Source of the DNA: Alphaproteobacteria bacterium
Lineage (GTDB): Bacteria; Pseudomonadota; Alphaproteobacteria; Geminicoccales; Geminicoccaceae
Direction of reading: 5' to 3'
Length of the DNA: 64,000 bases
Assembly (NCBI GenBank): GCA_026982705.1
Contig: JALSGP010000018.1
Span: 1-64,000, forward strand
Below are positions 1 through 64,000 of this stretch, piece after piece; position 1 is the first letter of the stretch; the number at the start of each line of letters is the position of its first letter. The notes below the pieces were generated by a model that was not told where the DNA came from, did not search any database, and saw only the letters and a list, made by a program, of their open reading frames with translations. Position numbers and translations under genes: made by a program.

Positions 1-536
1 CAGGCGCCGTGGGTGACCACGGCCACCAGCCGGCCGCCGTCGGCGAGCTGTTCGCGCAGCCGCCGCGGCACCTCCACCACCGCCCCCGCCAGCAGGATCA
101 GATCGAAGGGGGCGCAGTCGGGAAGCCCCGCCCGCGGATCGCCCGGCCGCGGCACCACATTGTCGCACTCCAGCGCGGAGAGACGCCGTTCCAGGGCGTC
201 CACCTCGCCGGCCCGCTCCACCAGCAGGAAGACGGTGCTCACGAGCCGTGCCAGCACCGCCGCCACATAGCCGGTCTCGTCGCCCACCACCAGCGCCGTG
301 TCCTCGGGCCGGGGTTCCGCCGCCTGCAGCATCTTGGCGAGGGCCAGGGGTTCGACGAGGCGGCGTCCGTCGCCGAGATCCAGGTCCTCGTCGGAATAGG
401 CGACGCCGCGCAGCGAGGCCGGCACGAAGACCTCGCGCGGCACCGAGCCCATCGCCCCGAGCACGCGCGGATCCTCGATGCGGTTGGGGCGGAGCTGGTT
501 CTCCACCATGTTGCGCCGCGCCGCCGCGAAGTCCAT
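1..536 (-). CDS. Protein-L-isoaspartate O-methyltransferase-like protein, C-terminus cut by window edge
   Basis: The leftward frame from the ATG at 536 reads MDFAAARRNMVENQLRPN, the usual N-terminus of alphaproteobacterial isoaspartyl methyltransferase-like proteins, and continues to base 3 without a stop. The SAM-binding loop near residue 88 reads VGDETGYVAA where classical Pcm has a GTGSGY-type loop, so catalysis may be altered. A following segment (PFDLILLAGAVVEVPRRLREQL) fits motif II of the fold, where an acidic motif is more usual. The family repairs isoaspartyl residues in the cytoplasm using S-adenosylmethionine. About 178 codons are visible and the remainder lies left of the window. 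Frame and family are fairly secure; enzymatic activity is not. Confidence 0.8.
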   Translation of the reverse strand, partial: MDFAAARRNMVENQLRPNRIEDPRVLGAMGSVPREVFVPASLRGVAYSDEDLDLGDGRRLVEPLALAKMLQAAEPRPEDTALVVGDETGYVAAVLARLVSTVFLLVERAGEVDALERRLSALECDNVVPRPGDPRAGLPDCAPFDLILLAGAVVEVPRRLREQLADGGRLVAVVTHGA

Positions 537-644
537 GGCATCCGTCTCCGTGGCCGTCTCCGGGCCCTCCTCTAGCGACGGGAGGCGATGCCGGCAATTC
601 GCCCCTTCGCCGCGGCGGAGGGCGGCGGCCGTCCGCCGCCCCGC

Positions 645-1895
645 TCAGGGCAGACGCCCGCGGACGGTGAAGCGCGCCTCGAAGGCGGCGACGAGGTCGA
701 GATGGTCCTCCATCAGCCGGCTCATGAGGAAGCGCCGGCGCACCGTCTCGCGGGCGGCGGCGCCGATCCGCCGGCGCAGGTCCGGATCGCGCACCAGCTG
801 GACGATGCGCGCCGCCGCCTGCTCCACCGTGTCCACCAGGAAGCCGTCGACGCCGTCGGTGATCTGGTGGCGGATGCCCCCCACGTTGCCGCCCACCACC
901 GCGGCACCCTTCCACATGGCCTCGGTGACGGTGAGGCCGAAGCCCTCGCGCAGGGATTTCTGCAACACCACCGCCGCCCGCCGCTGGAGGGCGTTGACCA
1001 GCGCCGAGTCCTGCACCGACAGCACGAGGATCCGATCGTCGCGGTGGGCCAGCAGCGCCTGGTAGATCTCCGGCCCCTCGGGATCGTCGGTGGCCACGTT
1101 GCCGAGCAGCACCAGCCGTGCGTCCACCTCGCGCGAGGCCAGTTCGAAGGCGCGGATCACGCCGTGGGGATCCTTCCAGCGGTCGAAGCGGGAGATCTGC
1201 ACCACCAGCGGCAGGTCGTCGGGGATGCCGTAGTGGTCGAGCCGTTCGCGGATCTCCGCCTCGCTCATCTCCCGGTTGGTGACGCTGAAGGGATCGATGG
1301 CCGGCATCACGAAGCGCTGCGGCACCCGCAGGCGCCGGGCGTATTCCGGCAGGTGCAGCACCACCAGATCGTAGCGCTCGATGAAGGAGGCCAGATAGTT
1401 CCACACCTCCCGGTCGGGGCGCGTCAGGTCCACGTGACAGCGCCAGATCCAGGGCGATTTCTTGCGGTAGTGACGGATCAGCGGCAGCGGCTGGGGATCG
1501 TGCACGATCACCACGTCGTGGTCGAGGTGCATCCGCACGGCGTTCTCGTACACGACCTCCTCGTAGATGTTCCGCTTGAGCTCGGTGAAGTTGATCCTCG
1601 CTCCCTGAAGGGCGTTGTGGAACTTCTTGGTGATGGCGAAGAAGTCGGGCCGTCCCTGGATCACCCGCCAGCCGGTGCGGACGCCGGCCGCGTTCATGAG
1701 CAGGGTGAGGCTGGAGAGGATCTGGGCGACGCCGCCGCCATAGTAGGTGGAGTTGACGTGGACGATGTGCAGGTCGCGCAGCCGCTCGGCCTTGGCCCGG
1801 ATGCGGTCGACGGTCGCGGCCCCGACGAGGGGCTCGTAGTCGTCGAGGCTCACCGTGCGGAACGGCACGGGATCCGCCTGCACGAAGCTCGCCAT
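645..1895 (-). CDS. treT: Trehalose synthase, TreT-type GT4 glycosyltransferase
   Basis: This 416-residue protein matches TreT, which joins a nucleotide-activated glucose to free glucose to make trehalose. The N-terminal half carries HVNSTYYGGGVAQIL (residues 46-60), the glycine-rich donor-side loop typical of TreT. The C-terminal GT4 half has SRFDRWKDP (235-243) with the conserved Arg and Lys, and an EX7E motif with E317 and E325. Length is normal for the family and no signal peptide is seen, so it should be cytoplasmic. It stands alone between the methyltransferase-like and heavy-metal-domain genes, with no OtsA/OtsB or TreS/TreY/TreZ genes in the window. Trehalose made here would serve as a compatible solute or carbon reserve; the exact donor is inferred from the family. 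Confidence 0.85.
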   Translation of the reverse strand: MASFVQADPVPFRTVSLDDYEPLVGAATVDRIRAKAERLRDLHIVHVNSTYYGGGVAQILSSLTLLMNAAGVRTGWRVIQGRPDFFAITKKFHNALQGARINFTELKRNIYEEVVYENAVRMHLDHDVVIVHDPQPLPLIRHYRKKSPWIWRCHVDLTRPDREVWNYLASFIERYDLVVLHLPEYARRLRVPQRFVMPAIDPFSVTNREMSEAEIRERLDHYGIPDDLPLVVQISRFDRWKDPHGVIRAFELASREVDARLVLLGNVATDDPEGPEIYQALLAHRDDRILVLSVQDSALVNALQRRAAVVLQKSLREGFGLTVTEAMWKGAAVVGGNVGGIRHQITDGVDGFLVDTVEQAAARIVQLVRDPDLRRRIGAAARETVRRRFLMSRLMEDHLDLVAAFEARFTVRGRLP

Positions 1896-1928
1896 CTCCC
1901 TCCTCCCCGCGACGGCGCCGTCCCGACC

Positions 1929-2144
1929 TCAGGCGGCGGAACCCTCCACCTCGTAACCGGCCTCGACGATGGCCCGCTCGATGCGGGTGCGGTCGAGACC
2001 GTCGGACGCCTCGACGGTGACGAGCCCCTCCTCCAGGCTCACCGTGACCCGGGCGCCGGGGGCCGCGGCGCGCACCGCCTCCTCCACCGCCCGCACGCAG
2101 TGTCCGCAGCTCATGCCGCGCACGCGCAGCTTCAGCGTGGTCAT
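1929..2144 (-). CDS. copZ: Heavy-metal-associated (HMA) domain protein, copper-chaperone-like
   Basis: This is a 71-residue single-domain protein with a GMSCGHC motif at residues 10-16; the two cysteines are the Cu(I)-binding pair of HMA chaperones. The rest follows the ferredoxin-like beta-alpha-beta fold and ends with the usual GYEV segment. Such proteins deliver copper to P-type ATPases or regulators in the cytoplasm. No copper ATPase or CueR gene is visible nearby. It lies between treT and pepN on the same strand, about 30-50 nt from each, so co-transcription is possible. Mercury or another soft metal cannot be excluded. Confidence 0.85.
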   Translation of the reverse strand: MTTLKLRVRGMSCGHCVRAVEEAVRAAAPGARVTVSLEEGLVTVEASDGLDRTRIERAIVEAGYEVEGSAA

Positions 2145-2198
2145 GGTCCCTTCTCCCGGCTGGACCCCTTGCAGGTGGACCTTCCCGGAACCGCAAGG

Positions 2199-4808
2199 TC
2201 AAGGGCCGGCGAGGGCCCGCCCGAGCACTTCGGCGAGATCGCGCGAGAGAGCGGGCCGCTCGGCGAGCGCCTCCACCACCGCCCGCATGGCCGTGGACCA
2301 GGGCTCCACCAGCCGGCGGAAGCGGGTGAGCGGCGTGGCGAGCCGGGCGGCGAGCTGGGGATTGTCCGGATCGACGCGGGCCACCGCCTCCGCCAGCAGC
2401 CGGTAGCCGGCACCGTCGGGACGGTGGAAGCCGCGCGGATTGGCGCGGGCGAAGGTCTCGTAGAGGGCGCGCACGCGATTGGGGTTGCGCCAGGGGAAGC
2501 CGGGGTCCGCCGACAGGGCGCGGATGCGGTCGAGACAGGCCTCGTCCTCGCGCCGGGCCTGGAGGGCGTACCATTTGTCGAGGGCGAGGGGTTCGTCCGA
2601 CACGCGCCCGCGGAAGTCGGCGAGCAGCGCCTCGGCGACGGCGAGGCCCTCGATCACCGCCGGCTCCAGCGCCGCCATGCGGTCGGTGAGATTGTCGGCC
2701 CGACCCCAGAGGTGGAGGATCCGCGCCTCCGCCTCCACCGGCGCCGCCACCGCCAGCCACGCCAGGAGCCGCGCCCGCAGCGCCCGCGCCCCCATGGCCG
2801 CGGGATCGGGTGTCCAGGGACCGGCCACTTCGAGCCGGTCCAGCCGCGCGGCCAGCGCGCCCGCCTGTGGTTCGGCGAGCTCCCGCCGCACCGCCCGCCA
2901 GCTCCGGTCCACCTGCAGCGGATCGAAGGGTGCCAGCCGCTCGGCGAGGCGGTTGCGGCTGGGAAAGTCCAGCAGTTCGGCGGCGAACAGACGATCCTCC
3001 GGCAGCGCCTCCAGCACCCGGCCGAAGGCGCCGGCGAGCACCCGCAGGGCCTGGTCGGTGCCGCCGCGGGCGTGGTCCTCGAGGGCGGCGAGGGCGAGCC
3101 GCTGGCCGGCGTCCCAGCGGGCGAAGGGATCCGTCTCGTGGGCGAGGAGATGGGCGAGATCGGCCGGGGCGTAGGGGGCCTCCAGCAGCACCGGCGCCGA
3201 GAAGTCGCGCAGGAGGGAGGGCAGCACCGCCCCCTCCCCCACCCGGAAGCGCCAGCGCCCCTCCCACGTCTCCAGCACGACCCGATGCTCGCGGGCGGTG
3301 CGGCCGTCGGGGCCCGCGACCGGACGCAGGATGCCGTCCTCCCGGTCGAGGAAGGCGAGACGGACCGGGATCACCAGCGGCTCGGCGCCGCCGTCGGGGC
3401 GCCGCTGGGCCAGCGTCAGCTCCAGCCACGGCCCCTGCCGACGCCAGTGCGCCGAGAGCCGCGGCGTGCCCACCTCGTCGTACCAGCGGGCGAAGGGACC
3501 GAGGTCGCGGCCGCTCGCCTCCGCCATGGAGGCGAGGAAATCCTCCACCGTGGCGGCCCGACCGTCCATGCGCCGCAGATAGTGACGCACGCCGGCGACG
3601 AAGACGGAACGCCCCAGCAGTGTCTCGAGCATGCGCAGGACTTCGGCACCCTTGTAGTAGACGGTGGCGGTGTAGAAGTTGTCGATGCGCACGTAGCGGC
3701 GCGGCCGGACCGGATGGGCCAGGGGGCCGGCGTCCTCCGGGAACTGCAGTTCCTGCAGCAGGCGCACGTCGTGGATGCGGACGGTGCCGCGGGACTGGCG
3801 GTCGGCGGCGAACTGCTGCTCGCGCAGGACGGTGAGCCCCTCCTTGAGGGTGAGCTGGAACCAGTCGCGGAGGGTGACGCGGTTGCCGGTCCAGTTGTGG
3901 AAGTATTCGTGCGCGACGATGCGGGCGATGCGCAGATGGTCGCGGTCGGTGGCGATGTCCGGATCCGCGAGCAAGGCGGAGACGTTGAAGATGTTGAGGC
4001 CCTTGTTCTCCATGGCCCCGAAGTTGAAATCCGGCACGCCCACGATCTGGTAGAGGTCGAGATCGCACTCGAGGCCGTAGACCTCCTCGTCCCAGCGCAT
4101 GGCCGCCTCCAGGGCGGCGAGGGCGTGACGGCAGCGGGGCAGATCGGCGGGCCGGCCGTAGAGGTGGAGGGTCACGAGGCGGCCGGAGGGCGTGCGGTGC
4201 CGCGCCTCCAGCCGGTCGAGATCGCCGGCCACCAGGGCGAAGAGATAGCTGGGCTTGGGGAAGGGATCGTCCCATTCGACGAAGTGGCGGCCGCCGGGAA
4301 GGACGCCGCGGGCCACGGGATGGCCGTTGGCGAGCAGCACCGGATAGCGGTGGCGGTCGGCCTCGAGACGCACCCGCCAGCGGGCCAGCACGTCGGGCCG
4401 GTCCTGAGCCCAGACGATGCGGCGGAACCCCTCCGCCTCGCACTGGGTCAGCAGCAGCCCGCCGCTCTCGTAGAGGCCGGAGAGGGCGGCGTTGGCACGC
4501 GGCCGGATGCGGGTCCGGACGCGGAGGGTGGCGCGGTCCGGCACGTCGTCGAGACGCATGACCTCTCCGTCCACCGGCAGCGAGGCGGGATCGCGGGGCC
4601 GGCCGTCGACGGCGAAGGCCAGCGTCTCCAGCCCCTGGCCGTGGAGTTCGAGGGGACCCGCCCCCTGCCGTTCCACCGCCAGCTCCGCCTCCACCTCGGT
4701 GGCCTCGGGATCGAGGCGGAAGACCAGCCGGATGCCGCGGGTGGTGAAGGCCGGCGGCCGGTAGTCCTCGAGGCGGACCTCGCCCGTCTCCCCCGGTGCG
4801 TCGCCCAT
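2199..4808 (-). CDS. pepN: Aminopeptidase N (M1 family zinc metallopeptidase)
   Basis: This M1 aminopeptidase removes N-terminal residues from peptides in the cytoplasm. It carries the GAMEN substrate-recognition motif at about residues 261-265 and the zinc site HEYFHNW near residue 298, followed by the downstream glutamate in LKEGLTV. The full length of about 870 residues, including the long C-terminal helical domain, matches the bacterial PepN subgroup. I chose the ATG at 4808 because a GGGAGGG ribosome-binding site lies 6 nt upstream; the in-frame ATG at 4835 has none. All catalytic motifs are intact. The gene lies just downstream of a leftward terminator-like hairpin, so it should have its own promoter. 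Confidence 0.95.
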   Translation of the reverse strand: MGDAPGETGEVRLEDYRPPAFTTRGIRLVFRLDPEATEVEAELAVERQGAGPLELHGQGLETLAFAVDGRPRDPASLPVDGEVMRLDDVPDRATLRVRTRIRPRANAALSGLYESGGLLLTQCEAEGFRRIVWAQDRPDVLARWRVRLEADRHRYPVLLANGHPVARGVLPGGRHFVEWDDPFPKPSYLFALVAGDLDRLEARHRTPSGRLVTLHLYGRPADLPRCRHALAALEAAMRWDEEVYGLECDLDLYQIVGVPDFNFGAMENKGLNIFNVSALLADPDIATDRDHLRIARIVAHEYFHNWTGNRVTLRDWFQLTLKEGLTVLREQQFAADRQSRGTVRIHDVRLLQELQFPEDAGPLAHPVRPRRYVRIDNFYTATVYYKGAEVLRMLETLLGRSVFVAGVRHYLRRMDGRAATVEDFLASMAEASGRDLGPFARWYDEVGTPRLSAHWRRQGPWLELTLAQRRPDGGAEPLVIPVRLAFLDREDGILRPVAGPDGRTAREHRVVLETWEGRWRFRVGEGAVLPSLLRDFSAPVLLEAPYAPADLAHLLAHETDPFARWDAGQRLALAALEDHARGGTDQALRVLAGAFGRVLEALPEDRLFAAELLDFPSRNRLAERLAPFDPLQVDRSWRAVRRELAEPQAGALAARLDRLEVAGPWTPDPAAMGARALRARLLAWLAVAAPVEAEARILHLWGRADNLTDRMAALEPAVIEGLAVAEALLADFRGRVSDEPLALDKWYALQARREDEACLDRIRALSADPGFPWRNPNRVRALYETFARANPRGFHRPDGAGYRLLAEAVARVDPDNPQLAARLATPLTRFRRLVEPWSTAMRAVVEALAERPALSRDLAEVLGRALAGP

Positions 4809-5148
4809 GGCACCCTCCCGTGTGTGCACCGTCATGCTAGAGCGATCGCCGCCCGCCCGTCACGGGGAAGGGACGGGGAAAAAAGAAGCCGCGGCACGCG
4901 GCCGCGGCAGGTGGGGTAGGGAGGAAACGCCTCAAGTCGGGTGTCACAGGGGGAAATCCCATGAACACGTCATCCCGGTACGCCAATGACGGGATCCTGG
5001 CAAGGGAAATTTCACCTCGGAGTTGGACGATCGCTTCGAATTCGTCTCGAATGCCGTCGATTCCGCGGCGCGGCCACGGCGCGCACCACGCTGGCCGACG
5101 GCCGCTCCGGCGCCTAAGTGCGGGGCGGTGGAGAGTCCGGGGGATGCC
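4809..5148. other. Divergent intergenic region, no protein gene recognised
   Basis: This 340-nt gap separates divergent pepN and the cupin gene. It contains a leftward terminator-like hairpin (4879-4908). To its right is a stretch of ordinary GC with AT-richer patches around 4985-5060. No frame here looks coding by composition. A leftward small RNA ending at the terminator is possible and is discussed in the findings. Confidence 0.5.
4879..4908 (-). terminator. Leftward rho-independent terminator-like hairpin
   Basis: On the minus strand an 8-bp stem (GCCGCGGC on both arms, 4888-4895 and 4901-4908) with a 5-nt loop is followed by UUCUUUUUU, encoded by the A-rich run 4879-4887. This is the best canonical terminator in the window. 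It lies upstream of leftward pepN, so it must end a transcript that begins to its right, where no leftward protein gene is seen. Confidence 0.65.
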
Positions 5149-5532
5149 ATGGAGAGCCGCGACGTTCCCCACGGGGTGGACGTGACGGCGCCGGATGGGT
5201 CGGAGATCCGGCTGCTGCCGACGGTACCGCGGGGCAGCATGGTCCACTGCCGGCTCCCGCCGGGGGCGGTGAGCCGGGCGGTGCGCCACCGCACCGTGGA
5301 CGAGCTGTGGTACGTGCTGCGCGGCCGTGGGGTGCTGTGGCGGCGGTGCGGCGGGGAGGAACGGGAGACCCCGCTCCTGCCCCACACCGCCCACGCCATT
5401 CCCCGTGGCACCGCCTTCCAGTTCCGCAACACCGGCCGCGAGCCGCTGGACATCGTCATCGTCACCATGCCGCCCTGGCCGGGCGAAGCGGAAGCGGAGC
5501 GGGTGGTCGATCACTGGCCGCCCCGTCTCTGA
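5149..5532 (+). CDS. Small cupin-domain protein
   Basis: A single cupin beta-barrel of 127 residues. The visible cupin features are the segment VRHRTVDELWYVLRGRGVLW, then a proline/glycine turn, then HTAHAIPRGTAFQFRNTG. These correspond to the two conserved cupin motifs with candidate metal-binding histidine and glutamate residues. The substrate cannot be told; small cupins include isomerases, dioxygenases and sensors. The ATG at 5149 is chosen because upstream sequence in frame looks non-coding (PRRAPRWPTAAPAPK). The gene precedes the metallo-hydrolase gene by 26 nt and may be co-transcribed with it. Confidence 0.75.
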   Translation: MESRDVPHGVDVTAPDGSEIRLLPTVPRGSMVHCRLPPGAVSRAVRHRTVDELWYVLRGRGVLWRRCGGEERETPLLPHTAHAIPRGTAFQFRNTGREPLDIVIVTMPPWPGEAEAERVVDHWPPRL

Positions 5533-5558
5533 ACCATCGATCCGAGGGGGAGTGCATC

Positions 5559-6515
5559 ATGGCCAAGGCCTTCGCATCGACGGCCGATCTCACCGAGAAG
5601 AGGGTCAGCTTCGAGGAGCTGGCACCCGGCATCCACGCCTTCACCGCCGAGGGCGATCCCAACTCCGGCGTGGTGGTGGGCGAGCGCGGCGTGCTCGTCT
5701 TCGACGCCCAGGCCACCCCGAAGCAGGCGCGGCGGGTGATCGAGCGCATCCGCACCGTCACCGACCGTCCCGTCCGCTACGTGGTGCTCTCCCACTATCA
5801 CGCGGTCCGCGTCCTCGGGGCCTCGGCCTACGGGGCGGAGGAGATCGTCGCCTCCAGCGGGACCCGTCACCTGATCGAGGAGCGCGGCGAGCAGGACTTC
5901 GCCAGCGAGGTCGGCCGCTTTCCCCGTCTGTTCGAGGACGTGGAGGGCATCCCCGGTCTCACCTGGCCGACCCAGTGGTTCGACCGGCGGCTGGTGATCG
6001 ATCTCGGCGACCGACGGGTGGAGCTGCTCCATCTCGGCCGCGGGCACACCGCCGGCGACATCGTCGCCTGGATGCCGGAAGAGCGGGTGGTGTTCGCGGG
6101 AGATCTCGTGGAATACGGGGCCACGCCCTACACCGGCGATGCCCATCTCCGCGACTGGCCGCGTACCCTCGACCGGCTGGCGGAGCTGGGGGCGGAGAAG
6201 CTGGTCCCCGGACGCGGGGCGGCGGCGACGACGCCGGCCGAGGTGGGCGAGGCCATCGCCATGACCCGCGCCTTCCTCACCGATCTCTTCGGCATCGTCG
6301 AGGCGGGGGTGAAGGCCGGCCGCTCGCTCAAGGAGGTCTACGACGAGGCCGTGGCCCGCATGCGCCCGAAGTACGGCCACTGGGTGATCTTCGAGCACTG
6401 CATGCCCTTCGACGTCACGCGGGCCTACGACGAGGCCTCGGGCATCGACTGGCCGCGCATCTGGACCCACGAGCGGGACCTCGAGATGTGGCGGCGGCTC
6501 GAGGGCGGCGACTGA
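5559..6515 (+). CDS. MBL-fold metallo-hydrolase with a divergent metal motif
   Basis: The 318-residue product has the metallo-beta-lactamase fold: an N-terminal GVLVFDAQATPKQARRVIERI segment, a metal-motif region, HLGRGHTAGDIVAWMP with a conserved His, and VVFAGDLVEYG with the bridging Asp. The usual HxHxDH motif reads HYHAVR, so the Asp and third His of that motif are replaced by Val and Arg. Such proteins may bind one metal or use another chemistry. The ATG at 5559 follows a GAGGGGGAG ribosome-binding site. The length, about 80 residues more than a minimal MBL domain, is explained by a C-terminal helical tail. The substrate is unknown. Confidence 0.8.
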   Translation: MAKAFASTADLTEKRVSFEELAPGIHAFTAEGDPNSGVVVGERGVLVFDAQATPKQARRVIERIRTVTDRPVRYVVLSHYHAVRVLGASAYGAEEIVASSGTRHLIEERGEQDFASEVGRFPRLFEDVEGIPGLTWPTQWFDRRLVIDLGDRRVELLHLGRGHTAGDIVAWMPEERVVFAGDLVEYGATPYTGDAHLRDWPRTLDRLAELGAEKLVPGRGAAATTPAEVGEAIAMTRAFLTDLFGIVEAGVKAGRSLKEVYDEAVARMRPKYGHWVIFEHCMPFDVTRAYDEASGIDWPRIWTHERDLEMWRRLEGGD

Positions 6516-6540
6516 GCGCCGCCCGGCCGCAACCGGGACC

Positions 6541-6564
6541 GCCGTCGCCGCGGCCGGCGACGGC
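6541..6564. terminator. Convergent hairpin terminator between the metallo-hydrolase and fhs
   Basis: A 10-bp perfect stem (arms GCCGTCGCCG and CGGCGACGGC) with a 4-nt loop lies in the 57-nt gap between converging genes. No T-run follows on either strand, as is common in very GC-rich genomes. It could stop both transcripts. Confidence 0.5.
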
Positions 6565-6572
6565 CCGACCCG

Positions 6573-8246
6573 TCACGGACGGCCGGTGCCGTCGAGGCCG
6601 AGGATGCGGCCGGATGCGGGGTCGATGTCGAGGGCGAGGGCGGCCGGACGCCGCGGCAGACCGGGCATGGTCATGATCTCGCCGCAGATGGCCACCACGA
6701 AGCCGGCACCGGCCGCGAGCCGCACCTCCCGCACCGGCACCACGTGCCCCTCCGGGGCCCCGCGCAGGGCGGGATCCACCGAGAAGCTGAACTGGGTCTT
6801 GGCGATGCACACCGGGAGCCGTCCGAAGCCCGCCTCCTCCAGTTCGGCGAGGTCCCGGCCGGCGCGCCCCTCCGTCACCACCTCGGCGGCGCCGTAGAGG
6901 ACGGTGGCGATGGTGCGGATCTTGTCCAGGAGCGGCCTGTCCTCCGGATAGAGAAAGCGGAAGGGCTCCGGCCGGGGCGCGGCGAGCAGGTCCCGCAGAT
7001 GCGCCGCCAGCGCCTCGATGCCGGCCCCGCCGCGGGCGAAATGCTCGCACACGAAGGCCTCGATCCCGAGTTCGCGGCGACAGCGGTCGGCCACCCGCGC
7101 CAGCGCCCGCTCGGAATCGGCGGCCATGCGGTTGAGAGCCACCACCACCGGCACGCCGAAGCGGCGGACGCCCGCCACGTGACGGGCGAGATTGGCGAAG
7201 CCGCGATCGAGGGTGGCGTCGTCGTCGCGGTCCAGGGCCTCCCGCGGGGCGCCGCCGTGCCAGCGCAGCGCCCGCAGGGACGCCACCAGGACCGCGGCGG
7301 CCGGCTCCAGCCCGCCCGCCCGGCACTTGATGTGGAAGAACTTCTCCGCCCCGAGATCGGCGCCGAAGCCGGCCTCCGTCACCACCACCTCCGCCAGCCG
7401 CAGGGCCAGGTCGGTGGCCACGAGGCTGTTGCAACCGTGGGCGATGTTGGCGAAGGGACCGCCGTGGACGAACACCGGCGTCCCCTCGCGGCTCTGCACC
7501 AGATTGGGCCGGAAGGCGTCGCGCAGCAGGGCCGCCATGGCCCCGGCCACGCCGAGATCCTCGGCGGTGACCGCGCTGCGGTCGCGGCGCCGGCCGACGA
7601 CGATGCGGCCGAGGCGGGCGCGCAGATCGCCCAGATCGCGGGCGAGGCAGAGGATGGCCATCACCTCGGAGGCAGGGGTGATGTCGAAGCCGTCCTCCCG
7701 CGGCACGCCGTCGGCGGGACCGCCGAGGCCGACCACGATGCGCCGCAGCGCCCGGTCGTTCATGTCCACCACCCGCCGCCAGGCGATGCGGCGCACGTCC
7801 AGCCCCACCTCGTTGCCCCAGTGCAGATGGTTGTCGAGGACGGCGGCCAGCAGGTCGTGGGCCGAGCCCACCGCGTGCATGTCGCCGGTGAAGTGGAGAT
7901 CGATGCGGTCGGCCGGTTCGATCCGCGCCCGTCCGCCGCCGGTGGCGCCGCCCTTGGCGCCGAAGCGCGGGCCGAGGCTGGGCTCGCGCAGACAGACGGC
8001 GGTGCGCAGACCGATCCGACGCAGTCCGTCGCCGAGGCCGATGGAGGTGGTGGTCTTGCCCTCGCCCGCCGGCGTCGGCGTCATGGCCGTGACCAGCACC
8101 AGCCGCCCCCGTCGCGGCCGGTCGACGAAGACCGTGGGATCCACCTTGGCCATGTGCTCGCCGAACCGGAACAGCGCGGATGCCGGGATGTCGAGCTCCG
8201 CCGCCACGGCCTCGATGGGCCGCAGATCCGCCTCCCCCGGGGTCAT
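6573..8246 (-). CDS. fhs: Formate-tetrahydrofolate ligase
   Basis: This 557-residue enzyme makes 10-formyltetrahydrofolate from formate, THF and ATP in one-carbon metabolism. The ATP-binding loop reads TPTPAGEGKTTTSIGLGDGL at about residues 56-75, followed by CLREPSLGPRFGAKGGATGGG, both diagnostic of the family. The C-terminal GFVVAICGEIMTMPGLP segment is also conserved. Length is normal and the frame is clean. It stands alone with no folD or formate dehydrogenase genes in view. It may feed purine and serine synthesis or assimilate formate from C1 oxidation. Confidence 0.95.
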   Translation of the reverse strand: MTPGEADLRPIEAVAAELDIPASALFRFGEHMAKVDPTVFVDRPRRGRLVLVTAMTPTPAGEGKTTTSIGLGDGLRRIGLRTAVCLREPSLGPRFGAKGGATGGGRARIEPADRIDLHFTGDMHAVGSAHDLLAAVLDNHLHWGNEVGLDVRRIAWRRVVDMNDRALRRIVVGLGGPADGVPREDGFDITPASEVMAILCLARDLGDLRARLGRIVVGRRRDRSAVTAEDLGVAGAMAALLRDAFRPNLVQSREGTPVFVHGGPFANIAHGCNSLVATDLALRLAEVVVTEAGFGADLGAEKFFHIKCRAGGLEPAAAVLVASLRALRWHGGAPREALDRDDDATLDRGFANLARHVAGVRRFGVPVVVALNRMAADSERALARVADRCRRELGIEAFVCEHFARGGAGIEALAAHLRDLLAAPRPEPFRFLYPEDRPLLDKIRTIATVLYGAAEVVTEGRAGRDLAELEEAGFGRLPVCIAKTQFSFSVDPALRGAPEGHVVPVREVRLAAGAGFVVAICGEIMTMPGLPRRPAALALDIDPASGRILGLDGTGRP

Positions 8247-8352
8247 GACGGTTTCCGTGTGGTCCCGACCCGTCGGTGCGCCCGCCCACCGCGGCTGTCA
8301 AGCGGGCGCGCTTGACTTCCCGGCGGCCCGTCACCATACATCCGGGCGCGCT

Positions 8353-8428
8353 GGGGCCGTAGCTCAGTTGGGAGAGCGCCAGAATCGCACTCTGGAGGTC
8401 GGGGGTTCGACTCCCCTCGGCTCCACCA
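8353..8428 (+). tRNA. tRNA-Ala (anticodon CGC)
   Basis: A 76-nt cloverleaf folds completely: a 7-bp acceptor stem with the G3:U70 pair that identifies alanine tRNA, a D-arm GCTC/GAGC, an anticodon stem CCAGA/TCTGG with loop ATCGCAC (anticodon CGC), a 5-nt variable loop, a T-arm with TTCGACT, and an encoded CCA at 8426-8428. It reads GCG codons, which should be frequent in this genome. Confidence 0.95.
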
Positions 8429-8584
8429 GCCCCGGGCATCCCGCTTCCGCCGCGGTACCTTCCGGCCGTCCTTCCGTGCGGGCCGGTCGTCTCGGGCCGC
8501 CTCCCTCGGGAATCCCGCCCCGCAACCGGTGTGACGGCATCGCAACAGCGTGACCGGGACACGTGATCCCGCCCGAAGCGATCC

Positions 8585-8613
8585 TTGTCGGCCGCCTCTC
8601 GCCCGCCGATAAG
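8585..8613 (+). promoter_or_regulatory. Putative sigma-70-like promoter for the porin gene
   Basis: TTGTCG (8585-8590) and GATAAG (8608-8613) are spaced by 17 nt and lie about 98 nt upstream of the porin start. This gives a long 5' leader that ends in a strong GGAGGAG ribosome-binding site at about 8700. The match to consensus is moderate. Confidence 0.35.
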
Positions 8614-8711
8614 TCGAACGCGCACACGCGAGACACCGGAGCTGCCTTCATCGGGAACGCAGACCGGTCACCGGGTCCCACGGGTTGGACCAGCTGTTCG
8701 GAGGAGAGTCG

Positions 8712-9761
8712 ATGACCGCACGGAAGGTGCTTCTGGCGACGACGGCGCTCGCGGGCGTCGGCGCCATGCTGCTCGCCACGCCGGCCGAGGCCGTCGAGGT
8801 GAAGGTGGGCGGCTTCATTCGCTCGGGCGTGCAGTTCGGCAATATCGACGATCTGCAGAACAACGCCGCCGTCCGCAACTTCTTCTTCCGTACCGACACG
8901 GAGGTGATCGTCACCGTCAAGGGCAAGGACGACGCCACCGGAACGGAATACGGTGCGCGGATCGAGTTCGAGGGTGACCAGAGCGTCAACAACAACGTCG
9001 ACGAGAACTGGCTCTGGATCCGGGGCAGCTGGGGCGAGATCCGCTTCGGCAACGACGACGGTGCCTCGGACAACATGAAGGTCACCGCCGCCAACGTCGC
9101 CGCCGGTACCGGTGGTATCGACGGCTGGAGCAACATCGGCGCGGTACCGTTCCACTACATGAACAGCTCCGACGCCACCAAGATCATCTACTATTCGCCC
9201 AAGGTCGGCGGTTTCCAGCTCGGCGTCAGCTACACGCCCGATTCCGGCCAGAACGGGCCGAGCGGCGGTCCGACCAGCAACAATGCCGGCCAGTACGAGC
9301 ACTGGATCGAGACGGGTGTGACCTACAAGGCCGACATGGGCGGTGCCTCGGTGCTGGTCGGTGCCCAGTTCTCCACGGCGCGGGGCGAGACCAACACCAC
9401 GCCCGACTTCAAAGGCTACAGCGTCGGTGCCACCGTCGATGTCTCCGGCATCAAGGTGGGCGCCTCCTGGGCCCGCAACTCCACCGACGCCTCGGCGGGC
9501 GACGCCACCCGCTGGACCCTCGGTGCCGGCGCGTCGCTCGGGCCCGCCAACGTCTCCATCACCTTCGTCAAGCAGAACGCCGACGGCGGCAATCTCGTGA
9601 ACAACGTGGGCGACGGTCACAACGTGGTGCTGTCGGCCGACGTGGCGCTGCTGCCCGGCGTCGCGCTCCAGGGCGACGTGGCCTTCTGGAACCTGGACAA
9701 TCCGGGCTGGGCCGACGACAGCGGCGTCACCGGCACGGCGCGTCTGCACATGGGCTTCTGA
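8712..9761 (+). CDS. Gram-negative general porin (outer-membrane beta-barrel)
   Basis: The 349-residue precursor begins with a signal peptide (positively charged MTARK, hydrophobic core, PAEA cleavage site, so mature from V28). The mature chain alternates short amphipathic strands with Asn/Gly/Asp-rich loops and ends in HMGF; a C-terminal aromatic is the outer-membrane insertion signature. It matches the porin_4 type of trimeric 16-strand diffusion porins of Alpha- and Betaproteobacteria. The ATG at 8712 follows GGAGGAGAG. The gene is flanked by its own promoter and hairpin terminator. The substrate is probably small hydrophilic solutes. Confidence 0.9.
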   Translation: MTARKVLLATTALAGVGAMLLATPAEAVEVKVGGFIRSGVQFGNIDDLQNNAAVRNFFFRTDTEVIVTVKGKDDATGTEYGARIEFEGDQSVNNNVDENWLWIRGSWGEIRFGNDDGASDNMKVTAANVAAGTGGIDGWSNIGAVPFHYMNSSDATKIIYYSPKVGGFQLGVSYTPDSGQNGPSGGPTSNNAGQYEHWIETGVTYKADMGGASVLVGAQFSTARGETNTTPDFKGYSVGATVDVSGIKVGASWARNSTDASAGDATRWTLGAGASLGPANVSITFVKQNADGGNLVNNVGDGHNVVLSADVALLPGVALQGDVAFWNLDNPGWADDSGVTGTARLHMGF

Positions 9762-9777
9762 CGTCCACCTCGACGTC

Positions 9778-9820
9778 GGAACGGACGGGCGGCGGGCTCC
9801 GGCCCGCCGCTTGCCGTTCC
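9778..9820 (+). terminator. Hairpin terminator after the porin
   Basis: A long stem-loop starts 17 nt after the porin stop. The outer arms are GGAACGG and CCGTTCC and the inner arms GCGGCGGGC and GCCCGCCGC, with a TCCG loop and small internal mismatches. No U-tract follows. A GC-rich stem with a short loop and no T-run is the local terminator style. Confidence 0.55.
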
Positions 9821-11100
9821 GATCCTCCGGCATCGCATCCCCTTCCGCCTCGTCGGCCGGTCCGCTCCGGGACGACATGCGGAGACATCATGGGAGAGCT
9901 CGGCTCCCCGATGCGCCCCCGGGTCCCGGATCGTCCCGGTTCGGTGCGGAACCCGTGAGACCGTGCCTCCGTGGCCCGATCCCCGCTCTCGGGGCATGAT
10001 GGTCACGCCCCACCGCGGGCGCCGACCTCACCCCTCCTGTCACCGGCCGCTCCGTCCCCGACCGCTCGCGTGTCGCGGTCCCGGGGCCCCGGGCCGCGAG
10101 GCCGGATCCACAAGACGGCCCCTCCCGCCGTCGCCCCGGATATCCCCGTCGCGCCGGCGGGACGATGCGCTCGCCCCTCGCCGCCGGTGGGCGGGATCGC
10201 GCTCCGAGAGCCCGGGTCGTGTCCAGGGCCGATACCGGCGTGACGCGTCTGCCCCTCTTCTCCGGAGCGAGGTCCTCGACGCCGCGGTCCCGGCCCTCGG
10301 CGGGATCACCGCGATTCTGTGCCGCCCACCGTTCCCCGCCGGATCCCGCGGACCGGCGTCCCCCCGGGGAACGATGCCGGAGCCGGCGGCAGGACCCGCG
10401 CCGGGTCGTCGGGACGCCGCGCCGCCACCGCCGCGGTCCATCCTCCGAGGAAGCCGTATGGCGTCGCCCCGCCGTACCCGTGCCCGCGGGCGGCCGCCCG
10501 CGCCGCTCCCGGCTGCCGTCTCCGTACCCCGTGCCCGGTTGCGAACGCGCCCGGATCCCCCGCCACGAACGCCTTCGCCGGGCGTCGCGGAGCGCCCGCC
10601 CCGGGCGAGGGGCGTCGGTCCCTTCGCGCCGGTCCGTCCGGTGACGCCCCCGTACGCGCCCGGCCCGGGGCTCACCGTCGGTTCCGCGACGGCCCGGATC
10701 CGTCCCGGAGACGCTCGCCTCCGGCCTGCCGCGACCGACCGCGCGATCGTCGACGTCCGTCCGGTGGCGGTGTCGTTCGCCGCTGGACGGCGGGGCTCCG
10801 GGCGATCCGCCGCGACGAGGATCGCCCGCGCCGTGGCCGGTGCCGTCCCGGGGAGCCGCTTCCCCGCGACGCACGGGCGGCACCCGCACCTCCGCCCGGT
10901 TTTGCTCCATCACGTGCGGCGACCCGGATGGACCGCCCTGCCCGGTCCGGAGAGGAGCCCACCGCGCTCCGGCGCGCCGGGATGGCGACGGGGCCGCCCG
11001 CTCCCGGCCCCCGCCGGCCATTCCGCCCCGTCGCGGGAGACGGGGTGCGTCTCACCCGCTGCGGCGGATCCTCGACGGGACGAGACGCGAACCGCGCTCG
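9821..11100. other. Long gene-free interval (about 1.28 kb)
   Basis: All long open frames here translate to Arg/Pro/Gly/Ser-rich strings with no domain, no periodic codon bias and no ribosome-binding site. I regard them as by-products of the high GC content. No RNA gene or mobile element is recognisable. It may be a degraded locus or a long untranslated region upstream of or around trcR. Confidence 0.5.
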
Positions 11101-11706
11101 TCAGCCGCCGCCGGCCCGGCCATCCGCCTCGGCCGCCGCCCGCTCGCGCTCGCGCCGGGCCGCCTCCGCCTCGGCCTTCGCCTTCTCGGCCCGGGCCCTG
11201 GCGACCGCCTCCTCGAGCTCGGTCTGGGTGCAGAGGCCCAGCAGCACCGGATCGCGCGGGTTGAGCTCGTGGCTCTTCCAATGGGTGCGGTCGCGGATGG
11301 CCTGCACCGTCGCCCGGGTGGTGCCCAGTAGCCTGCAGATCTGCTGGTCGGAGAGTTCGGGATGGTGGCGCAGCAGCCAGGCGATGGCGTCCGGCCGCTC
11401 GTGACGCTTGACCAGCGGCGTATAGCGGGGGCCGCGGCGACGGGCGACGCGCTTGGCCTCCTCCGGCGGTTCCACCATCCGCAGGCGGGCGTTCGGATCC
11501 CTCTGGCAGCGCTCGATCTCCTCGCGGGTGAGGATGCCGGCGCCGATGGGATCGAGGCCGCGGATCCCCTGGGCCACCTCGCCGTCGGCGATGGCCTTGA
11601 CCTCCAGCGGATGGAGCCCGCAGAATTCGGCGATCTGCTCGAAGGTGAGCGACGTATTGTCCACCAGCCAGACGGCGGTGGCCTTCGGCATCAGAGGCTT
11701 GGGCAT
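11101..11706 (-). CDS. trcR: Cell-cycle transcriptional regulator TrcR (DUF1013)
   Basis: The 201-residue protein begins MPKPLMPKATAVWLVDNTSLTFEQIAEFCGLHPLEVKAIADGEVAQG, the invariant start of the alphaproteobacterial DUF1013/TrcR family. A second helix-turn-helix lies around HPELSDQQICRLLGTTRATVQAIRDR. The C-terminal 40 residues are a charged Ala/Glu/Arg helix, possibly coiled coil. In Caulobacter this family is a cell-cycle transcription factor, so a role on alphaproteobacterial cell-cycle promoters is inferred. The ATG at 11706 follows AGGGGAGATC, and in-frame sequence further upstream is not protein-like. It is a good marker that the genome is alphaproteobacterial. Confidence 0.9.
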   Translation of the reverse strand: MPKPLMPKATAVWLVDNTSLTFEQIAEFCGLHPLEVKAIADGEVAQGIRGLDPIGAGILTREEIERCQRDPNARLRMVEPPEEAKRVARRRGPRYTPLVKRHERPDAIAWLLRHHPELSDQQICRLLGTTRATVQAIRDRTHWKSHELNPRDPVLLGLCTQTELEEAVARARAEKAKAEAEAARRERERAAAEADGRAGGG

Positions 11707-12565
11707 CGCGATCGGATCTCCCCTGCGGAGCGAATCGGGTCCCGGGAGAGGTCCCGTTCCGCCCTGCGAAATGGCGATGCGGGCGGAGGCTGCAAGGGGG
11801 CGGCGGCCCGGTGCCGGCGGGGCGGCCGGGGAGGTGCCGGGCCCGCCCCGCGCGCGGATGCGGCCTCGGGTATACCCGGGAATGGGGCGGAGCCCCCCGC
11901 ACGACGGGCCATCCTGCCGCGCCCGCGGCCGGTACCCGAACGTTTCTCGCCGAAACCGGAGCGCCGGTGCGGGGGGCCGCCGCGCCCACCGGCGGAGCGG
12001 ACGCGCGGAGGCCCGGGAGGTGGCGGGGCCGTCGGCACCCCGACCGCGCGCCCGGACCGCCGCAGGGAGGAGTGCCGCCACGGGTCTCCAGCAGCCCCCT
12101 TCTCTACGAGACCCGGCCCGGTGCCCGTGCGATGCCGCCACGGGCATGCGGGTCCCCGAGGGCCCGAACCGGTGCGTCCCGACCGCCGGGCAGCGGACGG
12201 TGTCCGGCCAGGATCCCCCTCGCCCGCCCGCAACGGCTCCGCTCCCCTCCCCGCGCTGCGGGGACGGAGGCGGTGGGGTCCCCGGCCGCGGGACATCCCG
12301 ACCATGCCCTCTCGGGAACGCCCCGATGTGGGAACGCCCCGATGTCGCCGTCTCCACCGGCCCGGGGATCGCCGCCCCCGCTCTTCGCCCGGAGCGGGCT
12401 CCGGTCGGCGCCCGCCCCGGCTCCGGCGGCCCCGTCCCACCGATCCCGAACGCCCGGGCCGACCGCCTCGCCCCATGGCCGGCCCGATCCGTCTCCCGCC
12501 GAAGGGTCTCGACGGCGTGCCGGCGGCGCCGCGAGGGGACCCCTCCGCCGCGGACGGCCGGGGCC
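11707..12565. other. Gene-free interval upstream of trcR (about 860 nt)
   Basis: Open frames crossing this stretch have no recognisable domain and the same Arg/Pro-rich noise as the interval on the other side of trcR. The only structure I see is a 16-nt tandem duplication at 12314-12345. It probably contains the trcR promoter, but I see no clear -35/-10 pair. Confidence 0.45.
12314..12345. repeat. Perfect tandem duplication, 2 x 16 nt
   Basis: The unit GGGAACGCCCCGATGT occurs twice head to tail, about 610 nt upstream of the trcR start. It could be a regulatory direct repeat or a recent slippage product. Two copies only. Confidence 0.8.
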
Positions 12566-13369
12566 TCAGGGCAGGGGCAGGCCGGCGCTCCCGTCGGCCA
12601 GCGCCCGCAAGGTCACCGGCACGAAGACCCCCAGCCAGGGCAGCGCCGGCCAGGGAACGCCTTTCCCTCCCCGGCCGGACCATCGCCGCCACCAGGCACC
12701 GCCACCGGCCAGCAGCACCACGCCGGCCAGCGCCCAGGGGCCCGGCATGCCGCCACCGGCCGGCGTCGTCCACAGGAGGAAGGCGCCGATGGCCCCGGCC
12801 CCGGCGGCGAGGGCCGCGGCGTCACGAACCACGCGGGCGAAGCGGTCGGCGGGACGGCCCGGCACCGGTTCGCCGCGGCCGTCGGCCAGCACCACGAAGC
12901 CCGCGGCCGCCGCCACGAACAGGACGAAGACGCCGTCGCGCGCGGCCCCGAGCGCCACCGTCCCGGCATCCACCCGCAGCGCCAGTCCGGCCAGCAGCAG
13001 CAGGACCGAGACGGCCTCGGGCAGACGGCGGACGTCGTGGCGGAGGATCTCGACGACGGCGACCACGGCGAGGGCCGCCATCGGCGCCGGCCCGGCGAGG
13101 GCGAAGCCCGCGGCGAGGGCGACGGCGAGGGCGGCAAGGGCGGGGATGTCGGCGCGGCCGGCGAGGATGCGGGCGCCGGCGAAGCCGGTGAGCAGGAAGG
13201 CGCCGGTGGTCGCCACCAGCGCCACCGCGCCCGCGGCGCCGGCCACCGGTACCGCCAGCACCGCCGCGAGGGGGAGCAGATCCACGAGCCGCCGGCCATC
13301 GAGGCCGAGGGGAAGGCGGAGGGGCCCGGCGGCGGGCCGGGGTGGGGCGAGGGTGGCGGTCCCGATCAC
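12566..13369 (-). CDS. Hypothetical multi-pass membrane protein
   Basis: Unrecognised. The 267-residue product is dominated by hydrophobic Ala/Leu/Val stretches (for example LLPLAAVLAVPVAGAAGAVALVA and VFVLFVAAAAGFVVLADG) that would make roughly seven or eight membrane helices. Short charged loops (RHDVRR, RGEPVPGRPADRF) separate them. No catalytic motif is evident. The start is a GTG at 13369 preceded by AAGGA. It lies 101 nt downstream of the DegP-type protease on the same strand. Hydrophobic patterning and good codon structure support it as real, but nothing fixes a function. Confidence 0.55.
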   Translation of the reverse strand: MIGTATLAPPRPAAGPLRLPLGLDGRRLVDLLPLAAVLAVPVAGAAGAVALVATTGAFLLTGFAGARILAGRADIPALAALAVALAAGFALAGPAPMAALAVVAVVEILRHDVRRLPEAVSVLLLLAGLALRVDAGTVALGAARDGVFVLFVAAAAGFVVLADGRGEPVPGRPADRFARVVRDAAALAAGAGAIGAFLLWTTPAGGGMPGPWALAGVVLLAGGGAWWRRWSGRGGKGVPWPALPWLGVFVPVTLRALADGSAGLPLP

Positions 13370-13470
13370 GGTCCTTGCTCCGGCGATCCGCCGCCATCCT
13401 GCCCCACCTCGGTTAAGGCCCGGTTAACGCCACCGGCATCGCGCCCGCCGGCACCGTCGCGCCGCGCGCC

Positions 13471-14847
13471 TCAGCGCACCAGCAGGAAGATCCGCACGTT
13501 GCCGCGGAGGATGTCGAGGGCGAGGACCCCCCGCGCCTGGCGGACCGCCTCCCGGAATTGAGCGACGGTCTGCACTTCCCGGCGGTTGACGGCGAGCACG
13601 ATGTCGCCCTCGCGGAGCCCGAAGCGCCAGGCCGGACTGCCGGGGACCACCCGGGCCACGTAGACGCCCTGGACCCGACCGCGGGCGGGATGGTCGTCGG
13701 GGATCTCGGTGACGAGGGCGCCGGCGAGACGCGGCGTCAGCCGGCCCGTCTCGAGGGCGGCGATCTCGGGTGTCCCGATGGTCACCGGCAGCGCGATCCT
13801 CTCACCGTCCCGGACCACGTCGAGGGTGACGGTGGTGCCGCGTTCGGCGAGGCCGATGCGGTTGCGGAGATCCGTGGCGCCGCGCACCGGATGGCCGTCG
13901 ATGGCCACCACCACGTCGCCCGGCCGCAGGCCGGCCCGCTCCGCCGGCGAGCCCGGCTGCACCTGGCTCACCACCGCCCCGCCCTCGGCGGCGATGCCCA
14001 GCGCCGCGGCGAGATCCGGCGTCAGGTCCTGGACCACCACGCCGATGCGACCGCGCCGCACCTCCCCGTACTTCTCGAGCTGGGCGACCACCGCCTTCAC
14101 CATGTTGGCGGGGACGGCGAAGCCGATCCCCACATTGCCGCCGGCCGGGGAGATGATGGCGGTGTTGACGCCCACCAGCCGTCCGCGGGTGTCGATCAGC
14201 GCGCCCCCGGAATTGCCGGGATTGATGGGGGCGTCGGTCTGGATGAAGCTCTCGTAGCGTTCGGGGGCGATGCCGCTGCGGCCCAGGGCGCTCACGATGC
14301 CCGAGGTGACCGTCTGGCCGAGGCCGAAGGGATTGCCGATGGCCAGCACCAGGTCGCCCACCTGCACCCGGTCCGAATCGGCGAAGGGCAGCGCCGTCAG
14401 ATCCTCGGCCGGGATCCGCAGCAGCGCCAGATCGGTGGCCGGATCCGCCCCCACCAGCTCGGCCCGGAAGGTGCGCCGGTCCTTGAGGGTGACGACGATC
14501 TCCTCCGCCCCCTCCACCACGTGGTTGTTGGTCACCACCAGCCCCTTCTCCGCGTCGACGATGACGCCGGAGCCGGCGCTCAGCACCTCGCGCTTGGGAA
14601 GGACGTCGGGCAGGCCGAAGAAGCGCCGGAAGAAGGGATCGCGCAGCAGGGGATTGGTCTCGTCCGGCCGGAGCGAGCGCACCGCGATGTTCACCACCGC
14701 CGGCGTCGCCCGCGCCAGCACCGGCGCCAGGGTCAACACCCCCCGCTCCGGATCCTCGAGGGCGAGGGCGGCGGGCGCCGGCCGGGGCGCGGTCAGGGCG
14801 AGCCCGGTGACGAGGAGGAGCAACGCGGAAAGACGTGTTGGCCGCAT
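13471..14847 (-). CDS. degP: Periplasmic serine endoprotease, DegP/DegQ/HtrA type
   Basis: The 458-residue precursor has a signal peptide (MRPTRLSALLLLVTGLALTA) and a trypsin-like domain with His in VVTNNHVVEG, Asp in ATDLALLRI and Ser in NPGNSGGAL. Two PDZ domains follow; each contains a GLRxGDxVxAxN/D-type ligand loop. It degrades or refolds damaged envelope proteins. I start it at the ATG at 14847 because GGAGGTGAG lies just upstream; an in-frame ATG 36 nt earlier lacks such a site. All catalytic residues and both PDZ domains are intact. DegP, DegQ and DegS cannot be told apart with confidence, though two PDZ domains exclude a DegS layout. Confidence 0.9.
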   Translation of the reverse strand: MRPTRLSALLLLVTGLALTAPRPAPAALALEDPERGVLTLAPVLARATPAVVNIAVRSLRPDETNPLLRDPFFRRFFGLPDVLPKREVLSAGSGVIVDAEKGLVVTNNHVVEGAEEIVVTLKDRRTFRAELVGADPATDLALLRIPAEDLTALPFADSDRVQVGDLVLAIGNPFGLGQTVTSGIVSALGRSGIAPERYESFIQTDAPINPGNSGGALIDTRGRLVGVNTAIISPAGGNVGIGFAVPANMVKAVVAQLEKYGEVRRGRIGVVVQDLTPDLAAALGIAAEGGAVVSQVQPGSPAERAGLRPGDVVVAIDGHPVRGATDLRNRIGLAERGTTVTLDVVRDGERIALPVTIGTPEIAALETGRLTPRLAGALVTEIPDDHPARGRVQGVYVARVVPGSPAWRFGLREGDIVLAVNRREVQTVAQFREAVRQARGVLALDILRGNVRIFLLVR

Positions 14848-14939
14848 CGGTCTCACCTCCGTGGACGTGGAGCCCTCCGACACCTATGAGAGGGGGCGAG
14901 GGCCCACAACCGTATCCGCGAATTCGGACGGGGAGAGCG

Positions 14940-15857
14940 ATGAGCGAACGCGTACGCGAGATCCTCGGCTGGTACGAGGGCGAGCCGCCCGGCGTGAAGG
15001 CCAATCTGTACCGGCTGCTGATGCACGGCCGCCTCGCCGGCACCGGACGGCTGGTGATCCTGCCGGTGGACCAGGGCTTCGAGCACGGACCGGCGCGCAG
15101 CTTCGCGCCCAATCCGCCCGCCTACGATCCCCACTATCTCTTCCGCCTCGCCATCGAGGCGGGGCTGTCGGCCTACGCGGCCCCGCTGGGGCTGCTGGCG
15201 CAGGGGGCGGACACCTTCGCCGGGCGGGTGCCGCTGATCCTCAAACTGAACAGTGCCAACAGCCTCCACGCCGGAAGCCCGGACCAGGCCCTCACCGCCT
15301 CGGTGGACGACGCCCTGCGCCTCGGATGCGTCGGCGTCGGCTTCACCATCTACCCCGGCTCCGAACGCCAGTACGACATGATCGAGGAGGCGCGGGAGGT
15401 GATCCGCGAGGCGCGGTCGAAGGGCCTCCTGGCGGTGGTGTGGTCCTATCCGCGCGGAGGACGCCTCGCCAAGGAGGACGAGACGGCGCTGGACGTGGTG
15501 GCCTACGCCGCCCACATGGCCGCGCTGCTCGGCGCCCATCTGGTCAAGGTCAAACCGCCCACCGACCGCATCGCCCTCGAGGCGGCCCGCGGCGTCTACG
15601 AGGCGCAGGCGGTGCCGCGGGCGACCCTGGCCGACCGCATCCGTCACGTCATGCAGTGCGCCTTCGCCGGCAAGCGGCTGGTGGTCTTCAGCGGCGGCGA
15701 GGCCAAGGACACCGAGGGCCTGCTCGCCGAGATCCGGCAGATCCGTGACGGGGGCGGCTCCGGTTCCATCATCGGCCGCAACAGCTTCCGCCGCCCCTGG
15801 GCGGAGGCGCTCGACCTTCTGGACAGGATCGTCCGCATCTATCGCGGCGAGGCCTGA
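14940..15857 (+). CDS. fbaB: Class I fructose-bisphosphate aldolase (DhnA/FbaB type)
   Basis: The 305-residue protein is a DeoC/FbaB-family TIM-barrel aldolase that cleaves fructose 1,6-bisphosphate by a Schiff-base mechanism. Diagnostic segments are LPVDQGFEHGPARSF (41-55), YPGSERQYDMIEEARE, WSYPRGG and the lysine-containing HLVKVKPPTD (200-209), which supplies the Schiff-base lysine; GGSGSIIGRN binds the phosphate. The ATG at 14940 follows GGGGAGAG. It is divergent from degP and followed by a hairpin. This archaeal-type aldolase occurs in many Proteobacteria and may act in gluconeogenesis as well as glycolysis. Confidence 0.9.
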   Translation: MSERVREILGWYEGEPPGVKANLYRLLMHGRLAGTGRLVILPVDQGFEHGPARSFAPNPPAYDPHYLFRLAIEAGLSAYAAPLGLLAQGADTFAGRVPLILKLNSANSLHAGSPDQALTASVDDALRLGCVGVGFTIYPGSERQYDMIEEAREVIREARSKGLLAVVWSYPRGGRLAKEDETALDVVAYAAHMAALLGAHLVKVKPPTDRIALEAARGVYEAQAVPRATLADRIRHVMQCAFAGKRLVVFSGGEAKDTEGLLAEIRQIRDGGGSGSIIGRNSFRRPWAEALDLLDRIVRIYRGEA

Positions 15858-15863
15858 GTCCGT

Positions 15864-15887
15864 CCCGGCCCGCCGGTGCGGGCCGGG
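15864..15887 (+). terminator. Hairpin terminator between fbaB and nnrS
   Basis: A perfect 10-bp stem (CCCGGCCCGC and GCGGGCCGGG) with loop CGGT begins 6 nt after the aldolase stop. There is no T-run, only GTCTCCT. Its stem-loop size and its CGGT loop also occur in a CRISPR spacer near the right end of the window. Confidence 0.5.
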
Positions 15888-15931
15888 GTCTCCTCGTGCC
15901 CGCCCGTGCCCGTCCCTCCCCGTCGGAGCCG

Positions 15932-17062
15932 ATGACACGCGAGTCCCCGTCCCGCCTGCGGCCCGCCCACAAGCCGCTCTTCCTCCTCACCACCCTCTGG
16001 GCCGCGGTGGGCGTGCCCCTCTGGCTCGCGGTGCAATCGGGGCTCCTCGCGCCGCCACCGGCGATGCCGCCGACCCTCTGGCACGCCCATGAGATGATCT
16101 TCGGTTTCGCCGGCGCCGCCATGGCCGGCTTCCTGGTGGCCCGGGCCGAACCGCGAGCGCTGGTGCTGCTGGTGGGGAGCTGGCTCCTGGCGCGTCTCGC
16201 TCCGTGGACGGCCGCGACACCGGCGCCGATCCTCCTGCTCCCCTTCCCGGCCCTCCTGGTCTACGGCGTGAGCCCGGCCTTCCTCGCGGATCCGAAGCGG
16301 CCGGTGAACCTGGTCTTCGGACTGGTGCCGGTGGCGCTGCTGGTGCTGGAGGCGGTGGTGGTACTGGGCCTCCTGCGCGACGAGCCGGCACGTGTCGCCG
16401 GGGCGGTGTGGAGCGGTCTCGCCCTCGTGGCGCTGCTGCTCGCCACCATGGGCGGCCGGCTGCTGCGGGCCGCCACCGCCGGCGAGGTGCAGCGGGCGGG
16501 ACGTCGGTTCCGGGCGGATCTCGGCACCGGTCCCGAGCTCGCCCTGGTGGCCCTGCTGGGCTTCGCCCTCTTCGCCCTGTTCGACGACACCACCCGCCCC
16601 GCCGCCGGTACCGCCCTGCTGTTCGCCGGCGCCCTCACACTGGTGCGTCTCTGGCGCTGGCGGGCGCGGGAGGCGTGGGCCGTCGCCGAGGTCCGGGGGC
16701 TGCACCTGGGCTATCTGGGGCTGGGCCTCGGGCTGGTGCTGTGGGGGACGAGCGAACTCGGCGCCGGCCCGCCACCGGCCGACGCCGTCCATCTGCTCAC
16801 CATCGGCGGGCTGGGAACCCTGGTCTTCACGGTGATCGCCCGCACCGCCTGCCAGCGTGGCGGCCTCGGCTTCGCGGCGGCCCGACCGGTGGCGCGCTTC
16901 GCGCCGCTGCTCGCCCTCGCGGCCCTTCTGCGCCTGCTGGTCCCCGTGAGCGGCACCCCGGCCTCCGCCCTGCCCACCGCCGCCACCCTCGCCTGGTCCC
17001 TGGCCTTCGGACTGCTGCTGGTGCGGCTCGTGCGCTGGCCCGGGGATCGGGCGCGCATGTGA
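15932..17062 (+). CDS. nnrS: NnrS family haem/copper membrane protein
   Basis: The 376-residue product is an all-helical membrane protein of about 11-12 spans. It has the family signature WHAHEMIFGFAGAAMAGFL near residue 48; the His residues are thought to bind haem and copper. NnrS proteins are linked to nitric-oxide stress and denitrification regulons, but no nir, nor or nos genes are visible. I chose the ATG at 15932, preceded by CGGAG, over a GTG 36 nt upstream that adds a Pro/Arg-rich tail. The C-terminal spans are Leu/Ala-rich and regular, and length is near the family norm. Confidence 0.85.
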   Translation: MTRESPSRLRPAHKPLFLLTTLWAAVGVPLWLAVQSGLLAPPPAMPPTLWHAHEMIFGFAGAAMAGFLVARAEPRALVLLVGSWLLARLAPWTAATPAPILLLPFPALLVYGVSPAFLADPKRPVNLVFGLVPVALLVLEAVVVLGLLRDEPARVAGAVWSGLALVALLLATMGGRLLRAATAGEVQRAGRRFRADLGTGPELALVALLGFALFALFDDTTRPAAGTALLFAGALTLVRLWRWRAREAWAVAEVRGLHLGYLGLGLGLVLWGTSELGAGPPPADAVHLLTIGGLGTLVFTVIARTACQRGGLGFAAARPVARFAPLLALAALLRLLVPVSGTPASALPTAATLAWSLAFGLLLVRLVRWPGDRARM

Positions 17063-17081
17063 TCGCAATACGATAGTATCC

Positions 17082-17110
17082 TTGACGGAATTCCCTCATT
17101 AGGAGAAATT
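17082..17110 (+). promoter_or_regulatory. Weak promoter-like sequence upstream of the receiver-Hpt gene
   Basis: TTGACG at 17082 lies 17-18 nt before GAAATT/AAATTG, inside the AT-richest patch of the neighbourhood. A small inverted repeat ATAC-GATA-GTAT sits immediately upstream (about 17069-17080). The -10 match is poor, so this is tentative. Confidence 0.25.
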
Positions 17111-17136
17111 GACCGCGGCCCGGCGGGAGACGGCGC

Positions 17137-17880
17137 TTGGTCGCGGACCCGAGACGCATCCTGGTGGTGGGGGATCCGGTCTTCGCCCGCAGCCTGGTGC
17201 GGCTGGTGCTGGATCGCCTCGACTATGTGGTGGAATGCGTCGACACGGCGGTCGAGGCCGAGGCGCTCGCGAGCCGCCGCCGCATCGCCCTCTTCCTGGT
17301 GGCGCTGAACCTGCCGGACGGCACCGGTCTGGAACTGGCCCGTCGCCTGCGGCGCCGGCTCGGGGGTGAGGTGCCGATCCTGCTCTTCGGCGATGCGTGG
17401 AACGCGGCACGGGTGGAGGCGGAGTGTCGCGAGCTGGGGCTCGCCGGCTATCTGGCGAAGCCCGTCTCCATCGGCCGGTTGATCGCGACGATCCGCGAGC
17501 TCACCCGCGTCGTGCCGGCGGCGGAGGCCGCGCCGCCGTCCGAACGGCACGACGAGATCGACGCCGTCCACCGTCGTCTGCGGGAAGTGGCGGACGGCGA
17601 CGCGCGTCTCCAGCGCGAGCTCGCCGAACTGTTCCTCGCCACCGTCCGCCGCTATCTCGGCGAACTGCGGGCCGCCGCCGACGACGATGCCCGCCTGCGG
17701 CGCATCGCCCACGCCCTCGCGGGGGCGGCGCGCAACGTCCATGCCCACGGGCTCGCCGCCCTCGCCGAGCGACTGGAACGGGAGGGGCGCCGAGCGGTGC
17801 CCCTCACCGAGCTGGCGGCCGCCGTCGGGGCCCTCGAACGTGGTCTGGCACCGACGGTGATGGACGGATCCTCACCCTGA
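17137..17880 (+). CDS. Receiver-Hpt two-component protein with a non-phosphorylatable receiver
   Basis: Residues 1-115 resemble a CheY-like receiver (ILVVGDPVFARSLVRLVLDRL, NLPDGTGLELARRL, GYLAKPVSIGRL). The phospho-acceptor aspartate position, normally just before the xxLPDG turn, is alanine (A56), so the receiver is probably not phosphorylated. Residues about 145-240 look like a histidine phosphotransfer domain with the candidate His in AHALAGAARNVHA (H192). It may act as a phosphorelay intermediate or a constitutive output partner. The start is a TTG at 17137 after GGGAGA, chosen by frame. It converges with the GGDEF-EAL gene and their stops overlap by 9 nt, which suggests a regulatory relationship but does not prove it. 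Confidence 0.7.
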   Translation: MVADPRRILVVGDPVFARSLVRLVLDRLDYVVECVDTAVEAEALASRRRIALFLVALNLPDGTGLELARRLRRRLGGEVPILLFGDAWNAARVEAECRELGLAGYLAKPVSIGRLIATIRELTRVVPAAEAAPPSERHDEIDAVHRRLREVADGDARLQRELAELFLATVRRYLGELRAAADDDARLRRIAHALAGAARNVHAHGLAALAERLEREGRRAVPLTELAAAVGALERGLAPTVMDGSSP

Positions 17881-20640
17881 GCCCCGGCCGGCTCCCTGGG
17901 CCCGGCGCCGGATCTCCCGCCGTTCCAGGGCGGCCGGCAGCCAGCGCTCGGCGAAGGCCTCGGCCGGACGCGGGACGTCGAACAGATAGCCCTGCCCCTC
18001 GCGGCATCCCTCCGCCAGCAGCAGTTCGCGGGCGCGCTCGGTCTCGACTCCCTCGGCCACACAGCCGAGCCCGAGGGTGCGGGCGAGGGTGAGGATGGCG
18101 CGGACGATGGCGCGCTGCTCCGCCACCTCCGGCAGGCCGCGCACGAAGCTCTGGTCGATCTTGAGGCGATGGATGGGGAAGCGCTTGAGATAGCCGAGGC
18201 TGGAGTAGCCGGTGCCGAAATCGTCCAGCACCAGCTCCACGCCGAGATCGGCGAGCTGACGCAGCGCCTCGATGGTGCGGCCGGTCTCCTGCATGAGGGC
18301 GCTCTCGGTGATCTCCAGCTCCACGCGGCTCGCCTCGACGCCGCTGCGGGCCAGCACCGCCCGGATCTCCTCGACGATGTCCCGACGCACGAACTGCAGC
18401 GGCGAGAGATTGACGGCGAGACGCGGCAGATGACGTCCCTCCAGATCCCACGCCCGCAACTGGGCGCAGGCCCGCTCCAGCACCAGCCGTCCGAGGCGGT
18501 GGACCAGACCGCAGCGCTCGGCCAGCGTCACGAAGGTGGCCGGCTCCACCGCACCGTCGCGGGGATGCCGCCAGCGCACCAGCGCCTCGGCTCCCAGCAG
18601 CCGGCCGTCGGCCAGGTCCACCCGCGGCTGGAAGACGAGGAAGATCTCGTCGGGATCGTCGCGGGCCAGCGCCTCGCCTAGCTCCCGCTCCAGCTCGATC
18701 CGGCGCAGATAGCGGCGCTGCATGTCGGCGTGGAAGAACGCATAGCCGTCGCGCGCCCGTTCCTTGACCCGGTAGAGGGCGATGTCGGCGTGGCGCAGCA
18801 ACGTCGGCCGATCACGGCCGTCCTCGGGGAAGAGGGCGATGCCGATGCTGCAACTGATGCTCACCCGCGCCTCGCCCAGCTCCACCGGTGCCCGCACCGC
18901 CCGCACCAGCCGCTCCGCCAGCACCCCGGCCTCCTCCGCGTCGCGGACGAAGGGCTGGATCACCGCCAGCTCGTCGCCCGCCAGCCGCGCCACCACGTCG
19001 CTCCTGCGCACGCAGGCCCGGAGCCGCTCCGCCACCGTCACCAGCAACCGGTCGCCGGCCTCGTGGCCGAAGGTGTCGTTGATCTCCTTGAACCGGTCGA
19101 GATCGACGACGTGAAGGGCCACCCGCGCCCCGCGACGCGCCGCCAGCGCCAGGATGCGATCGAGTTCCTCGCCGAAGGCGGTACGGTTGACGAGGCCCGT
19201 GAGGCTGTCGAAATAGGCGAGCTCCCGCAGTCGCCGTTCCGCCTCGACCTTGTCGGTGATGTCGCGGGCGACGCCGCGATAGCCGCGGAACGCACCGTCG
19301 GGACCGAAGTTGGGGACGCCGAACACCTCGACGGTGTGCCGGTGCCCCCAGGCATCCTCCAGGGTGTAGCGAAAGCCGCGGAAGGGCGCCCGCGCCCGCC
19401 GCAGCGCCACGTAATGGGGCCAGTCCGGGCTCTCCACGATGGCCTGGATGTCGTCGCGCCGCCGCCCCAGGAACCGTTCCCGGGGAATGCCGAAGATCTC
19501 CTCGAAGCGTCTGGAGATGAAGACGATGCGGTCCTCGGCGTCGGTCTCCCAGAACCAGTCCGAGGCCGCCTCGGCGAAGTCGCGGAAACGCTTCTCGCTC
19601 TCCTCGAGCTGTCGGCGCGCCTCGTGTTCGGCGGTGACGTCGGTGGCGACGGCGAGGATGCCGCGCACCCGCCCCCGCGAATCGTGCAGCCAGGTCCAGT
19701 CGAGGCGCATCCGCACCACCCGGCCGTCGGTGCGGATCTTCTCGATGTGGACGGGACGTGGATCCGGCCGTTCCCGCACCACCGTCTCGAACATGGCGCG
19801 ACAGTCGAAGGCGGGCGTGGTGGGAATCTCCCAGAGCCTGCGCCCGATCAGCGTGCCGTCGGCATGGCCGAGCATGCGGTGATAGGCGGGATTGGCGGCG
19901 ACGATGGTTCCCTCGAGGTCGAGTTCCAGCACGCCGTGGGGCAGGAGCTCGAAGACGGTGGCGAGCCGACGGCGCTCGGCGTCGGCGTGGCGGCGGGCCT
20001 CGTCGAGGGCGTCCAGCACACGGTTGACGAGACGTGCGATCTGGCTGGTCTCGCGCGGTCCGTGCTCGGGCAGACGGCGGTCGAAGGCCCCCTCGGCGAT
20101 GGCCGAGGCATGGCGACGCAGACGCTCGAACCACTCCGCCTCGCGCAGCACCAGCCCCAGGAGCGCCGCCGCTCCGAGGACCAGGCCGAAGAGCACCACC
20201 GCCGAGAAGCGGGCGAGAGAGGTTCCGGCGATGGAACCGAAGCGGGCGTCGGAGACCCGGATGCGCAGCTCGCCCACCGGCCGTCCCGCGAACCGGATCA
20301 CCACTCGCCCCGTCACCGGCGGCGCGCGATCCGCCTCCGTCTCGCGGGCACGGGCGAGCACCAAGCCTCCCGTGGGATCGCGGATCTCGACGGCCCGCAC
20401 GCCGGTGGAGGCGAGCAACAGCTCCACCTGCCGCTCCAGCGTCGCGATGTCGCCGGCGAAGAGGGCGGGGGCCAGCGTGTGGGCGAGGACGGCGAGAGTC
20501 TCGTCGCGATAGGCCTCGACCGCGGCCCGCTGGCTGGCACGGACGAGCCAGGTCTGGGTCGCGATCAGCACCGCGGCGGAGAGAATGACGATTCCTAGGA
20601 ATCCGACGGTGATCTTCTTGCGAAACGACCAGTGGACCAT
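17872..20640 (-). CDS. Membrane-bound PAS-PAS-GGDEF-EAL protein (cyclic-di-GMP turnover)
   Basis: The 922-residue protein starts with a membrane helix (ITVGFLGIVILSAAVLIATQ). A periplasmic sensor segment of about 110 residues, a second helix (VVLFGLVLGAAALLGLVL) and a HAMP-like linker follow, then two PAS domains. The GGDEF domain carries RLAGDELAVIQ at about residue 550 instead of RLGGDEF. The EAL domain is well preserved (GAEALVRWRHP, NLSPLQF, DDFGTGYSS, KIDQSFVRG, GCVAEGVET). The altered GGDEF suggests a weakened cyclase, leaving phosphodiesterase activity more likely. The ATG is 1 nt after the stop of the PhnD-like gene, so the two are translationally coupled and the binding protein may be the sensor. 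Confidence 0.9.
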   Translation of the reverse strand: MVHWSFRKKITVGFLGIVILSAAVLIATQTWLVRASQRAAVEAYRDETLAVLAHTLAPALFAGDIATLERQVELLLASTGVRAVEIRDPTGGLVLARARETEADRAPPVTGRVVIRFAGRPVGELRIRVSDARFGSIAGTSLARFSAVVLFGLVLGAAALLGLVLREAEWFERLRRHASAIAEGAFDRRLPEHGPRETSQIARLVNRVLDALDEARRHADAERRRLATVFELLPHGVLELDLEGTIVAANPAYHRMLGHADGTLIGRRLWEIPTTPAFDCRAMFETVVRERPDPRPVHIEKIRTDGRVVRMRLDWTWLHDSRGRVRGILAVATDVTAEHEARRQLEESEKRFRDFAEAASDWFWETDAEDRIVFISRRFEEIFGIPRERFLGRRRDDIQAIVESPDWPHYVALRRARAPFRGFRYTLEDAWGHRHTVEVFGVPNFGPDGAFRGYRGVARDITDKVEAERRLRELAYFDSLTGLVNRTAFGEELDRILALAARRGARVALHVVDLDRFKEINDTFGHEAGDRLLVTVAERLRACVRRSDVVARLAGDELAVIQPFVRDAEEAGVLAERLVRAVRAPVELGEARVSISCSIGIALFPEDGRDRPTLLRHADIALYRVKERARDGYAFFHADMQRRYLRRIELERELGEALARDDPDEIFLVFQPRVDLADGRLLGAEALVRWRHPRDGAVEPATFVTLAERCGLVHRLGRLVLERACAQLRAWDLEGRHLPRLAVNLSPLQFVRRDIVEEIRAVLARSGVEASRVELEITESALMQETGRTIEALRQLADLGVELVLDDFGTGYSSLGYLKRFPIHRLKIDQSFVRGLPEVAEQRAIVRAILTLARTLGLGCVAEGVETERARELLLAEGCREGQGYLFDVPRPAEAFAERWLPAALERREIRRRAQGAGRGSG

Positions 20641-20641
20641 C

Positions 20642-21544
20642 TCAGCTTCTCGTGAACGAACGCCTCGAAGAACGCGAATAGGACTCGTCGAAAGGCGAGC
20701 CATATTCGAGTCCCAGTCGTCGATAGAGGGCGAGGGACGGCGGCGTGACGGCCACCCCCAGCGTCGGCAGCCAGTCCACCGCCATCCCGGCGGCCAGCGC
20801 CGACCGGCGCAACCGCTCGACGGTCGCCGGCGGGACGTCGCGGTGGGCGAGGAGGGTCTTGCGCAGCTCCGCCGGAAAGGTGGCGACGATGCGACAGATC
20901 TCTTCCTCTTCCGTTTCCTCCGCCTCCATCCGTTCGTAGAACGCGCGCGGCACCGCCCCCATCTCCGCGAGTCCCCGCTCCACCGCCTCGACGACATTGC
21001 CGAGGCCGACGAAATGGATGCGGCGGAGCGGTGCGAGACCGCGGTCACGCAGGTGGTCGAGGGCGGCCAGGGCCACGAGGGAGAGGGGATCGGGCAGCGC
21101 CAGACGCACCTCCGCCACCGAGCCGAGACCGGTGAGTCCGGCGTCGATGCGCCCGAAGAAGGCGATCTCCCGACCGCAGACGACGTCAAAGACCGGCTGC
21201 CAGCCGTCCTGGAGGACGGCGGCGACGAAATGACCCGGTGTCAGGACCAGTTCACAGCCGACGCCGAACGCCTCGTCGAGACGACGGCGGAACTCGTGGA
21301 AGTCGAAGGCCGAGTGGACGCTGACGGGAAGCCGCAGTTCCCGTTCCAGCCATCCGGCCAAGGGCGCGACGCGCCGGGCGGTCTCGTAAAGACCGTGGAA
21401 GGGCGCCACCAGCAGACGGAAGGCGCCGTCCCGGTGCCCGTGGACGATCCGGCCCCCCAGGGCCGAGCCACCCGCGGCGACCAGACCGACCAGCAGACGC
21501 CGCCGATCGAGGGTCCACCACCTGCACGCCCTGTCCGCCACCAC
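20642..21544 (-). CDS. PhnD-like periplasmic substrate-binding protein
   Basis: This is a 300-residue PhnD/TauA-type binding-protein fold (phosphate/phosphonate-binding-like). The N-terminus has DRRRLLVGLVAAGGSALGG, an Arg-rich hydrophobic signal that could be Tat- or Sec-dependent. Typical segments are LVAPFHGLYETARRVAPLAGWLEREL, CELVLTPGHFVAAVLQDG and LPDPLSLVALAALDHL. No permease or ATPase is encoded beside it, and the next gene on the same strand is the membrane GGDEF-EAL protein 1 nt away. I infer a receptor that feeds ligand information to that enzyme rather than a transporter subunit. The ligand is unknown. Confidence 0.8.
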   Translation of the reverse strand: MVADRACRWWTLDRRRLLVGLVAAGGSALGGRIVHGHRDGAFRLLVAPFHGLYETARRVAPLAGWLERELRLPVSVHSAFDFHEFRRRLDEAFGVGCELVLTPGHFVAAVLQDGWQPVFDVVCGREIAFFGRIDAGLTGLGSVAEVRLALPDPLSLVALAALDHLRDRGLAPLRRIHFVGLGNVVEAVERGLAEMGAVPRAFYERMEAEETEEEEICRIVATFPAELRKTLLAHRDVPPATVERLRRSALAAGMAVDWLPTLGVAVTPPSLALYRRLGLEYGSPFDESYSRSSRRSFTRS

Positions 21545-21632
21545 CCGGCCTCACGGCGTCGTGGCCCCGACCGAACCTACGCCTTCGCGCACCCCCCCAC
21601 AAGCCCGAAGCGCGAAAGGAACACCGCCGTAT

Positions 21633-21848
21633 TCATCCGCCGCGTTCGACGACCACCGCCCAGATCCCCTCGCCGCATGTCTCCACCGACACCAGCCGAT
21701 GCCCCGCGGCCTCGCAGAAGTGGCGGAAGTCCTCGGGCGCCTTGGGATCGGTGACGAGGAAGCGCAGCCGCGTGCCGGGTGGACACCCCGCGAGCGCGCG
21801 GCGCGCCTTGAGGACCGGCAGCGGACACAGCAGGCCGCGATAGTCCAT
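21633..21848 (-). CDS. tusA: TusA/SirA-family sulfur-carrier protein
   Basis: The 71-residue protein has the family signature LLCPLPVLKARRALAGCPPG with the sulfur-carrying Cys at position 8, followed by LRFLVTDPKAPEDFRHFCEAAGH. Such proteins shuttle persulfide sulfur, for example for tRNA 2-thiouridine synthesis or sulfur oxidation. An alternative GTG at 21857, three codons upstream, has a better-spaced GGAGGGG ribosome-binding site, so the true product may be 74 residues. It lies between the fadL-like and phnD-like genes on the same strand. The tus relay genes are not visible nearby. Confidence 0.85.
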   Translation of the reverse strand: MDYRGLLCPLPVLKARRALAGCPPGTRLRFLVTDPKAPEDFRHFCEAAGHRLVSVETCGEGIWAVVVERGG

Positions 21849-21930
21849 CTCCTCCACGGGCCGCCCCTCCGTCTTCCGCGTCTCGAGATGGGAGGGACCG
21901 CCGCCGGGAAAAGACACGCGGTCCGGCTCG

Positions 21931-22039
21931 TCAGTAGGTGACGCCCACGGCGATGCCGGCCATGTCCTCGGCCGGACGGTCGTCGATGCCGGTGGCGCCG
22001 AGCCGGCCCTCGACGTTGTCATGGAAGGCACGGGCATGA
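21931..22039 (-). other. Frameshifted 3' end of the fadL-like gene
   Basis: Skipping the single T at 22042, the first base of the TGA stop at 22040-22042, restores a frame. It reads DHARAFHDNVEGR and ends MAGIAVGVTY before a TGA at 21931-21933. A final amphipathic strand ending in an aromatic residue is what an outer-membrane barrel needs, and it is missing from the in-frame product. One extra T or two missing bases in a TAT codon would explain it. Confidence 0.7.
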
Positions 22040-23206
22040 TCAGGCGGAGACCTCCACTCCCTCGCGCACGCGCCAGCCGAGACCCACGGTGACGTGGGCG
22101 CGGATGGTGCCGGGGGCGAGGATGTTGAAGAAGGTCTCGCGGCCGCGATAGGGCGCGTTGGTGAGGGAGCCGCCGAGGCGGAGGGTAAGGGTGTCGTCCA
22201 CCCGATAGGCGAGCCCCAGCTTGAAGACGGTCATGTCGCGCCAGCCGAAGCCGGGACCGTCGTCGCTGCCGAGCCGGGCGGGCCGGTTGCCCGGATTGCC
22301 GACGGAGGCGATGTGGTCGTAGCGGATCACCTGGACGTCGCCGGTCAGCAGGAGCCGCTCGTAGGGCTGCCAGGCGAAGCCCACGCCGTAGGATTCGGGA
22401 ATGTCGAAGTCGCCGCCCTCGGCGAACAGGCCGTTGTACTTGGAGAAGGGGGTCATCCAGAAGCGGCTCTGATAGGCGAGACCGACGGTGAGGGTGTCGG
22501 TGAGGCGGCCGACCCAGCCGATGTGGAAGCCGAAGCCCCAGGAATAGTCGTGACCGCGGTTCGTGACACTGTTGGGGGCGACGCTCGCCACCGGATTGGC
22601 GAAATTGTGGAGGCCGTAGGCCTCGAACCGCTGGACGGCCAATTTGACGGAGAGCCCGACGGCGTGACCCTCGGCGATGTGCACCGCCACCGTGGGGGCG
22701 AGGAAGAGCTGGGCGAGATCGACGCCGGCACGACCGCGGCCGAGGAGGCCGTGGTCGGGCGGCGCCCCGAAGACGGCCGCACCGAGGCCGCGGGTGCGGC
22801 GGTTGAGGCTCTCGTATTCGGTGTTCATGCCGCCGTTGCCGTAGATGGCGAGACCGAGGGTGACACGGTCGTCCAGCCGCCGGCTCACGCCCAGTTCCGG
22901 GATGAAGAAGTGCTCGGCCTCGTCGGCGTGGAACCGGCCGGCGAAGGGACCGAAGGTGGCGGCGCGCAGGGTGGCGCCGCGGCTCGGGTGGAACCAGTCG
23001 AGGCCGAAATCGACCCGGTCGCCCACGAAGGCGAGGGCGGCGGGATTGCTGGCCGGCGCGAGGGCATCGTGGGCGCTGCCGATGGCGGCACCGCCCATGG
23101 CCTTGGCCACCGCGCCGTAGCCGTGGGCGAAATAGCCGTTGGTGGCACGAACGCTGCCGGCGGCGAAGAGGCAGGCGCACACGCCCGCGAGCGCGACGAT
23201 CCGCAT
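22040..23206 (-). CDS. fadL: FadL/OMPP1/TodX-family outer-membrane transporter, 3' end frameshifted
   Basis: The 388-residue product has a signal peptide (MRIVALAGVCACLFAAGSVRA) and the diagnostic FadL N-terminus TNGYFAHGYGAVAKAMGGA. Beta-barrel strands and an NPAALAFVGDRVDFGLDWFHP segment follow. The family takes up hydrophobic compounds such as long-chain fatty acids or aromatics. The frame stops at ...REGVEVSA without the last barrel strand; the missing strand is readable in another frame just downstream (21931-22039). The gene is therefore either a recent pseudogene or carries a sequencing error. It opens a leftward run followed by tusA, the PhnD-like gene and the GGDEF-EAL gene. Confidence 0.85.
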   Translation of the reverse strand: MRIVALAGVCACLFAAGSVRATNGYFAHGYGAVAKAMGGAAIGSAHDALAPASNPAALAFVGDRVDFGLDWFHPSRGATLRAATFGPFAGRFHADEAEHFFIPELGVSRRLDDRVTLGLAIYGNGGMNTEYESLNRRTRGLGAAVFGAPPDHGLLGRGRAGVDLAQLFLAPTVAVHIAEGHAVGLSVKLAVQRFEAYGLHNFANPVASVAPNSVTNRGHDYSWGFGFHIGWVGRLTDTLTVGLAYQSRFWMTPFSKYNGLFAEGGDFDIPESYGVGFAWQPYERLLLTGDVQVIRYDHIASVGNPGNRPARLGSDDGPGFGWRDMTVFKLGLAYRVDDTLTLRLGGSLTNAPYRGRETFFNILAPGTIRAHVTVGLGWRVREGVEVSA

Positions 23207-23308
23207 TTCTCCTCCCTCCCGATGGCCCGTGCGATGTCCGTGGGAATGCCGCGCCCGAAGGCCAGCGGGCGGCCCGGGGGAGGCAAGGCGACGCTCTCAC
23301 GGATCCGA

Positions 23309-23320
23309 ATATGCGCATAT
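23309..23320. promoter_or_regulatory. 12-nt perfect palindrome upstream of the fadL-like gene
   Basis: ATATGCGCATAT lies about 103 nt upstream of the fadL-like start within an AT-rich patch of otherwise GC-rich DNA. It could be an operator or part of a leftward promoter. No matching regulator gene is visible. Confidence 0.3.
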
Positions 23321-23401
23321 GTTCGTGTTCTGTCCGTCTCACCTTCGCCGGGGCGCACCTTGCAGCGGGCGGGGCCTCTCGCTACATCAGCGACGCCCCG
23401 C

Positions 23402-23491
23402 GGAGGGATGCCGGAGTGGTCGAACGGGGCGGTCTCGAAAACCGTTGTACCCTTACGGGTACCGAGGGTTCGAATCCCTCTCCCTCCGCCA
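23402..23491 (+). tRNA. tRNA-Ser (anticodon CGA)
   Basis: A 90-nt class II tRNA. The acceptor stem is GGAGGGA/TCCCTCC, the anticodon stem GCGGT/ACCGT closes loop CTCGAAA (anticodon CGA), and a long variable arm with a TACCC-type stem (GTACCC/GGGTAC) follows. The T-arm contains TTCGAAT, the discriminator is G73, and CCA is encoded at 23489-23491. The long variable arm and discriminator are typical of serine. It reads UCG codons. Confidence 0.95.
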
Positions 23492-23583
23492 GCGAGTTCC
23501 GGACCGGGTGCGCGCGGTGGCGACGTCGCGGTTGCGGTGGGGCGAGGTGTGCACCCTGCCGCCCGGGGCGGTGACGGCGGCGC

Positions 23584-24357
23584 TCAGACGGCGGTGGCGA
23601 GCACCGCCAGGGCGAGATCGTGGAGACGGCCGTTGCTGGCGAGGATGGCGGGACGGTGGGGATCGAAGGGACTCCCCCCGAGGTCCGTCACCCGGCCGCC
23701 GGCCTCCGTCACCAGCAGCGCCCCTGCCGCCTGGTCCCAAGGATCCAGCCCGCGCTCCCAGAACAGGTCCAGCCGGCCGCAGGCGACATGGGCCAGGTCC
23801 AGCGCCGAGGCGCCGAGGCAGCGCACCGCCTGGACCCGCTTGACCATCGCCCGCCACTCGGCGGTGTTGTCGTCCCGACTCTCCCAAGCGTCGTAGGGAA
23901 AGCCGGAGGCCACCACCGCCCGGCACAGGTCGTCGGTGGCCGACACCCGGATGGGCCGGTCGCCGCACCACGCCCCTTCTCCCCGCACGGCGTGGAAGGT
24001 CTCCCCGCGCAGCGGGTCGTGGATCACCCCCAGTTCGACGCGTCCCTCCCGCTCGAGGGCGATGGCGACGCAGAAGCGCTCGAGACCCCGGGAGAAGTTG
24101 GTGGTCCCGTCGAGGGGATCGACGATCCAGCGCACCGGCGCCGCCCGCCGCACCTCCCCCTCCTCGCCGAGGAAACCGTGGTCGGGAAAGCGCTCCGTCA
24201 GCACCGCGGCGACGGTGCGCTCCGCCTCGCGATCGGCGGCGGTGACGGGATCGGCGGCCCGCTTGTAATGGATGGCGACGCCGGCCCGGAAGTGACGACG
24301 CAGCACCGCGCCGGCGGCGCGGGCGGCGGCGAGGGCCGCCTCCAGCTCCGCCCTCAT
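23584..24357 (-). CDS. Inositol-monophosphatase family phosphatase (SuhB-like)
   Basis: The 257-residue enzyme carries the metal-binding motifs of the family: GEEGE (residues about 70-74), WIVDPLDGTTNFSRG (DPxDGT) and WDQAAGALLVTEAGG near the C-terminus. It hydrolyses sugar or inositol phosphates with Mg2+ in the cytoplasm. Its ATG at 24357 overlaps the stop of the upstream permease (ATGA), so it is the last gene of the leftward importer operon. That context suggests it dephosphorylates an imported or intermediate sugar phosphate. It could also be a histidinol-phosphatase-like or fructose-bisphosphatase-like member; family is sure, substrate is not. Confidence 0.9.
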   Translation of the reverse strand: MRAELEAALAAARAAGAVLRRHFRAGVAIHYKRAADPVTAADREAERTVAAVLTERFPDHGFLGEEGEVRRAAPVRWIVDPLDGTTNFSRGLERFCVAIALEREGRVELGVIHDPLRGETFHAVRGEGAWCGDRPIRVSATDDLCRAVVASGFPYDAWESRDDNTAEWRAMVKRVQAVRCLGASALDLAHVACGRLDLFWERGLDPWDQAAGALLVTEAGGRVTDLGGSPFDPHRPAILASNGRLHDLALAVLATAV

Positions 24358-25148
24358 CCCCGCCGCTCCCGCAGATGGCCCCCGAGCCAGGTCATGCCGA
24401 GGAAGCAGATCAGCGAGACATAGACGAGGAAGGCCGAGATGGCGCTGGCGATGCGCATGTCGTTGCGGATCTGCTGGAACAGCTGCAGGGGCAGGGTCTG
24501 GGCCTCGAAGCCGGCGACCATGCTGGTGACCTCGAACTCGCCGATGGAGATGGCGAACACCAGGAGCGCCCCCGACAGCACCCCGGGCAACACGTTGGGC
24601 ACGATCACCCAGCGCAGACGCTGCCACAGATTGGCACCGAGGCTCGCCGCCGCCTCCGAGAGGGTGTCGATGTCGAGGGTGTCGAAACTCGCCAGCGTGT
24701 TGCGGATCATGAAGGGGAAGCCCAGCAGGGTGTGGGCGACGATCACCATCCCGATGGTGCCGGAGAAGGCCAGCGGCGGCTTCGAGAAGGCCAGCAGCAG
24801 GGCGGTGCCCACGATCACCGGCGGCAGCACCAGCGGCAGCACCCGGGCGACGGCGGTGGTGAGCGCCCGCGCCCGCCCCTTCATCCGCGAGATGGCGTAG
24901 CCCGCCGGCACGGCGATGAGCAGATTGAGCAGCACGGCGCTGGTGGCGACCATCAGCGACACGCCAAGCGAGCGGGACGTGGCGGGCTTGGCGAGGAACT
25001 TCGCGTACCAGCGGAGGGTGAATCCCTCGGGCAGGATGTCCTGCCAGTAGACGCTGAAGGAGAAGATCACGGGCATGCTGATGGGTACCACGATGAAGGC
25101 CACCAGCAGCACCAGCGCGATCGTCCGGAAGGGGCCGAGCCGGCGCAC
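24354..25148 (-). CDS. ABC transporter permease, second subunit of leftward importer
   Basis: The 264-residue membrane protein has about six helices and the EAAxxxG ATPase-coupling loop (EAAASLGANLWQRLRWVIVPNVLPG). It is typical of the PotC/FbpB-like permease class for Type I importers. The start is a GTG at 25148, just after the stop of the first permease (TGACGGTG). Its last bases overlap the phosphatase start. With the upstream permease, binding protein and ATPase genes it makes a complete importer. Confidence 0.9.
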   Translation of the reverse strand: MRRLGPFRTIALVLLVAFIVVPISMPVIFSFSVYWQDILPEGFTLRWYAKFLAKPATSRSLGVSLMVATSAVLLNLLIAVPAGYAISRMKGRARALTTAVARVLPLVLPPVIVGTALLLAFSKPPLAFSGTIGMVIVAHTLLGFPFMIRNTLASFDTLDIDTLSEAAASLGANLWQRLRWVIVPNVLPGVLSGALLVFAISIGEFEVTSMVAGFEAQTLPLQLFQQIRNDMRIASAISAFLVYVSLICFLGMTWLGGHLRERRG

Positions 25149-25150
25149 CG

Positions 25151-26017
25151 TCAGCCTCCCCCGCTGGCGCGCACCCGCCGCTCCACCAGATTGAGCAGCA
25201 CCAGCACCGACGCGATGATGGCGATCAGCACCACCGAGAGCGCCGCCGCCTGCGGCAGGTCGTAGGTGGACTCCGAGGTGTGGTAGTAGATCTGGATGGC
25301 CAGCAGGTTCTTGGCCCCGCCCACCAGCGCCAGCACCGTGCCGAAGGCCCCGAGCAGACCCGCGAACTGGATGGAGAGTCCCGCGAGGAAGCCGGGAGCC
25401 AGCACCGGCACGATCACGTGGCGCCACACCTGCCAGGGGCGGGCCCCCAGATTGCGGGCCGCCTCCACCAGACTGCGGTCGAGGTTCTCGAACATCGCCG
25501 CCATGGTGAGGGTCATGAGGGGGATCTGGAAGAACGCATACACCAGGACGATCCCGTACCAGGAATAGACGTCGAAGTAGACGTCCCGGGGCAGGCCGAA
25601 GAGTCGCTGGACCATCAGATTGAGGACGCCGTTGCGACCCAGCAGCACGATGAAGGCGAAGGCCACCACCAGACCGGAGAGGGTGAGGGGCAGCGAATAG
25701 AGGGAGAGGAGGAAGCGGTGGAGGCGCGGCGGCAGCCGCGGGGCGAGATAGCCCACGAAGGTGCCGCCCACCGCGCCCACGAGGGCGCCGGCGGTGGCGA
25801 AGAGCAGCGAGTTGCGGATGGCGGTGAGATAGACGGGATTGCGGAGGATCTCGAGATAGTTGTCGAGGGTGGGGACGCCCCGCGCGTCGAGGAAGCTCCG
25901 CACCGCCATCACCAGGATGGGGTACAGCTCGAACAGCAGGACGAACAGGGCGAGGGGCAGCAGCAGGATCGCCTCGCTCCACCGCAGTCGCACCGGCTCA
26001 CCCTCCCTGGCCGCCAT
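25151..26017 (-). CDS. ABC transporter permease, first subunit of leftward importer
   Basis: The 288-residue membrane protein begins with a short charged N-terminus and the helix AILLLPLALFVLLFELYPILV. It carries the coupling loop EAARNLGARPWQVWRHVIVPVLAPG, the hallmark of PotB-like permeases. It partners with the next gene, whose GTG follows its stop by 2 nt. It lies 51 nt after the binding-protein gene, the only appreciable gap inside the operon. Confidence 0.9.
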   Translation of the reverse strand: MAAREGEPVRLRWSEAILLLPLALFVLLFELYPILVMAVRSFLDARGVPTLDNYLEILRNPVYLTAIRNSLLFATAGALVGAVGGTFVGYLAPRLPPRLHRFLLSLYSLPLTLSGLVVAFAFIVLLGRNGVLNLMVQRLFGLPRDVYFDVYSWYGIVLVYAFFQIPLMTLTMAAMFENLDRSLVEAARNLGARPWQVWRHVIVPVLAPGFLAGLSIQFAGLLGAFGTVLALVGGAKNLLAIQIYYHTSESTYDLPQAAALSVVLIAIIASVLVLLNLVERRVRASGGG

Positions 26018-26068
26018 CCGGGAACGGAGGGGGCGGCCACCACGGCCGCCCCGTGCCCGGGCAGGGGC

Positions 26069-27142
26069 TCACTGCGCGCCCACCGCCCGCGCCCAGGCCT
26101 CCTTCAGCCGGTCGGAGATCTCGGCGTCCTTCCGGTAGTCGACGAAACGGACGTTCGCATAGGCTTCCCTCGGCGGGAATTTGGCGGCGATCTCCGCCGG
26201 CAGCTCCACCTTCGGGTTCATGGGCGAGACGAAGCCGGCGGCGTAGAGCTGCTGACCCTCGCCGCAGAGGAGGTATTCGAGGAACAGCTCGACGGTCTTG
26301 GGATGGGGCGCGTTGCGGGCGCCCACCACGCCGCCGCCGGAGGCGATGGTGCCGTCCTCGGGGATCACCACCTCGGCCGGAATGCCGAGATCCTCCTTCC
26401 ACTTGAGGAGATTGTAGTCGAAGTTGATGAGGATCGCCACCTCGCCGCGCTGGAACTTGGAGACGTCCACCTTCGGGTCCACCGAGGCGACGATCCCCAT
26501 TTCGTGGAGCTTGCCGAGGAACCGGGCGCCCGCCTCCACGTCGTAGGGATCGCCCGCGACGGCGTAGGCGGCCGCCTTGACGGTGGCCTCGCCGGTTCCC
26601 GTGGCCCGCGGGTCGAGATAGGCCACGAGACCCTCGTAGGCGGGATCGGCCAGCTCCTTCCAGCTGCGCGGCACCTTCTCCACCATGCGGGTGTTGACGA
26701 TCCAACCGAGGGTGCCCTTGTAGGCGGCATACCAGGTGGACCCGTCCTTGCCGATCCCCTTCTGCCCCTCGGGGAGATCGTCCCAGCAGCTCACCCGATA
26801 GGGATAGGTGAGCCCCTCGCCGGCCAGGATGGAGGCGAAGGCGGGCTTGAGGTCCGCCACGTCGTTCTTGGAGGCGTTCTCCTCGCGCATGCGCGCCAGC
26901 ACCACCGACGAGCCCATGTCGATGTCCTGCTGGCGGATGCCGTACTTCTCCTCGAAGCGGGCGTAGATGCCGCCGTAGTTGGCCCAGGTCTCGGGCATGC
27001 CGTAGGTGTTGATGACGCCGCCCTCGGCCCGGGCCCGTTCGGCCAGCGCCTCGAGGTCGACGCCGCCGGCCCGCGCCGCACCGGCGGCCAGGAGTGCGAC
27101 GACGGCGATGCCGCCCAGGAGAATCCGTCGCTCGCGCATCAT
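26069..27142 (-). CDS. ABC transporter periplasmic binding protein (AfuA/PotD-like)
   Basis: The 357-residue precursor has a signal peptide (ILLGGIAVVALLAAGAARA). The mature chain is a type II periplasmic binding protein resembling AfuA/PotD/FbpA families (GVINTYGMPETWANYGGIYARFEEKYGI; FQRGEVAILINFDYNLLKWKEDLG; GGGVVGARNAPHPKTVELFLEYLL). Members of these families bind polyamines, iron, thiamine or hexose phosphates. The operon context (FGGY kinase, sugar phosphatase, BtpA-like protein) favours a sugar or sugar phosphate, by inference. The ATG at 27142 overlaps the stop of the ATPase gene (ATGA). Confidence 0.85.
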   Translation of the reverse strand: MMRERRILLGGIAVVALLAAGAARAGGVDLEALAERARAEGGVINTYGMPETWANYGGIYARFEEKYGIRQQDIDMGSSVVLARMREENASKNDVADLKPAFASILAGEGLTYPYRVSCWDDLPEGQKGIGKDGSTWYAAYKGTLGWIVNTRMVEKVPRSWKELADPAYEGLVAYLDPRATGTGEATVKAAAYAVAGDPYDVEAGARFLGKLHEMGIVASVDPKVDVSKFQRGEVAILINFDYNLLKWKEDLGIPAEVVIPEDGTIASGGGVVGARNAPHPKTVELFLEYLLCGEGQQLYAAGFVSPMNPKVELPAEIAAKFPPREAYANVRFVDYRKDAEISDRLKEAWARAVGAQ

Positions 27143-28287
27143 GCCTTCCCTCCTTCCTTCCTGCGTCGGAGCCGTCCGGCCGGCGGAGGCTTCGGCGCTC
27201 CATGGCGCCGGCGCCCCTCGACACCGGCCCCTCCCTCCCCGGCCGGCAGCAGCACGCCGGCCGTCGGCGGGAAGCCCAGGAAGACCCGCTCGCCCATGGG
27301 AAAGGCGGTCGCCTCCCGGGCGGGCAGATCCACGTCCACCGCGTGATCACGGGCGAGCTCCACCCGCAGCCGCACCGAGGATCCCAGGAAGGTGGCGGGT
27401 CCGCTCCGGCCCTCGAGCACGTTCCATCCCTCCGGCAGTGCGGCCGCCTCGCGCGCGGCCCGGAATTCCTCGGGCCGCAGGGCGAGCACCACGGCCCCGC
27501 GTGGTCCGTCCGGCGCCTCCATCCGCAGGATGCGGTCGCGCCAGCGCAGCTGTCCGTCGGCGTACTCGCCCTCGAAGAAGTTCATGGTCCCGACGAAGCC
27601 GGCGACGAAGCGGGTGCGGGGACGGCGGTAGACGTCCACGGGCGTGCCCACCTGCTCGATGCGCCCGCGGTTCATCACCACCACCCGGTCGGAGATGGCG
27701 AGGGCCTCCTCCTGATCGTGGGTGACGTAGAGGGCGGTGATGCCGAGCTCCTTCTGGATGCGGCGGATCTCGACCCGGAGCTCCTCGCGGATCTTGGCGT
27801 CCAGGGCCGAGAGGGGCTCGTCCAGCAGCAGCAGCCGCGGCTCCTTGGCGAGCGCCCGGGCGAGGGCCACCCGCTGCCTCTGGCCGCCGGAGAGCTCGTG
27901 CACCCGCCGGTGCTCGAAGCCGGGCAGGCGCACCAGCTCCAGCAGCTCGGCCACCCGCCGCCGCCGTCCCTCGCGGGGGACGCCCCTGAGCATGAGGGGA
28001 AAGGCGATGTTGCCGGCGACGTCCATGTTGGGGAAGAGGGCGTAGGACTGGAACACCATCCCCACGTCCCGCCGCTCCGGCGGCCGCCCTCCCACGTCGA
28101 CGCCGTCCAGGAGGATGCGCCCCCGATCCGGCGTCTCGAAGCCGGCCACGCAGCGCAGCACGGTGGTCTTGCCGCAGCCGGAGGGGCCCAGCAGCGAGAC
28201 GAACTCGCCCTCGGCCACGGCGAGATCGATGCCGGCCACGGCCACCACCGCGTCGAAGGTCTTCACCAGCTCCTCGACGGCCAGCAT
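27139..28287 (-). CDS. ABC transporter ATP-binding protein (PotA/UgpC-like) of leftward importer
   Basis: The 382-residue protein has Walker [10 protein letters not shown] near residue 37, signature LSGGQRQRVAL, Walker B LLLLDEPLS and the H-loop [11 protein letters not shown]-terminal TOBE-like domain follows (about 240-360). The last 30 residues (GAGVEGRRRHGAPKPPPAGRLRRRKEGGKA) are a charged tail of unclear value. It powers the importer encoded downstream. Its ATG at 28287 shares one base with the stop of the kinase gene (TGATG), so translation is coupled. Confidence 0.9.
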   Translation of the reverse strand: MLAVEELVKTFDAVVAVAGIDLAVAEGEFVSLLGPSGCGKTTVLRCVAGFETPDRGRILLDGVDVGGRPPERRDVGMVFQSYALFPNMDVAGNIAFPLMLRGVPREGRRRRVAELLELVRLPGFEHRRVHELSGGQRQRVALARALAKEPRLLLLDEPLSALDAKIREELRVEIRRIQKELGITALYVTHDQEEALAISDRVVVMNRGRIEQVGTPVDVYRRPRTRFVAGFVGTMNFFEGEYADGQLRWRDRILRMEAPDGPRGAVVLALRPEEFRAAREAAALPEGWNVLEGRSGPATFLGSSVRLRVELARDHAVDVDLPAREATAFPMGERVFLGFPPTAGVLLPAGEGGAGVEGRRRHGAPKPPPAGRLRRRKEGGKA

Positions 28288-29798
28288 CACCCGCACGGCC
28301 CCGTCTCCCCCGCGGTGGCCCGCGCCAGGCGGTGCATGAGCTCCGCCGTGCGGACGTAGAGCTCGCGGTAGACACCGTAGAGCTCGTCGTGGACGGCCCG
28401 TGCCGCCGGATCCGGTTCGATGGGCGGATCGAAGGCGAGGAAGCGCTCCATCTCCCACCAGTCCCCGAAGACTCCCACGCCCATGCCGGCGACGAAGGCG
28501 GCGCCGAGGCAGGACCCGGGGTGTTCGCGCACCGGCTCCAGGGCGAGGCCGAGGACGTCCGCGGTCACCCGCTTCCACAGGCGCGAACGGGCGCCGCCGT
28601 TGGCGACCCGCACCCGCCGCACGGCGAGACCGTGTTCGGCCAGCACCTCGAGATGGTGGCGGAAGCCGCAGGCGATGCCCTCGAGGATGGCGCGGAAGAG
28701 ATGGCCGCGGCCGTGGGCGAGGGTGAGGCCGAAGACCACGCCGCGCGCCTCGGGATCGTTGAGGGGGGTCTTCTCGCCCAGGACATGGGGCAGCACCACG
28801 AGACCGCCGGCGCCGGGACCCGCCGCCTCCCCCTCGCGATCGAGGGCGGCGTAGTCGCGACCGCCGCCGAGGGTGTCGCGGAACCAGCGGACGAGGCTGC
28901 CGGAGGCGGCCATGCAGCCGTTGGGCAGCCAGCGGCCGTCCACCAGATGGTAGTCGAGGAACAGGCGCGCATCCACCAGCGGCCGGTCGGTGGCGTAGAG
29001 GATGTCGCCGGCGCCCCCCAGCTTGACCAGGAGATCGCCGGGTTCGATGACGCCGGAGGAAAAGGCGGAGGCGACGTGATCGGCGCTGCCGGCCACCACC
29101 GGCGTGCCGGCCCGCAGTCCCGTCGCCGCCGCCGCCTCCGGCCCGACGGTGCCCACCACCTCCCGCGGCCAGCGCACCGGCCCCAGCCAGTCCTCGGGAA
29201 TGCCGGCGAGCGCCAGCACCTCGGGGATCCAGCGTTGGGCACGGAAGTCGAACAGACCGCTCTCCAGCGCCCAGTTGCGCTCGACGCCGGCCGCCCCGGT
29301 CAGGCGATGGACGACGAAGTCGTAGGAGCCCAGCAGCCGGTGGGCACGGGCCATCACCTCCGGCTCGTGGCGGCGCAGCCACAGGAGCTTGGGGCCGAGG
29401 CTCTGCTGGGTGATGGCGGATCCGGTGCGGGCGAGGATGTCGGCCTCGTCCAGGCGCGCGCGGAACTCGGCGATCTCCGCCACCGCCCGGGCGTCGTTCT
29501 GCTGGATGGAGGGACGCAGCACCCGACCCTCGGCGTCCAGCAGCACGATGGTGGGGACCATGCCCGTCACGCCCACCGCCGCCACCGCCCCGGCCTCGGC
29601 GCCGGCCTTCGCCAGAAGCTCCGGCACCAGCGCGCACACATTGGCCCACCACTGTCCGGGATCGGCCTCGGCGAAGCCGGGCCTCGGGCTCGCGAGATCG
29701 GCGGGGCGCTGGGCGGTGGCGCGGATGCCCCGCTCCGGGTCCAGGAGGACGCCGACGGTGGAGGTGGTGCCGATGTCGAGGCCGAGCAGCAGCGTCAT
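28287..29798 (-). CDS. FGGY-family carbohydrate kinase (xylulokinase-like)
   Basis: The 503-residue protein has the FGGY N-terminal phosphate loop LLLGLDIGTTSTVGVLLD and the central segment GAGDILYATDRPLVDARLF. The second-domain nucleotide site reads RVANGGARSRLWKRVTADVLG, and PGSCLGAAFVAGMGVG follows. Family enzymes phosphorylate pentoses, polyols or ketoses in the cytoplasm. In this operon it probably activates the imported compound or a product of the dehydrogenase on the divergent arm. The exact sugar cannot be told from the sequence. It starts 3 nt after the BtpA-like gene. Confidence 0.9.
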   Translation of the reverse strand: MTLLLGLDIGTTSTVGVLLDPERGIRATAQRPADLASPRPGFAEADPGQWWANVCALVPELLAKAGAEAGAVAAVGVTGMVPTIVLLDAEGRVLRPSIQQNDARAVAEIAEFRARLDEADILARTGSAITQQSLGPKLLWLRRHEPEVMARAHRLLGSYDFVVHRLTGAAGVERNWALESGLFDFRAQRWIPEVLALAGIPEDWLGPVRWPREVVGTVGPEAAAATGLRAGTPVVAGSADHVASAFSSGVIEPGDLLVKLGGAGDILYATDRPLVDARLFLDYHLVDGRWLPNGCMAASGSLVRWFRDTLGGGRDYAALDREGEAAGPGAGGLVVLPHVLGEKTPLNDPEARGVVFGLTLAHGRGHLFRAILEGIACGFRHHLEVLAEHGLAVRRVRVANGGARSRLWKRVTADVLGLALEPVREHPGSCLGAAFVAGMGVGVFGDWWEMERFLAFDPPIEPDPAARAVHDELYGVYRELYVRTAELMHRLARATAGETGPCG

Positions 29799-29801
29799 GG
29801 T

Positions 29802-30599
29802 TCACCTCAGCGCGGCGACCCGGTCCATGAAGCGCGCCACCCGGTCCCGGTCGACGGGATTCCAGGTGATGCCGTCCACCTTGAAGTGGGTGCCCACCAC
29901 GCAGCCGTCGGCGACGGCGAGGATGGAGGTCACATTGTCGAGATGGACGCCGGTGTTGGCGAGGACCGGCACGTCGGGGACGGCCGCGCGCACCCGCGCG
30001 AGCTCGCTGGCGTCCACCGCCTCGCCGGTGAGGGGACCGGAGACCAGCACCGCGTCGGCCAGGGCCGAGAAGACGGCGCTGCGCGCCCTGAGCGCGATGT
30101 CGCGGTGGTCGAGGGCGGCGGCGAACTCGGCGTTGACGTTGTAGAGCAGCCTGAGGTCGGGGCGGCCGAGCTGGCGGCGCAGCCGCTGGGCGCGGGCGGC
30201 ATCCGGCCGCCACAGGCCCATGTCGGCGGCATAGACGCCGGTGAACACCTCGCGGGCGAAGGCGGCGCCGGTGGCGCAGGCGATGGCGACGCTGGCCACC
30301 GGGTCCCACAGATAGTCGACGCCGAAGGGCACACGCAGATGCGGCTTCACCGCCGTCACCACCGCCGTCATGGCGGCGATCCCCTCGGGCGGCGCCTCCA
30401 GCACGTAGGGGCGGTCGTTCTCGTTGCCGAACATGATGGCGTCGACACCGCCCTCCTGCAGCGCCTCCACGTCGCGCAGCACATCCTCCACGAGGCCGTC
30501 GAGGCCGCGGTCGGCGTCGTAGAGGGGGGCGCCGGGGAGGGCGCCGATGTGGGCCATGCCGATGACCACCTTGCGCTTGCCGGGGAACAGCTCGGGCAC
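29802..30599 (-). CDS. BtpA/SgcQ-family TIM-barrel protein
   Basis: The 265-residue protein shows the family pattern: KVVIGMAHIGALPGAPLYD, GVDAIMFGNENDRPYV, VPFGVDYLWDPVASVAIA, DAVLVSGPLTGEAVD, VLANTGVHLDNVTSILAVADGCVVGTHFKVDG. BtpA was first linked to photosystem I in cyanobacteria, but homologues such as SgcQ lie in sugar-catabolism operons as here, so a sugar-related enzymatic role is more likely. I use the GTG at 30599, 5 nt after GGAGAG; another GTG 6 nt upstream overlaps the repressor stop. Confidence 0.85.
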   Translation of the reverse strand: MPELFPGKRKVVIGMAHIGALPGAPLYDADRGLDGLVEDVLRDVEALQEGGVDAIMFGNENDRPYVLEAPPEGIAAMTAVVTAVKPHLRVPFGVDYLWDPVASVAIACATGAAFAREVFTGVYAADMGLWRPDAARAQRLRRQLGRPDLRLLYNVNAEFAAALDHRDIALRARSAVFSALADAVLVSGPLTGEAVDASELARVRAAVPDVPVLANTGVHLDNVTSILAVADGCVVGTHFKVDGITWNPVDRDRVARFMDRVAALR

Positions 30600-30601
30600 C
30601 G

Positions 30602-31450
30602 TCACTCTCCCTCGGGTGCGACGGGACGGGCGAGGCGCAGCGCCACCCCCGCCCGGGCGAGGGCGGCGGCGAGGGCCGGCGGCGGTTCCGCCTCGCAGAC
30701 CAGCACGTCGATCCGTTCGAGATCGCACACCCGCACCACCGACATCCGACCGAACTTGCTGGAATCGCACAGCACCACCACCCGGCGGGCGCGGGCGAGG
30801 TAGACCTGCTTGATCTCGTTGTCCTCGGGGGAGTACTCGAAACAGCCGTCCCGGGTGAGGCCGGCGATGCCCACGAAGGCCACGTCGAGCCAGTAGCGGG
30901 CGAGTTCGCGGGCGGCGAGGGAGCCCACCAGCGACAGCTCCCCCCGGCGCACGCGGCCGCCGGGCAGATAGACCTCCGCCCGCCCCTGTCCCAGCACGCT
31001 GGCGGCCCGCAGACTGTTGGTGAAGACCCGCACGTCCTCGCGGTCGGCGAGACGGCGGGCCAGCTCGAGGGTGGTGGTGCCGACGTCGAGCCCGATGGTG
31101 GCGCCCGGCGCCACCAGGGCCAGGGCCGCCTCGGCGATGGCGGCCTTGGCGGCGGCGTGGCGGCGGGCGCGGGCGCGGAAGGAGGGCTCGTCCAGCGCCA
31201 GCGCCACCGCGTCGGTCCCGCGGCAAGCCACGGCGCCGCCGTGGGTACGGTGGAGCAGGCCGTCGCGGGCGAGCCGCTCCAGGTCGCGGCGGATGGTCAT
31301 GGCCGAGACGCCGAAGCGGCGCGCCAGCTCCTCCACGGTGGCGAAACCGTGCTCGGCGACCAGCCGATGGATGCGTCGGCGGCGGGCCTCGGCGCCCAGC
31401 GGACCGGCATTCTCCTCCGGCCGGCCGGGATCGGGGATCGGCGTGTTCAC
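30602..31450 (-). CDS. DeoR/GlpR-family transcriptional repressor
   Basis: The 282-residue protein has an N-terminal winged helix (RIHRLVAEHGFATVEELARRFGVSAMTIRRDLERLARDGLLHRTHGG, residues about 25-72). A DeoR sensor domain follows with GLDVGTTTLELARRL and the C-terminal VVVLCDSSKFGRMS segment, which binds a phosphorylated sugar in this family. It leads the leftward operon. A GlpR-like palindrome lies between it and the divergent SDR gene inside a promoter, so it probably represses both arms until the inducer sugar phosphate accumulates. Confidence 0.9.
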   Translation of the reverse strand: MNTPIPDPGRPEENAGPLGAEARRRRIHRLVAEHGFATVEELARRFGVSAMTIRRDLERLARDGLLHRTHGGAVACRGTDAVALALDEPSFRARARRHAAAKAAIAEAALALVAPGATIGLDVGTTTLELARRLADREDVRVFTNSLRAASVLGQGRAEVYLPGGRVRRGELSLVGSLAARELARYWLDVAFVGIAGLTRDGCFEYSPEDNEIKQVYLARARRVVVLCDSSKFGRMSVVRVCDLERIDVLVCEAEPPPALAAALARAGVALRLARPVAPEGE

Positions 31451-31519
31451 CGCAGCCCTCCCGTTCGGTTGTGCACAGACTATCCCGTCCGTATCCGCGC
31501 GTCCAGCGCGGAAATGCGA

Positions 31520-31548
31520 TTGACGATGTTCGTTTGCGAACGTATCCT
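31520..31548 (+). promoter_or_regulatory. Promoter with embedded GlpR-type operator, upstream of the SDR gene
   Basis: TTGACG (31520-31525) and TATCCT (31543-31548) are spaced 17 nt. Between them GTTCGTTTGCGAAC (31528-31541) is a perfect inverted repeat with a TTTG centre and resembles the known GlpR operator pattern ATGTTCG-N4-CGAACAT. A bound repressor would occlude polymerase. The GTG of the SDR gene lies 36 nt downstream. Confidence 0.6.
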
Positions 31549-31584
31549 CGCCCCGTCCCGAGACCGCACAGGGAGGGCGACGCC

Positions 31585-32367
31585 GTGTCCCTCGCCACCG
31601 ACCTCGCCGGTAAGCGCGCCATCGTCACCGGCGGTGCCGTCGGCATCGGCCGCGCCATCGTCCTCGCCCTCGCCGCATGCAGCGTCCGCGTCGCCGTCCT
31701 CGACCGCGACCGTCCCGGTGCCGAGCGCACCGCCGCCGACGCCGGCGGCGGCGCCGTCCCCGTCCAGGTGGACGTGCGTCGCCGCGACAGCGTGGAACGG
31801 GCCTTCGCCGAGGTGGAGCGGGCGCTGGGCGGCTACGAGATCCTCGTGGCCAATGCCGGCGTGTCCACCATGAACCGGGCGGTGGACCTCACCGACGAGG
31901 AGTGGGACTACAACTTCGACGTCAACATCCGCGGCGTCTTCCTCACCAACCAGATGGCGCTGCGCCACTTCCTCGCCCGCCGGGTGCCCGGGGTCGTCGT
32001 CAACGTCGCCTCCATGGCCGGCAAGATCGGCGCGCCCCTGCTGGCCCATTACTCCGCCAGCAAGTTCGCCGTCATCGGCTGGACCCAGGCGGTGGCGCGG
32101 GAGGTGGCCGGCGACGGCATCCGGGTGAACGCCGTCTGCCCCGGTTTCGTGCGCACCGGCATGCAGGAGCGGGAGGTGCAGTGGGAGGCGCGCCTGCGCG
32201 GCCTCACCCCCGAGCGCGTGCTGCGGGAATACGTGGACCAGACTCCCCTCGGGCGCCTCGAGACGCCCGAGGACGTGGCGCCGGTGGTGGTGTTCCTCGC
32301 CTCCGACGCGGCCCGCTTCGTCACGGGCGAGGCGGTCAACGTCACCGGCGGCGCCCGCATGGACTGA
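31585..32367 (+). CDS. Short-chain dehydrogenase/reductase (polyol dehydrogenase-like)
   Basis: The 260-residue protein is a classical SDR with the cofactor loop VTGGAVGIGRA (residues about 13-23), NAG at about 90, catalytic Ser in VNVASMAGKIG and YSASK for the Tyr/Lys pair. The C-terminal VTGGARMD is typical of sorbitol or related polyol dehydrogenases. It would oxidise an imported polyol with NAD(P)+. The GTG at 31585 follows GGGAGGG. It is the first gene of the rightward sugar operon, 29 nt before the binding-protein gene. Confidence 0.9.
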   Translation: MSLATDLAGKRAIVTGGAVGIGRAIVLALAACSVRVAVLDRDRPGAERTAADAGGGAVPVQVDVRRRDSVERAFAEVERALGGYEILVANAGVSTMNRAVDLTDEEWDYNFDVNIRGVFLTNQMALRHFLARRVPGVVVNVASMAGKIGAPLLAHYSASKFAVIGWTQAVAREVAGDGIRVNAVCPGFVRTGMQEREVQWEARLRGLTPERVLREYVDQTPLGRLETPEDVAPVVVFLASDAARFVTGEAVNVTGGARMD

Positions 32368-32396
32368 GGTGATCGGCTCCAGGGAGGAGAGGCGTC

Positions 32397-33635
32397 ATGA
32401 CGAGGATCTCGCGGGGCGTCGTCGCCGGTCTCGCCGCGGCGCTGCTGGCCGGCGGCGCGGCCATGGCGGTGGAACTCGACGTCATCATGGAGGAGGTGCC
32501 CGACTACGACGTGGTGGCGAGGCTCACCGAACGCTTCGAGGCGGAGCACCCGGACATCCGCGTCCGCTTCGACGCCATGCCCTACGACGCCATGCGGGAC
32601 AAGATCCTCACCTCCTTCCTGGCGCCGGAGGCCAGCTACGACGTGATCATCGTCGACAACCCCTGGATGGTGGAGTTCGCCCGCGCCGGCTATCTGGAAC
32701 CGCTGGACGCCCGCATCGCCGCCACCGAGGGCTACGACTACGGGGACTTCGTGGGCCCGCTGCGGGCCATCGGCGAGGTGGACGGCCGCATCTGGGGCGT
32801 GCCCTACTACAACTATGCCCTCGGCCTCATCGTCCGCCAGGACGTCTTCGACCGCGCGGGCCTCGCCGTTCCCACCGATCTCGAGGACTATGTGGCGACG
32901 GTCCGGCGTCTCACCGGCGACGGCTTCTACGGCGCCGCCATGCAACCCCAGCGCGGCTACAAGATCTTCGAGGAGTGGAAGAACTGGCTCTATGCCGCCG
33001 GCGGCGACCTGTTCGACGACGAAGGGCGGGTGATCCTGGACTCGCCCGAGGCGATCCGGGCCCTGGAGCTCTACATCGAGACCCATCGCGAGGCCGCGCC
33101 ACCCAACTCCCTCAACTGGGGCTTCGACGAGGCCCTGCGCCTGATGGCCGCCGGCAAGGCCGCCACCATGCTCAGCTACAACTGGATGCTGCCCACCCTC
33201 AACAATCCGGAGGGACCGGCGGGCGCGCTGGCGGGCCGCTTCCAGCTCTACGAGGTGCCGGGCGGCAAGGCGGTCCTGGGCGCCTGGCACTGGGCCATTC
33301 CCCACAACACGCCGCACAAGGACGCCGCCTGGACCTTCGTCTCCTGGATCACCTCGAAGGCGGTGGACAAGGAGCGGGTGATCATGGGGGGTGCGCCCGT
33401 CCGCGTCTCCGTCATGACCGACCCGGAGGTGTGGGAGAAGGGCTACGGCGAGCGGTACTACCGCACCGTCCTCGCCATCCTGGAGGATGCCGAGCCGCTG
33501 GCGGTGGGCGAGCGGGCCGAGGAGATCATCGAGATCGTCGGCACCGAGCTCAACGCCGCCGTGGCCGGAGAGAAGAGCGCCGAGCAGGCGCTCCGGGACG
33601 CCGCCGACCGGGTGCGGCGGCTCCTGGGTCGGTGA
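32397..33635 (+). CDS. Sugar ABC transporter extracellular binding protein
   Basis: The 412-residue precursor has a signal peptide (MTRISRGVVAGLAAALLAGGAAMA). A family 1 solute-binding domain follows: ELDVIMEEVPDYDVVARLTERFEAEHPDIRVRF, SYDVIIVDNPWMVEFARAGYLEPLD, WGVPYYNYALGLIVRQDVFDRAG. It captures a sugar or polyol in the periplasm for the two permeases and ATPase downstream. The ATG follows AGGGAGGAG. Neighbours and the SDR suggest a polyol; the ligand itself is inferred. Confidence 0.9.
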   Translation: MTRISRGVVAGLAAALLAGGAAMAVELDVIMEEVPDYDVVARLTERFEAEHPDIRVRFDAMPYDAMRDKILTSFLAPEASYDVIIVDNPWMVEFARAGYLEPLDARIAATEGYDYGDFVGPLRAIGEVDGRIWGVPYYNYALGLIVRQDVFDRAGLAVPTDLEDYVATVRRLTGDGFYGAAMQPQRGYKIFEEWKNWLYAAGGDLFDDEGRVILDSPEAIRALELYIETHREAAPPNSLNWGFDEALRLMAAGKAATMLSYNWMLPTLNNPEGPAGALAGRFQLYEVPGGKAVLGAWHWAIPHNTPHKDAAWTFVSWITSKAVDKERVIMGGAPVRVSVMTDPEVWEKGYGERYYRTVLAILEDAEPLAVGERAEEIIEIVGTELNAAVAGEKSAEQALRDAADRVRRLLGR

Positions 33636-33713
33636 GGCATCGATCCGTCGGCTCCGACCGCGGACGTCCGGTCCCCCGCGGGACCGGACGTCCGGCCGTC
33701 GGGATGCGCTGAG

Positions 33714-34577
33714 ATGTGGCGGCCGCGCCTGCCCCTGCGCCATCGCATGCTGCTGCCGCTGGTGGGGCTGCTGGCGGCGGTGCTCGCCTGGCCGGCGCTC
33801 TTCGCCCTCTGGGTCTCGCTCCACGACTACCGCCTCACCCGCCTGCGCGACGTCCGCTTCGTGGGCCTCGACCACTACCGGGCGCTCCTCTTCGACCCCG
33901 TCTTCCTCAACGCCATGGCCAACACCCTCCATTTCGTCCTCGCCGCCGTGGCGCTGGAGCTGCTCCTCGGTCTCGGCCTCGCCCTCGCCCTCCACCGGCT
34001 CCGGACCGGCCGCCACCTCGCCCGGGCGCTGGTGCTGGTGCCCATGTTCGTCACTCCCATCGCCGTCGGGCTCATGTTCCGCTTCCTCCTCAATCCCCAG
34101 CTGGGCGTCGTTCCGTACCTCCTCGGCCGACTCGGCATCACGGTGGACTGGTTCGGACCCGGTCTCGCCCTCTGGAGCCTGATCCTCATCGACGTCTGGC
34201 AGTGGACCCCCTTCATGGTGCTGATGCTGCTGGCCGGTCTCGAGGCGCTGCCGCGCGCCCCCTTCGAGGCGGCGCGCGTGGACGGCGCCTCCCCCTGGCG
34301 CATCTTCACCCGCATCACCCTCCCGCTGCTGCGGCCGGTGGTGCTGGTGGCGCTGGTGATCCGCGGTCTCGACGCCTTCAAGGTGTTCGAATACGTCTAC
34401 GCCATCACCCGTGGCGGTCCCGGCGACAGCACCGAGACCGTCCAGTTCCTGATCTACAAGGTGGGATTCCGCTTCTTCCGCATGGGCGAGGCCTCGGCCA
34501 TGGCGTGGCTCCTGCTGCTGGTCACCCTCGCCCTCACCGTCCTCCTCTGGCACCTGCTGCGGCGTCGGGAGGCGTGA
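33714..34577 (+). CDS. Sugar ABC transporter permease, MalF/UgpA-like
   Basis: The 287-residue protein has six membrane helices and the coupling loop EAARVDGASPWRIFTRITLPLLRP, standard for carbohydrate importers of the CUT1 class. It begins with an ATG at 33714, 78 nt after the binding-protein gene, and ends 3 nt before the second permease. Confidence 0.92.
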   Translation: MWRPRLPLRHRMLLPLVGLLAAVLAWPALFALWVSLHDYRLTRLRDVRFVGLDHYRALLFDPVFLNAMANTLHFVLAAVALELLLGLGLALALHRLRTGRHLARALVLVPMFVTPIAVGLMFRFLLNPQLGVVPYLLGRLGITVDWFGPGLALWSLILIDVWQWTPFMVLMLLAGLEALPRAPFEAARVDGASPWRIFTRITLPLLRPVVLVALVIRGLDAFKVFEYVYAITRGGPGDSTETVQFLIYKVGFRFFRMGEASAMAWLLLLVTLALTVLLWHLLRRREA

Positions 34578-34580
34578 GCC

Positions 34581-35393
34581 GTGCCGCGTCCCGCCACCCT
34601 CCTCACCGGCCTCGTGGTGCTGCTGGCCCTCGCGAGCGTGCTGTTCCCCTTCCTCTGGATCGCGCTCGCCTCTCTGCGCCCGCCCCATCTGGTGGCACGG
34701 CCCGATCTGCTGTGGGTGGCGCCGGATCCCGCCAACTGGCGGGCGGTGCTGTTCGAATCCGACGTCCCCCGCTACATCCTCAATTCCCTGCTGGTGGGGA
34801 CCGTCACCGTCGCGGTGGCGCTGCTGGTGGGGGCCCCCGCCGCCTACAGCCTCTCGCGCTGGCGGACCGGCGGCGCCGGCACCCGCTTCGCCATCCTCGC
34901 CGCCGAGATGATGCCGCCGGCGGTGGTGATCGTGCCGCTGTTCCTGATCCTCTGGCACCTGCAGCTCACCAACAGCCTGGTGGCGGTGGTGCTGGCCCAC
35001 CTCACCTTCGTGCTGCCGGTGGTCACCTGGTTCCTCGTCGGCTTCGTGGACGATCTCCCCCGCGAGCTCGAGGAACAGGCCATGATCGACGGTCACACAC
35101 GGTTCACGGCCTTCCTGCGGGTGGTGCTGCCGGCCATCCGCCCCGGCATCGGCGCCGCCGCCGTCTTCGGCTTCGTGCTCTCGTGGAACGACATGTTCTA
35201 CGCGCTGGTGCTCACCGGCGGCGCCAGCCGGACCCTGCCGGTGGCCATCGCCGGCTACTGGACCTTCCGCGGCATCGAGATGGGCAAGATGGCCGCCGCC
35301 ATCCTCGTGGCGGTGGTGCCGGTGACGCTGGCCGCCTTCTTCCTCCAGAAGCACCTGGTGCGCGGCCTCGGAGGCGGCGCCGTCAAGACGTGA
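34581..35393 (+). CDS. Sugar ABC transporter permease, MalG/UgpE-like
   Basis: The 270-residue protein has the CUT1 second-permease pattern with an N-terminal helix, MMPPAVVIVPLFLILWHLQL, and the coupling loop LEEQAMIDGHTRFTAFLRVVLPAIRPG. The start is a GTG at 34581, 3 nt after the previous stop. It forms the heterodimeric channel with the preceding gene product. Confidence 0.92.
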   Translation: MPRPATLLTGLVVLLALASVLFPFLWIALASLRPPHLVARPDLLWVAPDPANWRAVLFESDVPRYILNSLLVGTVTVAVALLVGAPAAYSLSRWRTGGAGTRFAILAAEMMPPAVVIVPLFLILWHLQLTNSLVAVVLAHLTFVLPVVTWFLVGFVDDLPRELEEQAMIDGHTRFTAFLRVVLPAIRPGIGAAAVFGFVLSWNDMFYALVLTGGASRTLPVAIAGYWTFRGIEMGKMAAAILVAVVPVTLAAFFLQKHLVRGLGGGAVKT

Positions 35394-35401
35394 GGGATCC
35401 C

Positions 35402-36496
35402 GTGCCCGGCATCCGACTGGAACGGCTGGAGAAGCGCTTCGGCGAACAGACGGTGCTCCACGCCCTCGATCTCGTGGTGGACGAGGGCAGCTTCACCGTG
35501 CTGGTGGGCCCGTCCGGCTGCGGCAAGACCACCACCCTGCGGCTGATAGCCGGTCTCGAGACCCCCACCGCCGGCCGCATCCACATCGGCGACCGCGACG
35601 TCACCGGCCTCGAGCCGCGGGCGCGCAACGTGGCCATGGTCTTCCAGAACTATGCCCTCTACCCCCACATGACCGTCTACGACAACATGGCCTTCGGCCT
35701 CCGCGCCCGTCGCGTGCCCGAGGCGGAGATCCGCGCCCGCATCCGCCGGGTGGCGGCCATGCTCGGTCTCGAGGCGCTGTTGGATCGGCGTCCGCGCCAG
35801 CTCTCCGGCGGCCAGCAGCAGCGGGTGGCCATCGGCCGCGCCATCGTGCGCGAACCCGACGTCTTCCTCTTCGACGAGCCCCTCTCCAATCTCGACGCCG
35901 AGCTGCGGGTGGCCATGCGCGGCGAGCTGCGGCGTCTCCAGCGCCGTCTCGGCGTCACCACCCTCTACGTCACCCACGACCAGGAGGAGGCCATGACCCT
36001 CGGCGACCGCATCGCCGTCATGGAGGGCGGTCGCCTGCGCCAGTACGGCACGCCGCGGGAGATCTATTTCCGCCCCGCCGACCTCGTCGTCGCCCGCTTC
36101 GTGGGCAGTCCCGCCATGAACCTGATCGAGGGGACCCTTGGCCCCGACGGCTTCCGCGCATCCGATCTGGAGCTGCCGACGCTGCGCGGCCCGGCCGGAC
36201 CGGTGGTGCTGGGCATCCGCCCCGACGACATCCATCCCTTCCGCGAGGGCCGCGGCCTCGTCGGCCCCCTCGCCGCGCGGGTGGAACTGGTGGAACTGCT
36301 GGGGCCCAGGGCGGTGCTGACCCTGCGGCTGGGCGGACGCGAACTCACCGCCGTGATGGCGGAGGCGGAGGTGCGGGACCTGGGCGAGGGCGCCGGCCTC
36401 GCCCTCGGTCTCGATCCCGCCCGGCTGCATCTGTTCGACGCCAGGAGCGGCCGCCGGTTGCCGGATCCCGCCCCGGTTTCGGCCGCCGCCGGCTGA
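35402..36496 (+). CDS. ugpC: Sugar ABC transporter ATP-binding protein, MalK/UgpC-like
   Basis: The 364-residue ATPase has Walker [11 protein letters not shown], signature [15 protein letters not shown], Walker [17 protein letters not shown], and H-loop [17 protein letters not shown]-terminal MalK-type regulatory OB domain ([10 protein letters not shown]) follows. It starts with a GTG at 35402, 8 nt after the second permease. Such ATPases may serve several importers. The stop is 15 nt from the end of the converging thiolase gene. Confidence 0.92.
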
Positions 36497-36511
36497 GCCG
36501 TGCCCGGCGGC

Positions 36512-37681
36512 TCAGCGGATGGCCTCGAGGATGCTCACATAGGAGGCGACGCAGGCGCCGCCCATGTTGTAGAGTCCGCCGAGGGCGGCGTCCTCCACCT
36601 GCATCCCGCCCGCCTCGCCGCGCACCTGCATGGCCACCAGCGCGTGCATGGAGACGCCGGTGGCGCCGATGGGATGGCCCTTGGCCTTGAGACCGCCCGA
36701 GGGATTGACGGGCAGTTTCCCGTCCTTCTCGGTCCAGCCCTCGAGGATCGCCCGCTCCCCCTCGCCGGGCGGGGTGAGGCCCATGGCCTCGTACTCGATG
36801 AGCTCGGCGATGGTGAAGCAGTCGTGGGTCTCCACCAGATCCAGATCCCACACCGACTCGAGCCGCGCCTGCTCCAGCGCCTTCGCCCACGCCACCCGGC
36901 AGCCCTCGAAGGCGACGATGTCGCGCCGGCTCATGGGCAGGAAGTCGTTGACGTGGACGGCGGCGCGGAAGGCCACCGCCTTGGGCATGGCCAGCGCCGT
37001 CTCCACGTCCGTCAGCACCAGCGCCGCCGCCCCGTCCGAGACCAGCGAGCAGTCGGTGCGCTTGAGGGGCGGCACCACCACCGGGTTCTTCTCCGATTCG
37101 GTGCGGCAGAACTCGACGCCCAGGTCCTTGCGCATCTGCGCCCAGGGATTGGCGCAGCCGTTCCTGTGGTTCTTGGCGGCGATGCGGGCCATGGCCTCGC
37201 TGCGGTCGCCGTAGCGCTGGAAGTAGCGCCGGGCGATCTCGGCGAAGACGCCCACGAAGCCGCCCTCGATGTCGCCCTCCTCCCGGAGATAGGCGGCCTT
37301 GCGCAGCACCCGCGCGATCTCCGGCCCGGGCAGGGCCGTCATCTTCTCCACCCCCACCACCAGCACGAAGCGCGCCCGCTTCGCCGCGATGGCCGCGAGG
37401 GCGTGATGGACGGCGGCGGAGCCGGTGGCGCAGGCGTTCTCCACCCGGGTGGCGGGTTTGAAGCGGAGCCGCTCGTCCGCCTGCAGCACCAGCGAGCTGG
37501 TGAACTCCTGTTCGACGAAGCCACCGTTGAAATGGCCGAGCACGATCTCGTCCACCTCCTCCGGGCCGATGCCGGCATCGGCGAGGGCACCGGTGGCGGC
37601 CTCCACCACCAGATCCTCCACCTCGCGTCCCTCGTGCTTGCCGAAGGGCAGATGGTGCCAGCCCACGATACAGGCGGTCAT
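36512..37681 (-). CDS. Thiolase-superfamily acyl-CoA acetyltransferase (SCP-x-like)
   Basis: The 389-residue protein has the thiolase fold with the nucleophilic Cys in ENACATGSAAVHHALAAI. The catalytic His is in KAKGHPIGATGVSMH, and GGLYNMGGACVASYVSILE occupies the second Cys region. It resembles SCP-x-type thiolases (acetyl-CoA acetyltransferase-like), which often act with an OB-fold partner; no partner gene is adjacent. It could take part in fatty-acid, sterol or aromatic catabolism. The clear ATG at 37681 is divergent from the GNAT gene. Confidence 0.85.
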   Translation of the reverse strand: MTACIVGWHHLPFGKHEGREVEDLVVEAATGALADAGIGPEEVDEIVLGHFNGGFVEQEFTSSLVLQADERLRFKPATRVENACATGSAAVHHALAAIAAKRARFVLVVGVEKMTALPGPEIARVLRKAAYLREEGDIEGGFVGVFAEIARRYFQRYGDRSEAMARIAAKNHRNGCANPWAQMRKDLGVEFCRTESEKNPVVVPPLKRTDCSLVSDGAAALVLTDVETALAMPKAVAFRAAVHVNDFLPMSRRDIVAFEGCRVAWAKALEQARLESVWDLDLVETHDCFTIAELIEYEAMGLTPPGEGERAILEGWTEKDGKLPVNPSGGLKAKGHPIGATGVSMHALVAMQVRGEAGGMQVEDAALGGLYNMGGACVASYVSILEAIR

Positions 37682-37918
37682 GGTGCGGCTCTCCTCTCGT
37701 CCGGGACCTCCCCGGGCCTCCCGCGCCGCATCTAGCCGCCGCTTCCGCCACCGGCAAGCGCGCCGGCATCTCCGCCGGTTGACCGGCGGCCCCGCCGTCC
37801 TATGGGAAGGGCATGCCGTGGCGCCCGGGTCCTCCTCCCCAGCGACGCCGACGATGCGCGTGAGTGCCGCGCGCGCGTCGTCCCGCCCGTTCCCGTCCCT
37901 CACGCCACGGTGTTCGCC

Positions 37919-38455
37919 ATGCTGCACGTCCGCCCCGAGCGGCCCGAGGATCGTTCCGCCGTCGAGGCCCTGTTCGACCGCACCTTCGGACCGGACCGGC
38001 ACCGCAGGACCTCCTACCGCTACCGCGACGGCCTGCCGCCCCTGAAGGAACTGTGTCTCGTCGCGGAGCTGGACGGCCGGCCGGTGGGGGCGGTGCGCTT
38101 CTGGCCGGTGCGCCTCGACCGGCGGCCGGCACTGCTGCTGGGGCCCCTCGCCATCGAACCCGCCCTCCACGGGCGGGGCATCGGCCGGCGGCTCGTGCGC
38201 GAGGCGCTGGCGCGGGCGCGGACGCGGGGCTGGCGGCTGGTGTTCCTGGTGGGCGATCCGCCCTACTATCGCCGCTTCGGCTTCCGGCCGGTGCCGCCGG
38301 GCATCGTCATGCCCGGCGAGGATCCGGGGCGGCTGCTCTGGCGGCGGCTGGGACGCGGTGGCATGCCGCGGCGCGGCGTGCTGCGCCGAGCCGAGGCGCC
38401 GGTGGCGCACGCCGGAGCGCCGGCCGCCCTCGATGCCGTGGGAGGCGGGCCGTGA
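37919..38455 (+). CDS. GNAT-family N-acetyltransferase
   Basis: The 178-residue protein has the GNAT core: LHVRPERPEDRSAVEALFD at the start, a beta strand LCLVAELDGRPVGAVRFWPV, then LLLGPLAIEPALHGRGIGRRLVREALARAR, which contains the acetyl-CoA loop (RGIGRR). A final YYRRFGFRPV block follows. The acceptor is unknown. The ATG at 37919 is chosen because upstream frame sequence is not family-like. Its TGA overlaps the GTG of the ELM1 gene. Confidence 0.8.
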   Translation: MLHVRPERPEDRSAVEALFDRTFGPDRHRRTSYRYRDGLPPLKELCLVAELDGRPVGAVRFWPVRLDRRPALLLGPLAIEPALHGRGIGRRLVREALARARTRGWRLVFLVGDPPYYRRFGFRPVPPGIVMPGEDPGRLLWRRLGRGGMPRRGVLRRAEAPVAHAGAPAALDAVGGGP

Positions 38456-39594
38456 GCGGGCGCTTCTGGCTGCTGGTCTCCGACAAGCTCGGCGACAACG
38501 CGCAGGTGCGGCTGCTGGCGCGGGCCTCGGGCCTGCCCTTCGAGGAACGGCACCTCGCCATGAAGCCGCGCTGGGTGCACGGCAAGCCGCCGCTCCACCC
38601 GGGCATCGACCATCTCGATCCCGCCCGCTCCGATCCCCTCGCCCCGCCCTGGCCGGATCTGGTGCTCACCATCGGTCGCCGGCTCGCCCGGGTGGCGCTG
38701 TGGATCCGCGCACGGAGCGGCGGCCGCACCCGTCTCGCCCTGGTGGGGCGACCGCGGCGCGGCCTCCGCACCTTCGATCTGGTGGTGGTCCCGCCGCAGT
38801 ACCGGGTCCCCGAAGCGCCCGGCATCGTCCGCCTCCACCTGCCCCTCTTCGGCGTCGATGCCGACCGTCTCGCCGCGGCGCGCGAACGCTGGCGGTGCGA
38901 ACTCGCGGCGCTGCCGCGGCCGCTCACGGCGGTGCTGGTGGGCGGCGCCACCCGCCCCTTCCGCTTCGGGGCCGCCGAGGCCCGTCGCCTCGCCGCCGAC
39001 CTCCTGGCGCTGCGGGCGCGGGAGGGCGGCAGCCTCTACGTCACCACCAGCCGCCGCACCGGCCCCGTGGCGGAGGAGGCCCTTGTCGCCGCCCTCGGCG
39101 GCGACGCCCGCGTCTTCCGCTTCCGCCCGGACGCCCCCGACAATCCCTATCTGGGCCTCCTCGCCCATGCCGATCGCTTCGTGGTGACGGGCGATTCCGT
39201 GTCCATGATGGTGGAGGTGATCCGCCTCGGCCGTCCCCTCGCCGTCTGGCCGCTGCCGCACCGACGCGATCCCCTCACCCGCCTCGAGGACCTCTGGCGG
39301 CGGCTGCGCGACCCGGAAGGCCCCCTCGCGCCCCTCGCCCGCCGGCTCCTCCGCCATGCGCCGGTCTCCGCGCCCCGTGACCTCGAGGGGTTCTGGCGCT
39401 ACCTTCGCGCGCGGCGGCTCGCGGTGGCCTTCGGCGAGCCCTTCCGTCCCCCGCCGCCGGTGGGCGGGGAGGATCTGGCACGGGCGGCGGCGGCGCTGCG
39501 GCGGCTGGCGGTGGCGCCGTGGGAACGGCGGTTGGATCCCGGACGGGGATCCGCTAACGAGGGACGGGCGTGCGGGGAGCCCCGGTCACGGTGA
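38452..39594 (+). CDS. ELM1/GtrOC1-family protein, probable glycosyltransferase-like
   Basis: This 380-residue alphaproteobacterial protein belongs to the mitochondrial fission ELM1-like family. The start FWLLVSDKLGDNAQVRLLARASGLPFEERHL and the segments LTIGRRLARVALWIRARSGGRTRLALVGRPR and VTGDSVSMMVEVIRLGRPLAVWPLP are typical. The fold is GT-B-like and a carbohydrate role is inferred. Start GTG 38452 overlaps the GNAT stop (GTGA), suggesting one transcript. The last ~25 residues are a low-complexity basic tail. Confidence 0.75.
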   Translation: MSGRFWLLVSDKLGDNAQVRLLARASGLPFEERHLAMKPRWVHGKPPLHPGIDHLDPARSDPLAPPWPDLVLTIGRRLARVALWIRARSGGRTRLALVGRPRRGLRTFDLVVVPPQYRVPEAPGIVRLHLPLFGVDADRLAAARERWRCELAALPRPLTAVLVGGATRPFRFGAAEARRLAADLLALRAREGGSLYVTTSRRTGPVAEEALVAALGGDARVFRFRPDAPDNPYLGLLAHADRFVVTGDSVSMMVEVIRLGRPLAVWPLPHRRDPLTRLEDLWRRLRDPEGPLAPLARRLLRHAPVSAPRDLEGFWRYLRARRLAVAFGEPFRPPPPVGGEDLARAAAALRRLAVAPWERRLDPGRGSANEGRACGEPRSR

Positions 39595-39596
39595 AG

Positions 39597-40595
39597 ATGA
39601 ACCTGTTCCAGTTCCACGTACCTCCCGACCGGATCCTGCGCGAGATCGTGGTGCGGAGCATCTTCTTCCTTCCGGCCGAGACGCGCCGGCGGATCGAACG
39701 TCTGCACCGTGGCTGGGAGGAGTACCGGCGTCTGCGTCGCGCCGACGCGGTGGTGGTGTCCTACGGCAAGAGCGGCCGCACCTGGCTCAGGATGCTGCTC
39801 TCGCGCTGGTTCCAGCTCCGCTACGGCCTGCCGCCGCACGCCATGCTGGGGTTCGACAACTTCCACCGTGCCGATCCCCGCATCCCGAAGATCTTCTTCA
39901 CCCACGACAACTATCTCCGCGACTGGACCGGCCATCGGGACGACCGGCGGGACTTCTACGACCGCCGCACCGTCCTCCTGGTGCGCGATCCCCGCGACGT
40001 GGCGGTCTCGCAGTTCTTCCAGTGGAAGTACCGCATGCGCGCGGCCAAGAAGCGCCTCAACCGCTATCCGCTGGAGGAGGTGGACCTCTACGACTTCGTC
40101 ACGGGACCGGCCGGCCTTCCGCGCATCGTCGACTTCCTCAACGCCTGGGCGCGGGAACTGCCGAGGATCCGCGAGCTGCTGGTGGTGCGTTACGAGGACA
40201 TGCGCGCGGACACCGCCCGTGAACTCCGCCGCATCCTCGAGTTTCTGGGCGAGCGGCCCACCGACGCCGAGCTCGCCGACTGCGTCACCTTCGCCAGCGT
40301 CGAGAACATGCGCCGGCTGGAGGAGCGGCGGGTGTTCCGCCTCGCCGGCACGCGCCTCGTCCCCGGCCAGCGGGGCAATCCCGACTCCTACAAGGTGCGG
40401 CGCGCCAAGGTGGGCGGTTGGCGCGACTATTTCGACGACGCCCAGATCCGGGCCATCGACGCCTATGTGCGCGAGCGCCTCGATCCGGTCTTCGGCTACG
40501 TGGCGGCGGGCGTGCCGGCGGCCGGGCGCGCGGTGCGGCCGGAGGGCGAGGCCGCCGTGGTGGCAACCGATCCGAGCGGAGGTGACGTCCGATGA
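39597..40595 (+). CDS. Sulfotransferase (PAPS-dependent)
   Basis: The 332-residue protein has the 5'-phosphosulfate-binding loop VSYGKSGRTWLRMLL and the 3'-phosphate motif LLVRDPRDVAVSQFFQWKYR. The C-terminal PAPS-loop RRAKVGGWRDYF follows, as in the sulfotransferase_1/3 family. It would move sulfate from PAPS to a sugar, lipid or phenolic acceptor. The ATG at 39597 comes 2 nt after the ELM1 stop; a GTG at 39570 would overlap that gene. No PAPS synthesis genes are nearby. Together with its neighbours it looks like a surface-glycan or lipid-modifying cassette. Confidence 0.85.
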   Translation: MNLFQFHVPPDRILREIVVRSIFFLPAETRRRIERLHRGWEEYRRLRRADAVVVSYGKSGRTWLRMLLSRWFQLRYGLPPHAMLGFDNFHRADPRIPKIFFTHDNYLRDWTGHRDDRRDFYDRRTVLLVRDPRDVAVSQFFQWKYRMRAAKKRLNRYPLEEVDLYDFVTGPAGLPRIVDFLNAWARELPRIRELLVVRYEDMRADTARELRRILEFLGERPTDAELADCVTFASVENMRRLEERRVFRLAGTRLVPGQRGNPDSYKVRRAKVGGWRDYFDDAQIRAIDAYVRERLDPVFGYVAAGVPAAGRAVRPEGEAAVVATDPSGGDVR

Positions 40596-41530
40596 AACCC
40601 AAGGTGTTCGTCCACACCAACCACAAGCAGATGGTGGGGGCCCTCGTCTCGGCCTACTCCATGAAGCGCCAGAGCGCCCATCCCGAGGCCTTCGACGTGG
40701 AGCTCATCGAGCACCGCAACTGGCGCCACATGTTCGACAAATACGAGGGTCGCGAGTATCTGCGCGACAACACCACCCGCCGCTGGCTCAACGACGATCT
40801 CCAGTCCTTCACGCCGCTGCGCTTCGCGCCGCCCCAGCTCATGGACTATCGGGGCCGGGCGGTGGTGGTGGACCCGGACGTCTTCGCCGTGGGCGACGTG
40901 TGGGAACTGCTCTCCCGGGACATGGAGGGCAAGGCCATCTGGTGCTGCACCCGCGGCAAGGGGCCGCGCAACCATCCCGCCAGCTCGGTCATGCTGCTGG
41001 ACTGCGGCAAGCTCACCCACTGGAAGCTGGAGGAGGACTTCGACAGGCTCTTCCGGAAGGAACGTGAATACAAGACCTGGATGAACCTCGGCTACGAGGA
41101 TCCGGAGACCATCGGCATCCTGCCGCCGGAGTGGAATCACTTCGACATCCTCAACGAGAAGACCAAGCTCATCCACAACACGAAGCGCCGGACCCAGCCC
41201 TGGAAGACCGGCCTGCCGGTGGACTTCATCCCCTCCGAGAACAATCCCTACAGCCCCTTCGCCTGGCTGATGTTCGTCCGCCGCAGGCTGTTCGGCGAGT
41301 ACGCCTTCCTCGGTCACTACAGGCCCCATCCCGACAAGCGCCAGGAGGATCTCTTCTTCGGCTATCTCAAGGAGTGCGTCGAGAAGGGCATCGTCACCGA
41401 GGAACTCCTGAAGGAGGCCATGCGCAACAACTGGGTGCGCCACGACGCGTACGAGGTGCTGGCGAAGGTGCCGCCGGTGGACGAGACCCTCGCCGCCGTG
41501 CGGCGCGGGGCGCTGGCCCGCGCGGCCTGA
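40592..41530 (+). CDS. Glycosyltransferase-like (GT8-like) protein
   Basis: The 312-residue protein starts VFVHTNHKQMVGALVSAYSMKRQS, resembling nucleotide-sugar-dependent GT-A transferases. It contains a DPD metal-binding-type motif in GRAVVVDPDVFAVGDVW, then a SSVMLLDCGKL segment and an HNTKRRTQPWKTG block typical of the C-terminal part of GT8-like enzymes. Acceptor and sugar are unknown. The ATG overlaps the sulfotransferase stop (ATGA). Length is normal for such transferases. Confidence 0.65.
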   Translation: MKPKVFVHTNHKQMVGALVSAYSMKRQSAHPEAFDVELIEHRNWRHMFDKYEGREYLRDNTTRRWLNDDLQSFTPLRFAPPQLMDYRGRAVVVDPDVFAVGDVWELLSRDMEGKAIWCCTRGKGPRNHPASSVMLLDCGKLTHWKLEEDFDRLFRKEREYKTWMNLGYEDPETIGILPPEWNHFDILNEKTKLIHNTKRRTQPWKTGLPVDFIPSENNPYSPFAWLMFVRRRLFGEYAFLGHYRPHPDKRQEDLFFGYLKECVEKGIVTEELLKEAMRNNWVRHDAYEVLAKVPPVDETLAAVRRGALARAA

Positions 41531-41735
41531 ACGCACCCCGCCATCGGCGTCGGTGACGGACCGCCGCATTGTGCACCGCAGCGCGGCGGAACGTCACCGT
41601 GCGGTGGACAGCCGGCAGCGGGACGGGTAGACGGTGCGGCGGCCCCGCGCGGCCGCGGGCGGGGCGTCTTCGGCATTCCGTCGCACAAGGGTTCACCAGA
41701 GCTGCGATCCCGACCTTCGAGGGGGGTGGAGACAC

Positions 41736-43865
<2,130 letters not shown>

Positions 43866-43890
43866 GCGGCGGCCCACACCGTCCGCGTCC

Positions 43891-43918
43891 CACGGCCCGG
43901 CCCCCGTGCCGGGCCGTG
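43891..43918 (+). terminator. Rho-independent-like terminator after hppA
   Basis: A perfect 11-bp stem (CACGGCCCGGC and GCCGGGCCGTG) with a 6-nt loop CCCCGT is followed by TCCTTTCC. It is 25 nt after the hppA stop and separates it from dnaE. Confidence 0.7.
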
Positions 43919-43992
43919 TCCTTTCCGGCCCTTGCCGGGCGCCCGGGTCCCCCGCATCTTGGGCCCGCGGTCCGTCCCCGGGGAGAGCGTCG

Positions 43993-46900
43993 GTGGCCCT
44001 CGCCCCCTTCGTCCATCTGCGCGTCCGCTCCTGCTATTCGCTCCTGGGCAGCACCGTCCGTCACGAGGAGCTGGTGGCGGCCTGCCGGCGTCACCGCATG
44101 CCGGCGGTGGCGGTGACCGACGAGGCCAATCTCTTCGGCGTCGTACGCTTCTGCGAGACCGCGATGCGCGCCGGCATCCAACCGGTGGTGGGGCTGCTGC
44201 TGCCGCTCAGGGTGCCGGGCGGAGAGCTCCGGCGCGGCCGCCGCGGCGCGGACGGACCGCCGGCGCTGCTGCCGCTGCTGGCCCGTGACGAGACCGGCTA
44301 CGCCCATCTGCTGGCCCTCGCCAGTGCCGCCCATCTCGAGGCCCGCGACGGCGAGCCGGCCGTCGATCTCGCCCGCCTCGAGGCCCTGGCCGAGGGCCTC
44401 GTCTGCCTCACCGGCGGCGCCTTCGGCCCGCTCGGCCGGCTGCTCCTGGCCGGCGAGCGGCAGGCGGCGGAGGCGCTCCTCGATCGCCTCGTCCGCGCCT
44501 TCGGTGATGCCCTCTACGTGGAGATCCAGCGCCACGGCCTGCCGGAGGAGGCACGCACGGAGGAGATCTTCCTGGAATGGGCCTATGCGCGGGATCTGCC
44601 GCTGGTGGCCACCCAGGACGTCCGCTTCCTGGAGCCGGAGATGCACGAGCCCACCGAGGCGCTGCTGTGCATCGCCGCCGGTACCACCCTCGGCGATCCC
44701 GAACGGCCCCGTCTCTCCCCGGAACAGCGCTTCAAGAGCCCGGAGGAGATGGTGGCGCTGTTCGCCGATCTGCCGGAGGCGGTCCACAACACGCTGGTGG
44801 TGGCCCGCCGCTGCGCGGTGGCGGCGCCGCACCGCCGCCCCATTCTCCCCCATTTCCCCACCGAGGGCGGGCGCAGCGAGGCGGAGGAGCTCAGGGCGCG
44901 GGCACGGGCCGGGCTGGAGGAGCGCCTGCGCCGGCACGTCTTCCCGCGCTTCCCCGCGGCGGAGCACGAGGCGCGGCGACGGGAGTACGGGGAACGTCTC
45001 GAATACGAGCTCGACGTCATCGAGCGCATGGGCTTTCCCGGCTACTTCCTGATCGTCGCCGACTTCATCGGCTGGGCCAAGGGGCGGGGCATCCCGGTGG
45101 GACCGGGCCGCGGCTCCGGAGCCGGTTCGCTGGTGGCCTGGGCGCTGGGCATCACCGACCTCGATCCCATCCGCTGGGGACTGCTCTTCGAGCGCTTCCT
45201 CAATCCCGAGCGGGTGTCCATGCCGGACTTCGACGTGGACTTCTGCCAGGACCGCCGCGACGAGGTCATCGACTACGTCCGCCGCCGCTACGGCGACGAC
45301 CGGGTGGCCCACATCATCACCTTCGGCAAGCTGCAGGCCCGGGCGGTGCTGCGGGACGTGGGGCGGGTGCTGGGCCTGCCCTACGGACTGGTAGACCGGG
45401 TGGCGAAGCTGGTACCGCACAATCCCGCCGATCCGGTGAGCCTCGACCGGGCGCTGGAGATGGAACCGCGGCTGCGGGAGCTGGGCGAGTCGGATCCCCG
45501 CATCGCCCGCATGATCGACATCGCCCGCCGCCTCGAGGGGCTGCCGCGCCATGCCTCCACCCACGCCGCCGGCGTGGTGATCGGCGACCGGCCGCTGGTG
45601 GAGCTGATCCCCCTCTACCGCGATCCCCGCTCCACCATGCCGGTCACCCAGTTCGACATGAAGGACGTGGAGAAGGCCGGTCTCGTCAAGTTCGACTTCC
45701 TCGGCCTCACCACCCTCACCATGCTGCGGCTGGCGGAGGAGCTGGTGAACCGCCACGGCACGCCCCTCGAACTGGACCGCATCCCCCTCGACGACCCGGC
45801 CACCTACGAGCTCCTCTCCCGCGCCGAGACCGCCGGCGTGTTCCAGCTGGAATCCGGCGGCATGCGGGACGCGCTGCGGCGGCTGCGGCCGGACCGGTTC
45901 GAGGATCTGATCGCCATCGTCTCCCTCTACCGGCCGGGACCGATGGACAACATTCCCCGCTACGTGAACGTCAAGCACGGCCTCGAGCAGCCCAGCTATC
46001 TCCATCCCGCCCTCAAGCCGATCCTCTCCGAGACCAATGGCGTCATCATCTATCAGGAGCAGGTGATGCAGATCGCCCAGCGGCTGGCCGGCTACACGCT
46101 GGGCGGGGCCGATCTCCTGCGTCGCGCCATGGGCAAGAAGATCAAGGAGGAGATGGACGCCCAGCGCGGCGTGTTCGTGAAGGGCGCGGTGGCGCGCGGC
46201 ATTCCCGAGGACGTGGCGGCCGCCATCTTCGATCAGGTGGCCAAGTTCGCCTCGTACGGCTTCAACAAGAGCCATGCCGCCGCCTACGCCCTCCTCGCCT
46301 ACCGCACCGCCTATCTCAAGGCCAACCACCCGGTGGAGTTCTTCGCCGCGGTGCTCACCATGGAAATGGCGAACCAGGAGAAGATCGCCGCCTACCGGCA
46401 GGAGATGCGGGCGCGCGGCATCCCCCTCCAGCCGCCGGACGTCAACCGCTCGGGGGTGCGCTTCGAGGTGGAGGAGGGACCGGAGGGCCGCGGCGTCCGT
46501 TACGCCCTGCCGGCCCTCAAGGGCGTGGGCGTGCAGGCGGTGGAGGCGGTGGTGGCCGAGCGGGCCCGCGGCGGTCCCTTCGCGGATCTGTTCGACTTCG
46601 CCGCCCGTCTCGGCCCCGGCGTGGTCAACCGGCGGCTGCTGGAGGCGCTGATCTGTGCCGGCGCCTTCGACTCGCTGGAGCCCAACCGGCGACGGCTGTT
46701 CGAGGCCGTCGACGCGGCCCTGCGCCATGCTCAGGCGGTGGCACGCGCGCGCGAGGAGAGCACGCACGCCCTCTTCGCCGACGAGCTGCTGCGACCGCCG
46801 GCGCCGCCGCTGCCGGAGGTGGCCGACTGGCCCCATCTGGAGCGCCTGCAGCAGGAACTGGCGGTGGTGGGCTTCCATCTCTCGGCCCATCCCCTCGATG

Positions 46901-47472
46901 GCTTCGCCGAGGAGCTGGCGCGGCTGGGCGTGGTGCCGGCGGCCGCCCTCCAGGAGGAACCGCGGCGCTTCGACGGCCGGCGGGTGCGGCTCGCCGGCGT
47001 GGTGCTGGCCAAACAGGAGCGCACGGGCGCCCGCAGCCGCTTCGCCTTCGTCCAGCTCTCCGATCCCAGCGCCCGCTTCGAGGTCGCCGTCTTCTCCGAC
47101 CTGCTGGCGCGCTGCCGCGAGCTCCTCGAGGCGCGCGAGCGTCCCCTCTATCTGGAGGCGGACGCCCGCCTCGACGGTGAGGAGATCAAGCTGGTGGCGC
47201 AGGAGATCCAGCCGCTGGATTCCCGCCTCGCCCGCGGCGGGCCGAGCTGGCTGGAAGTGGAGGTGCGCGATCCCCTCGCCCTCGAGACGCTGGCGGCGAT
47301 GGTGGCGGACGGGAGCGGAGGCGGCGGTTTCCGTCTGCGCCTGCTGATTCCCGTGGACGGGGTGCGGGTGGTGGTGGAACTGCCGCCGGAACGGGTCGTG
47401 CCCTGGACCCGCCGTCGCGACCTGGAGCGGCTGGACGGCCTGAGGGTGCTGGAGCACGGGGCGGCGGCCTGA
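43993..47472 (+). CDS. dnaE: DNA polymerase III subunit alpha
   Basis: The 1159-residue replicative polymerase has an N-terminal PHP domain (FVHLRVRSCYSLLGSTVR, then AVTDEANLFGVVRF). The catalytic palm has PGRGSGAGSLVAW and the acidic PDFDVDF metal-binding pair. The helical finger region (KSHAAAYALLAYRTAYLKANHPVEFF) and a C-terminal OB domain (VRLAGVVLAKQERTG...LSDPSARFEVAVFSDLL) follow. Several PHP metal residues seem replaced, for example SCYSLL where many have HSEYSLL-like residues; this is common in DnaE. The GTG at 43993 follows GGGGAGAG. It replicates the chromosome in complex with the clamp and exonuclease subunits. Confidence 0.95.
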   Translation: MALAPFVHLRVRSCYSLLGSTVRHEELVAACRRHRMPAVAVTDEANLFGVVRFCETAMRAGIQPVVGLLLPLRVPGGELRRGRRGADGPPALLPLLARDETGYAHLLALASAAHLEARDGEPAVDLARLEALAEGLVCLTGGAFGPLGRLLLAGERQAAEALLDRLVRAFGDALYVEIQRHGLPEEARTEEIFLEWAYARDLPLVATQDVRFLEPEMHEPTEALLCIAAGTTLGDPERPRLSPEQRFKSPEEMVALFADLPEAVHNTLVVARRCAVAAPHRRPILPHFPTEGGRSEAEELRARARAGLEERLRRHVFPRFPAAEHEARRREYGERLEYELDVIERMGFPGYFLIVADFIGWAKGRGIPVGPGRGSGAGSLVAWALGITDLDPIRWGLLFERFLNPERVSMPDFDVDFCQDRRDEVIDYVRRRYGDDRVAHIITFGKLQARAVLRDVGRVLGLPYGLVDRVAKLVPHNPADPVSLDRALEMEPRLRELGESDPRIARMIDIARRLEGLPRHASTHAAGVVIGDRPLVELIPLYRDPRSTMPVTQFDMKDVEKAGLVKFDFLGLTTLTMLRLAEELVNRHGTPLELDRIPLDDPATYELLSRAETAGVFQLESGGMRDALRRLRPDRFEDLIAIVSLYRPGPMDNIPRYVNVKHGLEQPSYLHPALKPILSETNGVIIYQEQVMQIAQRLAGYTLGGADLLRRAMGKKIKEEMDAQRGVFVKGAVARGIPEDVAAAIFDQVAKFASYGFNKSHAAAYALLAYRTAYLKANHPVEFFAAVLTMEMANQEKIAAYRQEMRARGIPLQPPDVNRSGVRFEVEEGPEGRGVRYALPALKGVGVQAVEAVVAERARGGPFADLFDFAARLGPGVVNRRLLEALICAGAFDSLEPNRRRLFEAVDAALRHAQAVARAREESTHALFADELLRPPAPPLPEVADWPHLERLQQELAVVGFHLSAHPLDGFAEELARLGVVPAAALQEEPRRFDGRRVRLAGVVLAKQERTGARSRFAFVQLSDPSARFEVAVFSDLLARCRELLEARERPLYLEADARLDGEEIKLVAQEIQPLDSRLARGGPSWLEVEVRDPLALETLAAMVADGSGGGGFRLRLLIPVDGVRVVVELPPERVVPWTRRRDLERLDGLRVLEHGAAA

Positions 47473-47506
47473 TTCCTCGCCGCGCCGCGGGGTGACCCGG
47501 GGTCGC

Positions 47507-48403
47507 TCAGCTCCTGCCATCCGCCGACAGCGTGTGGAGGAAGCGCCACAGGGCTTCCGTCTCCTCGTCGGTCATGGCGGCGAAGGCAGGCCAGGGCATG
47601 TATTCGGGGGGCAGCACCCGCCCCTCGGGGGTGGTGCCGGTGCGCAGGGTGCGGCGGAAGTCCTCGAGGTCCCAGGCCGCGAGGCGGCCGGAAGGGGTGA
47701 GATCGGCGGCCGGGGGCCAGTCCGGCGGCCGGCCGGGGATGGGACCGCCGGCGAAATCGGCGCCGTGACAGCCCTCGCAGGAGAGGGCGAGATAGGCACC
47801 GTAGGCCGCCGTGGGGCCGGGTTCGGGCGCCGGTCGCCGCGGGGCGTCGTGATCCACCTTCTCCGCCGCCAGGAAGTCGGTGTCGCGCTGGAGGGCGAGC
47901 AGCAGACGGATGGGCAGCGCCAGCGCCCGCTCCCCCGGATCGCGATCCACCGGCGGGCGGCCGCGGATCCACACGATCAGCGCCGCCAGATCCGCGTCGC
48001 TCAGGTGGTAGTATTCGAAGGAGGGCATCACCAGCAGCGTGCGACCGTCGCGGCCGACGCCGTGGCGGATGGCGCGCAACAGGTCGGACACCCCGAGGGG
48101 ACCGACGCCGCCGCGGCCCGCGGTGAGATTGGGAGCCACCACCCGTCCCACCACCCAGTCCTCGATCACCACGCCGCCGCCGAGATCGTCGCCGTGGCAT
48201 TCGCGACAGCCGCGGATGCGCGCCACGTGGGCGCCGCGGGCCAGCAGCTCCGGATCGGGGGCCGGCAGGGCCAGGGGCTCCGGTTCCACCCGCCATTCGG
48301 CGGCGAGCCGCCGGCCGGTGTCCAGATAGGCGAGGACGGCGAGTCCAATCACCAATGCGGCGACCAGGGCGAGGAGTCGGACACTCCGGCGGAGAATGCG
48401 CAC
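47507..48403 (-). CDS. Membrane-anchored di-haem cytochrome c
   Basis: The 298-residue protein has an N-terminal hydrophobic anchor (LLALVAALVIGLAVLAYLD). Two class I cytochrome domains follow, with haem-binding CRECH (about residue 66) and CEGCH (about 212). Each domain has a candidate Met ligand (VMPSFEYY; MPWPAFAAM). It would carry electrons in the periplasm. GTG start at 48403, ribosome-binding site GAGG. No oxidase genes adjoin, so its redox partners are unknown. Confidence 0.85.
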   Translation of the reverse strand: MRILRRSVRLLALVAALVIGLAVLAYLDTGRRLAAEWRVEPEPLALPAPDPELLARGAHVARIRGCRECHGDDLGGGVVIEDWVVGRVVAPNLTAGRGGVGPLGVSDLLRAIRHGVGRDGRTLLVMPSFEYYHLSDADLAALIVWIRGRPPVDRDPGERALALPIRLLLALQRDTDFLAAEKVDHDAPRRPAPEPGPTAAYGAYLALSCEGCHGADFAGGPIPGRPPDWPPAADLTPSGRLAAWDLEDFRRTLRTGTTPEGRVLPPEYMPWPAFAAMTDEETEALWRFLHTLSADGRS

Positions 48404-48493
48404 GGTCGGGGCCTCCCCGGTCGGATCCGTGTTCGGGGAAGCCTAGCGAAGGTGGGATGCGGCCGCAACCTCCGCCCTCCGACCGGGCGACCC

Positions 48494-49450
48494 TCATCGG
48501 GGCCCGGGACGCGCATCCCCGCCGCCGTCCTCCTCCCGGCACGCCAGGATCGCCCGCAGCCGGGCCCCGAAGTCGGCGAGACCACAGAGGGTCATGTCGG
48601 CCACCGCCCCCCGGACGGCGGCAATGGCATCGTCCCCCCGATGGTCCGCCCAGAGCAGCAGGGCGTGATCGGAGGGCCGGCACAGCCGACGGCGGATGCG
48701 GGCGTACTTTTCCGGGACGAAGTCGTGGCCGCTCTTGGCCTCGATCCAGATCCGGGTGTCGCCGACCACGGCGAAGGCGTCGAGCTCGAACTCGTCGCCG
48801 TCGGGCAGACGCACGCGCGCGCCGAAGACGGCACCCCGGTCGACGGCCGCGCCCCGCGCCTCCAAGAGATCCAGCAGTGTCCGCCGCACGTGGAGTTCGA
48901 GCCAGCCACCGCCGAAGAAGCGGATGGCGAGGGGAGTCGGTGACGGCACGGCGCTCAACCGGCGATACGGGGTCCTCCGATAGCAGTAGTCGGTGAGGAG
49001 ACCGGCCTTGTGGGCGAGGTCGCACAGCAGGGTCACGTCCGCGATCACGTCCTGCCGCTGGTCCCGAAGATCGAGGCGGACCGTGCCGCGCGTGGCCTGC
49101 GCGTGCCGGATCCTCCGCACGAGTTCGACGACATTGTCGTATTTGTTCGCGATCAGCCGCGCCAGACGCTCGAAGCCGACCTCGGCCGGCCAGCGCTGCG
49201 GCTCGCCGATCACGGTGATGCCGAGGGACTCGAGACAGGCGACGGCGCGGCGCTCGAAATCCCCGTCCGCCCCCTCCTCCCGCGGCGGCGGATCCACCGC
49301 CGGCGGAGGCGGTTCGCCTCCTGCCCGGTCTCCCGCCCCGCTCGCACGGGCCAGCGATTCGAAGAGTTCGGCCATCTCCCGATGCAGGGCGGCGAGCCGC
49401 CGCCAGATCTCCCGCCGCTCCATCCTCCGCACCCGTCCTCCGGAGGTCAC
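48494..49450 (-). CDS. Putative PD-(D/E)XK nuclease next to the CRISPR locus
   Basis: The 318-residue protein has an N-terminal coiled-coil-like helix (REIWRRLAALHREMAELFESLARAS), a Pro-rich linker and a middle domain of unknown function (residues about 62-175). The C-terminal nuclease core has candidate residues E185 in WLELHVRRTLL, D224 in DEFELDAFAVVG and E237/K239 in IWIEAKSG. This resembles the nuclease halves of Card1/Can2 type III effectors, but no CARF domain is obvious in the first 180 residues. The GTG start overlaps the stop of the NE0113-type CARF gene (GTGA), so the two are coupled and may work as a sensor-nuclease pair. An ATG at 49423 is an alternative start. Confidence 0.65.
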   Translation of the reverse strand: MTSGGRVRRMERREIWRRLAALHREMAELFESLARASGAGDRAGGEPPPPAVDPPPREEGADGDFERRAVACLESLGITVIGEPQRWPAEVGFERLARLIANKYDNVVELVRRIRHAQATRGTVRLDLRDQRQDVIADVTLLCDLAHKAGLLTDYCYRRTPYRRLSAVPSPTPLAIRFFGGGWLELHVRRTLLDLLEARGAAVDRGAVFGARVRLPDGDEFELDAFAVVGDTRIWIEAKSGHDFVPEKYARIRRRLCRPSDHALLLWADHRGDDAIAAVRGAVADMTLCGLADFGARLRAILACREEDGGGDARPGPR

Positions 49451-50685
49451 GCCTCCACTCGATCCCGCAGCACGATCCGCTCCGGCGCGACCCCCTCGAG
49501 CCGGAAGACCGACAGACGCCCGCCCTTCGGCCCCCGCAGGGCGCCCTGCTGCCAGCGGATGCGCACCCGGGCCCGGAGCGGCAGCGGCAGATGGTCCGCG
49601 AGGTCGTCCCTCAGTTTGGCCCGGGCCGGCTCGAGGGTGCGACGGAGGGCCTTGTGGGCCCCCTTGCCCAGCGAAAGCCGCGCCGGACGCGGCGTGGTGG
49701 TGAGCCAGTCGGTGAGACCGTGCCGCAGCAGCATGAGGGTCTGGTTCCTTTCCAGGTCACCACCGCAGCGGGCGAAGACTTCGAGGAAGGCACGCACCAG
49801 ATCCGGATCGTGGATCAGTCCCCACCAGGTGAGGGATCCCCGCGGCGCCACGGGATCGGCGAGATCGCCCCGGGCCACCGCCGCCAGCAGCCACAGCAGG
49901 GCGAAGCGCAGGGGCTGGAGGGTGAAGCGCACGTCCTCCACCCGCACCTCGCGGGATGCGGCCACCAGGACCAGCGTCGGATCCGACGCCGCCGCCCTCC
50001 GCACCGACCGCACCAGCTCCCCGAAGCCGGCGCGTCCCGCCGAGAGTTGGGCCAGCAGCGCCGGCTCGACGAAATCGCGCAGCGGCACGAAGGGCACGCC
50101 CACCAGCTCCACCCGCTCCTCGCCGCCATCCTCCGGCCACCAGAAGTCGGGATCGTTCTCCCGAGCCGGCGGCACCAGCACGTGGCTGAGCACGTCGGCG
50201 GACCGGCCCAGCAGCGAGAGGGCATAGCCCAGATAGAAGCTCTGGCTCTTGCGGCCGCCGGCCAGCGAGACGTGGAGGCGGGCATCGGGACGGCGTTCCC
50301 GGATGCCGGCCAGCACCCGCGCACAGAGATCGGCGAAGCCGAGATTGACGTCCTCCTCCCGCAGGTCCTCGGGGCGTTCCGCCGAGAGATGGACGAACAC
50401 CCGCGGCAGCGGATGGCCGAAGCGACGATAGAGCTCGGAGAGCCGCCCCGGATCGTCGGGGGCGAGGCGCCCGTCCCCGCGCGGATCGCACAGCGGCGGC
50501 AGGGTGCGGCCGGCGAAGGGCACCTCCGGCGGCAGCGGGCGGCCGCGCAGGCGCAGCTCGCCGAGGCGGGTGGTGAGGAGGTGGATCTCCGCCGGCACGA
50601 AGGGCGGATTTCCCTGGAACAGCGCCCACAGGGTCTCGGTCACCACCTGCGGTGTCATGCCGACGGAGACGACCAGGACGTCCAT
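49447..50685 (-). CDS. CRISPR-associated CARF protein, NE0113/Csx family
   Basis: The 412-residue protein begins MDVLVVSVGMTPQVVTETLWALFQGNPPFVPAEIHLLTT, the signature of NE0113-family (TIGR02584-like) CARF proteins, and continues with LHVSLAGGRKSQSFYLGYALSLLGRSADVLSHVLV. CARF domains bind the cyclic oligoadenylate made by Cas10. The C-terminal half (LRFALLWLLAAVARGD, LMLLRHGLTDWLTTTPRPARLSLGKGAHKALRRTL) is helical and may be an HTH or a receptor-type effector domain. The ATG at 50685 follows GGAGGGAGAG. It is divergent from cas6. A ring-nuclease or regulatory role is possible. Confidence 0.8.
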   Translation of the reverse strand: MDVLVVSVGMTPQVVTETLWALFQGNPPFVPAEIHLLTTRLGELRLRGRPLPPEVPFAGRTLPPLCDPRGDGRLAPDDPGRLSELYRRFGHPLPRVFVHLSAERPEDLREEDVNLGFADLCARVLAGIRERRPDARLHVSLAGGRKSQSFYLGYALSLLGRSADVLSHVLVPPARENDPDFWWPEDGGEERVELVGVPFVPLRDFVEPALLAQLSAGRAGFGELVRSVRRAAASDPTLVLVAASREVRVEDVRFTLQPLRFALLWLLAAVARGDLADPVAPRGSLTWWGLIHDPDLVRAFLEVFARCGGDLERNQTLMLLRHGLTDWLTTTPRPARLSLGKGAHKALRRTLEPARAKLRDDLADHLPLPLRARVRIRWQQGALRGPKGGRLSVFRLEGVAPERIVLRDRVEA

Positions 50686-50803
50686 CCTCTCTCTCCCTCC
50701 CACGCGCCCTCCGTTCGCCTCCTCCGCGACGGCTCCGCGCCTTCGATGGGGATCCGTGACACGGCCGGCGAGGGTCGGCAAGCCTGTCCCGGCGGCGGAC
50801 CTC

Positions 50804-50833
50804 TTGCATCCCGCGGCGGACGGCGGCTAGCTT
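50804..50833 (+). promoter_or_regulatory. Putative promoter for the cas6-led operon
   Basis: TTGCAT (50804-50809) and TAGCTT (50828-50833) are spaced 18 nt within the 173-nt gap between divergent NE0113 and cas6 genes, 25 nt before the cas6 start. The match to consensus is moderate. Confidence 0.35.
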
Positions 50834-50858
50834 GGGGCGGAAAAGGCACCGTTCCGCC

Positions 50859-51860
50859 ATGGGCATTTTCGGCGTCCCGCATGTTCTGCCGCTCCCCATT
50901 CTCCGCCTCCGCCTGCGCTTCCGGGCCGAGAGCGAGGTGGCCTTCGCCGCCTTCGCCGGCTCCGCCTGGCGGGGCGCGCTCGGACACGCGCTCAAGCGCC
51001 TCGTCTGCGCGATGCGCACCCGCCGCCTCTGCGAGGGCTGTCCCCTCGAATTCTCCTGCATCCATACCACCGTCTTCGAGGCGCGACCGCCCCCGGACGC
51101 CGACCGGATGCGGCGCTATGTCCGCATCCCCCACCCCTTCGTGCTGGATCCCCTGACGCCCACGCCCTGCCGGCTGAGGCCCGGGGAGGTGTTCGAACTG
51201 GAACTGCGCCTCTTCGGGCGGGCGGCCGATCACGCCGTCTATCTGGTGCGGGCGCTGGCGGAGGCGGCGGCGCGGGGGGTGGGCGCGGGACGCGGCCGGC
51301 TCGCCCTCGAAGCGGTGCGCGACGGCTGGAACGGAGCGGAGGAGGCACCGCGGCCGCGGCCACCCGCGGCGCCCCCCGCGCCGCGCCGGATCGAGGTGCG
51401 GCTGGACCGGCCCCTTCGGCTCGCCGTGGAGGGTCGCCTACTCTCTCCCGAACGTTTCCGGCCCGGGCCCTTCCTGATGGCGCTGGTGCGGCGCACGTCG
51501 CTCCTCTGCGCCTTCCACGGCGAGGCGCCGCTCGAACTCGACTTCCGGAGGCTGCGCGAGATCGCCCACGGCCTCGAGGCCGAGCACGCGACCCTCGCCT
51601 GGCGGGAGCAGCGCCGCCGTTCCGCCCGCCAGGGCGGTCTCGTGCCCATGGGCGGGATCGTCGGCCGCTTCGTCCTCGACCTCGCCGGCGCCGAGGCGTT
51701 CTGGCCCTTCCTCCACGCCGGCCGCTGGCTGCACCTGGGCAAGGGGGCGACCATGGGCATGGGCCGGATCGGGGTGGGGGCGGCCGGTCTGCCCGCTGCG
51801 GCCATGGCCGGAGCCTCGACCATTTCCCACCATGAGGATCGGACGACGGGTGTGCGATGA
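50859..51860 (+). CDS. cas6: CRISPR pre-crRNA processing endoribonuclease Cas6
   Basis: The 333-residue RAMP protein starts MGIFGVPHVLPLPILRLRLRFRAESEV. It shows a Cas6-type pattern with CEGCPLEFSCIHTTVFE in the middle and the Gly-rich loop HLGKGATMGMGRIGV at the C-terminus, typical of the second RRM of Cas6 enzymes. It would cut the array transcript within repeats to release crRNAs with an 8-nt 5' tag. The ribosome-binding site (AAAGG) is weak. A Pro/Arg-rich insertion (about 158-175) separates the two halves. Its stop overlaps the cas10 start (ATGA). Confidence 0.85.
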   Translation: MGIFGVPHVLPLPILRLRLRFRAESEVAFAAFAGSAWRGALGHALKRLVCAMRTRRLCEGCPLEFSCIHTTVFEARPPPDADRMRRYVRIPHPFVLDPLTPTPCRLRPGEVFELELRLFGRAADHAVYLVRALAEAAARGVGAGRGRLALEAVRDGWNGAEEAPRPRPPAAPPAPRRIEVRLDRPLRLAVEGRLLSPERFRPGPFLMALVRRTSLLCAFHGEAPLELDFRRLREIAHGLEAEHATLAWREQRRRSARQGGLVPMGGIVGRFVLDLAGAEAFWPFLHAGRWLHLGKGATMGMGRIGVGAAGLPAAAMAGASTISHHEDRTTGVR

Positions 51861-54370
51861 GCGAAACCTTACCGAGCATTCACGAACTCGCCATCGGTGC
51901 GTTCCTCCACGACATCGGCAAGCTCGGCCAGCGGGCGTCGTCCGAGGAAGCGCTGCCGGAGTACGTGCGCAACAACGAGGCCGAGTGGCTGCCCGAGGTC
52001 GGCGGCGGTCGCTACGGCTATCGGCACGTGCTGTTCACCGAAGCGTTCTTCGAGGCGTGCGGGCACGCCCTTCCCGCCGGGATCGACCGCAACCATGCGC
52101 GTATCGCCGCCGTCTACCACCACAAGCCGGACGACGCGCGTCCCTGGACCTGGCTCGTGACCGTCGCCGACCGCATCGCCTCCGGTGCCGAGCGCAAGGA
52201 GAAGGACGCGGCCCACGAGCTCGAGACCGGTGGCCGAGGGGCCTTCCGCACCACGCCGCTGCTCGCCCTGCAGACCCGCATCGACATCGGTCGTGCCGAG
52301 ACCACGACGGGCTGGTATCCGCCGCGGCCGCTCACGCCCGAGGCGCTGATGCCGGGTGGCCAACCGTCCAACGAGGAGATGCTCGAGGGCTATCGGCGGC
52401 TGTGGGAGGATTTCCATGAGGGTTTCCGGGCCCTGAGCGCGGCCCGGACCGTCGACCATTTCCACCAGGGGCTGATCGCTCTCTCCGAACGGCTGCTGTG
52501 GGCGGTCCCGTCATCCACCCGGGACGAGCCCGACATCCCGCTCCACGACCACGCCTTGGCGGTGGCGGCCATCGCCTGCTGTCTCCACCGCTGGCACGAG
52601 GCCCAAGGCAGCCTCGAGGATCCGGCACGCATCCAGGCCATGGACGTGCCGAAATTCCGGCTGCTGGAGGGGGATCTCTCCGGCATCCAGTCGGCCCTCT
52701 TCCTCCTCGAACGCGAACAGGTGAAGGGGATAAATCGCATCCTGCGCGGCCGCTCCTTCCTGATCGGGGCGCTCACCGAGGCGGCGGCGCTGCGGGTGCG
52801 GCGGAAGCTGGACCTTCCGCCCTATGTGGTGCTGCTGCGCGCCGGCGGCCGCTTCACCATGCTGCTCCCCGATCGCGCGGACATCGAGGAGACCATCGAC
52901 GGGCTGCAGCAGGACATCGATCGCTGGCTGGTGAAGACCTGGGCGGGGGAGATCGCCCTCCAACTCGCGCTGAGCGAACCGCTGCGCGGCCACGACTTCA
53001 TGCGGGCCGGAGGCGCCTGGTCGAAGACCTGGCGCCGCTTCCGTGAGCGGGTGGAGGCGGCGAAGCAGCACCCCCTCCGTCATGTCATGGAGGAGCCCGT
53101 GCTTAACCTTGCCCTCGACTATCCGGAGGGTGCGGACGGCAGCTGTCGCGCCTGTGGAGTGATGCCGCGTCCCGAGAACGGGGAGCACTGTCCCGCTTGC
53201 GAGGCCGCCCACGGGCTCGGGCGGGATCTGCCCAGGGCGCGGGCGGTGTTCTGGAAGAAGGCCGAGAAGAACCTCGCGCTTTTCGGCGAGATCGCGGTGG
53301 CCGCCAAGAACGTGCTGCCGAAGGCGCTCGAAGAGGACGAATTCGCCGGTTTCGCGATCGCCGGGGCGGCGGAGGACGACCGGCCGCGGGCGCTGCCGTG
53401 GCGCTTCTACGCCAATCACGTGCCGCGCTGGCGGGCGGGGGAGTGGGACGATCTGCGCTACGATCCGGTGATCCGCACCGAGGAGGACATCGAGGAACTC
53501 CGGGAAGGTGGCATCAAGACCATGGCCTTCCTCGCGCACGCCGACCGCGAGCGGGTCGAGGGACGTTGGGTGGGCCGACCCATGTTGGCCGTGCTCAAGG
53601 CCGACGTGGACCATCTGGGGCAGGTCTTCGCGCGCGGCTTTCCGGCAGAGGACCGCACCCTCGGGCGCACCGTCGCCCTCTCGCGCCTGATGGACGCCTT
53701 CTTCTCCGGCTGGCTGCCGTGGCGGCTGCGCACCGATGCGCGCTTTCGCGACATCTACACCGTCTATGCCGGTGGTGACGATCTGCTGCTGATCGGCCCC
53801 TGGCTCACCACCATCCGCTTCGCCCTGGAGCTGCGCGAGACCTTCGCGCGTTTCGCCGGCGGCAATGGCAACCTCACCCTCTCCGCCGGCATCGAGTTCG
53901 CAGACCCGCGCGAGCCCCTCAACCGCTCGGTCCAGCGCGCCGAGGAGCGACTGGAGAGGGCGAAGGGGGCCGGGGACAAGGACCGCGTCTGCCTCGTCGT
54001 CGACGAGCCGATCACGTGGGAGCAGCTGCGCGAAGCACTGGCCGCGGCGGATTGGCTCCTGGAAGAGATCCGCGAGGGGCGCGTTTCCGACCGCTTCGTC
54101 CACGGCCTCCTGCGCTTCGCCGACATGAAGGCCAAGTCGGACCGACTCGGGGCTGCCGTCACACTGGCGGATCTCGACGCCGCCATGTGGAACGCGCGTT
54201 TCCAGTACGCCCTCGCACGTCAGTTCCCCACCGATACCCGGGATGCCGAGAAGAACCGCCGGAATGCGGAGGCCCGCGCCCGCTATCTCGGGCTGATCGG
54301 CGCACCGAAGCACGAGCCGCCGGTCCCCGCTCGCATTCCCATCACCATCGCGCTGTATCGGAACCGCTGA
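51857..54370 (+). CDS. cas10: Cas10 (Csm1), large subunit and cyclase of type III-A complex
   Basis: The 837-residue protein has an N-terminal HD domain with FLHDIGKL (H18, D19) and the Palm1 motif EGDLSGIQSALF. A zinc ribbon (CRACG at 430-434 with CPAC at 445-448) follows, then the GGDD cyclase motif (639-642) in YAGGDDLLLIG. HD nuclease and cyclic-oligoadenylate synthase sites both look intact, so it should both cut ssDNA and signal to the CARF proteins encoded around it. The start at 51857 overlaps the cas6 stop. Confidence 0.95.
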   Translation: MSETLPSIHELAIGAFLHDIGKLGQRASSEEALPEYVRNNEAEWLPEVGGGRYGYRHVLFTEAFFEACGHALPAGIDRNHARIAAVYHHKPDDARPWTWLVTVADRIASGAERKEKDAAHELETGGRGAFRTTPLLALQTRIDIGRAETTTGWYPPRPLTPEALMPGGQPSNEEMLEGYRRLWEDFHEGFRALSAARTVDHFHQGLIALSERLLWAVPSSTRDEPDIPLHDHALAVAAIACCLHRWHEAQGSLEDPARIQAMDVPKFRLLEGDLSGIQSALFLLEREQVKGINRILRGRSFLIGALTEAAALRVRRKLDLPPYVVLLRAGGRFTMLLPDRADIEETIDGLQQDIDRWLVKTWAGEIALQLALSEPLRGHDFMRAGGAWSKTWRRFRERVEAAKQHPLRHVMEEPVLNLALDYPEGADGSCRACGVMPRPENGEHCPACEAAHGLGRDLPRARAVFWKKAEKNLALFGEIAVAAKNVLPKALEEDEFAGFAIAGAAEDDRPRALPWRFYANHVPRWRAGEWDDLRYDPVIRTEEDIEELREGGIKTMAFLAHADRERVEGRWVGRPMLAVLKADVDHLGQVFARGFPAEDRTLGRTVALSRLMDAFFSGWLPWRLRTDARFRDIYTVYAGGDDLLLIGPWLTTIRFALELRETFARFAGGNGNLTLSAGIEFADPREPLNRSVQRAEERLERAKGAGDKDRVCLVVDEPITWEQLREALAAADWLLEEIREGRVSDRFVHGLLRFADMKAKSDRLGAAVTLADLDAAMWNARFQYALARQFPTDTRDAEKNRRNAEARARYLGLIGAPKHEPPVPARIPITIALYRNR

Positions 54371-54385
54371 GGAGGAGGTCGAGCC

Positions 54386-54919
54386 ATGCCGAACCGGCAC
54401 GGTGGCCAACAGCGCCCATGGCAGAACGGTCCGAATACCCGGCCTTCCAGGAGGCCTGGTATCGAGGAGCGTCTGCGGTCGCAAGACAAGGTTCAGTACT
54501 TCACCGTCGGCAACGACACGCAAGACGGCGACAAGACGCGTCGCCCGATCCGGCCGGATCTCTTGGACGACGAGGCCGAACGGGTCGCGAAACTGATGCA
54601 GGACATTCCGGCCTCCCAGCTTCGTCGATTCTTCGGTACCGTGATGGATCTGAAACGTCGTCTGGAGGCGGATCCCGAGCTTCGCCAGAAACCCGAATTC
54701 ATTCAGGCCGAGCTGGCCTTTCTCAAGGCGTCTGCCGCCTATACCGCGAAGCGGCTCAACTACCACAGAAATGAACGTTGGCAAGGGGATCCTCTGGAAC
54801 TGGTCAGCTTCATGACCAGACATCGCAATTCGGTCAAGAGTGCTGACGACTTCGAGGCCTTCGCCAAGCACTTCGAAGCCGTTATGGCCTTTCACAAGGT
54901 CTATGGCCGCGAGCGTTGA
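54386..54919 (+). CDS. csm2: Csm2 small subunit of type III-A complex
   Basis: The 177-residue protein carries the Csm2 helical core (DDEAERVAKLMQDIPASQLRRFFGTVMDLKRRLE and FLKASAAYTAKRLNYH). It ends with the SAADDFEAFAKHFEAVMAFHK-like segment (here KSADDFEAFAKHFEAVM), followed by AFHKVYGRER. The N-terminal ~50 residues are basic and disordered (RHGGQQRPWQNG). Csm2 lines the crRNA backbone in the complex. The ATG follows GGAGGAGG. Slightly lower GC than cas10. Confidence 0.9.
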   Translation: MPNRHGGQQRPWQNGPNTRPSRRPGIEERLRSQDKVQYFTVGNDTQDGDKTRRPIRPDLLDDEAERVAKLMQDIPASQLRRFFGTVMDLKRRLEADPELRQKPEFIQAELAFLKASAAYTAKRLNYHRNERWQGDPLELVSFMTRHRNSVKSADDFEAFAKHFEAVMAFHKVYGRER

Positions 54920-54930
54920 GGGAACCGATC

Positions 54931-55701
54931 ATGACCGATATCGCCTATCTCGGCCGAGCCGTCGTGACCGGCAGAATCGAACTCCTCTCCGGTCTCCACA
55001 TCGGTGCAGGCAAGGACGTCATCGAAATCGGCGGGCTCGACAATCCCGTCGTGAAGCATCCCCATACGGACCATCCCTATATCCCGGGCTCCAGCCTCAA
55101 GGGTCGGCTGCGTTTCCTGATGGAATGGGCGTTCAACAAAATCCGGAGGGATGGCCAGCCTTGGGGTTTCGATGGCAACGACCCGTTCCAGCAGTTCGAG
55201 AACGACGATCCGATTCTGCGCATCTTCGGTACGCCGGCCAAGAAGGACCTCTGGTCCGCCGGACCGACACGGCTGATCGTCCGCGACGCGTTCCTGAACG
55301 AGACATGGCTCAAGGAAGCACTCGCGAAGGGATTTCCCCTCACCGAGGAGAAGACCGAGGTCGTCATCGACCGCATCGCGGGCAAGGCGCACGAGCGCGT
55401 GGGCCCGCGACAGATGGAGCGCGTGCCGGCCGGGGCCGTGTTCGACATGGAACTGGTGTTCCGCGTCTTCGAAGTGAACGGGGACCGAGGTCGACGGGAC
55501 AAGGAGTGCTTCAACTGGCTGCTGGCCGGCTTGTCGCTGCTGGAGCAGGATGCCCTCGGCGGTTCCGGCTCGCGCGGCTACGGGCGCATCCGCTTCCGCG
55601 ACCTGCAGGTCGTCTGGGAGGGGCAGCGCTGCGACATCGACAACCGCTTCCGCGTCGAGCGCTTCGACCCGCAGACGGCTCCCGCCATCGTCGAGCTCTG
55701 A
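54931..55701 (+). CDS. csm3: Csm3 backbone subunit and target-RNA nuclease
   Basis: The 256-residue RAMP protein has IELLSGLHIGAGKDVIEIGGLDNPVVKHP. D37 matches the catalytic Asp of Csm3, which cuts target RNA every 6 nt. YIPGSSLKGRLRFLMEWAF and GGSGSRGYGRIRF are the RAMP glycine-rich motifs. The ATG follows GAGGGAACC, 11 nt after csm2. It forms the multi-copy crRNA-binding filament. Confidence 0.92.
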   Translation: MTDIAYLGRAVVTGRIELLSGLHIGAGKDVIEIGGLDNPVVKHPHTDHPYIPGSSLKGRLRFLMEWAFNKIRRDGQPWGFDGNDPFQQFENDDPILRIFGTPAKKDLWSAGPTRLIVRDAFLNETWLKEALAKGFPLTEEKTEVVIDRIAGKAHERVGPRQMERVPAGAVFDMELVFRVFEVNGDRGRRDKECFNWLLAGLSLLEQDALGGSGSRGYGRIRFRDLQVVWEGQRCDIDNRFRVERFDPQTAPAIVEL

Positions 55702-55704
55702 ACG

Positions 55705-56634
55705 ATGCTCCACCGCGTCACGATCCGGCTCACGGCCCCGCTCGGCACGCCCGTGGTCTCCGGCACCCTTTTCGGCCACCTGTGCTGGGCCATGGTGGAT
55801 CTGCGCGGCGAAGAGGCCCTGGCCGACTGGCTCACCGCCATGGAGACCGGCAGACGGCCGCCCTTCCTGCTCTCCGATGCCTTTCCGGCCGGCTTCCTGC
55901 CGCGACCGCTGATGCCGCCCCGATGGCCCGAGGGCGATCCCCCGCTCGAACGGGCGACGAAGTGGAAGAAGGCGCGCAAGGCCGTGCTCGTGCGGCGGGA
56001 GGATTTCCTGGAGCTCAGGAAGGGCGCCCCCGAGGCGGCGTGGGCGGAGGCGGCGGCGGACGCCTCACCGCCCGAGCCCGAGGAGCACCGCCACGCGCAC
56101 AATCGCATCGACCGGATCCGCAACACCACCCCCGAGAGCGCCGGCATCTGGTTCGTGGACGACCTCTGGTACGACGGCCGGGACGGCCGTGACCGGCTCG
56201 ACGTCTACGTCGACACCGACCTCGATGCGGCGCTGCTGCGCGATCTCTTCACCCTCGTCGGCGAGAACGGCTATGGGCGCGACATCACCCACGGGCGCGG
56301 TTTCTTCGCCGTCGAGGAGCTGGCCCCGGACGGCGGGCTTGTGGCTTTCGAGGGCAACCGCCTCGTCTCCCTCTCCCGCGGGTGCCTCACGGACAACATG
56401 CGGGAGCCCCGCTATCGTCGCACCACCCACTACGGCAAGCTCGCCATCCGCATGAACGCGCTCACCGGCCGTCCGTGGAAGAAGCCGATCCTCCTCACCC
56501 TGCCCGGGGCGAGTTTCCGCCCCGCGGACGACGGGCCCTTCGGCCGCCTGCTGGCCGGGGTGCACCTCGATCGGCCCGAGATCCGCTTCAACGCGTGGCA
56601 TCTCGCCATTCCCTATCGGGAGGACGCGTCATGA
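55705..56634 (+). CDS. csm4: Csm4, crRNA 5'-tag-binding subunit
   Basis: The 309-residue RAMP protein begins MLHRVTIRLTAPLGTPVVSGTLFGHLCWAMV, typical of Csm4, and carries LVGENGYGRDITHGRGFFAVEEL and VSLSRGCLTDNMREPRYRRTTHYGKL. Csm4 caps the complex at the crRNA 5' tag next to Cas10. It starts 3 nt after csm3, and its stop overlaps the csm5 start. Confidence 0.9.
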   Translation: MLHRVTIRLTAPLGTPVVSGTLFGHLCWAMVDLRGEEALADWLTAMETGRRPPFLLSDAFPAGFLPRPLMPPRWPEGDPPLERATKWKKARKAVLVRREDFLELRKGAPEAAWAEAAADASPPEPEEHRHAHNRIDRIRNTTPESAGIWFVDDLWYDGRDGRDRLDVYVDTDLDAALLRDLFTLVGENGYGRDITHGRGFFAVEELAPDGGLVAFEGNRLVSLSRGCLTDNMREPRYRRTTHYGKLAIRMNALTGRPWKKPILLTLPGASFRPADDGPFGRLLAGVHLDRPEIRFNAWHLAIPYREDAS

Positions 56635-57797
56635 GGAGTGACGTGGTGTGGCGGGGAGTGGCCTGGGCGGTCACGCCCGTGCACGTCGGCGCCGGCGAGA
56701 CCTGGACCAAGCAGGATTATGTGGTGCGCGACGGCAAGCTGTGCCGGATCGATCCCGCCCGCGTGGTGGCCCGCATGGATCCGGTGCGCCGGCGGGAGTT
56801 CGAGCGGGCGGTGGATCGGGGCGATCTCCAGGGTGCCCATTGCATTCTGGCTGAAGCCGTGGACGCGGACGACATCCTCGAGCGCATCCCGCTCGGCCCG
56901 CGGGCACGGCAGGAACTCGAGCAGGCCCAGAAGGATGCGCGGCGCTGGGGCGAGGTGATGCCCTTCATCCGCACCGGCGGGCGCCCCTTCATCCCCGGCT
57001 CCTCGATCAAGGGCGCCATCCGCACGGCGCTCCTGAACGCCGTGGTGCAGGCACGCGGCCTCGGTCCCGCAAAGCAGGTTATCGCCGGCGCCGGTGCGCG
57101 GACCTCCGATCGACTGCAGGAATGGGCCTTCGGCTACGACGGCCGTCACACCGAACAGGATCCCTTCCGCTTCGTCGAGGTCGGCGACGTACCGTTGCCG
57201 GACGGGGCAACGCGCATCGATCGAGTGGTGAACTGGAATCCGAAGGCTGAGGAAAGCCAGGGGATCCAGATGCACGTGGAGCGGCTCGCCTGTCGTCTCG
57301 AGGGCACCGTGCGCGTGCCATTGACCATCCGGCTCGATCTCGGCCGCCTTGAAGCCGCCCGTCGGTGCGATGCCGGCCCCGGACACCGGCGGACGCCGTC
57401 CTTCCCTCTTACGGAGGCGGGGATCCGCAAAGCCGTCAAGGCCTTCTACGCGGCGCGCTATCGGTGGGAGCGTGACCGGTTCTTCGAGGAACAGGCGAGG
57501 TTCCTGGACTCGATGTTCGCGGTGAAGATCGGAAACGGGACGCTGTCGCTGGACGAACTGTTGAAGCGTGACGACTTCCTTCTGCTGCGCGTCGGCCGCT
57601 TCACCCAGTTCGAGAGCAAATCGGTCGACGATCTCCGGCGCGGTTACGCCCCTCAGCGCAGACGCACGATCCCTGAGGGCTCCACGCGCAACGTGATGGA
57701 TGTCCAGTTGCGCACTTCCCAAGGGAAAACCGTCCACCGCCGGCTTCCCTTCGGCTGGGTGCTGGTGTGGCTGCGGGAGATCCGGGTGCAGTCGTGA
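56631..57797 (+). CDS. csm5: Csm5, complex-capping RAMP subunit
   Basis: The 388-residue RAMP protein starts MRSDVVWRGVAWAVTPVHVGAGETWTKQDYVVRDGKL and carries FIPGSSIKGAIRTALLNAV plus a long helical insertion. It ends RLPFGWVLVWLREIRVQS. Csm5 binds the crRNA 3' end and helps recruit trimming nucleases. The ATG overlaps the csm4 stop (ATGA). It is followed, 11 nt later, by the CARF-HEPN gene. Confidence 0.9.
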   Translation: MRSDVVWRGVAWAVTPVHVGAGETWTKQDYVVRDGKLCRIDPARVVARMDPVRRREFERAVDRGDLQGAHCILAEAVDADDILERIPLGPRARQELEQAQKDARRWGEVMPFIRTGGRPFIPGSSIKGAIRTALLNAVVQARGLGPAKQVIAGAGARTSDRLQEWAFGYDGRHTEQDPFRFVEVGDVPLPDGATRIDRVVNWNPKAEESQGIQMHVERLACRLEGTVRVPLTIRLDLGRLEAARRCDAGPGHRRTPSFPLTEAGIRKAVKAFYAARYRWERDRFFEEQARFLDSMFAVKIGNGTLSLDELLKRDDFLLLRVGRFTQFESKSVDDLRRGYAPQRRRTIPEGSTRNVMDVQLRTSQGKTVHRRLPFGWVLVWLREIRVQS

Positions 57798-57808
57798 GGA
57801 GAGCACCC

Positions 57809-59443
57809 ATGCACCGCCTCGTCACCTTTCTCGGCATTCCCAGGATCTCGAAAAAACACGAGTCGGGATACGAATCGACCATCTATCGTCTCCTCGATCC
57901 CGACGGACGGGGCCGGGACGAGACGATAGAAACCCCGTGGATCGCCGTCGCCCTGGTCGAACTGTTCCACCCCGACGAAGTCGTGATCGTCAGCACGGAA
58001 AGCGCCTGGAACATGGGTCTCGACGGGGCGGCATACACCCACGGAGAAGCTCTGGTCCACGAGCTTCGACGGCGCGATGTTCGGGTCGAGCGGCGGATCA
58101 TTCCCACCGGCCTCACACACGGAGATCTGTGGGCCCAATTCACGACGCTCAAAGATGCCCTGCGTGGTCCGGCCCGCGAGATCACCCTCGACATCACCCA
58201 CGGCCTCCGCAGCCAGCCCTTCTTCGCGGCGGCCGCCGTCGCTTTCGTCGGCATGGTCGCCCCCGATCGTCCCCGACTCCGCATCGTGTACGGTGCTCAC
58301 GATCTGATCCGGACTCTCCGGCTGGGCTACGCCCCCATCGTCGATCTCTCCCTGTTCGGGGAGATCCTCGACTGGACCCATGACCTGCTGCTGTTCCTCA
58401 AATCGGGCCGCATCGCCGGGCTCGCCCGGCGCGCCGAGGTCATCGGCCGGGAGCTCCGCAAGCGCTGGGCCGATGCCGGCAAGCAGGGCGAGCCGCCCAG
58501 GATCCGCGAGTTTGCCGACGCCGTCGAGGCCTTCGCCCGCGACCTCCAGACCATCCGTACCGGCGCGCTGCTGCTGGGCGGTGTGGAGAATGGCAGGCGC
58601 ACGCCGTCCAGCGCGAAGCGCCTGCGGAAGGCCGTCGCCGCCGCCCGCGCCGACGTGGAACGCCATTTGCCACCGCTCGCCGACGTGCTGGATCGTATCG
58701 AAGAGATGGCCAGGCCCCTGGTCTTCGACGGTGAGGCCCTGGTCGGCGAAAAGGCCCGCGACGTGCTCGCCGCCCTCGCCCAACTGTACGTGAACATGGG
58801 CCGTTATATGGAGGCGCTCACTACGGTTCGGGAAGCCTTCATCTCCCTGCAGGGGCCAGCTGAAATTGCCGAACCAGGTCTTCCGCATTATGATCACGAG
58901 CGCCGACGCGAAGTCGACAATATGATGAGATGCAAATTAGGAAAATTATTTGAAAGCCTTGCGCAATTCAGGAATGATCTAAATCATGCAGGTTACCAGA
59001 AAATTCCGAATCCTGCTAAAACATTGATAGAGCAGGCTCATCATTGGGCCGAGGAGCTGGCCAAGGCTTCTTGCGCGCCTTCGGTCTTCGTCAATCTCTC
59101 CAATCACGCCTCGAACGAGTGGTCGGAAGATCAGCGCGCTGCAGCACGGGAGTTTGCGGAAGCGGTCATCGACGTTCCCTTCCCCGAGGTGCCGCCCGAT
59201 GCGGACGGAACGTGGATCGAGCAAAAGGCCGAAGAAGTGCTCGCTTCCCTTCCCCCGGAGACCACCCACGCCCTGGTGCAGGGCGAATTCACCCTCACCA
59301 TGGCGCTGGTGAAGCGTCTTCAGGCCCGCGGCATCCGCTGTCTCGCCGCCACCAGCGAGCGGCGCGTGAGCCGGACGGAAGACGGCCGCGAGCTGCGCGA
59401 GTTCCGCTTCGTGCGCTTTCGCGACTATCCCCCGCTCGCCTGA
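57809..59443 (+). CDS. csx2: CARF-HEPN ribonuclease (Csx2/Csx1 type) with an extra C-terminal NLSNH-type domain
   Basis: The 544-residue protein begins with a CARF domain (RLVTFLGIPRISKKHESGYEST, EITLDITHGLRSQPFFAAAAV, residues 1-170). A helical region with a HEPN nuclease site FRNDLNHAG follows (R388, H393; RX4H). Residues about 426-544 form a further domain starting VFVNLSNHASNEWSEDQRAAA and ending FRFVRFRDY. I recognise that block as a small protein family found alone in other genomes, probably Rossmann-like and possibly related to ring nucleases; this is inference. Cyclic oligoadenylate from Cas10 would bind CARF and activate HEPN RNA cleavage. The ATG at 57809 follows GAGGAGAG. A 120-nt stretch around the HEPN site is about 37% GC in this GC-rich locus. 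Confidence 0.85.
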   Translation: MHRLVTFLGIPRISKKHESGYESTIYRLLDPDGRGRDETIETPWIAVALVELFHPDEVVIVSTESAWNMGLDGAAYTHGEALVHELRRRDVRVERRIIPTGLTHGDLWAQFTTLKDALRGPAREITLDITHGLRSQPFFAAAAVAFVGMVAPDRPRLRIVYGAHDLIRTLRLGYAPIVDLSLFGEILDWTHDLLLFLKSGRIAGLARRAEVIGRELRKRWADAGKQGEPPRIREFADAVEAFARDLQTIRTGALLLGGVENGRRTPSSAKRLRKAVAAARADVERHLPPLADVLDRIEEMARPLVFDGEALVGEKARDVLAALAQLYVNMGRYMEALTTVREAFISLQGPAEIAEPGLPHYDHERRREVDNMMRCKLGKLFESLAQFRNDLNHAGYQKIPNPAKTLIEQAHHWAEELAKASCAPSVFVNLSNHASNEWSEDQRAAAREFAEAVIDVPFPEVPPDADGTWIEQKAEEVLASLPPETTHALVQGEFTLTMALVKRLQARGIRCLAATSERRVSRTEDGRELREFRFVRFRDYPPLA

Positions 59444-59516
59444 GGGGCCGCGAAGCACACCCGAGGCCACCTCGCCCGCGAGTGCACCGCCCGGACCGGG
59501 GGGACGCGGATCGGAG

Positions 59517-59534
59517 CTCGGCAGGCCTGCCGAG
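59517..59534. repeat. 18-nt perfect palindrome between interference and adaptation genes
   Basis: CTCGGCAGG followed by CCTGCCGAG makes an 18-nt palindrome with no spacer. It can also fold as a 7-bp hairpin with a GGCC loop. It sits in the 148-nt gap before cas2 and could terminate the csm operon transcript or act as an operator. GC-rich palindromes recur in the nearby spacers. Confidence 0.75.
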
Positions 59535-59591
59535 ACTGGACTTCCGCACATCGGTCGCGATCTCCCCGGGTCGATCCGTCCGAGGTGCCCC

Positions 59592-59873
59592 ATGCCCGCC
59601 CGCGCGCTCTACGTGGTGGCCTACGACATCCGCGATCCCGCGCGCCTCGCCCGGGTGCTGGCGGTGATCAAGGCTTATGCCACCGGCGGTCAGAAGAGCG
59701 TCTACGAGTGCTGGCTGGACGATGCCGCCCTCGCCGCACTGCTCGCCGAGCTGGAGGCGGTGATGGATCCGGAGGTGGACAGCCTCGTGGTGGTCCGGCC
59801 CGATCCGCCGCGCGCCACCCGCACCCTCGGCATCGCCACCCCGCCCGAGGACCGCGACTGGTTCTTCTACTGA
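59592..59873 (+). CDS. cas2: Cas2 (first of two)
   Basis: The 93-residue ferredoxin-like protein has the Cas2 start ALYVVAYDIRDPARLARVLAVIKAY, with conserved Asp12, and a WLDDAALAALLAELEAVM helix. Cas2 dimers bridge two Cas1 dimers in the spacer-integration complex. It begins the adaptation block 148 nt after the CARF-HEPN gene and lies 21 nt before cas1. Confidence 0.9.
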   Translation: MPARALYVVAYDIRDPARLARVLAVIKAYATGGQKSVYECWLDDAALAALLAELEAVMDPEVDSLVVVRPDPPRATRTLGIATPPEDRDWFFY

Positions 59874-59894
59874 TCCCCGACGGGAGATGCGGCC

Positions 59895-60872
59895 ATGACC
59901 AGCCTCTATGTCGACCGTCGCGACGCCCGTCTGGCCCTGGAGCGGGGCGCGCTGGTGGTGCGCATCCCCGGCGAACGGCCCCGCAGCGTACCGCTGCGCG
60001 GTCTCGAACGGCTGGTGCTGCGCTCGGGCCTCCATGTCGCCACTTCGCTCCTGGCCGAACTGTGGCGGCGGGACGTGGGGGTGCTGGTCCTGGCCGGCCG
60101 CGGCGAGGAGCCCACCGCCCGCTTCCTCGGCCGTCCCCGCCGCCAGCTCCGCCGCCGCCTCCTGCAGTACGAACTGGTGCGCGATCCCACCCGCCGCCTC
60201 GCCTTCGCCCGCGAGATCGTCGCCGCCCGCATCCGCGGCAGCCGCCGCCTGCTGGCCCGGCTGGAGGCGACGGGACGCGGCGCCCGCCACCGTCTGCGCG
60301 AGGCCCACGCGCGCCTCGCCGAGGCCGAGCAGGCCGCCTTCGCCGCGCCGGAGCTCCCCGTCCTGCTGGGCGTCGAGGGCAGTGCCGCCGCCGTCTTCTT
60401 CGAGGCCTACGGCACCCTGTTCCCGCCCGCCCTGGGCTTCGCCGGCCGCAACCGCCGGCCGCCCCGCGATCCCGTCAACGCCTGCCTCTCCCTCGGCTAC
60501 ACCCTGCTCCACGCCGAGGCCGCCCGCCACGCCCGCCTCCACGGCTTCGATCCCATGCTGGGCGCGCTGCACGCCCCGGCCGCGGGGCGCGAGTCCTTCG
60601 CCTGCGATCTGGTGGAGCCGCTGCGCTGCCACGTCGAGCGCTTCGTCGCCGATCTCTTCGCCGAACGGGTGCTGCGGGCCCGTGACTTCACCCGTAGCGG
60701 CGAGGCCTGCCACCTCGCCCGGACGGCCCGCTCGCGCTTCTACGAACGCTTCGAGGCCCTGCGCCCGGGCCTCGCCCGCCTGCTCGCCCGCCTCTGCCGC
60801 CGCTGGGCGCGGGAGCTGGAGCGGCGGGTTCCCCTCACCGTTCCCCTCGACGACGACGGAGACCTGCCGTGA
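59895..60872 (+). CDS. cas1: Cas1 integrase (catalytically complete)
   Basis: The 325-residue protein has a Cas1 N-terminal beta-sandwich (SLYVDRRDARLALERGALVVRIPG, GLHVATSLLAELWRRDVGVLVL). A helical catalytic domain follows with E161 in GVEGSAAAVFFEAYG, H226 in FDPMLGALHAPAAG and D238/E241 in FACDLVEPLR. All metal-binding residues are present. It should catalyse spacer integration at the leader end. There is no reverse-transcriptase or Cas6 fusion. Its last 4 nt overlap the next gene (GTGA). Confidence 0.93.
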   Translation: MTSLYVDRRDARLALERGALVVRIPGERPRSVPLRGLERLVLRSGLHVATSLLAELWRRDVGVLVLAGRGEEPTARFLGRPRRQLRRRLLQYELVRDPTRRLAFAREIVAARIRGSRRLLARLEATGRGARHRLREAHARLAEAEQAAFAAPELPVLLGVEGSAAAVFFEAYGTLFPPALGFAGRNRRPPRDPVNACLSLGYTLLHAEAARHARLHGFDPMLGALHAPAAGRESFACDLVEPLRCHVERFVADLFAERVLRARDFTRSGEACHLARTARSRFYERFEALRPGLARLLARLCRRWARELERRVPLTVPLDDDGDLP

Positions 60873-61654
60873 GCGTGCTCTACGTCGATGCCGTCGGCAT
60901 GCCGGCCCGCATCCGCCTCGACGGTCCCGCCCTCGCCCTGGAGCGGCCGGAGGGACCGCGTGGTCGCATGCCCCTGCGGCGCCTCTCGCGGGTGGTGGTC
61001 CGCGGACCGGCCGCACTGGAGACGGGAGTGCTCGCGACCCTCCTCCACCGGGGCATTCCTCTGACGGTCCTGGCGGGTGACGGCCGCCTGCTGGGCCTCT
61101 GCCTGCCCGCCCACGCCCGTCGCACCGACACCCGCGCCCTGCTGGAGGAGGCGGAGCTGCGCGGCCGTCTGGAGGCGGTCCGCGCCACCTGGCCGGCGGC
61201 GGAGGAACGGCGTCTCGTCCTCGACCTCCGCACCACCCTCGGCCTGCCCCTCACCGATCTGCGCCGGCGCCGCGTCGACCGCCGCCTCCACACCCTGCTG
61301 GACGCCGCCGGCGGCCCCCCGGCCGAGGACCTGCTGCGCTGGGGTGCGAGCCTGCTGGACGCCCATCTCGCCCGCAGGCTGTGGGAGGAGGGACTGGGCC
61401 GCGCCTGGCAGGGCGCCGATCCCGAGCGCTGGAACCTGCGGGAGACGCTGGGGCACATCCTGATCCTCGCCCTGGTGCCCACGCTCCTGGAACTCGCTCG
61501 TTTCGAGGCCGAGCGTGGCCGCCCCGACGACGACCGTCGCCTCTATCGCCGCCTCGCCCGCCGCTACGAGCGCGAGGCGGGCCGCCTCGAACGCCTGATG
61601 GACGGCATGCTGGCCCGTCTGCGCCGGCGCCTGCGGGAGGAGCTCGAGGGATGA
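60869..61654 (+). CDS. Cas1 paralogue, shortened and lacking the catalytic triad
   Basis: The 261-residue protein starts MSVLYVDAVGMPARIRLDGPALALERPEGP, with RMPLRRLSRVVVRGPAALETGVLATLLHRGIPLTVLAGDGRLLGLCLP. It is clearly a Cas1-type N-terminal beta domain. The C-terminal part (residues about 95-261) is helical but has no counterpart of the GVEG, DPxxGxLH or DLVEP motifs, and it is about 60 residues shorter than Cas1. I infer a structural, non-catalytic Cas1 partner in the integration complex. It sits between cas1 and the second cas2 with 4-nt overlaps on both sides, so it is part of one operon. Confidence 0.75.
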   Translation: MSVLYVDAVGMPARIRLDGPALALERPEGPRGRMPLRRLSRVVVRGPAALETGVLATLLHRGIPLTVLAGDGRLLGLCLPAHARRTDTRALLEEAELRGRLEAVRATWPAAEERRLVLDLRTTLGLPLTDLRRRRVDRRLHTLLDAAGGPPAEDLLRWGASLLDAHLARRLWEEGLGRAWQGADPERWNLRETLGHILILALVPTLLELARFEAERGRPDDDRRLYRRLARRYEREAGRLERLMDGMLARLRRRLREELEG

Positions 61655-61953
61655 GCCGCCCGCGTCCCGCGCCCTGGCTCGTGGCCTACGACATCGCCCA
61701 CCCGCGCCGGCTGCGGCGGGTGCACGCGATTCTCGTGCGCTACGGACTGCCGGTGCAGTACTCGGTGTTTCTCGTCCACGCCACGCCCGCCGGTCTCGAC
61801 GCCCTCTTCGACGAACTGGCGGCCGTGATCCATCCCCGCCACGACGATGTGCGGGCCTATCGACTCCCGCCGGAACTGTGGTACAGATGTGTCGGGAGCC
61901 CGGCGCTGCCGCGGGGTCTCCTCGCGGCCTTGGAGGGTTTCGGCGTTGTGTGA
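61651..61953 (+). CDS. Second Cas2-like protein
   Basis: The 100-residue protein reads PWLVAYDIAHPRRLRRVHAILVRYGLPVQYSVFLVHATPAGLDALFDELAAVI. The Cas2 pattern has the conserved Asp14. It is clearly different from the first Cas2 in the window. Its start overlaps the stop of the Cas1 paralogue (ATGA). It lies directly before the CRISPR leader. A heterodimer of both Cas2 proteins is a possibility. Confidence 0.85.
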   Translation: MSRPRPAPWLVAYDIAHPRRLRRVHAILVRYGLPVQYSVFLVHATPAGLDALFDELAAVIHPRHDDVRAYRLPPELWYRCVGSPALPRGLLAALEGFGVV

Positions 61954-62080
61954 CATCGTGGAGCGGGTCACGGTGGGCTTCGCCGGCGGGGCGAATTTTG
62001 CCAAACTTTCGCTGTGGTTTCGATCCTGGCCAACGCTCCCCGCAAGGGCTTGGTATCCGGACCTTTTCCAACCCGGGTCC
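61954..62080 (+). promoter_or_regulatory. CRISPR leader
   Basis: These 127 nt between the second cas2 and the first repeat contain the only AT-rich patch in the area (GAATTTTGCCAAACTTTCG, 61993-62011). There is a weak promoter-like TTGCCA (61998-62003) with GATCCT 18 nt downstream. As the repeats beside it are the uniform type, it is the likely leader end for spacer insertion and array transcription to the right. Confidence 0.65.
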
Positions 62081-63967
62081 CTCTCACCACTTGCCCTGAT
62101 GAAGAAGGGATTAAGTCGCAAAGGGCTCTGGTGGCTTCGGGATTGCAGGTGCTCTCACCACTTGCCCTGATGAAGAAGGGATTAAGTCCCAGGGCGGGCG
62201 GAATAGGGACGGCTACCCCAGTGTCTCTCACCACTTGCCCTGATGAAGAAGGGATTAAGTCGCGCCACCCGCGGCGCGATGCGCCGCAGGGCGGCAACTC
62301 TCACCACTTGCCCTGATGAAGAAGGGATTAAGTCGGGACGAGCGTGAACCTCCTCGCGGAGGCGGAAGGTTCTCTCACCACTTGCCCTGATGAAGAAGGG
62401 ATTAAGTCGCCACTCCCCGCGGGGAGGGGACGAGCGTGAACCTCTCTCTCACCACTTGCCCTGATGAAGAAGGGATTAAGTCTCATGGTATATGTCCAAA
62501 AGACGATCCCAAAACCTCGAGACTCTCACCACTTGCCCTGATGAAGAAGGGATTAAGTCGTGGCGCGGCAAGAGCTGAAGGAGCCGCACAAGCTCTCACC
62601 ACTTGCCCTGATGAAGAAGGGATTAAGTCACCGCCCCCGGACAGGGGACCAACGGAGGGTTGTGACGCTCTCACCACTTGCCCTGATGAAGAAGGGATTA
62701 AGTCCTCGCGGAGGCGGAGGGTCCCGCCCCCGCGAGGGGGTCTCTCACCACTTGCCCTGATGAAGAAGGGATTAAGTCCGCGGAGGCGGAAGGTTCCGCC
62801 CCCGCGAGGAGGTGGACTCTCACCACTTGCCCTGATGAAGAAGGGATTAAGTCGGCACCGCTCGGGCGGCGAGCTCGCCCCAGTCGAGGGAGCTCTCACC
62901 ACTTGCCCTGATGAAGAAGGGATTAAGTCTCGACGATGATTGCAACCATGTCAATCCTCCTCGGCTCTCACCACTTGCCCTGATGAAGAAGGGATTAAGT
63001 CCCTCGCGGAGGCGGAGGGTTCCGCCCCCGCGAGGCGGTGGCTCTCACCACTTGCCCTGATGAAGAAGGGATTAAGTCCGCGAGGAGGTGGAGGAAGGTC
63101 CGCCCCCTCGTGTCGACTCTCACCACTTGCCCTGATGAAGAAGGGATTAAGTCGCCTCGCGGAGGCGGAGGGTTCCGCCCCCGCGAGGTGCTCTCACCAC
63201 TTGCCCTGATGAAGAAGGGATTAAGTCGGCGCGATGCGCCGCAGGGTGGCGAGCTCCCCGATGCCTCTCACCACTTGCCCTGATGAAGAAGGGATTAAGT
63301 CAGATGGCGGCACCGCTTGGGCGGCGAGCGCGCCCCAGCTCTCACCACTTGCCCTGATGAAGAAGGGATTAAGTCAGGGCGCGGATCACAGTGTTCCGCG
63401 CCCAATCCCGCCTCTCACCACTTGCCCTGATGAAGAAGGGATTAAGTCGTCGGCGAGGGCGAGGGCCGCCCTCGCCCCCTCGCCCTCTCACCACTTGCCC
63501 TGATGAAGAAGGGATTAAGAGGTCCTCCCGCTGCGGGAGGTCGTCACCTCCCGCAGCACCTCTCACCACTTGCCCTGATGAAGAAGGGATTAAGAGTCCC
63601 ACCGCCCCCGGATGGGAGCCCACCGGAGGGTGGTGGCTCTCACCACTTGCCCTGATGAAGAAGGGATTAAGAGGCACCGGACGAGCACTGACATACGCTT
63701 TCTCCCCCGCTCTCACCACTTGCCCTGATGAAGAAGGGATTAAGAGCCACTCAAGGAGGGCCGACCGTAGCCCCTCCGCCGCCGCCTCTCACCACTTGCC
63801 CTGATGAAGAAGGGATTAAGAGGCTGCGCGGAAATTCGGGGTCCCACGTTCCACGCTCTCTCACCACTTGCCCTGATGAAGAAGGGATTAAGAGGCCTCG
63901 CGGAGGCGGACGGTTCCGCCCCCGCGAGGACTCTCACCACTTGCCCTGATGAAGAAGGGATTAAGAG
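62081..63967 (+). CRISPR. CRISPR array, 26 repeats of 37 nt and 25 spacers
   Basis: Each repeat starts CTCTCACCACTTGCC and ends GGGATTAAGTC or GGGATTAAGAG. Starts are at 62081, 62152, 62225, 62298, 62372, 62446, 62523, 62593, 62668, 62742, 62817, 62893, 62965, 63042, 63117, 63191, 63265, 63339, 63412, 63485, 63560, 63637, 63710, 63786, 63858 and 63931. Spacers are 33-40 nt. Repeats 1-19 end in TC and repeats 20-26 in AG. The 3' end matches the ATTAA/ATTGA tag style of type III systems, so transcription should run rightward from the leader. Around 18 spacers hold GC-rich inverted repeats (see findings). The array may continue past the window edge. Confidence 0.98.
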
Positions 63968-64000
63968 ACCGTATACGCGTGGACAGTTATACGCGTATCG
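63968..64000. other. Partial spacer 26 or array trailer
   Basis: The 33 nt after repeat 26 start ACCGTATACGCGTGG and contain arms ATACGCGT (63973-63980) and ACGCGTAT (63991-63998), an 8-bp stem with a 10-nt loop. Because the window ends here I cannot tell a spacer from the downstream flank. Confidence 0.5.

Follow-up and report, generated by a model that had tools for sequence, protein, structure and literature searches.

Hairpin-forming spacers in a type III-A CRISPR system without a reverse transcriptase suggest adaptation that favours DNA structure

In Streptococcus thermophilus, a type III-A CRISPR system that is free of reverse transcriptase (RT) is reported to acquire hairpin-forming single-stranded DNA, taken from one strand and with start-codon regions favoured (Zhang et al. 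2021, NAR 50:1562; PMC9048733). This mode of adaptation is described as favouring the coding strand and as requiring Cas1 and Cas2 alone, without a PAM. The RT-free type III-A system of S. epidermidis is described as favouring tRNA and rRNA genes (2022 study, PMC9048733), and for type III acquisition during phage infection in Thermus thermophilus the account given is of a strand bias seen in the survivors of infection (Artamonova et al. 2020, PMC9048733). A preference of type III adaptation for hairpins has until now been reported mainly from a few laboratory systems, and it bears on the puzzle of why a memory system keeps guides that fold on themselves. Natural arrays with hundreds of spacers, read beside type I controls from the same genome, make such a preference measurable from sequence alone.

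The DNA analysed here (the window) comprises the first 64,000 bases, at 71% GC, of a 68,246-base contig (C18) in a genome of 2.66 Mb and 48 contigs. Upstream of a CRISPR array (array A) it carries, on the forward strand, a complete type III-A (Csm) operon. This consists of cas6 (50832..51860 from the longest start, with the Cas6 domain at 51399-51770; PF10040, E 1.5e-12 in a profile search of the genome), csm1/cas10 (51857..54370; TIGR02578, E 1.3e-163), csm2 (54386..54919; TIGR01870, PF03750), csm3 (54916..55701; TIGR02582, E 6.6e-62), csm4 (55705..56634; TIGR01903, and PADLOC Csm4 with E 2e-59), csm5 (56634..57797; TIGR01899 for a longer open frame, RAMP Pfam for this start), a csm6-like gene for a CARF-HEPN effector fused to Csx20 (57767..59443; PADLOC CARF-HEPN-CSX16 and CSX20 models, E 5e-89 and 5e-66), cas1 (59895..60872; PF01867, E 1.2e-69), a second, diverged cas1 (60869..61654) and cas2 (61651..61953; PF09827, E 6e-15). 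All five of Csm1/Cas10, Csm2, Csm3, Csm4 and Csm5 exceed the curated cut-offs, and the type III-A assignment is completed by Cas6, by the CARF-HEPN effector and by an array of regular 37-nt repeats adjoining the adaptation module. Another Cas6 match lies on contig C10 (28338-28709), within a 1325-aa open frame.

The candidate catalytic residues of the first Cas1 are conserved, and E161, H226 and D238 are invariant across seven relatives. The second Cas1 has an N-terminal Cas1 match and is recognized by a PADLOC model (PDLC01185, 'diverged variant, second in the loci'); aligned across eight relatives, it shows none of the motifs that are conserved in the first Cas1. It is modelled as a Cas1 fold, with a pLDDT of 89 for the AlphaFold prediction, and among the Foldseek matches listed all are Cas1 or Cas1-fold proteins. 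Many of the related loci in our survey (see below) also hold such a motif-less second cas1 beside cas1. No match to RVT_1 reverse transcriptase was found anywhere in the genome, which is 99.7% complete, and the locus does not have the RT fused to or near cas1 that marks RT-associated type III adaptation.

Within the window, array A extends over 62081..63965 on the forward strand (26 repeats, 25 complete spacers), with 25 repeat-spacer units at 62081-63930, as the initial annotation had placed them, and a 26th repeat at 63931. It extends beyond the window, to roughly 68.15 kb on the contig; the whole array (to contig position 68153) has 72 repeats, between which lie 70 normal spacers and a single interval of 804 bases. 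That AT-rich interval (contig positions 66938-67741, L009) stands in place of a spacer after repeat 66, and in its open frame of about 265 aa no Pfam domain scored above threshold. Repeats measure 37 nt and vary in their final dinucleotide (TC, AG or AC), and these ends shift in blocks, TC in repeats 1-19, AG in 20-31 and AC from 32 onward, a change that alters the crRNA 5' tag. A second array (array B, contig C24) has 79 spacers and a repeat nearly identical to that of array A. Its spacer pairs B49/B52 and B57/B59 are identical, probably as internal duplications, and the reverse complement of spacer B35 resembles the 5' half of a tRNA; this was the sole tRNA-like spacer seen, and outside the array nothing in the host genome matched it at E<=0.01. 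A third array, on contig C9, adjoins a type I-G-like Cas4-Cas1.

The folding of every spacer was compared with that of 500 dinucleotide shuffles, with p<=0.05 defining a hairpin and p<=0.01 a strong hairpin, and 400 37-mers drawn from the window served as background. Among spacers 1-25, 12 (48%) were hairpins and 10 (40%) strong hairpins, with a mean z of -1.90, against 7% at p<=0.05 and a mean z of -0.22 for the window 37-mers. This comparison had been proposed in the initial annotation as a check on its claim that about 18 of the 25 spacers contain hairpins; the excess over shuffles and window 37-mers is real, but the count is 12, and spacers 4, 5, 8, 11, 16, 17 and 23, which it had included, fold no better than their own shuffles. 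The hairpins are those of spacers 3 (62262..62297, z -3.4), 9 (62705..62741), 10 (62779..62816), 12 (62930..62964, a weak one, whose reverse complement carries a Shine-Dalgarno sequence and ATG), 13 (63002..63041), 14 (63079..63116), 15 (63154..63190, MFE -31.4), 18 (63376..63411, z -4.5), 19 (63449..63484, z -3.2), 20 (63522..63559, z -5.7), 21 (63597..63636, z -4.6) and 25 (63895..63930, z -5.2), all on the forward strand. The individual structures that had been named were found again: the perfect 12-bp stem with a 4-nt loop in spacer 20, the bulged 14-bp stem in spacer 19, the stem in spacer 18 (measured as 9+2-bp) and CTCCCCGCGGGGAG in spacer 5.

The enrichment is equally strong when G-U pairs are disallowed. 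The reverse complements of spacers 1-25 fold slightly better than the spacers themselves (z -2.51 versus -1.90); compared over families, the difference between strands is not significant (p=0.27). The idea that hairpins are centred in spacers beyond expectation was rejected, since no difference from background was seen in their position inside the spacer.

As evidence, the 12 hairpin spacers are enriched but not independent, because six of them (9, 10, 13, 14, 15 and 25) come from a single phage site, spacer 14 carrying the hairpin next to that of the other five. The signal is weaker outside spacers 1-25, with hairpins in 20% of 45 spacers in the remainder of array A and in 29% of 77 in array B; pooled, arrays A and B have 43/149 (29%). 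When overlapping spacers were joined, partly by hand, the two arrays resolved into 77 families, of which 20 hold two or more spacers. One spacer per family still gave 21% hairpins, and the family-mean z was -0.69 against -0.22 for the window 37-mers (p=0.003). The observation of hairpin-rich spacers holds, although there are fewer of them than first counted and they are highly redundant.

These overlapping spacers represent related phage sequences sampled over and over. The largest family has 19 members, including spacers 4, 5, 9, 10, 13, 14, 15 and 25, all from one site of about 100 bases, and with frames chosen from the alignments its substitutions fall on codon positions 1, 2 and 3 at 12%, 12% and 21%. 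Recurrent sites fold more strongly than singletons (z -1.48 versus -0.61, p=0.009, or 0.002 without G-U pairs). An apparent placement of the main-site windows at folding minima (p=0.007 under independent placement) ranked only 9th of 64 circular shifts and was not counted. Same-site pairs number 35/5530 between type III arrays A and B and 8/6407 between type III and type I-G spacers (p=3.6e-6). Recurrence is therefore about fivefold rarer between type III and I-G than between the two type III arrays, making these sites hot spots of type III in particular.

Each site is also sampled on one strand. Same-site pairs in the host's own type III arrays are on the same strand in 86 cases and on opposite strands in 8, and by inspection 7 of those 8 lie within self-complementary sequence; elsewhere, the same-to-opposite counts are 40:1 for the type III spacers of a related complete genome (G008), 25:1 in survey arrays and 7:5 in the type I array of G008. 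Relative to mRNA, the strand sampled is mixed. A Shine-Dalgarno sequence with ATG is present in 10 spacers as the reverse complement and in 3 in the forward direction (raw counts), and by reading, three reverse complements would start like phage tail-sheath proteins. No tail-sheath prophage was found in the host genome. A blind codon test of the coding strand was ambiguous, with 10 of the host's families reverse and 9 forward, so that a phage coding origin is claimed for several families, from their sequence, with no fixed orientation. The proposal that all crRNAs are antisense to mRNA was dropped on the strength of this test and of a phage site that G008 spacers match in the mRNA sense.

That site came from the search for source phages. 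One pattern derived from the hairpin spacers of G008 matches an IMG/VR phage contig (L170, 6556-6584) in a gene, about 70 bases past the start codon, and three G008 spacers align with this hairpin at 96-97% identity over 24-29 bases, in mRNA-sense orientation. Such mRNA-sense type III spacers are unexplained if guides must be antisense. Since they would not pair with that mRNA, they speak against the idea that strand choice there arises because functional spacers are retained. For the host's own spacers, the proposed search against phages, plasmids and genomes gave no source. Array A spacers had no match in INPHARED or PLSDB, five DNA patterns built from spacers in the window had none in IMG/VR, and chimeric peptides of the spacer families had none in INPHARED or IMG/VR and chance-level matches only in class-level genomes. 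Compared with the host genome outside the arrays, 14 chosen spacers returned only weak pieces (26-49 bases, 78-93% identity, E about 0.008). A dispersed repeat or self-targeting was rejected as the origin of the main hairpin, whose matches at other places in the genome are all short, chance ones in coding sequence. The absence of source phages from INPHARED, PLSDB and IMG/VR, as searched here, is a weak point of a reading as hairpin-biased capture.

Type I arrays of the same genome act as a control. The host's own type I-G array, which has some phage sites in common with type III, shows 12% hairpins and a z of -0.55, between the window and type III values. Although the type III spacers are enriched in hairpin-forming sequence, their contrast with this array is not significant after family collapse (p=0.28); the spacer-level Fisher test (p=0.014) counts relatives repeatedly. 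In G008, strong hairpins make up 28/170 (16%) of type III and 2/104 (2%) of type I spacers (p=5e-5), a contrast that is weak once families are collapsed (p=0.039). Stratified over both genomes, the odds ratio is 2.6 (p=7.5e-4, counting spacers and not families). Recurrent sites in G008 again fold better than singletons (z -1.37 versus -0.73, p=0.045). One G008 array of 178 repeats (C1 2896723-2909428, L158) adjoins tandem cas1 genes, and because repeat matches in that genome number 316 over both strands, more arrays exist there than were read.

Beyond these two genomes the picture changes. Another genus was mixed, with 25% hairpins in the first array of G018 and 9-14% in its second arrays and in those of G004, and recurrent sites in G018 were not more structured (p=0.95). 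In a survey across diverse bacteria, 80 loci surrounding related cas1 genes yielded 43 arrays and 1,189 spacers, among which hairpins at p<=0.05 made up 8.8% where a second Cas1 was detected and 7.2% where it was not, about the background level; detection relied on similarity to known copies, and some may be missed. Tandem Cas1 as a general cause of the bias thus finds no support in this survey. Within the surveyed sample, strong hairpin bias is confined to the host's family.

We consider it somewhat probable that this is an RT-free type III-A system whose Cas1-Cas2 machinery prefers hairpin-forming phage DNA of about one spacer length. A phage DNA strand that is briefly single, through transcription, replication or end resection, could form a hairpin; this might give the integrase a short duplex-like prespacer, and would thereby flag the same sites repeatedly, one strand per site. 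The suggestion in the initial annotation that adaptation selects hairpins is supported by the excess over shuffles and genomic 37-mers, by the stronger hairpins at recurrent sites and by a clear surplus relative to the type I array of G008. A structure-blind machinery could nevertheless leave a similar record if hairpins abound in the host's phages and the count is inflated by the sampling of a few conserved sites across many phage variants. We regard such a source bias as possible but rather unlikely: much of the signal does lie within recurrent families, and the type I-G array is intermediate with no significant collapsed contrast, but the 16% versus 2% difference within G008 and the rarity of III versus I-G recurrence are against it. 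We infer single-stranded DNA, not RNA, as the substrate, and the integrase itself as the agent of the choice. The capture of folded phage mRNAs through an unrecognized reverse transcriptase would account for one strand per site, with structured fragments surviving RNases, and the slightly better folding of the reverse complements of spacers 1-25 is in its favour. It seems very unlikely, given a genome with no RVT_1 match, strands that do not differ over families, an enrichment equally strong without G-U pairs and an mRNA-sense orientation at the sole site matched to a phage contig.

It is about as improbable that acquisition is unbiased and hairpin spacers are merely kept longer or lost less, folded crRNAs being cheaper or folded DNA less prone to deletion. 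Hairpins are indeed present in old and new array segments alike. However, the two newer repeat blocks of array A are richer in them (14/31 versus 7/39 in the older, p=0.019, resting partly on one family), the opposite of slow enrichment, and retention leaves the repeated sampling of one site unexplained. An alternative role for the array had also been suggested, and folded crRNAs acting as structured small RNAs or regulators would be one form of it; nothing beyond the folding itself speaks for this. We give it almost no credence, because the csm operon is complete and accompanied by Cas6, Cas1, Cas2 and a CARF-HEPN effector, the 14 spacers tested have only weak pieces in the host genome outside the arrays, and several recurrent families read as phage genes, some with Shine-Dalgarno starts. 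Finally, any part played by the second Cas1 is speculation; nothing in the survey indicates that this protein by itself produces the bias. A more specific version, in which a tandem-Cas1 complex with a catalytically degenerate second Cas1 forms a structure-specific integrase for DNA hairpins in one family, probably of Alphaproteobacteria, and re-samples the same phage hairpins even in orientations useless as guides, is in our view doubtful.

Hairpin-favouring adaptation remains the best reading, and the host data fit the picture from S. thermophilus and S. epidermidis. With a full type III-A operon, and with a structure preference in RT-free type III-A adaptation already described (PMC9048733), the initial proposal of an undescribed system gives way to a strong natural-array case of a known acquisition preference, unusually strong in the host's bacterial family. 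The bias seems to differ strongly between related systems, so its genetic basis is testable. As described in PMC9048733, the S. thermophilus system has in common with ours its type III-A class, the lack of an RT, spacers of about 36 nt, a hairpin preference and one favoured strand; its spacers lie near start codons, and ours carry Shine-Dalgarno and ATG signals in the raw counts of 10 reverse-complement versus 3 forward. Acquisition there was experimental, from plasmids and the host genome, at replication and transfer origins, terminators and tRNA or rRNA genes, whereas ours is read from natural arrays, with many hairpins apparently in high-GC phage coding sequence, a tandem cas1 and recurrent hot sites. 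In contrast to the S. thermophilus case as reported there, the bias of the host's type is strong in one family and absent from most related systems. Where the S. epidermidis system is said (PMC9048733) to favour structured tRNA and rRNA regions, our host has the single tRNA-like spacer B35. The T. thermophilus type III system, by the same account, resembles ours in being RT-free, with phage-derived spacers and a strand bias, but differs in that at least one hot site in the host's relative is sampled in the orientation that would not pair with mRNA.
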